From assembly GCA_018064935.1 (NCBI GenBank), contig JAGHUF010000034.1, positions 1 to 43,804 of the forward strand: a stretch of 43,804 bases of DNA, in the 5' to 3' direction. Shown piece by piece: positions 1-43,804 of the stretch. The notes under the pieces were generated by a model that had not been told where the DNA came from, made no database searches, and was given only the letters and a program-made list of their open reading frames with translations. The translations under genes and the position numbers were made by a program. How positions within the stretch are numbered: the stretch's first letter is position 1; each line of letters opens with the position of its first letter. This DNA is from Candidatus Merdinaster equi. Its GTDB lineage: Bacteria > Bacillota > Clostridia > Lachnospirales > Lachnospiraceae.

Positions 1-64
1 AAAGCTTTATATCTTTATATGAAATTTATGCAGGGAAGTTGATTATAGGAGGAAGAGAAATACG

Positions 65-859
65 ATGAAGAAGAAAGTAATGAAAATGAAAATGGCGCAA
101 GCACTGTTGGCAGTTGTAACTACGCTGACTGTGTTGTTATCAGGTGGAATTAGTGCAAGGGCTGCTGTATATCCGAATTATTACATAAGTCCAGCTGTTA
201 GAGAGGGTGATACTGGAGTGGATATTATGGATATGAGTGCTGAATCTACTGAATATGGAATCAGTTCAGGTGATTTTGCTGCAAACAAGTGGATTTGTGT
301 AGGAGCTGGATTAACTGCATCTTTTAGTGGGGGATTATCCTATGCTGAGGATGTTTTTGAGGGCTCTGAGCCATGTTATAGATTTACTTCGGATGTCAGA
401 TTTGAGGTATCAGGTACAACAGTAACCTTTATAGGAACTGGGAGCAAAGCTGAACCGGAGCATAAGCATAGCTTTGGCTGGGTTGTGGAGAGAGAAGCAA
501 CAGAGATATATCCAGGTGTGAAAGTAAATAAATGTTCAGAATGTGGATATGTTTCAGAAAGAGTAACTCTACCTGTAGCAAATAAGGTTTTGGAGAAACT
601 TAATAATTCGTTTGAAACCCAGCTCAAGTCAGCTCAACAGGGTGGAACTGTTACACTGGAACTTGGTGACTGGAATTCTCTTCAAAATAAATTTATGAAA
701 AAAATACAGGATAGCAAAGTAGATGTTACCCTCAAATACAATTACAAGGGTAAGAAATATACAATAATTATTCCTGCGAATGGATTTAAGGATATGGGTG
801 TTGAATGGTATGGCCCGGCTTTCCTTTATTCAATTTATGGAGGAACTATTGAAGATTAA
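65..859 (+). CDS. Secreted hypothetical protein with zinc-ribbon-like motif
   Basis: The 264-residue protein begins with a Lys-rich stretch and a hydrophobic segment ending near ARAA (about residue 33), which is a typical Sec signal peptide. The mature part holds a motif at about residues 130-170: a His-x-His, a Trp, then CSECG (Cys157, Cys160) and a Pro. Short elements of this kind recur in surface proteins of clostridia and resemble a small zinc ribbon. The rest is beta-rich and I recognise no family. The start is supported by AGGAGGA at 47-53. An imperfect hairpin follows the stop. The gene precedes a transporter-LuxR fusion on the same strand, but that hairpin separates them, so any link is only a guess. 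Function unknown; being exported is the secure part. Confidence 0.8.
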   Translation: MKKKVMKMKMAQALLAVVTTLTVLLSGGISARAAVYPNYYISPAVREGDTGVDIMDMSAESTEYGISSGDFAANKWICVGAGLTASFSGGLSYAEDVFEGSEPCYRFTSDVRFEVSGTTVTFIGTGSKAEPEHKHSFGWVVEREATEIYPGVKVNKCSECGYVSERVTLPVANKVLEKLNNSFETQLKSAQQGGTVTLELGDWNSLQNKFMKKIQDSKVDVTLKYNYKGKKYTIIIPANGFKDMGVEWYGPAFLYSIYGGTIED

Positions 860-883
860 TTCCTTGCTATAGTTGGAAAACTC

Positions 884-934
884 AGGAACCCCTTATAGAT
901 TTGTATGAATCTGTAGGTGGTTCTTGTTTTGTTG
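884..934 (+). terminator. Probable imperfect terminator hairpin
   Basis: AGGAACC (884-890) pairs with GGTTCTT (919-925), and AGATT/AATCT pair inside this, leaving a small loop. A T-rich but broken tail (TGTTTTGTTG) follows. The arms contain mismatches, so this is a moderate terminator between the secreted protein and the LuxR fusion gene. Confidence 0.5.
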
Positions 935-1000
935 TAGTAAAATAATAATTGAAGATTTTGGTTATATATGAAAAACTTGGATTAAGAGGAAAAGAATGCA

Positions 1001-2374
1001 ATGAGTGTTGAAAATTCTAACCATAAACTTGTGCAGAAAAGTGGACTGTTGTTTACTCTTTACATGTATGGTTTTTTGTTCCTGGAGCAGGTGATTCTGG
1101 TATTTGTTTCTAGAAACTCTGATGGTGAATACTCGATTGCTGGATATGTATTAAGCTTACTGGGAACTGCCTTAGGGTATTTTATATTCGGACTGAAGAA
1201 ATATAAGGATGATTTGCTTATTTTTAGCGCCTTTTTTGTTATATTACTTGCGTTAATAATGATTATAACGAATAAGTATGTAGTGTTGTTACTGGCGATG
1301 ATTTCGGCATCAGTTTACGGCTATATTGGCGGATATATACACTATTACATTTCTAGGCATATAGGAATAAGTAAGTTATTGGGGCGAACTCTAGGCTGTA
1401 GTCTTGCGGTAGCATTAGTTTTTCAAATTCTAGTCTATAATCTAATCAATAATACTTACATTATTGCTGGCTCAATAATGATTGCATTGGGATTTATAGA
1501 AATTATATTATTATGTTCAAAAAAAGACAGCTATGTAACTTGCCTTAATGGAGAGAAGGTTGAAGCTGCCTGTAAGCATAAAATTGGACTCCCAATAATA
1601 ATTGTCACATCTATTACGGTGATTATTTCATTACAGGATGGTGAAATAACCAGACTTGAAGCAATAGGAGAACTAAATGTTTTCGGACATGTAAGATTGT
1701 GCTATGTTGTTGGTGCTCTATTGGCAGGTATCATTGCTGATAAAAAGAATAAAGCATTACTCGACATATGCACGATTGTATGTACTTTTTTTGCGATAAT
1801 AGGGACATTATTTATTGGACATAGTGTGCTGTGCATTATTGCTATGGGACTGATTTTTTTGATGAGCGGTTTCTATGTTATGTATATGGAGGTTAAATTT
1901 ATACAAATATCTGTTAGTAGCAATGACCCAAGGCAGTCACAAATGCAGGCTGGTATGGGACGAATGATAAGAAGTATTGTGGCAGCTGTTGTTATTCTGC
2001 CGGCACAGCTTCTGTATGAGAACTTTGGAGTAAATGCACTTATCATAGGCAGCGCGCTTTCACTAATGATTATGGTGGCAGCATATTTTTATATAGTAAA
2101 CATTAAGCAATCTCAGGAAATTGCTGAAGTAGTTAAAAATACTGAGAAGAATTCGAGAGTTAGATCAGTAGATAAATTTATTTCCAACTATGAATTTACA
2201 CCTAAAGAAAAAGAAGTGTGTCGCTACATTTTGCAGGATAATCTTATAACCAAGGAGATTGCAGATAAACTAGGGATATCGGAGAGGTCAGTCCAGCGAC
2301 ATTTGACAGCTATTTACAGTAAAACTGGGGTGTCATCCAGAAATGAATTATATGATAGTTTCTATAATCCATAA
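1001..2374 (+). CDS. 12-TM transporter-like protein fused to a C-terminal LuxR-type HTH
   Basis: Residues 1-365 form about twelve hydrophobic segments in two groups of six, with a longer polar loop after the sixth, as in major-facilitator proteins. After a hydrophilic linker, residues about 397-457 form a LuxR/FixJ-type helix-turn-helix: FTPKEKEVCRYIL, then KEIADKLGISERSVQRHL, then the final helix with YSKTGVSSR. The protein should therefore be a membrane-anchored regulator that couples a transporter-like sensor to DNA binding. No substrate can be assigned. Similar membrane-LuxR fusions occur in gut Actinobacteria (Eggerthella group) and some Firmicutes. The ribosome site is AAGAGGAAAAG before ATG 1001. 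The gene is AT-rich compared with the biosynthetic genes downstream. It is monocistronic, with a strong terminator after it. Confidence 0.8.
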   Translation: MSVENSNHKLVQKSGLLFTLYMYGFLFLEQVILVFVSRNSDGEYSIAGYVLSLLGTALGYFIFGLKKYKDDLLIFSAFFVILLALIMIITNKYVVLLLAMISASVYGYIGGYIHYYISRHIGISKLLGRTLGCSLAVALVFQILVYNLINNTYIIAGSIMIALGFIEIILLCSKKDSYVTCLNGEKVEAACKHKIGLPIIIVTSITVIISLQDGEITRLEAIGELNVFGHVRLCYVVGALLAGIIADKKNKALLDICTIVCTFFAIIGTLFIGHSVLCIIAMGLIFLMSGFYVMYMEVKFIQISVSSNDPRQSQMQAGMGRMIRSIVAAVVILPAQLLYENFGVNALIIGSALSLMIMVAAYFYIVNIKQSQEIAEVVKNTEKNSRVRSVDKFISNYEFTPKEKEVCRYILQDNLITKEIADKLGISERSVQRHLTAIYSKTGVSSRNELYDSFYNP

Positions 2375-2399
2375 AATTATAGTATTTTCCGAGTTAACA

Positions 2400-2430
2400 A
2401 TGCCATCTGGATTCAGATGGCATTCATTTT
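2400..2430 (+). terminator. Rho-independent terminator
   Basis: TGCCATCTG (2401-2409), loop GATT, CAGATGGCA (2414-2422): a perfect 9-bp stem, extended by one A-T pair and followed by TTCATTTT. It ends the transporter-LuxR gene. Confidence 0.85.
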
Positions 2431-2501
2431 CGGTAAGTGCGAGTTATTTACCTGATACAAAATAATTAATTATTTTTGTTGATTTTTTTTCTATCTATTT
2501 A

Positions 2502-2530
2502 TTGACACCATTTATGGTGATATTTATACT
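2502..2530 (+). promoter_or_regulatory. nrdDG promoter (sigma-A type)
   Basis: TTGACA (2502-2507), a 17-bp spacer and TATACT (2525-2530) give a near-consensus promoter, with transcription expected to begin near 2537. Overlapping the -35 and spacer is an inverted repeat, CACCA-TTTA-TGGTG (2506-2519), which could be an operator. Confidence 0.8.
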
Positions 2531-2541
2531 AAATTAGGATG

Positions 2542-2588
2542 GCACAATATGTAGTGAATTTATGTAAACTATTCACAAAATCATGTGC
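2542..2588 (+). promoter_or_regulatory. Tandem NrdR boxes before nrdD
   Basis: GCACAATATGTAGTGA (2542-2557) and TCACAAAATCATGTGC (2573-2588) both fit the NrdR box pattern ACACWATATNTWGTGT, the first almost perfectly. Their starts are 31 bp apart, about three helical turns, which is the usual spacing for cooperative binding by the ATP/dATP-sensing repressor NrdR. They lie just downstream of the predicted transcription start, where a bound repressor would block transcription. No nrdR gene lies in this window. Confidence 0.8.
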
Positions 2589-2610
2589 CATATTAAGAAG
2601 GAGAACCAAC

Positions 2611-4806
2611 ATGGAAACACAGAAAATGCTGGAAGAACAGTCAAATGACACCTTTGATTATGAAGCTATATATAAGCCGAAAAATGATGTTCGTGTAATT
2701 AAAAAAGACGGAACATATGAGGCTTTTCACATAAATAAGGTTATCGTTGCCATTAGAAAGTCTGCATACAGAGCACTTACAAGCTTCTCGATGGATGAGA
2801 AGAAGAGAATCTGCCAGTATGTATGTGATAAAGTTGACGAATTGGAGTCTTTGGAGATACCAATTCCGATTATGCACAATATTGTTGAATCTGCGCTTGA
2901 ACAGGTTAAGCCGATTGTAGCTAAGAGCTATAGAGATTACCGTAACTATAAGCAGGATTTTGTGCGTATGATGGATGATGTTTATAAGAAAAGTCAGTCC
3001 ATTATGTATGTTGGCGATAAAGAGAATGCCAATACAGATTCTGCACTTGTTTCAACTAAGCGTTCTCTGATTTTCAACCAGTTTAACAAGGAATTATATC
3101 AGAAGTTTTTCATGACTACCGAAGAGATTCAGGCATGTCGTGACGGATACATATATGTTCATGATATGAGTGCGAGAAGAGATACCATGAACTGTTGTCT
3201 GTTTGATGTAGCAACCGTACTCAAAGGCGGTTTTGAGATGGGTAACATCTGGTATAACGAGCCTAAAACACTGGATGTTGCATTTGATGTAATAGGAGAT
3301 ATAGTACTGTCTGCTGCATCTCAGCAGTACGGTGGATTTACTGTTCCTGAAGTTGATAAGATTCTTGAGCCATATGCACAGAAGTCTTATGAGAAATATA
3401 TTCGTAAATATACTGAGCTTGGTATTGATGAAGAGAAGGCAAAAGAGGTTGCAATAGCTGATATTGAGCGTGACTTTGAACAGGGCTTCCAGGGCTGGGA
3501 GTATAAGTTCAATACAGTTGCATCAAGCCGTGGAGATTATCCGTTCATTACAATGACAATGGGCATTGGAAAAAAGCCATTTGAAAAGATGGCATCTAAG
3601 CTCATGCTCAAGGTTAGAGAGAAGGGTCAGGGAAAGAAGGAATGTAGGAAGCCTGTATTATTCCCTAAGCTGGTTTTCTTATATGATGAGAACCTTCATG
3701 GACCTGGATGTGAACTTGAAGATGTTTTTGAGGCTGGTGTTGAATGCTCATGCAAGACGATGTATCCAGATTGGCTTTCGCTCACAGGAAAAGGTTATAT
3801 TGCGAGCATGTACAAGCAGTATGGCAAGGTAATCTCACCAATGGGCTGCAGAGCATTTTTGTCTCCATGGTATGAGAGGGGCGGAATGCATCCGGCCGAT
3901 GATGAGGATACGCCTGTATTTGTTGGTCGATTTAATATTGGTGCAGTATCGCTTCATCTGCCAATGATTCTTGCAAAGGCGAGACATGAGAGCCGTGATT
4001 TTTATGAGGTGCTTGATTATTATTTGAATCTGATTCGTCAGCTTCATATTAGAACATATGCTTATCTTGGGGAGATGAGAGCTTCAACCAATCCTCTGGC
4101 TTACTGTGAGGGTGGTTTTTTGGGCGGACATCTGGGCCTGCGTGATAAGATTAAGCCAGTTCTTAAGGCTGCTACAGCTTCATTTGGAATCACTGCATTT
4201 AATGAGCTTCAGGTTCTCTACAATGGTAAGAGTCTTGTAGAAGATGGTCAGTTTGCGTTGGAGGTTCTTGAATATATTAACAAGAAGGTTAATCAGTTCA
4301 AGGAAGAGGACGGCAATCTGTATGCTATTTACGGCACTCCTGCAGAAAATCTTTGTGGCTTGCAGGTTAAGCAGTTTAGAAGCAAGTACGGAATCATTGA
4401 GGGAGTATCTGATAAGGACTATGTAAGTAATTCTTTCCATTGTCATGTTTCAGAGGATATTACTCCTATTGAGAAGCAGGATCTGGAATACAGATTCTGG
4501 GAACTCAGCAATGGTGGCAAGATTCAGTATGTGAAATATCCTATTGATTACAATCTTGATGCAGTAAAAACATTAATCCACAGAGCGATGGACATGGGCT
4601 TCTATGAAGGTGTTAACTTATCGCTTGCTTATTGTGATGATTGTGGTCATGAAGAACTTGAGATGGATGTTTGTCCTGTTTGTGGCAGCAAAAATCTCAC
4701 AAAGATTGACAGAATGAATGGTTATCTTGCTTATTCGAGAGTACATGGAGATAGCCGTTTATCAGATCATAAGATGGTAGAAATATCAGAAAGAAAGTCG
4801 ATGTAA
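2611..4806 (+). CDS. nrdD: Anaerobic ribonucleoside-triphosphate reductase
   Basis: Class III ribonucleotide reductase, 731 residues: it reduces ribonucleoside triphosphates to deoxynucleotides in anaerobes using a glycyl radical. An N-terminal ATP-cone (about residues 24-115, with VRVIKKDGTYEAF) provides allosteric control by ATP/dATP. The C-terminus has the zinc site Cys675, Cys678, Cys688 and Cys691, then the radical loop RMNGYLA with Gly704. The reading frame stays open upstream to 2539, but AGAAGGAGA directly before ATG 2611 and the typical N-terminus decide the start. The stop overlaps the nrdG start (TAATG). Two NrdR boxes lie upstream. The activase NrdG is encoded next, as expected for this enzyme. 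Confidence 0.97.
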   Translation: METQKMLEEQSNDTFDYEAIYKPKNDVRVIKKDGTYEAFHINKVIVAIRKSAYRALTSFSMDEKKRICQYVCDKVDELESLEIPIPIMHNIVESALEQVKPIVAKSYRDYRNYKQDFVRMMDDVYKKSQSIMYVGDKENANTDSALVSTKRSLIFNQFNKELYQKFFMTTEEIQACRDGYIYVHDMSARRDTMNCCLFDVATVLKGGFEMGNIWYNEPKTLDVAFDVIGDIVLSAASQQYGGFTVPEVDKILEPYAQKSYEKYIRKYTELGIDEEKAKEVAIADIERDFEQGFQGWEYKFNTVASSRGDYPFITMTMGIGKKPFEKMASKLMLKVREKGQGKKECRKPVLFPKLVFLYDENLHGPGCELEDVFEAGVECSCKTMYPDWLSLTGKGYIASMYKQYGKVISPMGCRAFLSPWYERGGMHPADDEDTPVFVGRFNIGAVSLHLPMILAKARHESRDFYEVLDYYLNLIRQLHIRTYAYLGEMRASTNPLAYCEGGFLGGHLGLRDKIKPVLKAATASFGITAFNELQVLYNGKSLVEDGQFALEVLEYINKKVNQFKEEDGNLYAIYGTPAENLCGLQVKQFRSKYGIIEGVSDKDYVSNSFHCHVSEDITPIEKQDLEYRFWELSNGGKIQYVKYPIDYNLDAVKTLIHRAMDMGFYEGVNLSLAYCDDCGHEELEMDVCPVCGSKNLTKIDRMNGYLAYSRVHGDSRLSDHKMVEISERKSM

Positions 4807-5366
4807 TGAGATATCATAATATAACCAAGGATGATATGTTGAACGGTGATGGACTTCGCGTTGTTCTGTGGGTATCAGGATGCGAGCATTGCTGTAAGGA
4901 TTGTCAGAATCCGATAACGTGGGATCCTAATGCGGGTCTGTTATTTGATGACGATGCCAAACAGGAAATATATCAGCAGTTAGATAAAAAATATATTAGC
5001 GGAATTACTTTTTCGGGTGGAGATCCACTTCATCCTGCAAACGCCAAAGAGGTCAAGGAATTCGCCGCTGAGATTAGACAGAAATATCCTGACAAAACAA
5101 TCTGGATATACAGCGGTAGTACCTGGGAAGAGGTGTATCAGGATCCCTCGATGGCTCTATTTGATGTAATGGTCGATGGAGAGTTTGTCAAGGAGCTTCT
5201 TGATAATAAGCTTATGTGGAAGGGAAGTTCCAATCAGAGAGTAATTAACATTAAATCAACTCTTGCGAGTGATAATCCAGCTGTTCCAATTCTTCATTGT
5301 GAGAATTACAGTGCACATTCAAAGGAAGCAAGAGAGGGACAGAAGGTGGCTTGCTGTGGTAATTAA
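4806..5366 (+). CDS. nrdG: Anaerobic ribonucleotide reductase activating protein (radical SAM)
   Basis: This 186-residue radical-SAM enzyme makes the glycyl radical on NrdD. It carries the 4Fe-4S motif CX3CX2C at Cys26, Cys30 and Cys33 ([12 protein letters not shown]) and the SAM-binding SGGDP segment near residue 70. Its start overlaps the nrdD stop by one base (TAATG), implying translational coupling and balanced amounts of reductase and activase. The length is normal or slightly long for the family. The 3' end overlaps the proposed start of the dUTPase gene. Transcription should share the NrdR-controlled promoter at 2502. Confidence 0.96.
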
Positions 5367-5787
5367 GATTAAGTATTTTTCGGATGAAATTGAAAAACTT
5401 TGCTATATTGATGGCAAATCAGATTGGATAGATCTTCGTTGTGCGAAGGAAATGGAATTAAAAAAGGGAGATTTTGCTCTTGTTCCATTGGGAGTAGCTA
5501 TGCAACTGCCAAAAGGGTACGAGGCACACGTGGTTCCTAGAAGTTCAACATTTAAGAATTTTGGAGTAATCCAGACAAATCATATGGGTGTGATTGATTA
5601 TAGCTATAATGGCGATAATGATCAGTGGTATATGCCTGTATATGCGGTTCGCGATACTCAGATTCATGTGAATGACAGAATCTGTCAGTTTAGAATTGTT
5701 GAGAATCAGCCCGCAATTGAATTTGATGAAGTTGAGCATCTTGGCGATACGGATCGTGGGGGATTCGGTTCGACAGGAAAGAATTAA
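5356..5787 (+). CDS. dut: dUTP diphosphatase (trimeric type)
   Basis: Hydrolyses dUTP to dUMP and pyrophosphate, keeping uracil out of DNA and supplying dUMP for thymidylate. The trimeric dUTPase motifs are visible in order: DLR (25-27), PRSS (60-63), GVIDYSYNG (77-85) with the catalytic Asp, NDRICQF, and the C-terminal lid RGGFGSTG (134-141). The frame extends upstream inside nrdG, but GTG 5356 with AGAAGGTGG just before it gives the usual size (143 residues) and an N-terminus of family type, overlapping nrdG by 11 bases. Being in the nrdDG operon links it to dNTP balance and probably places it under NrdR as well. Motif 1 is less canonical (SDWIDLR) than the other four. Confidence 0.92.
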
Positions 5788-5807
5788 TTGAAAGAGAGTA
5801 AATATAA

Positions 5808-7280
5808 ATGAATCAGAAAATACGTACACGTTATGCACCAAGTCCTACAGGAAGGATGCATGTAGGTAATTTAAGATCTGCACTCTATGAATTTCTTATT
5901 GCTAAGCATGAAGATGGTGTATTTATGCTTAGAATTGAGGATACAGATCAGGAGAGATATGTAGAAGGAGCGGTAGATATAATTTACAGAACGCTCGAGA
6001 AGACAGGTCTTGTTCATGATGAGGGACCAGATAAGGATGGTGGTTTCGGTCCTTATGTTCAGTCTGAAAGAAATAAAAGTGGTATTTATTTGAAATATGC
6101 CAAAGAATTAATTTCAAGAAAAGAGGCATATTACTGCTTTTGTGATAAGGAGAGATTAGACTCTTTACACCAGGTTATGAAAGATCCTGAGACTGGTGAA
6201 GAGAAGGATATAATGATATATGATAAGCATTGTCTTTCTTTGTCTGAAGAAGAGGTGAAGGCTAATCTTGACGCTGGAAAGCCATATGTTATTCGTCAGA
6301 ACAATCCAAGAGAGGGAATGACGACTTTTCATGATGAGTTATATGGAGATATTTCTGTAGCTAATGCTGAACTTGATGATATGGTTTTAATCAAGTCAGA
6401 CGGTTTCCCAACCTACAATTTCGCTAACGTTGTAGATGATCATACCATGGGAATTACACATGTTGTTCGTGGTAATGAGTATCTGTCATCAGCTCCAAAG
6501 TACAACAGATTATATGAAGCCTTTGGCTGGGATATTCCTGTATATATTCACCTTCCACTCATTACAGATGAGAATCATAAGAAGCTGTCAAAGAGAAGCG
6601 GACACAGCTCATTCGAGGATCTTCTGGAACAGGGATTTTTATCAGAGGCAGTTGTGAATTACATCGCACTTCTGGGTTGGAGTCCTGAAGACAATAGAGA
6701 GATTTTTTCTTTGAAAGAACTGATAGAGCTGTTCGATTATAGAAGAATCTCTAAGAGTCCGGCAGTTTTTGATATCCAGAAACTCAAGTGGATGAATGGT
6801 GAATACTTTAAGGCTATGGATGATGATAAGTTCTATGAGCTTGCGCTTCCGTACATCAAAGAGACAATTAAAAAGGACCTCAATCTTAAGAAAATTGCAT
6901 CAATGGTAAAGACAAGGATTGAAGTATTCCCAGATATTGCCGGACATATTGATTTCTTTGAAGAGCTTCCTGAGTATGATACTGAAATGTATGTTCATAA
7001 GAAGATGAAGACAACTAAGGAGTCGTCACTTGAGGTGTTGGAGGATATTCTTCCAAGATTAGAGAGCTTTGACGCATACGATAATGATTCTCTATATGCT
7101 ATGCTTTCTTCATACGTTGAGGAAAAAGGATATAAGAATGGTTATGTACTATGGCCTATCAGAACAGCTGTTTCTGGTAAGCAGATGACTCCTGCAGGCG
7201 CTACGGAAATAATGGAAGTGCTTGGTAAGGATGAGTCCATTGCCAGAATTAAAAAGGGTATTGAACTTTTAAGTGTTTAA
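5808..7280 (+). CDS. gltX: Glutamyl-tRNA synthetase
   Basis: Class I aminoacyl-tRNA synthetase charging tRNA-Glu, and probably tRNA-Gln where the amidotransferase route is used, as in most Firmicutes. The protein starts with the ATP-binding [13 protein letters not shown], an HVGN version of the HIGH signature, and has KLSKR near residue 258 as the KMSKS equivalent. Length is 490 residues, which is normal. The gene follows dut by 20 bases with GAAAGAGAG as ribosome site, so it may be read with the nrd genes. The C-terminal anticodon-binding part is complete. Confidence 0.96.
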
Positions 7281-7345
7281 TATTATTCTTGTTCTTATCT
7301 GATGGAATATGCTTGGAGAGCAGAGCCACTAAGATAAGAAAATCT

Positions 7346-9184
7346 ATGAATCAAATCAGTAAGGAACAGTCAGATGCAATCAGGCATCTGGCTGGACCTT
7401 GTATAGTAATTGCACCGCCTGGATCAGGCAAAACTTTCGTATTAACAAAACGCATATCATATTTAGTTAACGAACGAGGAATTAACCCCTCGTCTGTTCT
7501 TGTGATTACCTTTACAAGAGCAGCAGCTTTAGAGATGAAAACACGTTTCTTAAAAGAGGTCAATGAGGAAGATACAACGGTAACCTTTGGAACCTTTCAT
7601 TCAGTGTTCTATATGATGTTGAGGACCTCGTTTGGAACAAGGGGTCAGGCAATTATATCGGATAATGATAAAGTAGAACTGCTTGACAGCCTCATTCGTT
7701 CTCTTTTTCTGGAGGATATAGAGAAACCAGAGGTATTTCAGGTGGCGGCGGAAATTTCCAGAATGAAGAATATGGGCGTACCCAGTTCGGAATATAGACC
7801 GCAGACAATGGATACAGAAACTTTCGCCAAAGTTTATGACAGATATCAGTCTGCTATGGCAAATAAAAACAAATTTGATTATGACGATTTGATAATAAAA
7901 TGCAGGGATGAATTGCAGACTCATCCGGAAACCCTGAAATATTGGCAGAAGAGATTTGAATACATTCTTGTAGATGAATTCCAGGATATAAATAAACCAC
8001 AGTTTGATATTGTTAAGATGCTTGCCATGCCACAGAATAATGTCTTTTTTGTGGGGGACGATGATCAGTCAATTTATTCTTTTCGCGGTGCTAATCCCAA
8101 AACCATGCTTGACATAGCCAATGATTATCCGGATATCAGGAAAATCTATCTAAAGAAAAACTATAGAAGCACAAATAGCATATTGAATATGGGGACAGAA
8201 TTAATATCGCATAATGTTGACAGATTTAAAAAAGAAATTGAGTGTAACACCAGTGATTTGGGTTATGCCAGCTTTGCCTGTCTGCCAACTGATGAGAAGC
8301 AGATAGAAACTGTTGTTAATCAAATCCTCAAGTGGAAGGACTATTCCAATACAGCTATTATCACACGTAATAATCTTGGCGTTACTAAATATGCGCACGC
8401 ATTGTCAGCAAGGGGAATACCATTTGTAACTAGTCAGAAGATAAGCAGCCCATATAGTCACCCTGTCGTGCAGGATGTGATTTCGTATCTAAAAATGTCT
8501 GTTGGATGTGGCAAATTGAATGATCTTATAAGAATTATCAACAAGCCATATCGCGGTGTAGTTAGGAAGATGATTCCGGATGTTGTTCTAGGCAACGAGG
8601 CAATTGATTACATATTCGCTAATTATGCAAGCGATGCAACTGTATATTCAAATATGATGATGTTTAGAAAACAATTGCAAAATATGCGCGGTTTCAGCCC
8701 TTTTGCAGCAATTAACTACATTAAAATGGGCACAGGTTATATGGATTATCTGAGGAAAAAGTATCAGGGCAGCAATGATGAAGAAGGATATGAGGAGGCA
8801 GTACATATTGTTAATCTGCTGCAGGATATGTCAAAGAATACCAGGGATACTGTTGATTTTATAAACAGAATGGAACAACTGGGTGAAGATAAAAATAATC
8901 AAAAAGAACACCCCCTAAAGAAAACTAAAGAGGGTGTTGCGCTTGTTACAATGCACGGAAGCAAAGGTTTGGAATATGAAAACGTAATTCTTCCTGATCT
9001 GAATGATCATACCATACCTGGCAGGCATGCAATTCTGCCGAGTCAGATAGAAGAGGAGAGGCGAATACTTTATGTCGCAATAACTAGAGCGAAGCAGAAC
9101 CTTCTTCTAACTGGAATACACAAAAAGGGCGAACAGGGGAAAGAATTATCTAGATTTATTCAGGATCTTCCTCAGATGAAATAA
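7346..9184 (+). CDS. UvrD/Rep-family ATP-dependent DNA helicase (short form)
   Basis: Superfamily 1A 3'-5' helicase. It has the Q-motif region (ISKEQSDAI), Walker A APPGSGKT (23-30), motif II VDEFQD near residue 209, motif III GDDDQSIYSFRGA near 238, motif V MHGSKGLEYENV and motif VI VAITRAK near 576. At about 612 residues it is shorter than PcrA/UvrD (about 720) and lacks their long C-terminal tail, so I do not name it pcrA. The frame is open upstream from TTG 7289, but the family-like N-terminus begins at ATG 7346; the ribosome site is weak there, so the start is uncertain. Its 3' end overlaps the convergent DUF1292 gene by 29 bp. Confidence 0.9.
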   Translation: MNQISKEQSDAIRHLAGPCIVIAPPGSGKTFVLTKRISYLVNERGINPSSVLVITFTRAAALEMKTRFLKEVNEEDTTVTFGTFHSVFYMMLRTSFGTRGQAIISDNDKVELLDSLIRSLFLEDIEKPEVFQVAAEISRMKNMGVPSSEYRPQTMDTETFAKVYDRYQSAMANKNKFDYDDLIIKCRDELQTHPETLKYWQKRFEYILVDEFQDINKPQFDIVKMLAMPQNNVFFVGDDDQSIYSFRGANPKTMLDIANDYPDIRKIYLKKNYRSTNSILNMGTELISHNVDRFKKEIECNTSDLGYASFACLPTDEKQIETVVNQILKWKDYSNTAIITRNNLGVTKYAHALSARGIPFVTSQKISSPYSHPVVQDVISYLKMSVGCGKLNDLIRIINKPYRGVVRKMIPDVVLGNEAIDYIFANYASDATVYSNMMMFRKQLQNMRGFSPFAAINYIKMGTGYMDYLRKKYQGSNDEEGYEEAVHIVNLLQDMSKNTRDTVDFINRMEQLGEDKNNQKEHPLKKTKEGVALVTMHGSKGLEYENVILPDLNDHTIPGRHAILPSQIEEERRILYVAITRAKQNLLLTGIHKKGEQGKELSRFIQDLPQMK

Positions 9185-9503
9185 TCTCATCGAATTCAAC
9201 TGTGTCAAGATATTCATCAAATACATCTGAGATTCGCTCATATTCATCTTCGTCGTCAATGAATTCGATTGTTGGTTCTTCGTTTGGATCATTTTCATTT
9301 TCGCTGTATCTGTAAATCCATACTTCGCCGTCTTCGTTATCACCATTTTCATCAAGGGGAAGCAGAACGATATAATCACGCTCGTCCATTGAGAGAATAG
9401 TTACAATTCCGCATGTAACCTCTTCGCCGTCATCCAATGTCATAGTAACGGTCATTTTCTCATCTTCGTAGCTTTTGTCTTCTTCAGGAAATTGCTTTGC
9501 CAT
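9156..9503 (-). CDS. DUF1292 acidic protein
   Basis: A 115-residue, very acidic protein of the DUF1292 family, common in Firmicutes and of unknown function. The core runs MTVTMTLDDGEEVTCGIV, then YIVLLPLDE, then GEVWIYRY, as in the family pattern; the C-terminal third is almost all Asp/Glu. In other Firmicutes a DUF1292 gene often sits near the alaS-ruvX (yrrL) region; here it is isolated and convergent with a helicase gene. It has its own well-formed promoter and an AAAGGA ribosome site. The tail-to-tail overlap with the helicase may give antisense effects at the 3' ends. Confidence 0.87.
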   Translation of the reverse strand: MAKQFPEEDKSYEDEKMTVTMTLDDGEEVTCGIVTILSMDERDYIVLLPLDENGDNEDGEVWIYRYSENENDPNEEPTIEFIDDEDEYERISDVFDEYLDTVEFDEIISSEEDPE

Positions 9504-9539
9504 AATAATACATGTCCTTTCTTGTGGAATACTAATTAA

Positions 9540-9568
9540 ATAATACAGATAAAATAGATTGCGGTCAA
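9540..9568 (-). promoter_or_regulatory. Promoter of the DUF1292 gene
   Basis: Read on the minus strand: TTGACC (9568-9563), a 17-bp spacer, TATTAT (9545-9540). It directs transcription into the DUF1292 gene, about 37 bp upstream of its start codon. Confidence 0.7.
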
Positions 9569-9658
9569 AAGATATTTACTATCAAAAAACGGATGAAATA
9601 CAAAAAGAAATCATATATAATTAAATCTATATGACTAAAATTGAATGGACATAAGTTG

Positions 9659-11500
9659 ATGATGACTATTAAAAAAGGAATTCCATATCCATTTGGCGCA
9701 CGTCTCATGGCGGATGGCGTACATTTTGCCACTGCTTTTGAGGACCCATTTGATGCAGGGATAATACTATATCAGAAAAGCGGAGATAAGATTACAACTG
9801 AACGTATCCAAATGAAGCCTGAATATTTTGTAGGGAATATTGGATGCGTTATTGTTGATGGAATTGACCCGGAAAACACATATTACAATTTCTATGAGGG
9901 AGAGAAGGTTTATCTTGATCCTCACGCAAGAGGAATTGTGGGCAGAGAGAAATATGGTGCGGATCCAACAGCTAGAAGTCAGAGCATGTGTGCAATTCCA
10001 ACTTCATCTTTTGACTGGGAGGATGATTCTCCACTATGTATTCCTTATGAGGAATCTGTGTTCTATTGTCTTCATGTCAGAGGCTTCTCGAATGGTAAGA
10101 GAAGCGGAGTGAAGACTGGGCACAAAGGAACTTTCGCAGGAATAATTGATAAAATACCATACTTTAAGGAGTTGGGCGTTAAGAATCTTGAACTAATGCC
10201 TGTGTATGAATATGACGAGTGGGACAGCTTTGTTACAGTTGATGCCAACTCTGAAGTGCCCAAGGATATTGTGCAATATAAGATGAACTATTGGGGATAT
10301 AAAGAGGCTGCTTTTTTTGCACCCAAGAGATCATATAGTAGCCAGAATAATTCTGCGGATGAGTTCAAGAGTATGGTTCGCAGTGCACATGAGAATGGAA
10401 TTGAGATAATTCTTCAAATGTATTTCCCGGATTCAATTAAGCCAGGTTATATTCTGGAGGTGCTTAGATTCTGGGTTATGGAATATCATGTCGATGGCTT
10501 TCATCTAATGGGTAATAGAATCCCACTTACACTTTTGGGAACAGAACCGATGTTTTCAAATACCAAGCTTATTTACTATGGATTTCCTGTTGAAGAGATA
10601 TATAAACCGTCAGAGCTTCCGAAGTTTTTGAATCTGGGTGTGTTTACTGAAGATTTCCAAATTGCTGCTAGAAAATTCCTGAAGGGTGATGAGAATATGC
10701 TGTCAGAAATGATGCAGAAAATGACATCACTTCAGACAAGGTGTGCCAATTTCAGGAATATCACTAATTATTATGGCTTCACTTTGACTGATCTTGTTTC
10801 ATATGACAGGAAACATAATGCAGACAATGGCGAAGACAATAGGGATGGAGCAGACTTGAATTATAGCTGGAACTGTGGAGAGGAAGGCGATAGCAAGAAG
10901 AGTCTTGTAAAAAAGACCAGAAAGAAGCAGCTTAGAAATGCAATGGCAATCGCAATTCTTTCACAGGGAACCCCATTTCTTATGGCGGGTGATGAGGACC
11001 TGAATTCTCAGGACGGAAATAATAATCCATATTGCCAGGACAACGAAATCGGATATAAAGACTGGAATCATACGAAGGCGTCTATAGCTCAATTTGAATT
11101 TGTGCAGGGGCTGCTTAAATTAAGGGCAAAGCACCCAACTTTGAGAAAGGGACATTTGCAGATTCCTACTATTTCTGGAAGTTCAGAGTTCCCGGAAATA
11201 TCATTCCATTCAGATGAAGCCTTTTCGCTTAACACGGCTGCTTATAATCGTCATATTGGAATTATGTATGGCGGTTTGTATGGTGATAGAAAAGGCAATC
11301 TTGACGAGGATGTATTTGTTGCATTCAATATGCATTGGCTTGATCAGAAGATGGCTTTACCTGCGCCTGGTAAGAATTATGAATGGGTAAAGGTTCTTGA
11401 TACATCAGATGAGCAGGCTTTTGAGGAAAAGAAAATAGAAGAACTAATTCAGACTATGCCTGGAAGGACAGTTCAGATGTACGTAAGGCGCAAAAAGTGA
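9659..11500 (+). CDS. GlgX/pullulanase-like GH13 protein, catalytic residues lost
   Basis: The fold is clear: an N-terminal CBM48-like domain (GIPYPFGARLMADGVHFA), then a GH13 barrel beginning with FYCLHVRGFS, KGTFAGIIDKIPYFKELGV and ELMPVYE, as in glycogen debranching enzymes and pullulanases. All four catalytic regions are changed: region I DVVFNH is ILQMYFPD; region II GFRFDLA is GFHLMGN, losing Arg and the nucleophile Asp; region III has KLIYYGF where an AEPW-type Glu belongs; region IV, normally HDGFTL, is NYYGFTL. It should not hydrolyse glucan but may still bind it. TATAAT (9616-9621) is a possible -10. Start choice is uncertain: TTG 9641, ATG 9659 or ATG 9662; I prefer ATG 9659 (613 residues). 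The stop overlaps the next gene (GTGA). Confidence 0.85.
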   Translation: MMTIKKGIPYPFGARLMADGVHFATAFEDPFDAGIILYQKSGDKITTERIQMKPEYFVGNIGCVIVDGIDPENTYYNFYEGEKVYLDPHARGIVGREKYGADPTARSQSMCAIPTSSFDWEDDSPLCIPYEESVFYCLHVRGFSNGKRSGVKTGHKGTFAGIIDKIPYFKELGVKNLELMPVYEYDEWDSFVTVDANSEVPKDIVQYKMNYWGYKEAAFFAPKRSYSSQNNSADEFKSMVRSAHENGIEIILQMYFPDSIKPGYILEVLRFWVMEYHVDGFHLMGNRIPLTLLGTEPMFSNTKLIYYGFPVEEIYKPSELPKFLNLGVFTEDFQIAARKFLKGDENMLSEMMQKMTSLQTRCANFRNITNYYGFTLTDLVSYDRKHNADNGEDNRDGADLNYSWNCGEEGDSKKSLVKKTRKKQLRNAMAIAILSQGTPFLMAGDEDLNSQDGNNNPYCQDNEIGYKDWNHTKASIAQFEFVQGLLKLRAKHPTLRKGHLQIPTISGSSEFPEISFHSDEAFSLNTAAYNRHIGIMYGGLYGDRKGNLDEDVFVAFNMHWLDQKMALPAPGKNYEWVKVLDTSDEQAFEEKKIEELIQTMPGRTVQMYVRRKK

Positions 11501-12060
11501 AACTCATACAACATTTTAAAACAATTACAAAGCATAGACATGAAGTCATGAAGGGGTGCTTTAGAATAGGGCTATTCAGGCAAGGGCTTCTGCATGATTT
11601 GTCCAAATATATGCCGGATGAATTCAGTGCTGGAGTCAAGTACTATCAAGGGACGCGGAGCCCCAATGCTATGGAGCGAGAAGAGAATGGCTTTTCAACG
11701 GCCTGGATGCACCATAAAGGGCGGAATAAACATCACTACGAATACTGGTCTGATTTTGACAGAAAATCGAGGACGATGATTCCGGCACCAATGCCGACAA
11801 AATACGTGGCAGAAATGTATGCTGACAGAGTTGCAGCTTGTAAAGTATATGAGAAGGACCAATATACTGAAAGCAGTGCTCTTAAGTATTTTGATAAAGC
11901 AATTGACAAAGATTTGATGCATGAAAAAACAAGAAGGCAGTTAAGAATTTTGCTGAATATGCTTGCAACTAAAGGCGAAGAAAAGACCAATGCATATATA
12001 CGTAAGCAAGTTCTACATAATGATAATTTCTTTACCAGATTGATTAGCAGATTAGTATAA
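11497..12060 (+). CDS. DUF5662 family protein
   Basis: This 187-residue protein matches the DUF5662 type found in Lachnospiraceae. It has a conserved His/Asp pattern suggestive of a metal site: KHRHEV, then GLLHDLSKY, then MHHKGRNKHHYEYW. HDLSKY followed by paired His residues resembles HD-type phosphohydrolases, but I cannot assign a reaction. The start is GTG, sharing four bases with the previous stop (GTGA), preceded by AAGGCG. This coupling to the catalytically dead GH13 gene suggests the two are made together. The reading GTG rather than a later ATG is supported by the overlap and by the full N-terminal helix. Confidence 0.75.
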   Translation: MKLIQHFKTITKHRHEVMKGCFRIGLFRQGLLHDLSKYMPDEFSAGVKYYQGTRSPNAMEREENGFSTAWMHHKGRNKHHYEYWSDFDRKSRTMIPAPMPTKYVAEMYADRVAACKVYEKDQYTESSALKYFDKAIDKDLMHEKTRRQLRILLNMLATKGEEKTNAYIRKQVLHNDNFFTRLISRLV

Positions 12061-12079
12061 AGGGAAAAGGACAACGAAT

Positions 12080-13135
12080 ATGAAGCAGGATGAAAGATTT
12101 GTAGCATATGTGTCTACCTACACAATGAAAGATAATAAGGGCATCAAAATATATGATGTCGATATGAAGAATGGATTGTTTAATTTGAAGGGTGAAGTGG
12201 AGATAACAAACTCTTCATATATAACAGTTTCGCACAGTAAGAAGTATTTGTATGCTATCACTGATTTCGGTGTGGAGAGCTTTAAGATTGAACCGGATGG
12301 TTTTTTGACTCAAATAAATATAGCTTCAATTAACGGTATGAGAGGCTGTTATCTGTCGACAGATTTTAAGGATGAGTTTCTGTTTGTAGCTGGATATCAT
12401 GATGGAAAGATTACAGTTCTCAGAGTTAATGAGGATGGATCCGTTGGTGCGATTAGTGATGAGCTGTATCTGAAAGGTTTGGGCTCTGTTGCTGATAGGA
12501 ATTTCCGCCCTCATGTCAACTGCGTAAAGATGACCAGGGATAATAAGTATCTTCTTGCAGCAGATCCTGGAATGGATCATGTTAATGTGTATAAACTCGA
12601 TCGTGCTACAGGAAAGCTTAGTTTAGTAGATATTATTAGGTCAGAAATCGAGTCTGCACCAAGACACATCTGTTTTAGTAAGGATGGCAATTTTGCATAT
12701 ATCGTTCATGAGATTAAGAATTATATTGATGTATATTCATACGTTGATAACGATGGCGATCCAGAGTTCGAGAAGATACAGACTGTGTCCACATTGAATG
12801 ATTATCACGCAAGTAATTCTGCTGCATGTACAATCCGTTTTTCATATGATTACAGTTATCTTGTGTCTTCAAATGCAGGGGATAATTCTGCAATTGTTTT
12901 CAAGGTTGACCAAAAGACTGGTTTACTTGAGAAGATGAAGTGTTTGCCAATAAGTGGTGATTATCCTAAGGATGCAGCATTATTCCCGGATAATAAGCAT
13001 CTTCTTGCCCTAAATAATGAATCTAATACAATTACATTCTTCAACTTTAATGAAGAGAATGGACTTATTGCGTTATCAGCTAAGCCTCTTAAGGTTTCTA
13101 GCCCTAATTGTATTGCTTTCTTTAAACTCAAATAA
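12080..13135 (+). CDS. Lactonase-family seven-bladed beta-propeller
   Basis: This 351-residue protein belongs to the lactonase (YbhE/Pgl, PF10282) family. It shows the repeated blade pattern ending in IKIYDVD, VNVYKLD, IDVYSYV and AIVFKVD, with signature segments RPHVNCVKMTRDNKYLLAADPG and APRHICFSKDGNFAYIVHE split over blades 3-5. Some members hydrolyse 6-phosphogluconolactone; others have unknown substrates, so I give no symbol. There is no signal peptide, so it is cytoplasmic. It follows the DUF5662 gene by 19 bases with AAAAGGAC as ribosome site and is probably co-transcribed. Confidence 0.85.
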   Translation: MKQDERFVAYVSTYTMKDNKGIKIYDVDMKNGLFNLKGEVEITNSSYITVSHSKKYLYAITDFGVESFKIEPDGFLTQINIASINGMRGCYLSTDFKDEFLFVAGYHDGKITVLRVNEDGSVGAISDELYLKGLGSVADRNFRPHVNCVKMTRDNKYLLAADPGMDHVNVYKLDRATGKLSLVDIIRSEIESAPRHICFSKDGNFAYIVHEIKNYIDVYSYVDNDGDPEFEKIQTVSTLNDYHASNSAACTIRFSYDYSYLVSSNAGDNSAIVFKVDQKTGLLEKMKCLPISGDYPKDAALFPDNKHLLALNNESNTITFFNFNEENGLIALSAKPLKVSSPNCIAFFKLK

Positions 13136-13163
13136 TTATTAGTTTTTTAAAGGTACTGTCGTA

Positions 13164-14231
13164 ATGCCACTTAAGCAGAGAATATTAAACAAATTATCGC
13201 GAATATCGCGCAAAAACAAACTGCTTAGACCTGTCATGCTGGTTGTGATTTTTGTGTTTCTTGCAATTACTCACTTTTTTGCTTATTTATTCAGGTCTTG
13301 GGAGAAGTTTGCGTTAATTGCTGCAATTCTTCTTGTCTCTGTACTTGGCTCAAGCTATGCTCTTCCTGTTATTTTGGATATCAATTCTGTGGGTGAAGAT
13401 AGTCTTACCTTCACATCCTCTCTTGATGAGATGATTAATAATGGAGAGTTGATAGGCGTGGATGATGACAGTGATATTGAAGGGTTCGATTCTTTTACAG
13501 ATGATTCAGGTAATGAAGATTACGATCCGGAACTCGAAGGTGCAGTAACTGTAGATGATTTGTTGTTAATCAATGCTGATCTGCTCGAGAAAATGGAGTA
13601 TGAGCTGAAGAACGAAGAGACATATGTATACAATCAGTCAGATGAAATAAGGCGTTTTTCGTCTGATGAGTGGTCAATAATTCTGGTAAATAAGCAGCAC
13701 CCAATTCCAGACGATTACTCAATGACACTTGCCAGCATATCAGGTTCTATGAAATGTGATGAGAGAGCATTGCCAGATCTGCTTAATATGTTAAAAAAAG
13801 CAAAATCTGATGGGGTTCCGCTGATTGTATGTTCTCCATACAGAGATATGACTAAGCAGATTTCACTTTTTGAACGTAAGATTAATGCATATATGAGGCG
13901 TGGTCTCAATTACATGGATGCATATAAAATGGCTTCACAGGCTGTCACTGTTCCGGGTGCATCAGAGCATCAGCTTGGACTTGCGATGGATATATATTCC
14001 GCTGATCATAAATCATTGAATGAGGCCTTTGGCGATACAATGTCGGGAAAATGGCTTGCACATCATAGCTGGGAATACGGTTATATTTTGAGATATCCCA
14101 AGGACAAGGAGTATATTACCAGCATTGAGTATGAACCATGGCATTTCCGCTATGTTGGCAAAGAAGCTGCAGCAATTATATATTCTCAGAATCTTACTTT
14201 GGAAGAGTTCTGGGAAATGTATGTTGATTGA
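13164..14231 (+). CDS. Membrane-anchored D-alanyl-D-alanine carboxypeptidase (M15B, VanY-like)
   Basis: A 355-residue protein with hydrophobic N-terminal segments at about residues 20-72, then an acidic linker (about 75-130, rich in Asp/Glu), then a VanY-type M15B peptidase domain. Zinc ligands are in SEHQLGLAMDI (His and Asp near 269 and 276) and EPWHFRYVG (His near 327). The substrate-binding SPYRD segment is present, as is the usual helix with GLNYMDAYKMA. It should trim the terminal D-Ala of peptidoglycan stem peptides outside the cell. Nothing around it suggests glycopeptide resistance (no VanA/VanH/VanX), so housekeeping wall maturation is likely. It ends 12 bases before tgt. Confidence 0.88.
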   Translation: MPLKQRILNKLSRISRKNKLLRPVMLVVIFVFLAITHFFAYLFRSWEKFALIAAILLVSVLGSSYALPVILDINSVGEDSLTFTSSLDEMINNGELIGVDDDSDIEGFDSFTDDSGNEDYDPELEGAVTVDDLLLINADLLEKMEYELKNEETYVYNQSDEIRRFSSDEWSIILVNKQHPIPDDYSMTLASISGSMKCDERALPDLLNMLKKAKSDGVPLIVCSPYRDMTKQISLFERKINAYMRRGLNYMDAYKMASQAVTVPGASEHQLGLAMDIYSADHKSLNEAFGDTMSGKWLAHHSWEYGYILRYPKDKEYITSIEYEPWHFRYVGKEAAAIIYSQNLTLEEFWEMYVD

Positions 14232-15386
<1,155 letters not shown>

Positions 15387-15450
15387 CTTGCTGAAATGAG
15401 CACCAAAGTGTAGAATACACAATAGATTTGTTTTTTGGAGGAATTATATA

Positions 15451-15828
15451 ATGAGTAACATTTTATTAGATGCAGCAGCAGCGGCTAATCAGGTAGCAAC
15501 AGGCGCTTCAGGCGGACAGCAGCAGGCAACAGGCTTTGCAGGTTTTCTTCAGGGCTGGGGTGGTATTCTGATTTACCTTGTTGTAATAGTTGGTTTCTTC
15601 TATTTTGTAATGATTAGACCTCAGAGTAAGGAAAAGAAGAAGATGGCAGCAATGATGTCTACTCTTGAGGCTGGTGATAGCGTACTTACAAGCAGCGGTT
15701 TTTATGGAACAGTAATTGACGTGACAGATGATTCGGTCATCGTTGAATTCGGAAACAATAAGAACTGCCGAATCCCTATGCAGAAGGCAGCAATCGTACA
15801 GGTTGAAAAGCCCGACACTGCTCAATAA
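15451..15828 (+). CDS. yajC: Preprotein translocase subunit YajC
   Basis: Small single-pass membrane partner of SecDF-YidC. A Gln/Ala/Gly-rich N-terminus leads to a TM segment at about residues 36-55 (GGILIYLVVIVGFFYFVMI), then the family signature RPQSKEKKKM and a cytoplasmic beta domain with LEAGDSVLTSSGFYGTV. The 125-residue length is usual. The ribosome site is TTGGAGGAA. The gene comes directly after tgt, and a terminator follows it, so the unit ends here without secD or secF. Confidence 0.95.
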   Translation: MSNILLDAAAAANQVATGASGGQQQATGFAGFLQGWGGILIYLVVIVGFFYFVMIRPQSKEKKKMAAMMSTLEAGDSVLTSSGFYGTVIDVTDDSVIVEFGNNKNCRIPMQKAAIVQVEKPDTAQ

Positions 15829-15839
15829 GAAGTGATTGG

Positions 15840-15876
15840 AAAGAGGCGCGGGGCAACCTGATGCCTCTTTTATTCT
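15840..15876 (+). terminator. Rho-independent terminator after yajC
   Basis: AAAGAGGC (15840-15847) pairs perfectly with GCCTCTTT (15863-15870) around a 15-base loop; the T-rich tail is TATTCTTATT. It separates tgt-yajC from ilvD. Confidence 0.75.
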
Positions 15877-15907
15877 TATTCATTTATAGTAAGGAGATAT
15901 AAGTAAT

Positions 15908-17587
15908 ATGAGAAGTGATAATGTTAAAGAAGGAATGCAGCAGGCACCTCATAGGTCTTTGTTTAATGCCCTTGGCTTTACACAGGAAGAAATGAAAAAG
16001 CCAATGATTGGTATTGTAAGCTCATACAATGAGATTGTGCCTGGACATATGAATCTTGATAAAATTGTTAATGCTGTAAAGCTCGGTGTTGCAGAAGCGG
16101 GCGGAGTTCCTGTTGTTTTTCCGGCAATTGCTGTTTGCGATGGAATTGCAATGGGACATGTAGGAATGAAGTATTCATTAGTTACAAGAGATCTTATTGC
16201 TGACTCGACAGAGTGTATGGCAATGGCACACCAGTTTGATGCGCTCGTAATGGTGCCAAACTGTGACAAAAACGTGCCTGGTCTTCTTATGGCAGCTGCA
16301 AGACTCAATTTACCAACAGTGTTTGTCTCAGGTGGTCCGATGCTTGCAGGACGAATTAAAGGTCAGAAGAAGTCATTGTCTGCTATGTTTGAAGCAGTAG
16401 GTGCATACTCTGCTGGAAATATGACAGAGGAAGAAGTATGCGAATATGAAGCAAAGGTATGTCCAACATGTGGAAGCTGTTCAGGAATGTATACAGCTAA
16501 TTCAATGAACTGCCTGACTGAAGCTCTTGGAATGGGACTTCCAGGAAACGGAACAATTCCAGCTGTATATTCTGAAAGAATTAAGCTTGCTAAACATGCC
16601 GGAATGAAAGTAATGGAAATGCTTGAGAAGAATATTAGAGCAAGAGACATTATTACAAAAGAGGCAATAATGAATGCCCTTACTGTTGACATGGCTCTTG
16701 GATGCTCAACAAACTCAATGCTTCATCTTCCAGCAATTGCTCATGAAATTGGTTGGGATTTTGATATCGCATACGCTAATGAGATTTCAGAGAAGACACC
16801 TAATATGTGTCATCTTGCACCAGCAGGTCCTACATATATGGAAGATCTGAATGAAGCTGGTGGCGTATATGCTGTTATGAATCAGCTTATGGAGGCTGGA
16901 CTTCTTAATACAGACTGTATGACGGTTACAGGTAAAACAGTTGGAGAGAACGTCAAGAATTGCAAGAATCTTGATGAGACTGTAATTAGACCTTTGAGTA
17001 ATCCATATTCAACAACAGGTGGCCTCGCTGTATTAAAGGGTAATCTTGCACCAGATGGATCTGTTGTTAAGAGAAGCGCAGTCGTTCCTGAGATGATGGT
17101 ACATACTGGTCCAGCGAGAGTGTTTGACTGTGAAGAAGATGCAATCGCTGCAATTAAGGGTGGAAAGATTGTTGCAGGTGATGTTGTTGTCATCAGATAT
17201 GAAGGCCCTAAGGGCGGACCGGGTATGAGAGAGATGCTCAATCCAACATCTGCAATTGCAGGAATGGGACTTGGTGCATCTGTAGCTCTTATTACAGATG
17301 GTCGTTTTTCGGGTGCGAGCCGTGGTGCTTCAATTGGTCATGTTTCGCCAGAAGCAGCTGTTGGCGGTCCAATTGCACTTGTTGAGGAAGGCGATACTAT
17401 CACAGTTGATATTCCTGGATATGCAATTACTCTTCATGTATCTGATGAGGAACTTGCAAAGAGAAAGGCTAACTGGACACCAAGAGAGCCTAAGGTTACA
17501 ACAGGTTATCTTTCAAGATATGAAAAACTCGTTACAAGTGGTAACAGAGGAGCTGTATTACAGGTTCCTGGTAAGGAGGAAAAATAA
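15908..17587 (+). CDS. ilvD: Dihydroxy-acid dehydratase
   Basis: Iron-sulfur dehydratase catalysing the third common step of valine and isoleucine synthesis (dihydroxy-acid to 2-keto acid). It is 559 residues, normal for IlvD/Edd. Cluster ligands lie in [11 protein letters not shown] and [18 protein letters not shown]; other family segments are [14 protein letters not shown] and [21 protein letters not shown]. The ribosome site is TAAGGAG. The stop directly abuts the ilvB start (TAA then ATG). No T-box or leader peptide fits in the 70 bases upstream. Confidence 0.97.
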
Positions 17588-19276
17588 ATGTTATTAACCG
17601 GTTCTGAAATTGTAGTTGAATGTTTGAAGGAACAGGGAGTTGATACTGTATTTGGTTACCCAGGCGGTACTATTTTAAATGTTTACGATGCACTCTATAA
17701 GCATCAGGATGAGATATTCCATGTTCTTACAAGCCATGAGCAGGGGGCAGCCCATGCAGCTGATGGATATGCAAGAGCAACTGGTAAAGTCGGAGTGTGT
17801 TTTGCGACATCTGGACCTGGAGCAACTAACCTTGTCACTGGAATTGCGACAGCTTATATGGATTCGATTCCAGTTGTTGCAATCACTGCTAATGTTAATC
17901 TTCCTGCACTTGGAAAAGACACTTTCCAGGAGGTTGATATTGCTGGCGTTGTGATGCCAATTACAAAACATTCCTATATTGTAAAGGACGTTACAAAGCT
18001 CGCAGATACACTTAGAAAGGCCTTTGCCATTGCGAGAGATGGAAGACCAGGACCAGTTCTTGTTGATATTACCAAGGACGTTACTGCTAATACCTGTGAA
18101 TTCGAGCCTAAGAAACCACAGGAAGCAGTAAAAACAGCTAAGTATAATGACTGCGATCTTGAAACTGCTGCAAAACTTATCAAGGAAGCTAAGAAGCCAT
18201 TTTTCTATGTCGGCGGTGGTGTTACATTATCAGGTGCTTCAGCTGAACTGAATGAATTCGTTCATATTGTTGATGCTCCTGTCTGCGATACCTTAATGGG
18301 CAAAGGTGCATTCAATGGTACTGATAAGTTGTACACAGGTATGATTGGAATGCATGGAACCAAGGCAAGTAATCTTGCGGCTTCTGAATGTGATCTGTTA
18401 ATTGGACTTGGCGTTCGTTTCTCTGATCGTGTTACTGGTAATGTTAAGAGATTCTGTGAGAATGCTAAAATTCTTCATATTGATATTGACGCAGCCGAGA
18501 TTGATAAGAATGTTAAAACTACAGCTTCAGTAGTAGGTGATCTTAAGGATATACTTCCTAAACTCTCTAAGATGGTTGGACAGCAGTCGCACACAGAGTG
18601 GGTTGATAAGGTTTTGGGCCTTAAGGAAAAATATCCACTTACATATGATCAGAATAAGCTTACCTGTCCATATATTATTGAACAGCTCTACCAGGTAACT
18701 AATGGCGATGCGATTATTACAACAGATGTTGGACAGCATCAGATGTGGGCTTCTCAGTTCTATACTTATAAGGAGCCAAGAACATTCCTTTCAAGTGGTG
18801 GACTTGGAACTATGGGTTATGGACTTGGAGCATGTATTGGTGCCAAGATGGGAAAACCTGAGAAGGTTGTGGTAAATATCGGTGGAGATGGATGCTTCAG
18901 AATGAACATGAATGAACTTGCAACTGCAAGCCGATATAATATTCCAATCATTCAGGTTATTATCAATAATCATGTTCTGGGTATGGTTCGCCAGTGGCAG
19001 ACATTATTCTATGGCAAGCGTTATTCACAGACTGTTCTTGCAGATAAGGTTGACTTTGTTAAAGTGGCTGAAGGTCTTGGATGTAAGGCTATTCGCGTTA
19101 CAACTAAGGAAGAAGTTGCACCAGCAATTGAGGAAGCAATCAAGGCAGGAGTTCCATGTGTACTTGACTGTATTATCGAAGAGGATGACAAGGTATTCCC
19201 TATGGTTAGTCCTGGTGGTGCCATTGCAGAAGCATTTGATGCTGATGACCTCAAGAAAAAAGAAGAGCAGGCTTAG
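17588..19276 (+). CDS. ilvB: Acetolactate synthase large subunit
   Basis: TPP-dependent enzyme joining pyruvate with pyruvate or 2-ketobutyrate. The 562-residue chain carries the N-terminal TPP glutamate in SHEQGAAHAADGYARA (Glu51), the SGPGATNLVTGIA segment, TKHSY, and the C-terminal TPP/Mg motif GGDGCFRMNMNEL...NNHVLGM. Trp470 in VRQWQ is the residue that in acetohydroxyacid synthases selects 2-ketobutyrate and forms part of the herbicide site, so this copy should serve both valine and isoleucine. It follows ilvD without a gap. Its regulatory subunit is not adjacent: the ilvN genes are 23 kb downstream. Confidence 0.96.
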   Translation: MLLTGSEIVVECLKEQGVDTVFGYPGGTILNVYDALYKHQDEIFHVLTSHEQGAAHAADGYARATGKVGVCFATSGPGATNLVTGIATAYMDSIPVVAITANVNLPALGKDTFQEVDIAGVVMPITKHSYIVKDVTKLADTLRKAFAIARDGRPGPVLVDITKDVTANTCEFEPKKPQEAVKTAKYNDCDLETAAKLIKEAKKPFFYVGGGVTLSGASAELNEFVHIVDAPVCDTLMGKGAFNGTDKLYTGMIGMHGTKASNLAASECDLLIGLGVRFSDRVTGNVKRFCENAKILHIDIDAAEIDKNVKTTASVVGDLKDILPKLSKMVGQQSHTEWVDKVLGLKEKYPLTYDQNKLTCPYIIEQLYQVTNGDAIITTDVGQHQMWASQFYTYKEPRTFLSSGGLGTMGYGLGACIGAKMGKPEKVVVNIGGDGCFRMNMNELATASRYNIPIIQVIINNHVLGMVRQWQTLFYGKRYSQTVLADKVDFVKVAEGLGCKAIRVTTKEEVAPAIEEAIKAGVPCVLDCIIEEDDKVFPMVSPGGAIAEAFDADDLKKKEEQA

Positions 19277-19297
19277 GATTAACGTCCCTTCAATTTC

Positions 19298-19326
19298 TTG
19301 ACGAGTAATATACAAAAGCGTACAAT
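19298..19326 (+). promoter_or_regulatory. serCA promoter
   Basis: TTGACG (19298-19303), 17-bp spacer, TACAAT (19321-19326). Transcription would begin near 19333 and read serC-serA separately from ilvDB; no terminator is visible after ilvB, so readthrough is possible. Confidence 0.7.
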
Positions 19327-19375
19327 AACTAATTGTTGATTTATGAAAATCTATTTTCCTAAGGAGGAGAAAGAA

Positions 19376-20458
19376 GTGTCCAGAGTTTATAACTTTTCAG
19401 CAGGCCCCGCAGTTTTGCCTGAAGAAGTATTAAAAGAAGCTGCAGAAGAGATGTTTGATTACCAGGGTAGTGGTCAGTCTGTAATGGAAATGAGCCACAG
19501 ATCCAAGGTATATGACAAGATTATTAAGGATGCTGAAGCAGATCTTCGTGAACTCATGAACATTCCTGATAATTATAAAGTATTATTCCTTCAGGGCGGT
19601 GCTTCACAGTTCTTCGCAGAAGTTCCTATGAATATGATGAAGAATAAGAAGGCTGGTTATATCGTTACCGGTCAGTGGGCAAAGAAGGCTTACCAGGAAG
19701 CAAAGATTTATGGTGAGGCTGTAGAGCTTGCTTCATCAGCAGATAAGACATTCTCTTATATTCCTGATTGTTCAGATCTTCCTATCACTGATGATATGGA
19801 TTATGTATACATCTGTGAGAATAATACAATTTATGGAACAAAGTATAAGACCCTTCCAAATACAAAGGGTAAGGTTCTTGTATCAGACGTTTCATCTTGC
19901 TTCTTATCTGAGCCAGTAGATGTTACCAAGTATGGTGTAATCTATGGTGGCGTTCAGAAGAATGTTGGACCTGCTGGTTGTGTAATTGCTATTATCCGTG
20001 AGGATCTTATTCCTGAAGAGTGTCTTCCTGGTACTCCAACCATGCTTAAGTGGAAGACTCAGGCTGATAATGATTCACTCTACAATACACCTCCATGCTA
20101 TACAATTTATATCTGTGGCAAGGTATTCAAGTGGCTTAAGAAGATGGGCGGACTTGAGAAGATGAAAGAGTTGAATGAGAAGAAGGCTAAGGTATTATAT
20201 GATTTCCTTGATTCTTCTAAGATGTTCAAGGGAACTGTAGTTAAGGAAGACAGATCACTTATGAACGTTCCTTTTGTTACAGGAAACGAAGAACTTGATG
20301 CTAAGTTTGTTAAGGAAGCAACAGCTGCCGGATTTGTTAATCTTAAGGGACACAGATCAGTTGGTGGTATGAGAGCATCTATCTATAATGCTATGCCAAT
20401 TGAAGGTGTTGAGAAGCTTGTTGAATTCATGAAGAAGTTCGAAGAGGAGAATGCATAA
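19376..20458 (+). CDS. serC: Phosphoserine aminotransferase
   Basis: PLP enzyme making 3-phosphoserine from 3-phosphohydroxypyruvate in serine synthesis. The family start RVYNFSAGPAVLP, the EMSHRSK segment and the PLP lysine in YGGVQKNVGPAG are all present. An in-frame ATG exists at 19343, but AAGGAGGAGA (19361-19370) directly before GTG 19376 and the normal length (360 residues, against about 362 in E. coli) show the true start is GTG 19376. The stop abuts the serA ATG. Codon use is biased toward GGT, CTT and AAG, suggesting strong expression. Confidence 0.96.
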   Translation: MSRVYNFSAGPAVLPEEVLKEAAEEMFDYQGSGQSVMEMSHRSKVYDKIIKDAEADLRELMNIPDNYKVLFLQGGASQFFAEVPMNMMKNKKAGYIVTGQWAKKAYQEAKIYGEAVELASSADKTFSYIPDCSDLPITDDMDYVYICENNTIYGTKYKTLPNTKGKVLVSDVSSCFLSEPVDVTKYGVIYGGVQKNVGPAGCVIAIIREDLIPEECLPGTPTMLKWKTQADNDSLYNTPPCYTIYICGKVFKWLKKMGGLEKMKELNEKKAKVLYDFLDSSKMFKGTVVKEDRSLMNVPFVTGNEELDAKFVKEATAAGFVNLKGHRSVGGMRASIYNAMPIEGVEKLVEFMKKFEEENA

Positions 20459-21622
20459 ATGTATAAGTATCATTGCCTTAATCCGATTGCACAGGTCGGT
20501 CTTGTAAATTTTACTAATCAGTATGAGAAAACAGAGAATGTAGCTGAGGCAGAGGGTATCCTTGTTCGTTCTGCAGTTATGCATGATATGGAACTTTCAG
20601 ATAAGCTTCTTTGCGTAGCAAGAGCTGGTGCTGGAGTTAATAATATTCCTCTTGATAAGTGTGCTGAAAAAGGAATTGTTGTATTTAATACTCCTGGAGC
20701 TAATGCTAACGGAGTTAAAGAGCTTGTACTTGCTGGTATGTTCCTCGCATCAAGAGATGTAGTTGGTGGTATTGAGTGGGTACAGTCAGCTAAAGAAGAT
20801 GCTGATATTGCTAAGACAGCAGAAAAAGAGAAGAAGCGTTTTGCTGGAACCGAGCTTGAGGGTAAGAAGCTTGGTATCATCGGACTTGGAGCTATCGGTG
20901 TTAAGGTTGCCAATGCAGCTAAACATCTTGGAATGGAAGTATATGGATATGATCCATATCTGTCAGTAGATGCAGCTTGGAATCTTTCAAGAGATGTTAA
21001 GCACATTAAGAATGTTGAAGACATCTATGCTACATGTGATTTCATTACTATTCATGTGCCACTTCTTGACTCTACACGCAAGATGATTAATGAAGAGGCA
21101 ATTTCTAAGATGAAGGATGGAGTTGTTCTCCTTAACTTTGCTCGTGACCTGCTTGTAGATGAAGAGGCTGTTCTTAAGGGAATTGAGACTGGTAAGATTC
21201 GCAAGTATGTATCAGATTTCCCTAACCCTACAGTTGTTGGTCGTGCAGGATGTATTGTTACTCCTCATATTGGCGCTTCTACAGAGGAGTCTGAAGATAA
21301 CTGTGCTAAGATGGCAGTTAAGGAAATGATGGATTACCTTGAGAATGGTAACATCAAGAATTCTGTTAACTATCCAGCTCTTGATATGGGAGTATGCACC
21401 AAGGAAGGACGTATTGGTATTTTCCATAAGAATATTGCCAATATGATTACACAGTTCACTGCTTGCATCGGTGAGGCTGGAATCAATATCTCAGATATGA
21501 TGAATAAATCTCGTGGTGAGGTTGCATATACTGTTCTTGATATTGAGTCTAAGGCAACTGATGATATTGTTGCTAAGCTTAATGCAATTGACGGTGTATT
21601 CCGTGTGAGAGTAGTAAAGTAA
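20459..21622 (+). CDS. serA: D-3-phosphoglycerate dehydrogenase
   Basis: Oxidises 3-phosphoglycerate to 3-phosphohydroxypyruvate, the first step of serine synthesis. The 387-residue protein has the NAD-binding GLGAIGVKVANAAKHLG, the catalytic-region TPHIGASTEES and a C-terminal ACT domain from about residue 318 (FHKNIANMITQFTACIGEAGINI) that probably senses serine. It lacks the extra domain of long SerA forms. It starts immediately after the serC stop and ends before a strong terminator. No phosphoserine phosphatase (serB) gene lies nearby. Confidence 0.95.
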   Translation: MYKYHCLNPIAQVGLVNFTNQYEKTENVAEAEGILVRSAVMHDMELSDKLLCVARAGAGVNNIPLDKCAEKGIVVFNTPGANANGVKELVLAGMFLASRDVVGGIEWVQSAKEDADIAKTAEKEKKRFAGTELEGKKLGIIGLGAIGVKVANAAKHLGMEVYGYDPYLSVDAAWNLSRDVKHIKNVEDIYATCDFITIHVPLLDSTRKMINEEAISKMKDGVVLLNFARDLLVDEEAVLKGIETGKIRKYVSDFPNPTVVGRAGCIVTPHIGASTEESEDNCAKMAVKEMMDYLENGNIKNSVNYPALDMGVCTKEGRIGIFHKNIANMITQFTACIGEAGINISDMMNKSRGEVAYTVLDIESKATDDIVAKLNAIDGVFRVRVVK

Positions 21623-21651
21623 TTAATTAACAAAATAATTGGTTGTTTAGG

Positions 21652-21682
21652 CCCCTGTTCTGATTGAACAGGGGTTTTTTTA
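21652..21682 (+). terminator. Strong Rho-independent terminator after serA
   Basis: CCCCTGTTC (21652-21660), loop TGATT, GAACAGGGG (21666-21674), then seven T. A perfect 9-bp GC-rich stem. Confidence 0.95.
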
Positions 21683-21767
21683 TCTGATTTGTCATATGAA
21701 TTATATTTTGACTCATAAAACATTGTTTCTGGCTACTTTATGTACATTAAAATATAGATTGTGGTTT

Positions 21768-21796
21768 TTGCTTAAAAATAGTAAAATTAATACTAT
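21768..21796 (+). promoter_or_regulatory. Probable promoter of the small-protein/DUF1015 unit
   Basis: TTGCTT (21768-21773), 17-bp spacer, TACTAT (21791-21796). The transcript would begin near 21803, only a few bases before the GGAGG ribosome site at 21807-21811. The -35 is weak. Confidence 0.5.
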
Positions 21797-21819
21797 ATAT
21801 ATGTTTGGAGGCTTTGGTT

Positions 21820-22086
21820 ATGAACAAAGAGGATTTTGAATTCCTTGATAGGATTAATACATATGCAAATAGCGTATTACATGATATTGACCCTCAAAAG
21901 ACTAAAGTGGGGGCACAACTTGAAAAACTACGTCCAGTTATGCAGGAGATTGCAATGGAAAAAGGTATGGACGTTACAGATGTTTTTATTAAGTACATGG
22001 ATTTAGCAAGTGAAGCTTCTGTTGAAGTAGAGCGTAAATTCCAAAATACAGTTGGAAACATGAATAAGTACGGTGATATTGAATAA
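21820..22086 (+). CDS. Small helical hypothetical protein
   Basis: An 88-residue, largely helical, charged cytoplasmic protein with no signal peptide or TM segment. It begins MNKEDFEFLDRINTYANSV and contains LRPVMQEIAMEKGMDVTDVF. The frame is open from TTG 21805, but GGAGG at 21807-21811 lies 8 bases before ATG 21820, which sets the start. I do not recognise a family. It lies between the serCA terminator and the DUF1015 gene, probably in one transcript with DUF1015, so a role connected with that protein or with serine metabolism is possible but unproven. Confidence 0.7.
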   Translation: MNKEDFEFLDRINTYANSVLHDIDPQKTKVGAQLEKLRPVMQEIAMEKGMDVTDVFIKYMDLASEASVEVERKFQNTVGNMNKYGDIE

Positions 22087-22127
22087 TATCATATCTGAAA
22101 TAATGTATTAACTATAAGGAGAATTAT

Positions 22128-23366
22128 ATGTCAGACATTAGACCATTTAGAGCAATTCGCCCTGCTAAGGGATATGAGGACAGAATTGCAGCACTTCCAT
22201 ATGATGTTTATTCATCAGCTGAAGCGAGAGAGGTTGTTAAGGGTAAACCAGATTCATTTCTGAATATTGACAGACCTGAGACAGCATTTCCTGTTGAGCA
22301 GGATATGTATGCACCTGAGGTGTATGCTCATGCCAAGAAAACCCTTGATTCAATGATTGCAGACGGCCGATTTGTACAGGATGAAAAGCCATACTATTAT
22401 TTGTACAGCCTTACAATGGATGGAAGAAAACAGACTGGATTTGTTGCAGCTGCATCTATCTGGGATTATAAGAACGGTATAATCAAGAAGCATGAAAATA
22501 CCAGAGCTGACAAAGAAGAAGATCGCATTCGTCATGTGGATACATGTGATGCTCAGACAGGCCCTATTTTTCTTGCGTACAGAGATGAGGACGTATTGTC
22601 TGGAATTATGAATAAATATCTGACTAATATCAAACCGGATTATGATTTCGTATCTGAAGACGGGATAGGACATACCGGCTGGATTATCAGTGATGACGAG
22701 GATATAACTAAGATTTCCAAGTCATTTTCTGAAATGAATGAAATCTATATTGCTGATGGTCATCACAGATGTGCGTCAGCCTGCAAGGTTGGATTAAAGA
22801 GAGCGCAGGAGAACCCTAATCATACAGGAAATGAAGAATATAATCATTTTCTGTGCGTTCTGTTCCCAGAAAACCAGCTTAAGATTATGGATTACAACAG
22901 GGTTGTTAAGGATCTAAATGGTCTTTCTTCAGATGAGTATCTTAAGAAGATTTCGGAGAAGTTTTCAGTAAAAGAAGAGGCATGTCAGGTTAAACCAGCA
23001 AAGCAGAATGAATTCGGAATGAATCTTCAGGGTAAGTGGTATAAACTGGAGTATCTTGGAGATAAGACAGGAGATCCTGTAAAGGATTTGGATGTTTCTA
23101 TTTTGCAGGACAATCTACTAGGACCAATTCTTGGTATAGGAGATCCCAAGACTGACAAGAGAATAGATTTTGTTGGTGGAATTCGTGGATTATCAGAGCT
23201 TGATAGAAGAGTTAAGGAAGGATGCGCAGTAGCATTTTCTATGTATCCGACTTCAATTACAGAGCTGTTCGATGTGGCTGATGCTGGACTATTAATGCCA
23301 CCTAAGTCAACATGGTTTGAACCTAAGCTAAGAAGTGGATTGTATATTCACCATTTGAGCAGATAA
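22128..23366 (+). CDS. DUF1015 family protein with DGHHR motif
   Basis: A 412-residue DUF1015 protein. The N-terminus follows the family pattern: RPFRAIRPAKGYEDRIAALP, then YDVYSSAEAREVV, then FLNIDRPE. In the middle is IADGHHRCASA (Asp210 to Arg214). Motifs of the DGHHR kind also occur in the ParB/sulfiredoxin fold, which includes free serine kinases, so a phosphotransfer role in serine metabolism is conceivable. In my experience DUF1015 genes commonly sit beside serA/serC in clostridia, as here. No membrane segment. AAGGAGAA precedes the ATG. The biochemical function is not established; the family call is secure, the role is inference. Confidence 0.85.
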   Translation: MSDIRPFRAIRPAKGYEDRIAALPYDVYSSAEAREVVKGKPDSFLNIDRPETAFPVEQDMYAPEVYAHAKKTLDSMIADGRFVQDEKPYYYLYSLTMDGRKQTGFVAAASIWDYKNGIIKKHENTRADKEEDRIRHVDTCDAQTGPIFLAYRDEDVLSGIMNKYLTNIKPDYDFVSEDGIGHTGWIISDDEDITKISKSFSEMNEIYIADGHHRCASACKVGLKRAQENPNHTGNEEYNHFLCVLFPENQLKIMDYNRVVKDLNGLSSDEYLKKISEKFSVKEEACQVKPAKQNEFGMNLQGKWYKLEYLGDKTGDPVKDLDVSILQDNLLGPILGIGDPKTDKRIDFVGGIRGLSELDRRVKEGCAVAFSMYPTSITELFDVADAGLLMPPKSTWFEPKLRSGLYIHHLSR

Positions 23367-23392
23367 ACTTATTTAATGGGGGCAAGGCAAAT

Positions 23393-25642
23393 ATGGATAA
23401 AAAATTATATAAACTTATGGATTGGGCAGCAATTGAAGGAATTGTATATGCAGATGATCCACATGCTGATGCGATTCTCGGATGCCATGAAATCAAGGGG
23501 AACCAGTCCTTGGTACAATGCTTTTTTCCTAGGGCAAGTAAGATTACATTGTGTTATAAAGATGGAAAAAACACTAAAACAGTAGCCATGCAGCTCGCTG
23601 ATGAGGAGGGCTTTTTTGCAGCATTAGTTCCCGGTAAGATTGGTAAGGACTACTCATATAAAGTGACATATGAGAATGATAAGAATGAATATGAATTCTT
23701 GGATCCATATGCTTTCAAGGCACCTGAATCTGAAGAAGTAATGAAGAAATTCCTGGCTGGTTCGTTGTATAATGCGCAGGATTATTTTGGCGCTCACAAG
23801 ACAGTTGTCGACGGAACAAGTGGAATTCTTTTCAGAGTGTATGCACCGATGGCTGATTGTGTTTCTCTTATCGGTGATTTTGACAGATATGATAGCAGAA
23901 GCCTTCCGATGATTAAAAATGATGAAACGGGAGTATTCAGCCTGTTTATTCCAACTCTCAAGGAGAAAGAAAAAGCAGAGTATATGTACGAAATTCGTAC
24001 ATCGAAAGGAAAAGTTGTTAGAAAACTTGATCCTTATGCAGCGACCCATGTTAGAAAGGATGGCCTTCATGAGTCTGCGCTTCTTAAAAATGTTAAGAAA
24101 TATGCGCCAGTTAAAACAGTTGAAGCAGAACCATTCCTTCTGTATACCTTTGACTCTGTATCTGAGATACCAGATGATTACGAACAGAAAGCAAAGGATA
24201 TTAAGGAACTTGGATTTACACATGTCAGTGTAGGAAATCTTCTTTCTGAAAGAATGTCCCATGATGTGCATGTTGCCAAGACATTTTTTGATAATCCAGC
24301 ATCTACAAAAGTTAAGAAATTCATTGATGCACTTCATAAGGTAGGGCTTAAGGTTATTGGCGTTCTGGCGCTGTCTTGTTTTGATCTGGATTCAGAGTCT
24401 CTCACAGCATTTGACGGAAGCTGTATATACGAGCATTTGGATGAGAGACAGGGCAAGCATTATAAATATCTCGCAGGATTATTCAACTATGACAGAGGTG
24501 AGGTTAAGTCATTCCTTTTATCTGCTGCACTCAGATATGTAAATTGTTTTGAACTTGATGGTATAAGACTAGCAGATACATCATTTATGTTGTATTTAGA
24601 TTACGCTAAGGATGCTGGAATGTGGATTCCTAACATCTATGGTGGCAATGAGAACCTTAGTGCAATTGCCTTTATTAAAGAGCTTAATAGGATGCTCAAA
24701 AAAGAGTATCCTGGACTTCTGCTAATGACTGATGAATTCAGTGGATGGCAGAATATGACTAAGAGTCAGGATGATGACGGATTTGGATTTGACTTAAAGT
24801 GGAATCATGCTTATACAAGCGAGTTGTATAAATATTTATCACTCAATCCAATTAACAGAAGTGCTCATCATCATGAACTTACGATGTCTTATTTATATCA
24901 GCAGATTGAGAAATTTGTTCTTGCGATAACGCAGGATGCACTTACCAAATGTTCTACTGGTGAAGACCAGTTGTTTAATTCAGAATATGCTGATACTAAT
25001 AAGCTTATCTATGCGTATACTATGTTCCACCCAGGGAAAAAGGCATTTAAGAACAGCTTTGTTTCATCGCTTGACAGTAATTTTGTAAAAGCAACTAATT
25101 CTATGTATTTGGAATGCGCTGCGCTTAATCAGCTTGACTCACAGCCCGAAGGATTTGAGTGGATTAATGAGATATCTGCAAATGAATGTGTCCTAACTTA
25201 TACAAGAAAGAGCGTCAATCCAGAAGAGACACTGCTTGTTGTTGTAAATATGGCAGGATGCGGTTGGGAAAATTATAAAATTGGCGTTCCGATGGATGGA
25301 AAATATAAGACGGTATACGTGTCTGAGAATGCTAAATTCGGAGGACTCGTAAATATGAAACAGACACTTGTCAAATGTAAGAAGGATGAGTGCGATATGA
25401 GAGATTATTCAATCCGCATTAAGATTCCGGCTCTGTCTGTTTCTGTTTATTCTTTTGTGCCATATACTCCTGAGGAACTTGAGGCAATTAGGGCAAAAGA
25501 GGAAGAAAAGAGACTAAAAGAAGAAGAGGCTAGAAAAAAGAAAGAGCTTCTCAAAAAGAAAAAAGACAAGATTAAAAAGACAATGAAAGAAAAGCTTGCC
25601 AGAGAAATAGCAAAGGCAGAGGAAGAGATTTATAGATCATGA
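23393..25642 (+). CDS. Glycogen branching enzyme-like protein with altered catalytic residues
   Basis: The 749-residue chain follows GlgB order: N1 domain (FPRASKITLCYKDG), CBM48 (FRVYAPMADCVSLIGDFDRY), a GH13_9 barrel with GSCIYEHLDERQGKH and FNYDRGEVKSFLLSAAL, and a C-terminal beta domain. The catalytic triad is changed: region II reads DGIRLADTSFMLY instead of DALRVDAVASMIY, so the nucleophile is Ala394; the acid/base position is Asp447 (TDEF for AEES); region IV is ITQDAL for SHDEV, keeping Asp515 but losing the His. The 53 and 68 residue spacings match E. coli Asp405/Glu458/Asp526. Region I is also lost. A highly charged Lys/Glu tail, probably a coiled coil, fills about residues 695-749. 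The stop overlaps the mscS start by four bases. Confidence 0.88.
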   Translation: MDKKLYKLMDWAAIEGIVYADDPHADAILGCHEIKGNQSLVQCFFPRASKITLCYKDGKNTKTVAMQLADEEGFFAALVPGKIGKDYSYKVTYENDKNEYEFLDPYAFKAPESEEVMKKFLAGSLYNAQDYFGAHKTVVDGTSGILFRVYAPMADCVSLIGDFDRYDSRSLPMIKNDETGVFSLFIPTLKEKEKAEYMYEIRTSKGKVVRKLDPYAATHVRKDGLHESALLKNVKKYAPVKTVEAEPFLLYTFDSVSEIPDDYEQKAKDIKELGFTHVSVGNLLSERMSHDVHVAKTFFDNPASTKVKKFIDALHKVGLKVIGVLALSCFDLDSESLTAFDGSCIYEHLDERQGKHYKYLAGLFNYDRGEVKSFLLSAALRYVNCFELDGIRLADTSFMLYLDYAKDAGMWIPNIYGGNENLSAIAFIKELNRMLKKEYPGLLLMTDEFSGWQNMTKSQDDDGFGFDLKWNHAYTSELYKYLSLNPINRSAHHHELTMSYLYQQIEKFVLAITQDALTKCSTGEDQLFNSEYADTNKLIYAYTMFHPGKKAFKNSFVSSLDSNFVKATNSMYLECAALNQLDSQPEGFEWINEISANECVLTYTRKSVNPEETLLVVVNMAGCGWENYKIGVPMDGKYKTVYVSENAKFGGLVNMKQTLVKCKKDECDMRDYSIRIKIPALSVSVYSFVPYTPEELEAIRAKEEEKRLKEEEARKKKELLKKKKDKIKKTMKEKLAREIAKAEEEIYRS

Positions 25643-26556
25643 GATATATGAGCATTGTTTTGGATGCGTCAGCTCAGCAGGCTGCACCAGCAGGTATTGA
25701 TATTAATCAGGATGTACTTGAAAATATAATCCCTGTCGATGTTAATGCATTTCAAAAATGGCTGATGGATTTGCCCGCAACGCTACTAAATTTTGGGATA
25801 AAAGTACTAATTGCTATATTAATTCTCATAGTGGCAAAATTTGTCATCAAAGGAATTGTTAAGGTGATGGATAAGTCTTTGACCAAGATTAATGCAGATG
25901 TTGGTTTGGTCAAATTCCTCAATAAAACAATTAGGATTATTCTATACATTCTTGTTATCGTAGGAATTGCAGCATATTTTGGAGTTGGCGTTGCAAGTTT
26001 TGTGGCACTGCTAGGAACTGCAGGTGTTGCAATTGGACTTTCTCTTAAGGATAATCTGTCGAATATAGCGGCAGGTGTGATTATTCTGCTGACAAGACCG
26101 TTTCGAGTGGGTGATTATATCAAGGTGATTGGTAAGGATTGCGAGGGAACAGTAGAAGATATTTCACTGTTCTACACGACACTCATGATGGCAGATGGTA
26201 ATTCAGTGATAATACCTAACGGTCAGATTACTAATAACAGTACACTGAATTTGTCTAAGAATCCAACAAGAAGAGTAGATTTGGTGGTTGGTATTTCATA
26301 TAACAGTGATCTGAAAAAAGCCAAAAAAGTCATTGGCGATGTGATAACAGCTGATGAAGCATACTTGAGCGATAAAGCACTAGATATTTTTGTAGATGAC
26401 CTTTCAGATAGCAGTGTAAATATAGGTATTCATTTTTTTGTGAATAATGCTAATTATTGGTCAGCAAAATGGAGAGTTCTAGAAAGTATAAAACTTGCAT
26501 TGGATGAGAATGGAATATCAATTCCATATCCGCAGATGGATGTGCATATGTCGTAA
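25639..26556 (+). CDS. Small-conductance mechanosensitive channel (MscS family)
   Basis: A 305-residue MscS-type channel that opens under membrane tension to release solutes. Three hydrophobic segments (about residues 48-72, 92-112 and 115-135) lead to the pore helix with GTAGVAIGLSLKDNLSN, then the beta domain with RPFRVGDYIKV, GTVEDISLFYT and DGNSVIIPNGQITN, then the alpha/beta vestibule. The N-terminal extension is Ala/Gln-rich. The start ATG overlaps the stop of the GlgB-like gene (ATGA), so translation is coupled. A hairpin region and a strong terminator follow. Confidence 0.93.
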   Translation: MRYMSIVLDASAQQAAPAGIDINQDVLENIIPVDVNAFQKWLMDLPATLLNFGIKVLIAILILIVAKFVIKGIVKVMDKSLTKINADVGLVKFLNKTIRIILYILVIVGIAAYFGVGVASFVALLGTAGVAIGLSLKDNLSNIAAGVIILLTRPFRVGDYIKVIGKDCEGTVEDISLFYTTLMMADGNSVIIPNGQITNNSTLNLSKNPTRRVDLVVGISYNSDLKKAKKVIGDVITADEAYLSDKALDIFVDDLSDSSVNIGIHFFVNNANYWSAKWRVLESIKLALDENGISIPYPQMDVHMS

Positions 26557-26631
26557 ATTATGTAAGTATAATATGCAAGAAGAAGTCGGCAATATTAGCT
26601 TCTTTGCAATATTTTTAGTTTTTCTGGTAAT

Positions 26632-26664
26632 AAAAAACCGTAGCAGTATATGCTACGGTTTTTT
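26632..26664. terminator. Bidirectional terminator between mscS and tRNA-Thr
   Basis: AAAAAACCGTAGCA (26632-26645), loop GTATA, TGCTACGGTTTTTT (26651-26664). The A and T runs on both sides let it serve mscS on the plus strand and tRNA-Thr on the minus strand. A weaker hairpin lies just upstream (about 26574-26610). Confidence 0.92.
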
Positions 26665-26700
26665 ACGAATGAGTATTTTTTGGAATACAATACATTCTCA

Positions 26701-26773
26701 AGCTCCCGGCCGGATTCGAACCGGCGACCCACGCATTACGAATGCGTTGCTCTACCAGCTGAGCCACGGAAGC
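26701..26773 (-). tRNA. tRNA-Thr (anticodon CGT)
   Basis: On the minus strand the sequence folds as a full cloverleaf: acceptor GCTTCCG/CGGGAGC (one T-G pair), D stem GCTC/GAGC with loop AGCTGGTA, anticodon stem ACGCA/TGCGT around TTCGTAA, variable loop GGGTC, T stem GCCGG/CCGGC around TTCGAAT, discriminator T. The anticodon CGT (plus-strand 26738-26740) reads ACG threonine codons. CCA is not encoded and must be added after transcription. A promoter and a terminator flank it, so it is a single-gene unit. Confidence 0.96.
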
Positions 26774-26782
26774 AACAGTGCT

Positions 26783-26811
26783 ATTATATAAGTATTTTAT
26801 GCTTTTGACAA
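26783..26811 (-). promoter_or_regulatory. Promoter of tRNA-Thr
   Basis: On the minus strand: TTGTCA (26811-26806), a 17-bp spacer, TATAAT (26788-26783). The transcript would start about 3 bases before the mature tRNA 5' end. Confidence 0.85.
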
Positions 26812-26897
26812 GTTGTAGCAGGTTTGTTTTTTTGCATATATTGTGTTAAGATACAATTTAGATTTAATTTAAGTATAGACTCTTTTGGAGGATAAAT

Positions 26898-28289
26898 ATG
26901 GCACAGCTATGGGGAGGAAGATTTACTAAGAAAACCGATGATTTGGTATATCGGTTTAATGCTTCCATTTCATTTGATCAAAGATTTCTAAAAGAAGATA
27001 TAGAGGGCTCTAAGGCTCATGTTCAGATGCTTGCTAAGCAGGGGATTATTACACAGCCTGAGAGAGAACAGATAGTAAAAGGTCTTGAGGAAATATATAA
27101 AGATACAGTTGAGGGCAGACTTGAAATTACTGAAGAATATGAGGATGTGCATTCATTTGTAGAAGCTAATCTCATTGACAGAATTGGTGATGCAGGCAAG
27201 AAGCTTCACACAGGAAGAAGCCGCAATGATCAGGTTGCTCTTGATATGAGACTTTATACGAGAAGTATTGTTAAGGATACGGATTCTGAATTAAAGGAAT
27301 TGTTAAGTGCTCTTCTCAAGATAATTAGTGAAAATACAGAGACATATATGCCTGGTTTTACACATCTTCAGAAAGCACAGCCTGTCACACTGGCACATCA
27401 TCTGAGTGCATATTTTGAGATGTTCGTACGCGATAGAGGGCGTATGAAGGATATATATGAGAGAATGAATTATTGTCCTTTGGGTGCTGGTGCACTTGCT
27501 GGCACAACATATCCTCTTGATCGCGATTATACAGCTAAGCTGCTGGATTTCTATGGACCAACTCGTAATAGTATGGATTCAGTTTCTGATAGAGACTATC
27601 TTATCGAATATTTGTCAGCAGCTGCGACTATTATGATGCATTTGTCCAGATTTTCTGAGGAGATTATTATCTGGAACAGCAATGAATATGGCTTTGTAGA
27701 ACTTGATGATACATATTCTACTGGTTCATCAATTATGCCACAGAAGAAAAACCCTGATATTGCTGAACTTGTTCGCGGTAAAACGGGAAGAGTTTATGGA
27801 GCGCTGATGAGTCTTCTGACCACCATGAAGGGGATTCCACTTGCATATAATAAAGACATGCAGGAGGATAAGGAAATGGCTTTTGATGCCATGGACACAG
27901 TAAGAGGATGTATTAGGTTATTTACCGGAATGGTTAGTTCAATGAACTTCAATAAGGAACGTATGGCGCGTTCTGCGATGAAGGGATTTACCAATGCTAC
28001 TGATGCGGCTGATTACCTGGTTAATAAGGGAGTTCCTTTTAGAGATGCGCATGGTATTATTGGCAGACTTGTTCTGTACTGTATTGAAAGAGATAAAAGC
28101 ATTGAGGATTTATCATTAGATGAATTAAAGAGTATCTGTGATAAGTTCGAAGATGATATTTACGAGGCAGTATCTCTTAAGACCTGTGTTGAAAACAGGT
28201 TGACAACAGGTGCACCTAGCCCTAAGGTTATGAGGGATGTTATCAGAGTCTATGAAGATTATCTTAATACAGACGCTGGAATGAAATAG
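26898..28289 (+). CDS. argH: Argininosuccinate lyase
   Basis: Final step of arginine synthesis: argininosuccinate to arginine and fumarate. The 463-residue protein starts with the family N-terminus [20 protein letters not shown] and has [17 protein letters not shown] and the fumarase/lyase signature [20 protein letters not shown] precedes ATG 26898. Upstream, TACAAT (26852-26857) is a possible -10 but has no clear -35. No argG is adjacent, unlike many genomes. It is followed at 82 bases by asd, with no visible terminator between them. Confidence 0.97.
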
Positions 28290-28371
28290 TAATCAATGCT
28301 GATGTAGATATTGAAATAGGCAAGGAAATAATAAAACATAAGAAAAGTGAAATAAAAGGAGATTATGAAAA

Positions 28372-29457
28372 ATGAGTGACAAGTTAAAGGTTGGTATTCT
28401 TGGTGGAACAGGAATGGTTGGACAGAGATTTATATCTCTTCTTGAGAATCATCCATGGTTTGAAGTAACTACAATAGCAGCTTCACCTCGTTCTGCTGGA
28501 AAGACATATGAGGATGCTGTTGGCGATAGATGGAAGATGGATACTCCAATGCCTGAAGCAGTTAAGAAAATTGTAGTTATGAATGTTAATGAAGTTGAAG
28601 AAGTTGCTTCTAAGGTTGATTTTGTTTTCTCTGCAGTTGATATGACTAAGGAAGAGATTAAGGCAATTGAGGAGGCTTATGCTAAGACAGAGACTCCTGT
28701 TGTTTCAAATAACTCAGCTCATCGTTGGACTCCAGATGTTCCTATGATCGTACCTGAACTCAATCCAGAGCATGTAGAAGTAATTGAGTCTCAGAAGAAG
28801 AGACTTGGTACAACAAGAGGATTCATCGCAGTAAAACCTAACTGCTCAATTCAGAGCTATGCTCCATGTCTTGTAGCTTGGCAGGAATTTGAACCATATG
28901 AAGTTATCGCTTCTACTTATCAGGCGATCTCAGGAGCAGGAAAAACATTTAAGGATTGGCCAGAGATGGTTGGTAATGTTATTCCTTATATTGGTGGTGA
29001 GGAAGAGAAGAGTGAGAAAGAGCCTCTTCGTATTCTTGGTAAAGTTAAGGATGGCGTTATTGAGCCTGCAACTTCTCCTAAGATTTCATGCCAGTGTATC
29101 AGAATACCAGTACTTAATGGACATACTGCTACTGTGTTCGTTAAGTTTAAGAAAAAGCCTACTAAAGAACAGCTTATTGAGAAGCTTGTAAATTTCTCTG
29201 GTGAACCACAGAAGCTCGGACTTCCTTCTGCTCCAAAGCAGTTCATCCAGTATATGGAAGAGGACAATAGACCTCAGGTTACACAGGATGTTAACTATGA
29301 AAGAGGAATGGGAGTATCAATTGGTAGAATTCGTGAAGACTCAATCTATGATTTCAAGTTTGTAGGTCTTTCACATAATACCGTTAGAGGTGCTGCAGGT
29401 GGTGCAGTTCTGTGTGCAGAGCTTCTTAAGGCTAAGGGATATATCACTGCAAAATAA
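28372..29457 (+). CDS. asd: Aspartate-semialdehyde dehydrogenase
   Basis: NADPH-dependent reduction of aspartyl phosphate to the semialdehyde, the branch point for lysine, methionine and threonine. The 361-residue protein has the Rossmann motif GGTGMVGQRF and the active-site cysteine in KPNCSIQSY (Cys158), with SGAGKTF and the C-terminal substrate-binding region ending in GLSHNTVRGAAGG. Sequence style and length are those of the archaeal/fungal-type Asd rather than the E. coli type, which is usual in Lachnospiraceae. AAAAGGAGA provides the ribosome site. Codon use suggests strong expression. Confidence 0.95.
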   Translation: MSDKLKVGILGGTGMVGQRFISLLENHPWFEVTTIAASPRSAGKTYEDAVGDRWKMDTPMPEAVKKIVVMNVNEVEEVASKVDFVFSAVDMTKEEIKAIEEAYAKTETPVVSNNSAHRWTPDVPMIVPELNPEHVEVIESQKKRLGTTRGFIAVKPNCSIQSYAPCLVAWQEFEPYEVIASTYQAISGAGKTFKDWPEMVGNVIPYIGGEEEKSEKEPLRILGKVKDGVIEPATSPKISCQCIRIPVLNGHTATVFVKFKKKPTKEQLIEKLVNFSGEPQKLGLPSAPKQFIQYMEEDNRPQVTQDVNYERGMGVSIGRIREDSIYDFKFVGLSHNTVRGAAGGAVLCAELLKAKGYITAK

Positions 29458-29507
29458 TAATGGGGTTTATTCTTGCAGATTAATAATTGTGTGATAGGGG
29501 TTAGGTT

Positions 29508-31229
29508 ATGGAAGAACTTCGTTATCAAGTAGATCTCTTGACAGCGATGAACCAGAAACTGAATAAAAGTGAGAGAATGTACCACCTTGTATGCGATGTA
29601 CAGGGTGGGGCATTTTTGTACATATTGGCAGATGCGGACCAGGTCGAAATGCTCGGAAACTGGTCTGCTTTTTTTGACTTTTCGGTAAAAAAAGTTTCTG
29701 ACTTATCGCAAGTGTTTGAAGCATTTGATCATCTGGATGAAGAAAGAATTCGTCGGGTAATTCTCGACGATGATATGCCTGATTTTAACAGAAGATGCGA
29801 ATGTAATTTCCGTGAATCCAAGAAATATATAGAGTGTAGTGTGACAACTATACGTGACGATGATAACAGAATTAAAGAGAAGATTATCAAATTCACTGAC
29901 GTTACAAGATTCCATATTCAGAGAGAAGAACTGTCATATCTTGCTTTCTATGATACTTTAACAGGTCTGTATAACAGAAATCATTTTGTTTCAGAACTTA
30001 GTGAGATGCTTGTTAGAGCTGAAGAGCAGAATGTAACTGTTTCTGTAATTTTCATTGATATTGATGATTTTAAGAGAATCAATGATGGAAAAGGAATCAT
30101 AGTCGGCGACGAACTCGTTCAGGTATTTGGGCAATACCTTGGTGATTTTTCGAGTGAAAACGTTAACGTATCACATTTTAATTCGGATATCTATTGCATT
30201 TCCATTTATGATCCATGTGGTTCTAGATCAGTTGAAAAAATAATACAGTCAATAAAGGACAGACTTGCAAAACCATTCAAATTGACGGGAGGCAATGAGA
30301 TAAGCTTCAGTGTATGTATGGGTGTTGCTGAGTATCCTGAATCGGCTAAGTCGGCTCTTGAACTAATTGGTAATGCAGAGATTGTAATGTTTAAGGCAAA
30401 GAGTGCAGGCAAAAATGGTGTTATGTATTTTGATTCCAGCATCATAAATGAGTTCCAGCATTCTATTTACATGGAGAATAAGCTGAATGATGCAATGAAG
30501 TCGCATCACTTTGTTCTGAATTTCCAACCACAGTATTATCTGAATACTAATAAGATTCGTGGTGTCGAGGCTCTTATCAGAATGCGCGATAACACAGGAC
30601 GAATTGTAGGCCCAGGAGAGTTCATTGCAATTGCCGAGCAAAACGGAAGTATTGTAGAGATAGGTGATTGGGTAATTGAAGAAGCTCTTTCAGTTTATTC
30701 TGATTGGAGAAGTAAATACAAAACAAATCTTATTATGTCTATTAATATTTCTGCAATTCAATATAAGAAAGATGATTTTGTACAGAAAATGATTGCAGAA
30801 CTTGAGAAGTATAAGATTGATCCTAAGTATGTTGAACTAGAGATAACAGAGAGTGTACTCATTGATGATTTCAGAGGAGTCGTTGATAAGATGAGAGCAC
30901 TTCGGGATTATGGACTGAAGGTATCGCTTGACGACTTTGGTACAGGTTATTCTTCGCTTTCTTATCTTAAGGACCTTCCTATTGATACACTTAAGATTGA
31001 TAAGAGCTTTATTGATACAGTTATAACTGATGATTCAACGAGAATTATTATTGAATCGATTGTAACTATGGTTAAGAAACTTGGATATGAAACTGTTGCT
31101 GAGGGAGTTGAAACCGCGGAACAGTTTGAATACCTTAAGAAAATTGAATGTGATAATATTCAGGGCTTTTACTTGGGAAGACCACAAAGTGCGCAGGATA
31201 TTGAGAACATTCTGATTCGTGAGCTGTAA
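29508..31229 (+). CDS. EAL-domain c-di-GMP phosphodiesterase with degenerate GGDEF domain
   Basis: A 573-residue cytoplasmic signalling protein. The N-terminal 130 residues look like a PAS-type sensor; then a GGDEF domain (from FYDTLTGLYNRNHF, about 140-300) whose A-site is degenerate, NSDIY near residue 225 instead of GGDEF, so it should not make c-di-GMP. The EAL domain keeps EALIRM (Glu354), SINISAIQY, ELEITESVL, LDDFGTGYSSLSYL, LKIDKSFI and AEGVET, all the usual metal and catalytic residues, so phosphodiesterase activity is likely. The dead GGDEF may bind GTP as a regulatory site. No TM helices. It sits between asd and an ATPase gene. Confidence 0.9.
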   Translation: MEELRYQVDLLTAMNQKLNKSERMYHLVCDVQGGAFLYILADADQVEMLGNWSAFFDFSVKKVSDLSQVFEAFDHLDEERIRRVILDDDMPDFNRRCECNFRESKKYIECSVTTIRDDDNRIKEKIIKFTDVTRFHIQREELSYLAFYDTLTGLYNRNHFVSELSEMLVRAEEQNVTVSVIFIDIDDFKRINDGKGIIVGDELVQVFGQYLGDFSSENVNVSHFNSDIYCISIYDPCGSRSVEKIIQSIKDRLAKPFKLTGGNEISFSVCMGVAEYPESAKSALELIGNAEIVMFKAKSAGKNGVMYFDSSIINEFQHSIYMENKLNDAMKSHHFVLNFQPQYYLNTNKIRGVEALIRMRDNTGRIVGPGEFIAIAEQNGSIVEIGDWVIEEALSVYSDWRSKYKTNLIMSINISAIQYKKDDFVQKMIAELEKYKIDPKYVELEITESVLIDDFRGVVDKMRALRDYGLKVSLDDFGTGYSSLSYLKDLPIDTLKIDKSFIDTVITDDSTRIIIESIVTMVKKLGYETVAEGVETAEQFEYLKKIECDNIQGFYLGRPQSAQDIENILIREL

Positions 31230-31256
31230 TAGCTTTTACTGGAGGAAATAGAGCAT

Positions 31257-32639
31257 ATGGAATTTCCAGGAATGCTTCGAATTCTTAAAACAATTGAGAC
31301 CGCAAAAGAAAAAAGTGGTAGTGGAATACTCGTATTCTATGGTGAACAGGGACTTGGCAAAACATCACTTCTGTTATCACTTTTAAACAAATATCCCTAT
31401 GCTAAGTATTATCAGGCAGTGCCGGCATCTTCAGTACAGCAGGCCCTTTTTATGCGTGAGGCACTTATTGGAAGTAAGGGATTGAAGAGGTCTGAATATA
31501 CAACCTATGATGCGATTTTTGAGAAGCTGTCTAAAGACCACCACATGGATGGAAGACAGGTGCTTATTTTTGATGAATTTGATTATCTGTTAAAAGCAGA
31601 TGATACTTTTATGAATTCGTTGATTGGGCTGTTGTCGGGTACTTATGGTCAACGCGAGTATCTGGTAATTCTGTGTACATCTTCTTTGGGTTTTGTAGCT
31701 GGTACCATGAGTAAGAAAATGGGAAGAGCAGCTCTTATGATTCAGGGATTGCTTAAGATGAAAGAGTTTGGTTTTGAGGACATGGTTAATATGTCTGATA
31801 AATTAAGCAAGACAGAAGTGTTCTACAGATATGCACTTATGGGAGGAAGACCATTTCCGTTCCAGGTATCAATGAAATATGAATCAATGAGAGATATCAT
31901 AATCGGTATGTTTTTAAGAAGAGACGGTTTGTTCTATGATTATGGTATTAAATATATTTCGGAGCAGCTTCGCGAACCTGGTGTCTATGCAACGATACTG
32001 TATCTCATAGCAAATGGGAATACAAAGCTTAATGATTTATATGCTCTGTCTGGTTTTTCAAGGGCAAAGATTAGTGTTTATCTTAAGAATTTGATTGAGC
32101 TTGATCTCGTTGAAAAAGTATATTCTTTTGGGGCATCACCAAGGGATGATTCGCTTAAGGGAGTATATAGAATCAGTAATCCTATGGTGAATTTCTGGTT
32201 CAGATTCCTGTACGAGAATAGAAGCAGGCTGGACGTAATGGATGAGGAAACTTTTTTTGATAAATATATTATGAATGATTTGTCAGAATACCTTGAGTTC
32301 TATTACGGATTAGTTGCGTCACAGCTTATGACTGCTGGTAAGGTTTCAGCTGCAGCGGATATAAGAAAATGCTCTGAGTGGGTCGGAAAAACAGGCGATA
32401 TTCCTGTGATTGGTATTCCTGCAGATGGTGGTGGCAGAAAAGGAAGTGAGACAGTTTGTGCCTTTATGTCAAGAGCTAAGAAGATTGATGCGGACTATAT
32501 TGAGAATTGTGCGCTGATACTGAAAAAGGCAAGCCTTAAACCAAGAACAGTAATTATCTTCTCTGAAGCAGGTGTTGAAGAGGGTGTGGAAATTAAGATT
32601 ACACACAGTAATGTTTTGGTCACAGGAATTCTTAATTAG
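31257..32639 (+). CDS. Archaeal-type AAA ATPase with C-terminal DUF234 domain
   Basis: A 460-residue ATP-binding protein. It has Walker A GEQGLGKTS near residue 29, Walker B VLIFDEFDYLL near residue 102, the segment GGRPFPFQVSMKYES, a winged-helix-like region near 260-280 (LYALSGFSRAKISVYLKNL) and the DUF234 signature YRISNPMVNFWFRFLYENRS. Proteins of this archaeal ATPase/DUF234 group are STAND-like NTPases of unknown role in gut anaerobes. The C-terminal half resembles the restriction endonuclease-like fold reported for DUF234, which I cannot prove by eye. It lies three bases before topB and is probably co-translated with it. Confidence 0.85.
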   Translation: MEFPGMLRILKTIETAKEKSGSGILVFYGEQGLGKTSLLLSLLNKYPYAKYYQAVPASSVQQALFMREALIGSKGLKRSEYTTYDAIFEKLSKDHHMDGRQVLIFDEFDYLLKADDTFMNSLIGLLSGTYGQREYLVILCTSSLGFVAGTMSKKMGRAALMIQGLLKMKEFGFEDMVNMSDKLSKTEVFYRYALMGGRPFPFQVSMKYESMRDIIIGMFLRRDGLFYDYGIKYISEQLREPGVYATILYLIANGNTKLNDLYALSGFSRAKISVYLKNLIELDLVEKVYSFGASPRDDSLKGVYRISNPMVNFWFRFLYENRSRLDVMDEETFFDKYIMNDLSEYLEFYYGLVASQLMTAGKVSAAADIRKCSEWVGKTGDIPVIGIPADGGGRKGSETVCAFMSRAKKIDADYIENCALILKKASLKPRTVIIFSEAGVEEGVEIKITHSNVLVTGILN

Positions 32640-32642
32640 TAT

Positions 32643-34703
32643 ATGAGCAAGAGTTTATATATAGCAGAGAAACCTTCTGTTGCACGATCTTTTGCCGAGA
32701 ATCTTGGGATTAAAGGTAAGTCAGCAGACGGTTATATCGAGTCTGAGGAAGCAATCGTAACATGGTGCGTTGGACACTTGGTTACGATGTGTTACCCGGA
32801 TGCTTATGATGAAAAATTAAAAAGATGGAGCATGGATACATTGCCATTTGTTCCAGACACTTACAAATACCAGGTGATTGATGATGTTAAGAAACAGTTT
32901 GGCATTGTCAGTGGCCTTCTTTTGCGTGAGGATGTTTCAACAATTTATGTCTGTACTGACTCTGGACGTGAGGGAGAATACATATACAGACTCGTTGAAC
33001 AGATGAGCGGAGTCCTTGAGAAGAATAAGATACGCAAGCGCGTGTGGATTAATTCGCAGACTAAGGAAGAAATCATCCGTGGTGTAAAGGAAGCGAAGGA
33101 CCTTTCTGAGTATGATTGTTTATCCTCTGCAGCGTATCTCCGTGCAAAAGAGGATTATCTGATGGGTATTAATTTCACTAGGGCATTAACGCTCAAGTAC
33201 GGACCGCAGGTGAAAAATTTTCTTAAGGCAGACAAAGCGGTTGTAACTGTTGGACGAGTCATGACATGCGTGCTTGGCATGGTGGTTTCCAGAGAGAGGG
33301 AGATTCGTTCTTTTGTTAAAACGCCTTTTTTCAGAGTGATTGGTTCCTTTGAATTAAGTGGAAGTACATTCGATGGAGAGTGGAAGGAGAATGAGAAGTC
33401 GAAGTATCATGATTCTCCCCTTCTGTATAAGGAAAATGGGTTTAAAAAAGAGGAGAGCGCCAGGGAATTAATTGATTATCTGGCATCTGATAATACAGCA
33501 ACGGTTCAGAAGATTGAACGCAAGAAAGAGGTTAAAAATGCGCCACTTCTGTATAATCTTGCGGAGCTTCAAAATGATTGTAGTAAATATTTCAAGATAA
33601 GCCCTGATCAGACGCTTAATTATATTCAGGACATGTATGAGAAGAAGCTTCTGACATATCCGAGAACTGATGCGAGAGTGCTATCAAGCGCTGTTGCGAA
33701 GGAGATAAACAAGAATGTTCAGGGACTCATGAATGGATATCCCATGACGAGTTCATTCTGTAAATGGATTCTTGAAAAGGGTGCCTATAAAGGACTTGAG
33801 AAAACAAGGTATGTAAATGATAAACAGATTACAGACCACTATGCAATAATTCCTACTGGTCAGGGATTCAGTGCCTTATCGTCGCTTGATGCGACTGAAA
33901 CAAAGATTTTTGAAATTGTTGTGAGGCGGTTTCTTAGTATTTTTTGCCCTCCAGCTCAATATGAGAAGGTATCTTTAGTACTTGAAATGAAGGGTACAGA
34001 ATCTTTCTATAGTAATTTTAAGGTTCTTAAGGAAGAAGGATTTTTGAAGTGTGCAGCTTTTTCTTTTGCTAAGAAAAATGCTGAGGCTGTGACTGACAAA
34101 AAAGATAATAATAAAGACCAAAATGATAATAAAAGCGAAGAGTCCCAGGAAGATATTAAATGTGATGAGAACTTTCTGGAAGAAATCGCAAGACTCAAAA
34201 AGGGTGACGCTGTTTCTGTCTCTGGAATGTCAATTAAAGAAGGCGAGACAAGCCCTCCTAAGAGGTACAATTCAGGATCAATGATTCTTGCGATGGAAAA
34301 TGCAGGACAATTGATTGAGGACGAGGATCTTAGAGCACAGATAAAGGGAAGTGGTATTGGCACTTCTGCGACTCGTGGCGAGATACTTAAGAAGCTATTT
34401 ACTATTAAGTATCTGAATAATAATAAAAAGACACAGATAATCACTCCAACTCTTTTGGGTGAGATGATATACGATGTTGTTGAATGCTCGATGAAGGCCC
34501 TACTTGATCCGGCACTTACGGCAAGCTGGGAAAAAGGACTTACCGGTGTTGCAGAAGGTACCATATCTGAGTCGGAATATATGGATAAACTTAAAGGGTT
34601 TGTTGAAAGACGTACCAATGTTGTGAAGACTCTTGATAATCAAGGATTACTAAATTCAAAATTTCAGAGCGCTGCACAATTCTATAAAACAAAATCAAAA
34701 TAA
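32643..34703 (+). CDS. topB: DNA topoisomerase III (type IA)
   Basis: Relaxes and decatenates DNA through a 5'-phosphotyrosine link. The 686-residue protein starts with the TOPRIM segment LYIAEKPSVARSFA, continues with CTDSGREGEYIYRLV and has the catalytic tyrosine in LLTYPRTDARVLSS (Tyr339). A late TopB motif, GIGTSATRGEILKKL, is present. Near residues 480-515 lies an Asp/Asn/Lys-rich low-complexity insert. It lacks the long zinc-binding tail of TopA. TopB copies are often carried by mobile elements, but no conjugation or integrase genes are visible here. The gene begins three bases after the ATPase stop. Confidence 0.93.
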   Translation: MSKSLYIAEKPSVARSFAENLGIKGKSADGYIESEEAIVTWCVGHLVTMCYPDAYDEKLKRWSMDTLPFVPDTYKYQVIDDVKKQFGIVSGLLLREDVSTIYVCTDSGREGEYIYRLVEQMSGVLEKNKIRKRVWINSQTKEEIIRGVKEAKDLSEYDCLSSAAYLRAKEDYLMGINFTRALTLKYGPQVKNFLKADKAVVTVGRVMTCVLGMVVSREREIRSFVKTPFFRVIGSFELSGSTFDGEWKENEKSKYHDSPLLYKENGFKKEESARELIDYLASDNTATVQKIERKKEVKNAPLLYNLAELQNDCSKYFKISPDQTLNYIQDMYEKKLLTYPRTDARVLSSAVAKEINKNVQGLMNGYPMTSSFCKWILEKGAYKGLEKTRYVNDKQITDHYAIIPTGQGFSALSSLDATETKIFEIVVRRFLSIFCPPAQYEKVSLVLEMKGTESFYSNFKVLKEEGFLKCAAFSFAKKNAEAVTDKKDNNKDQNDNKSEESQEDIKCDENFLEEIARLKKGDAVSVSGMSIKEGETSPPKRYNSGSMILAMENAGQLIEDEDLRAQIKGSGIGTSATRGEILKKLFTIKYLNNNKKTQIITPTLLGEMIYDVVECSMKALLDPALTASWEKGLTGVAEGTISESEYMDKLKGFVERRTNVVKTLDNQGLLNSKFQSAAQFYKTKSK

Positions 34704-34724
34704 TTCATACAAGAGGAAATTAAA

Positions 34725-35399
34725 ATGGAAGGTGTAAAGATTTCAGATTTATATGATTTGAATGAAACAATTGCAGTTGATATTTTTGCCGGAAAAACAT
34801 ATCCATGGGAAGTTCTTCCTGAGATCGAAAATTTTATTATTGAATTGGGTAAGAAGCTGTCTAAGGATCGCTATGACGAGATTAGTGAACATGTTTGGGT
34901 AGCAAAATCAGCAAAAGTATTTCCCTCAGCATATCTTGGTGCGCCATGCATTATTGATGAGGATGCTGAGGTTCGACATTGTGCTTTCATAAGAGGTAGT
35001 GCAATTGTTGGTAAAGGAGCTGTTGTTGGTAATTCAACTGAGCTTAAAAATGTAATTCTTTTCAATAAGGTTCAGGTTCCACACTATAATTACGTTGGCG
35101 ATTCTGTTCTTGGATTTAAAGCTCATATGGGAGCTGGTTCAATTACATCAAATGTTAAGAGTGATAAGCAGCTTGTTGTAATTCATGACTGGGCTAATGA
35201 TGAATGCCTTGAAACCGGAAGGAAAAAAGTTGGTGCAATGTTGGGAGACAATGTTGAAGTAGGTTGTAATAGCGTACTTAATCCCGGCACCGTAATTGGC
35301 AGAAATTCAAATGTTTATCCTGTTTCAAGGGTAAGAGGATATGTGCCAGGTGATTCAATCTTCAAATCTATGGATAACATAGTAAAAAAAGTATATTGA
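34725..35399 (+). CDS. Left-handed beta-helix (hexapeptide repeat) protein
   Basis: A 224-residue protein made mostly of hexapeptide repeats from about residue 58 to 205, for example VWVAKSAKVFPSAYLGAPCII, split by a loop with HYNYVGDSVLGFKAHMGAG, then VGAMLGDNVEVGCNSVLNPGTVIG. The repeats and their order resemble the C-terminal acetyltransferase part of GlmU and related sugar-nucleotide proteins, but the nucleotidyltransferase domain is absent. Often annotated as UDP-N-acetylglucosamine pyrophosphorylase-like; I call it only a putative acyltransferase of the LbH fold. GAGGAAAT precedes the ATG. Confidence 0.78.
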   Translation: MEGVKISDLYDLNETIAVDIFAGKTYPWEVLPEIENFIIELGKKLSKDRYDEISEHVWVAKSAKVFPSAYLGAPCIIDEDAEVRHCAFIRGSAIVGKGAVVGNSTELKNVILFNKVQVPHYNYVGDSVLGFKAHMGAGSITSNVKSDKQLVVIHDWANDECLETGRKKVGAMLGDNVEVGCNSVLNPGTVIGRNSNVYPVSRVRGYVPGDSIFKSMDNIVKKVY

Positions 35400-35473
35400 A
35401 AAATAGCTAGAAGACGTAAATTTGTAATGGATTTTTCTTCTCATTTGTGAGAATATAGAAAAGGTGGTTGAAG

Positions 35474-35504
35474 TACAAAGTGGCTTATGCGTGTCACTTT
35501 CGTA
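35474..35504 (+). promoter_or_regulatory. Inverted repeat upstream of the IscU-like gene, possible operator
   Basis: TACAAAGTG (35474-35482) and CACTTTCGTA (35495-35504) are an imperfect inverted repeat with one unpaired base. It directly precedes and overlaps TATAAA (35503-35508), a possible -10 with no good -35. A second dyad, TTCTCA-TTTG-TGAGAA, lies at 35438-35453. Both are in the 133-bp gap before a gene pair with high-expression codon use. Confidence 0.4.
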
Positions 35505-35532
35505 TAAATTAATACTCGAAAGGAGTTTTCAC

Positions 35533-36225
35533 ATGATTTACTCAAAAGAAGTTGAAGAGATGTGTCCTGTACATCAGGGCGTACATCATGGTGCTGCACC
35601 CATTCCTGAAGAAGCTAAGTGGGTGAAGGCAAAGAAGGTAGAGGACATCTCTGGTTACACACACGGTATTGGTTGGTGTGCACCTCAGCAGGGTGCCTGC
35701 AAGCTGTCTTTAAATGTTAAGGATGGTATTATTCAGGAGGCTCTTGTTGAGACAATCGGTTGTTCTGGTATGACTCATTCAGCAGCTATGGCAGCTGAGA
35801 TTCTTCCTGGACTTACTGTTATGGAAGCACTCAATACAGACCTTGTTTGTGATGCTATTAATACAGCAATGAGAGAACTGTTCCTTCAGATCGTTTACGG
35901 ACGTACACAGTCTGCATTCTCTGAGGGTGGTCTTCAGATCGGTGCTGGTCTTGAGGATCTTGGTAAGGGAAGCCGTTCAATGGTTGGTACAACTTATGGA
36001 ACACTTAAGAAGGGCCCTAGATACCTTGAACTTACTGATGGATATATTACTGGTGTTGCACTTGATGAGGATGATGAGATCATCGGATACAAGTATGTTA
36101 ACTTCGGTAAGATGATGGACTTCATCAAGAAGGGTGATGATGCAAATACCGCTCTTGAGAAGGCTTCAGGTCAGTATGGACGTGTAGCAGATGCTGTACG
36201 TGTTATTGACCCTAGAAAAGAGTAA
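35533..36225 (+). CDS. IscU/NifU-like iron-sulfur scaffold-type protein
   Basis: A 230-residue protein with an IscU/NifU-like scaffold core. Cysteines at positions expected for cluster binding are Cys11 (EMCPVHQG), Cys49 and Cys56 (GWCAPQQGAC) and Cys77 (IGCSGMTHSA). The C-terminal half (about 130-230) is additional to IscU and conserved in this subfamily. The frame is open to 35464, but AAAGGAG and ATG 35533 set the start. It is followed at 20 bases by the GGGtGRT gene, the known partner. Arg is mostly CGT and Gly mostly GGT, unlike most genes here, indicating very strong expression. Its exact role in cluster assembly is not established. Confidence 0.85.
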   Translation: MIYSKEVEEMCPVHQGVHHGAAPIPEEAKWVKAKKVEDISGYTHGIGWCAPQQGACKLSLNVKDGIIQEALVETIGCSGMTHSAAMAAEILPGLTVMEALNTDLVCDAINTAMRELFLQIVYGRTQSAFSEGGLQIGAGLEDLGKGSRSMVGTTYGTLKKGPRYLELTDGYITGVALDEDDEIIGYKYVNFGKMMDFIKKGDDANTALEKASGQYGRVADAVRVIDPRKE

Positions 36226-36245
36226 GGAACAGGAGGAATAGAACA

Positions 36246-37265
36246 ATGGCATTATTTGAATCATATGAGAGAAGAGAGCCTCAGATCCTTGCTAAGATTA
36301 AGGAGTACGGTATCTCATCTATTGAAGAATGTAAAGAAATCTGCGATGCTGCAGGTATTGATGTATATCATCTTATTGAAGGCATTCAGCCTATCTGCTT
36401 CGAGAATGCAAAGTGGGCTTACACTGTAGGTGCTGCAATCGCAATCAAGAAGAACTGCCGTAAGGCTGCTGATGCTGCAGCTGCAATCGGTGAAGGACTT
36501 CAGGCTTTCTGTATCCCTGGATCAGTTGCTGATACTCGTAAGGTAGGTCTTGGACATGGTAACCTTGGTAAGATGCTTCTTGAAGAGGATACTGAGTGTT
36601 TCGCATTCCTTGCTGGTCATGAGTCATTCGCAGCTGCTGAAGGTGCAATTGGTATTGCAGAGAAGGCTAACAAGGTTCGTCAGAAGCCTCTTCGTGTTAT
36701 TCTTAATGGTCTTGGAAAAGACGCTGCTCAGATTATTTCTCGTATCAATGGATTTACTTTCGTTGAGACAGAGTATGATCCATATACAAACACTGTAAAA
36801 GAAGTAGCTCGTAAGTGCTACAGCAAAGATGCTAACAGCCCTCGTGCTAAGGTTAACTGCTACGGTGCTAATGATGTATGCGAAGGTGTTGCAATCATGT
36901 GGAAGGAGAATGTAGATGTTTCTATTACAGGTAACTCTACTAACCCTACAAGATTCCAGCATCCTGTAGCTGGTACCTACAAGAAGGAAAGACTTGAGAA
37001 TGGCAAGAAGTACTTCTCAGTAGCTTCTGGTGGTGGTACTGGACGTACACTTCACCCAGATAACATGGCAGCTGGTCCTGCTTCTTATGGTATGACAGAT
37101 ACTATGGGTCGTATGCACTCAGATGCACAGTTCGCTGGTTCTTCTTCAGTTCCTGCACACGTTGAGATGATGGGTCTTATCGGTGCTGGTAACAACCCTA
37201 TGGTAGGTATGACTGTTTCTACAGCCGTTTCTATCGAAGAAGCAGCTAAGGCTGGTAAGTTCTAA
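36246..37265 (+). CDS. GGGtGRT family protein
   Basis: A 339-residue protein named for the GGGTGRT motif, here at residues 262-268 (SVASGGGTGRTLHPDN). It starts with MALFESYERREPQI and includes GSVADTRKVGLGHGNLG, FLAGHESFAAAEGAIGIA, MWKENVDVSITGNS and GMTDTMGRMHSDAQFAGSS. The family is widespread in anaerobic Firmicutes and always close to an IscU-like gene, but its function is unknown. Glycine-rich loops suggest nucleotide or phosphate binding. No membrane segments or signal peptide. Codon use is that of very abundant proteins. A perfect terminator follows. Confidence 0.88.
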   Translation: MALFESYERREPQILAKIKEYGISSIEECKEICDAAGIDVYHLIEGIQPICFENAKWAYTVGAAIAIKKNCRKAADAAAAIGEGLQAFCIPGSVADTRKVGLGHGNLGKMLLEEDTECFAFLAGHESFAAAEGAIGIAEKANKVRQKPLRVILNGLGKDAAQIISRINGFTFVETEYDPYTNTVKEVARKCYSKDANSPRAKVNCYGANDVCEGVAIMWKENVDVSITGNSTNPTRFQHPVAGTYKKERLENGKKYFSVASGGGTGRTLHPDNMAAGPASYGMTDTMGRMHSDAQFAGSSSVPAHVEMMGLIGAGNNPMVGMTVSTAVSIEEAAKAGKF

Positions 37266-37299
37266 GTTATTGAACAAAAATTTGATATGAATTAATTAG

Positions 37300-37330
37300 C
37301 AGGCAGGAGTTTGACTCCTGCCTGTTTTAT
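37300..37330 (+). terminator. Rho-independent terminator after the GGGtGRT gene
   Basis: CAGGCAGGAGT (37300-37310), loop TTG, ACTCCTGCCTG (37314-37324), then TTTTAT. A perfect 11-bp stem. Confidence 0.95.
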
Positions 37331-37404
37331 ATACTATGCCATTGAACTGGCTTTCACATATAAAATGAGACTTATAGACTTATAGGACAAAATGAGTTGT
37401 TCGG

Positions 37405-37435
37405 GCAAAAAAATAACCGCTCTCGCGGTTATTTT
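37405..37435 (-). terminator. Terminator of the lipoprotein gene
   Basis: On the minus strand AAAATAACCGC, loop GAGA, GCGGTTATTTTTTT: a perfect stem with a run of seven T, placed just downstream of the minus-strand lipoprotein gene. Confidence 0.9.
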
Positions 37436-37456
37436 AATTGAGATTTATAAATCAGT

Positions 37457-37948
37457 TTAGTTCTCATCTGAAGCAAATGTAATATCAACACCCTGTAAAA
37501 CCTGTCCGGTGTAATTAACCATTTCAAATGCCTTCAAATAATAAGTGTTTGCTGTATTATATGCTTCCTCATCAAATACCTCAGCTTCATATGCTGTATG
37601 AAAATATGTAGAAGCAGATGCCATGTAATCAGCAGCTTTTTCATTTAGTCTTGTTATCGATTCATAACCTGAAGGAACCTGAAGAGATAACAGCGCCTGG
37701 AAATTCTTGTTGATGTAATCTACGTAGTAGAGAAGCTCGTTAGAAGCATCAGAATTATTTGCGTCGATAGCATCAATCTTAGCACCAATATCATCGATTG
37801 ACTCCTTGAAACTCAGAAGACTGTTTTCATAAGCTTCAACTTCTTTGCTTTTTCCGTTGCCACAAGCTGTCATTGTGAACATACATCCGGCAAGCAATAG
37901 TGTAACCGCACCACGTAAGAGGGATTTTATGATTATATTTTTTTTCAT
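37457..37948 (-). CDS. Putative lipoprotein, unknown function
   Basis: A 163-residue lipoprotein. MKKN, a hydrophobic stretch and the lipobox MTAC (cysteine near residue 28) mark a type II signal peptide. The mature part is helical, with the pattern KESIDDIGAKIDAIDA, then YYVDYINKNFQALLSLQVPSGYESITRLNEKA split by a loop, resembling small helical-bundle surface proteins. The frame is open further upstream to 38017, but ATG at 37948 (with AGGA before it) places the signal sequence at the N-terminus, so I chose that start. It has its own terminator and diverges from metH. No family recognised. Confidence 0.8.
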   Translation of the reverse strand: MKKNIIIKSLLRGAVTLLLAGCMFTMTACGNGKSKEVEAYENSLLSFKESIDDIGAKIDAIDANNSDASNELLYYVDYINKNFQALLSLQVPSGYESITRLNEKAADYMASASTYFHTAYEAEVFDEEAYNTANTYYLKAFEMVNYTGQVLQGVDITFASDEN

Positions 37949-38116
37949 GATAATTCCTAAGTCCTTAAATAATTGTGCAGACTTTATTCTGCTGTATATC
38001 ATAATTAAAAGTACCATATATTGTGTCTGCTTTCAATGCTTTTTATTGTATCTTTGGTTTATAACTGATAAAATATTATAGGCTGTTGGCTAAAAAATAA
38101 TGATGGTGTAATTAAA

Positions 38117-40633
38117 ATGACAAAAAAGGAATTTCTTGAATTCTCGCAAAACAGAATACTTCTTCTTGACGGTGCAATGGGGTCTAACCTTGTCAAGGCA
38201 GGAATGCCTGCTGGAGTATGCCCTGAACAATGGATATGTGAGAATAGTGAAGTTGCTATAGGTATACTACAGAAATATGTTGAAGCAGGGAGCAATATTA
38301 TTCTTGCACCAACGTTTTCTGCTAATAAGATTAAGTTCTCAGAATATGGTCTGTATGACAGGCAAAAAGATATTATCGAGAAACTTGTTGATACTGCAAA
38401 AAAAGCTGCAAATGGAAAGGCTCTTGTTGCAGGCGATGTTTCAATGACAGGAATTCAGGTTGAGCCTATAGGCCCAATGAAATTCGAAGAGCTTGTCAGC
38501 ATATATAAAGAACAGATTCAGTATATGGTTTTAGCTGGAGTGGATGTAATCTTTGTTGAAACCATGATGAGTCTACAGGAAACAAGAGCAGCATTAATTG
38601 CTGCTAAAGAGGTTTCGGATATTGCAGTCTTGTGTAGTTTTTCATTTGAAAGAGACGGACGAACTCTTTTTGGATCAGATCCTGTTACCTGTGCACTTAC
38701 AATGCAGAGCTTAGGTGCAGCTGCTGTTGGTGCAAACTGCAGTTGTGGACCTGTTGAAATGGCAGAAATGATTGGCAGGATGAGAGAAGTAGTTGATATT
38801 CCTGTAATCGCCAAACCAAATGCCGGATTACCTGTCCTTCTGGAGGATGGGAGAACAGGCTATTCAATGAATGCCGAACAGTTTAAGGAAGCTCTACCTG
38901 TCATAGTGCAGAATGGTGCAACGCTTATTGGAGGCTGTTGTGGTACAGATGCGACTTATATTCAGGCAATATATGAATATGTCAATTCTGATGCTGGAGT
39001 AGAGCTATATGCAAAGGCGCAAAGAGATCATAATAGATTAAATAAATCGTATTTAAGCAGTGAGAGAAGTAACTTGCTATTTGATACTAATAGTCCATTT
39101 AGAATTGTTGGTGAACGAATCAATCCAACCGGTAAGAAAAAATTGCAGGCTGAACTTCTCCAAGGGTCACTGTCAATGATTGTCAATTTTGCTGAAGAGC
39201 AGGAGAAGATGGGAGCATCCGTTCTTGATGTTAATCTAGGTCTTGGCGGAATTGATGAGAAAGATATGATGCTCAGGGCTCTTCGAGAGGTGACTACGGT
39301 ATCTAATTTACCTGTTTCGATTGATTCCTCTAATGTTGATGTTATTGAGGCGGCTCTTCGTGAGTATCCAGGTAGAGCCCTTATTAATTCAATTTCTCTT
39401 GAAGAGGTTAAATGTCGTCCTCTATTTGAACTTGCAAGAAGATATGGTGCGATGGCAATTCTTCTTCCTTTGTCAGAGGAAGGAGTTCCAACTACTTTTG
39501 AACAGAGAAAAGCTAATATAGAAAAGCTTCTTGAAATAGCTGCAGAATATGGCCTTGGTAAAAAGGATGTATTTGTTGATCCTCTTGTTATGACAGTTGG
39601 GTCGAACCCTGAGGCAGGTTCAGAAATTATCAAGACCATTGCATATTGTAAAGAACAAGGTATTGCCACAGTTTGTGGACTATCGAATATATCATTTGGA
39701 CTTCCACAGAGAAGCTATGTGAATAGCGCGTTTGTTTCAATGGCTGTTGCAAACGGACTCACAATGGCAATTGCTAATCCTTCTCAGACAATGCTACTTG
39801 CTTCGGCTTTGTCTGCTGATATTCTCCTCAATAAGGAAGGAGCGTCTGAGAGGTTTATTGAATTTACACAGCGTATTGAGGAAGAGAATGCAGCCAAGGC
39901 TGCTGCGATAGAAGCAGGAGCGGGAGCTGCTAAAACAGATAAGCCTTCATCAGCGGTAGGTTCTGACAAAGATGGCAAATCAGGAGCGAATGTTCCTGAG
40001 GATGTTTATCCATACTATGAGCTGGTATTAAAGGGAAGAAAAAATGAAGCCGAATCCCAGATGAAGGATGCTATTTCTAAGGGCATAGATGCAACGCATA
40101 TATTGAATGATGCGCTAATGCCTGCAATAAATGATGTTGGAGCTTTGTTTGAAAAGGGGAAGTATTTCCTGCCTCAATTAATTAGCTCTGCTGAGACAAT
40201 GAAAAACGCAATTGCAGTGCTCACCCCGGAACTTCAAAAGGGTAATTCTGGCAGAAAATTACCAACGATTGTTATTGCGACAGTAAAGGGAGATATACAC
40301 GATATTGGTAAGAATCTGGTTTCTCTTATGCTGAGTAATTATGGATTCAACGTAATTGATCTTGGTAAAGATGTAGACAATGAGCTCGTTGTTGATACCG
40401 CAGTAAAAGAAAATGCAGCTGTTATAGCATTATCTGCACTTATGACTACGACAATGACCCAGATGAAGGAAGTTGTGAGAATTGTAAAAGAGCGAAAACT
40501 TGATATTAAGGTTGTCGTCGGAGGCGCCGTTGTAACACAGGATTATTCAGATTTGATAGGAGCTGACGGATATTCGGATTCTGCAGCTGACTGTGTGAAG
40601 CTAGTTGTTAAACTGCTTAATATTGAAGTGTAG
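38117..40633 (+). CDS. metH: Cobalamin-dependent methionine synthase without reactivation domain
   Basis: Transfers a methyl group from methyltetrahydrofolate to homocysteine through cobalamin. Domains in order: homocysteine-binding (residues 1-300, with DGAMGSNL and zinc cysteines in NCSCGP and GGCCGT), pterin-binding (about 325-590, NPTGKKKL, VLDVNLG, SIDSSNVDVIEAAL), an Ala-rich linker near 595-635, then B12 cap and Rossmann domains (about 640-838) with DIHDIG, where His728 is the cobalt ligand. At 838 residues it lacks the C-terminal SAM-binding reactivation domain of E. coli MetH, as in many anaerobic Firmicutes. No S-box riboswitch fits in the short upstream gap. It starts the unit leading to the ilv genes. 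Confidence 0.93.
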   Translation: MTKKEFLEFSQNRILLLDGAMGSNLVKAGMPAGVCPEQWICENSEVAIGILQKYVEAGSNIILAPTFSANKIKFSEYGLYDRQKDIIEKLVDTAKKAANGKALVAGDVSMTGIQVEPIGPMKFEELVSIYKEQIQYMVLAGVDVIFVETMMSLQETRAALIAAKEVSDIAVLCSFSFERDGRTLFGSDPVTCALTMQSLGAAAVGANCSCGPVEMAEMIGRMREVVDIPVIAKPNAGLPVLLEDGRTGYSMNAEQFKEALPVIVQNGATLIGGCCGTDATYIQAIYEYVNSDAGVELYAKAQRDHNRLNKSYLSSERSNLLFDTNSPFRIVGERINPTGKKKLQAELLQGSLSMIVNFAEEQEKMGASVLDVNLGLGGIDEKDMMLRALREVTTVSNLPVSIDSSNVDVIEAALREYPGRALINSISLEEVKCRPLFELARRYGAMAILLPLSEEGVPTTFEQRKANIEKLLEIAAEYGLGKKDVFVDPLVMTVGSNPEAGSEIIKTIAYCKEQGIATVCGLSNISFGLPQRSYVNSAFVSMAVANGLTMAIANPSQTMLLASALSADILLNKEGASERFIEFTQRIEEENAAKAAAIEAGAGAAKTDKPSSAVGSDKDGKSGANVPEDVYPYYELVLKGRKNEAESQMKDAISKGIDATHILNDALMPAINDVGALFEKGKYFLPQLISSAETMKNAIAVLTPELQKGNSGRKLPTIVIATVKGDIHDIGKNLVSLMLSNYGFNVIDLGKDVDNELVVDTAVKENAAVIALSALMTTTMTQMKEVVRIVKERKLDIKVVVGGAVVTQDYSDLIGADGYSDSAADCVKLVVKLLNIEV

Positions 40634-40662
40634 TATAATCGTATTTTTTATGAGGTGACGAT

Positions 40663-42285
40663 ATGATCGGTGCTGATGCAATGATAAAATGCCTGGAACT
40701 TGAAGGCGTAACAACAGTATATGGATACCCAGGAGTGGCTATATGTCCATTTTATAATTCGCTTCTGGAATCTAATATCAGATCTATTTTGGTAAGGACT
40801 GAACAGAGTGCAGCGCATGCCGCAAGTGGCATGGCTAGAACAGGTGGAATTGGTGTATGTGCAGTTACGAGTGGTCCTGGAGCGACAAATCTTATCACTG
40901 GTATTGCAACTGCATTTGCTGATTCAATTCCACTTATATGTATTACTGGGCAGGTTAATAGTGCACTTCTTGGGTCTGATGTCTTTCAGGAGGCAGACAT
41001 TACCGGAGCAGCTGAATCATTTGTAAAATACAGCTATCTAGTTAAAAATGCAGATGATATTCCAAGAATATTTAAAGAGGCTGTACATATTGCGACAACA
41101 GGACGTAAGGGACCTGTTTTGATTGACGTTCCAATGGATGTTCAGAATGCGCAGATTAAGAACTTTAACTATCCGGATTCTGTTCAGCTCAGAACGTATA
41201 AGCCAACTGTTAATGGTAATGCGCTTCAGATTAAAAAGGTTTTAAAAGCTCTTGAAAAAGCTCAGAAGCCACTTATGTGTGTAGGTGGTGGAGTGCTCTT
41301 AGGAGGAGCAAAAAAGCAAATTAAAGAATTTGCTCATAAGCACAATATACCTGTTGTATCCACGATGATGGGTATTGGAGTGATGGAGACAGAAGATCCG
41401 CTATATTTTGGCATGGTTGGAAATAATGGTAAACCATATGCGAACAAGGCAATGAACGAATCAGATCTACTAATCATGGTTGGTGCCAGAGTTGCTGACA
41501 GAGCTGTTAATCAGCCTGATTTGATAACTAAGAACAAGGTTCTGGTTCATATTGATGTAGATCCGGCTGAAATAGGTAAAAATGCCGGACCTACAATTCC
41601 TATTGTAGGTGAGGCGGCTAATATTTTTGATGAAATGCTTGCGGCAGAAGTTACTGTTTCTGATGATGCATGGCTTAATTCTCTGTCTTATTATAGAGAG
41701 CAGTTAACACCTAAGAGAGAAGAGCACCCAGGTTTTGTTGACCCTGAAATCTTCCTAAATATGTTGTCTGACAAGATGGATTCAGATTCGATTTATATTG
41801 CGGATGTCGGTCAGAACCAGATTTGGAGCTGTGCCTATGTTAAGGTGAAGGAAGGAAGCTTCCTTACATCAGGTGGAATGGGTACTATGGGATATTCTAT
41901 TCCTGCAGGAATTGGTGCTAAGCTTCAGAATCCGGACAAGCAGGTAATTGCTGTTTGCGGTGATGGTTCTTTTCAGATGTCAATGTGTGAACTGGCTACA
42001 ATGAGACAGCACGGTGTAAATCTTAAGATAATTGTAATGAAAAACAATTATCTTGGTATGGTTAGAGAGTATCAGCATTTCACTTATAAGGATAATTATA
42101 GTGTTGTTAATTTGGATGGCAGTCCTGATTTGAGCAAGCTGGCCTCTGCATATGATATGGAATGCATTGTTCTCAAGGATATGAACAAAGCTGAAGAGGC
42201 TATCGACAGATTCTTGTCTGCGAATGAGCCAATTCTTATGGAATGCTGCGTTGATCCAATGGATATAGTGAGGTATCAGGTATGA
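40663..42285 (+). CDS. Acetolactate synthase-like large subunit (second copy, divergent)
   Basis: A TPP enzyme of 540 residues related to IlvB. The TPP glutamate is Glu47 in RTEQSAAHAASGMART; SGPGATNLITGIATA and the C-terminal GDGSFQMSMCEL with MKNNYLGM are present. At Tyr470 (VREYQ) acetolactate synthases have Trp, the residue that selects 2-ketobutyrate, so substrate preference may differ. TKHSY of IlvB is VKYSY here. It lies 29 bases after metH with GAGGTGA as ribosome site, and overlaps the next ilvN gene by four bases (ATGA), which supports a real acetolactate synthase role. I leave the symbol empty because ilvB is used for the copy at 17588. Confidence 0.88.
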   Translation: MIGADAMIKCLELEGVTTVYGYPGVAICPFYNSLLESNIRSILVRTEQSAAHAASGMARTGGIGVCAVTSGPGATNLITGIATAFADSIPLICITGQVNSALLGSDVFQEADITGAAESFVKYSYLVKNADDIPRIFKEAVHIATTGRKGPVLIDVPMDVQNAQIKNFNYPDSVQLRTYKPTVNGNALQIKKVLKALEKAQKPLMCVGGGVLLGGAKKQIKEFAHKHNIPVVSTMMGIGVMETEDPLYFGMVGNNGKPYANKAMNESDLLIMVGARVADRAVNQPDLITKNKVLVHIDVDPAEIGKNAGPTIPIVGEAANIFDEMLAAEVTVSDDAWLNSLSYYREQLTPKREEHPGFVDPEIFLNMLSDKMDSDSIYIADVGQNQIWSCAYVKVKEGSFLTSGGMGTMGYSIPAGIGAKLQNPDKQVIAVCGDGSFQMSMCELATMRQHGVNLKIIVMKNNYLGMVREYQHFTYKDNYSVVNLDGSPDLSKLASAYDMECIVLKDMNKAEEAIDRFLSANEPILMECCVDPMDIVRYQV

Positions 42286-42770
42286 GTATGAAGAAGATAT
42301 ATTCAGTTCTGGTTGAGAACAGATCAGGTGTTCTTTCTAAGGTTGCAGGACTGTTCGCACGAAGATGTTTTAATATTGATTCACTTGCTGTTGGTGAAAC
42401 TGATTCACGAGATGTGTCATGCATGACAATTGTTTCTTCTGGTGACGCCAGAACTCTGGAACAGATCGAGAAGCAGCTTAATAAGAAGCTTGATGTTATC
42501 AAAGTTAAGACCTTCACACAGGATAAGTCTGTCAGCCGCGAAATGATGCTAGTTAAGGTGAAATACAACAAGAATAATCGCAAAGAGATAATGGAGATAT
42601 GCGATATTCAGAAAGCTACTATAGTAGATATGAGTAAGACGGTACTTACCATATTGATTTGTGATGAGCCAGAGAAGGTACAACTATTATTAGAGAGCCT
42701 TAAGGTTACATCAATAGTTGAAGTAGCTAGAACAGGTACCCTTGCGTTGTCTAAATGCGCGGATTCGTAA
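42282..42770 (+). CDS. ilvN: Acetolactate synthase small (regulatory) subunit, copy 1
   Basis: Valine-sensing regulatory subunit. The 162-residue protein has an N-terminal ACT domain (YSVLVENRSGVLSKVAGLFARR, split by FNIDSLAVGETDS) and a C-terminal ALS-small domain (REMMLVKVKYNK, VEVARTGTLALSK). Its ATG overlaps the preceding TGA, so it should pair with the adjacent divergent large subunit. A second complete ilvN follows 102 bases downstream behind its own promoter. Confidence 0.92.
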   Translation: MSMKKIYSVLVENRSGVLSKVAGLFARRCFNIDSLAVGETDSRDVSCMTIVSSGDARTLEQIEKQLNKKLDVIKVKTFTQDKSVSREMMLVKVKYNKNNRKEIMEICDIQKATIVDMSKTVLTILICDEPEKVQLLLESLKVTSIVEVARTGTLALSKCADS

Positions 42771-42795
42771 GAAATTGTTTTTAGGACTCAATTCG

Positions 42796-42824
42796 TTGAC
42801 AAAGCTTTGCGGCAATATTACAAT
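42796..42824 (+). promoter_or_regulatory. Internal promoter before the second ilvN
   Basis: TTGACA (42796-42801), 17-bp spacer, TACAAT (42819-42824). It lies between the two ilvN genes, with a start near 42831, and would give ilvN2-ilvC a transcript independent of metH. Confidence 0.75.
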
Positions 42825-42872
42825 ATTTGTTAGCGCTTTTATGCGAAAGATATCGATTTTTAGAGGTTTTAT

Positions 42873-43370
42873 ATGCAAAAGAGAGTATTCCAGATACTAT
42901 GTGATAATACAGCAGGAGTTTTGAGTCGTATATCAGGTCTTTTTACTAGACGAGGATATAATATTGATAGTATTACAGCTGGTGTTACTGCACAGCCTGA
43001 GATATCAAGAATAACTATTGTAACAAGTGGAGATGAGGAGATTTTAACTCAGATAGAGAAGCAGGTTTCCAAGCTGGTTGATGTTAGAGATATTAAGGAA
43101 CTTAAGCCTGAGGAGAGTGTTTATAGAGAACTTGCACTTGTTAAGGTTAAGGTTGCATCTGATAGAAGACATGAAGTAATTGCGGTTGCTGATGTTTTCC
43201 GTGCTAAGATAGTAGATGTATCGCCTGATTCTCTTACAATTGAGATTACAGGGGATCAGGCTAAGGTTGATGCTTTCCTTGCACTTCTTACTGATTTTGA
43301 GATTCTTGAGCTCGCAAGAACAGGAATCGCGGGTCTTGTTAGAGGTACAGAAGGTGTGGTTTACATCTAG
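42873..43370 (+). CDS. ilvN: Acetolactate synthase small subunit, copy 2
   Basis: A 165-residue regulatory subunit with the same two-domain plan as copy 1: ACT region (FQILCDNTAGVLSRISGLFTRRGYNIDS, given here only by its ends FQILC and YNIDS) and C-terminal domain with YRELALVKVKV and LELARTGIAGLVRG. The match to typical IlvN/IlvH (SGLFTRRGYNI) is closer than in copy 1. AGAGG before ATG 42873. It probably serves the IlvB at 17588 as well as or instead of the neighbouring large subunit. It is read into ilvC. Confidence 0.92.
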   Translation: MQKRVFQILCDNTAGVLSRISGLFTRRGYNIDSITAGVTAQPEISRITIVTSGDEEILTQIEKQVSKLVDVRDIKELKPEESVYRELALVKVKVASDRRHEVIAVADVFRAKIVDVSPDSLTIEITGDQAKVDAFLALLTDFEILELARTGIAGLVRGTEGVVYI

Positions 43371-43396
43371 TTGCTGTTTATTGGTTTGTGGTAATG

Positions 43397-43804
<408 letters not shown>

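Follow-up and report, generated by a model that had tools for sequence, protein, structure and literature searches.

In Firmicutes, GlgD is a non-catalytic paralogue of the ADP-glucose pyrophosphorylase GlgC and forms complexes with active GlgC. In animals, the SLC3 heavy chains 4F2hc and rBAT are GH13-fold non-enzymes that serve as membrane-anchored transporter subunits. Among the isoamylases, plant ISA2 is non-catalytic and binds ISA1, and the reason for its retention is not understood (PMC12510319). The active relatives are represented by GlgX and TreX (GH13_11; E. coli 2WSK, S. venezuelae 7U3x, S. solfataricus 2VNC). The acarbose complex of S. venezuelae GlgX shows W222, Y224, H271, D342, E378, W380 and H449 in contact with the -1 sugar and R212, E470, N534 and Y536 in contact with the other acarbose sugars, and either D342A or E378A abolishes activity (PMC9530166). 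GlgX proteins of Streptomyces share a conserved c-di-GMP site, ExR(X)6R, that TreX and E. coli GlgX lack (PMC9530166).

A stretch of 43,804 nucleotides from Candidatus Merdinaster equi (Lachnospiraceae), hereafter the window, encodes a catalytically dead GlgX paralogue of isoamylase type, GH13_11-like. The protein has the same overall fold as GlgX/TreX, and 57 alignment columns reach 90% identity or more among pseudoenzymes and among active GlgX alike, which indicates that the framework of the pseudoenzyme is under constraint. The contact residues at the -1 stacking platform and at more distant subsites are also the same, whereas the triad, its partners in regions I, II, III and IV and a 44-residue loop are gone, and the protein is about 80 residues shorter. 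In the functional sense, it falls outside the GlgX enzyme family. Within the same phylum, GlgD sets a precedent for a dead paralogue at work in glycogen metabolism, but its fold and step are unrelated to those of GlgX. With 4F2hc and rBAT it shares the reuse of a GH13 barrel without catalysis; the N-terminal transmembrane helix of SLC3 is absent, as the model begins with beta strands (residues 3-6 and 13-17) and has no N-terminal helix. The likeness to plant ISA2 is that of a dead isoamylase paralogue with a long history of retention, in which the nucleophile and most catalytic residues are lost across the clade, as in ISA2 (PMC12510319). The differences are that the pseudoenzyme is bacterial and that its structural match to ISA2 (Foldseek 9j6x_C, E 4.7e-40) is weaker than that to ISA1 or GlgX.

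Gene, family and fold

The gene lies at 9659..11500 on the plus strand and was assigned to the GlgX/isoamylase fold by Pfam, NCBIfam, sequence search, AlphaFold and Foldseek. Translation gives 613 aa from ATG 9659 and 619 aa from the alternative start TTG 9641, with the stop at 11500. An initial annotation, made from the sequence alone, had described a long intact frame here, and the frame is indeed open throughout (0 internal stops); the four motifs it listed, ILQMYFPD, GFHLMGN, KLIYYGF and NYYGFTL, all read exactly as written. The match to the NCBIfam GlgX model TIGR02100 is 294.3 bits, far below the equivalog cut-off of 640.9, and Pfam recognised an alpha-amylase domain and a weak isoamylase C-terminal domain. 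The closest solved structures by sequence search were plant ISA1, bacterial GlgX and archaeal TreX (profile scores of 437 bits for ISA1, 317-399 for bacterial/archaeal GlgX/TreX and 228-234 for ISA2).

The structure model that had been suggested as a check gave an isoamylase fold. The AlphaFold model (mean pLDDT 92.1, pTM 0.93) has the three domains of the isoamylase type, with TM (query) of 0.77-0.84 to ISA1/GlgX/TreX. Rice ISA1 was the best Foldseek match (9j6x_B, E 1.8e-53), followed by S. venezuelae GlgX, Chlamydomonas ISA1, TreX, E. coli GlgX and then ISA2. The description of a conserved CBM48 and barrel framework stands only in part: Pfam CBM48 was undetected here at E<=0.01 (found in 8 of 30 orthologues), and the isoamylase-like N-terminal beta domain is backed by the structure model instead of Pfam. 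HVRGFS is a framework motif as described, but its position is the start of the barrel and not CBM48.

Loss of the catalytic site

Active GlgX proteins (n = 45) show the consensus DVV(F/Y)NHT, GFRFDLA, (L/I)IAE(A/P/G)W and HDGFTL, and alignment with them confirmed that the whole triad and its partners are gone from the window protein, in which Met, Tyr and Tyr take the places of Asp-Glu-Asp. Former region I, ILQMYFPD (residues 251-258; 10409..10432, plus strand), has lost the Asp, Asn and His of the catalytic site. In former region II, GFHLMGN (residues 280-286; 10496..10516, plus strand), the nucleophile Asp is replaced by Met and Arg by His; in former region III, KLIYYGF (residues 303-309; 10565..10585, plus strand), the acid/base Glu by Tyr and Trp by Phe; and in former region IV, NYYGFTL (residues 370-376; 10766..10786, plus strand), His-Asp by Tyr-Tyr.

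The same holds across the family. The D/E/D triad is complete in none of 78 aligned orthologues (52 have no triad residue left, 24 have one, 2 have two and none has three), while it is full in 44 of the 45 active GlgX, the remaining one having an alignment gap at a single position. One member (L029) has Asp at the nucleophile column, with the other catalytic residues missing. Columns corresponding to H271, D342, E378, H449 and D450 of S. venezuelae GlgX are lost or scattered in the pseudoenzymes. Regions I and II are separated by 26 residues, compared with 70-71 in active GlgX, by a clean 44-residue deletion of the loop between them, which adjoins the active site (approximate site in the window from alignment spacing, 10433..10447, plus strand), and the median length is 626 aa against 706 aa. 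Because the loss is common to the 78 orthologues and is accompanied by this clean deletion, it is not due to chance. Since D342A and E378A inactivate the Streptomyces enzyme, alpha-1,6 hydrolysis of branched glucan by the pseudoenzyme appears unlikely.

Distribution in Lachnospiraceae and beyond

Among 100 genera of the family, each represented by a single genome (completeness of 95% or more, save for the window's own at 75%), a full-length pseudoenzyme was found in about 82 (83 including one with an insertion; the 82 include G089, whose copy is described below), and active GlgX in about 32 (counted among the matches listed). The dead paralogue of the debrancher is thus commoner in Lachnospiraceae than the active enzyme. 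Across the class, 8 of 10 Lachnospiraceae genomes reached the threshold, and not one of the 233 from other families did. The pseudoenzyme is a near-core gene of Lachnospiraceae, probably ancient and of single origin. No description of this family was found in the open-access literature searched. Glycogen synthase GlgA is present in 99 of the 100 family genomes, so presence or absence of the pseudoenzyme cannot be tied to glycogen within Lachnospiraceae. The Ca. Merdinaster equi genome (75% complete) encodes glycogen synthase and a normal branching enzyme, and no active GlgX was found in it.

These distributions bear on whether the pseudoenzyme is a regulatory subunit of the ISA2 type, which would tune a catalytic debrancher (active GlgX or pullulanase) in a heteromer. 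Plant ISA2, a non-catalytic paralogue, boosts ISA1 activity in such a complex (PMC12510319, PMC12892837), both ISA1 and ISA2, as solved in heterocomplexes from rice and Arabidopsis, are structural matches to the model, and pseudoenzyme and active GlgX occur together in about 30 genera (among the matches listed). However, about 52 of the 83 carrier genera, like the window's own genome, lack active GlgX, while plant ISA2 works in complex with ISA1; with most carriers lacking a catalytic GlgX, the coexisting catalytic isoamylase that marks the plant system is not a general feature here. Furthermore, 15 of 30 carrier genomes (e.g., G022, G027 and G012) have neither GlgX, nor type I pullulanase above the cut-off, nor a strong GH133 match, a count that rests on HMM thresholds for these three, leaves out other alpha-1,6-glucosidases and includes several incomplete genomes. 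Such a subunit is therefore unlikely, and the distribution does not support the idea that the pseudoenzyme generally pairs with active GlgX. By analogy, the pseudoenzyme may work somewhat like plant ISA2, without a catalytic GlgX partner. It poses in bacteria, where deletion and biochemistry are simpler, the same kind of puzzle as the persistence of non-catalytic ISA2 in plants.

The same 15 genomes still carry glycogen synthase and branching enzyme, which raises the question of the glycogen debranching route in about half of 30 glycogen-making genomes without a recognised debrancher above standard thresholds. This is what would be seen if the pseudoenzyme were still an enzyme on glucan or another substrate, using non-canonical residues. 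Against this, the former catalytic columns vary freely (N/M/L/V/I/K at the nucleophile, Y/E/D/T/N/H at the acid/base) and no new invariant acidic pair has appeared. The only positions conserved specifically in pseudoenzymes are Y183 and D505, so no new functional site is visible. Many Clostridia outside Lachnospiraceae are also without GlgX, so other debranching routes must exist, and residual catalysis is very improbable.

Phylogeny and selection

A protein search of 61 related genomes returned orthologues from about 30 genera of Lachnospiraceae; they are about 580-660 aa long, with identities mostly of 34-45%, and all show the same catalytic losses. Further named orthologues on public genome contigs are mostly labelled Lachnospiraceae, the closest being from Lachnospiraceae bacterium UBA7050 (48% identity). 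In genome G019 (L015:1447-3846), the C-terminus of the pseudoenzyme is fused to an O6-methylguanine-DNA methyltransferase. In a maximum-likelihood tree of 123 proteins (78 pseudoenzymes and 45 active GlgX; quick search, no bootstrap, midpoint root), the two groups lie on the two sides of one branch (SH-aLRT 100), a split consistent with one old loss of catalysis.

The initial annotation had considered the protein dead but kept, and had named dN/dS in Lachnospiraceae orthologues as a check. In a close species pair of one genus (94% identity), dN/dS is 0.058 (dN 0.029, dS 0.506), and more distant pairs, in which dS is near saturation, give 0.06-0.12. Such low values reveal strong purifying selection on the pseudoenzyme gene. 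Together with the absence of a complete triad from the 78 orthologues, the single clade and the presence in about 82 of 100 genera, they strongly support that view. The annotation had also named orthologues retaining the D/E/D triad, with strain-specific decay of this copy, as the observation that would overturn it; none was found among the 78, and strain-specific decay or a frameshift is ruled out by these orthologues and the dN/dS of 0.058.

Is the gene a decaying pseudogene before break-up? The copy in G089 (G089:C2:544927-546717) has an in-frame TGA, which may be a recent loss or a sequencing error, and the window encodes another dead GH13 protein. Across the family, decay is refuted by the full-length frames in the other sampled genera, by dN/dS and by a tree consistent with a single old loss followed by diversification; as an account of the gene it is scarcely credible.

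Retained sugar contacts and possible role

Three segments with sugar-contacting residues of S. venezuelae GlgX (PMC9530166) are retained in the window protein, all on the plus strand. In NYWGY (residues 210-214; 10286..10300), W212 and Y214 correspond to W222 and Y224 at the -1 sugar. In the NGEDNRDG loop after region IV (10826..10849), E392 corresponds to the acarbose-contacting E470. In the GDExxNSQxGNNNxYCQDN loop (10988..11044), N456 and Y458 correspond to the acarbose-contacting N534 and Y536. This mapping was made from motif spacing in an alignment without the S. venezuelae sequence, not by superposition, and R212 was left out. Among the 78 pseudoenzymes, W212 is kept in 78, Y214 in 68 (Phe in the other 10), E392 in 77, N456 in 78 and Y458 in 75; the E392 column holds Glu in only 22 of the 45 active GlgX.

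Because the equivalents of W222, Y224, E470, N534 and Y536 are kept, the remaining cleft would still hold branched alpha-1,4/1,6-glucan (glycogen) without cutting it. Being unable to cut, the pseudoenzyme would then be a glucan-binding scaffold or sensor that shapes the access of other glycogen enzymes, which, judged from the residues kept and lost, is probably the simplest role for it. With most carriers lacking active GlgX, it would act alone or through some other partner, for which the translationally coupled DUF5662 protein is a candidate. We consider that a non-hydrolytic alpha-glucan-binding pseudoenzyme, scaffold or sensor, with no need of a catalytic GlgX partner, has a little better than an even chance of being correct. 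The initial annotation had proposed another job for the protein, such as glycogen binding, scaffolding or regulation, and the kept contact residues would favour glucan binding among these. Several points stand against this reading: the contact residues could be kept for folding, the pseudoenzyme gene does not adjoin glycogen genes, its presence cannot be linked to glycogen in a family where nearly every genome has GlgA, and Y183 and D505 are the only positions conserved specifically in pseudoenzymes.

Annotation of the protein as a debranching enzyme is misleading, since the cutting residues are all gone and the contact residues kept; it probably holds or senses glycogen. GlgX counts based on similarity may include the pseudoenzyme; the two glgX homologues listed for Blautia obeum (PMC10395257) are an example of such a count.

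Neighbouring genes and DUF5662

Comparison of loci revealed a recurrent order of gltX, a UvrD/PcrA-like helicase, a gene on the opposite strand that we take to be DUF1292, the pseudoenzyme, DUF5662 and then a 6-phosphogluconolactonase-like gene or trpS. In the window, the DUF5662 gene (PF18907, by Pfam and neighbourhood comparison; GTG start, 11497..12060, plus strand) overlaps the stop of the pseudoenzyme by 4 bp (11497-11500). Flanks were available at 49 loci; in 27 of these DUF5662 is one of the first three genes downstream, and in 18 it comes directly next, at a distance of -14 to +28 bp and often with the same 4-bp overlap. About seven loci (L053, L058, L057, L043, L052, L067 and L068) have a membrane protein of 210-220 aa, presumably TraX-like, between the two genes. 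No glycogen operon adjoins the pseudoenzyme in the compared loci. A promoter scan gave sites no more numerous than in shuffled sequence.

Such a neighbourhood raises the alternative that the protein has left glucan metabolism, and that its isoamylase scaffold now serves DUF5662, or some other housekeeping neighbour, as a structural or protein-binding partner. The frequent proximity and overlap of DUF5662, the absence of glycogen genes nearby, the member fused to O6-methylguanine-DNA methyltransferase and the precedent of 4F2hc/rBAT are in line with such reuse. But W212, N456, Y458 and E392, all at positions of glucan contact, are nearly invariant, with no obvious need in a purely structural role, and DUF5662 is also found away from the pseudoenzyme and, in other genomes, without it, so we regard this alternative as rather doubtful.

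The coupling of DUF5662 is the best lead to a partner of the pseudoenzyme. The DUF5662 model is confident (pLDDT 90.7) and gave no significant Foldseek match to solved structures; HD-type hydrolases are among the insignificant matches (E 1.6-9), a weak lead, and the DUF5662 alignment contains an invariant His-Asp. No mention of DUF5662 was found in the open-access literature. A bolder version, in which a free-standing glycogen sensor signals glucan in the dead cleft via the co-translated DUF5662 protein to cell physiology, is a long shot. If true, it would be a bacterial glycogen-sensing module, of which no described counterpart was found in the open-access literature.

Another dead GH13 protein: a long-form GlgB

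The other dead GH13 protein of the window is a long-form GlgB of 749 aa with CBM48, GlgB_N and C-terminal domains (23393..25642, plus strand; family search and motifs). Its nucleophile Asp is replaced by Ala (DGIRLADTSF), and regions I, III and IV read VLALSCF, TDEF and TQDALTK. A normal GlgB (L150) is encoded elsewhere in the Ca. Merdinaster equi genome. Two relatives of the dead GlgB were returned at a strict E-value. Most genera checked have an intact long-form GlgB; it is degenerate in G010, G008 and G004 (L164, L168 and L169), and that of G026 (L171) shows a change from D to N.
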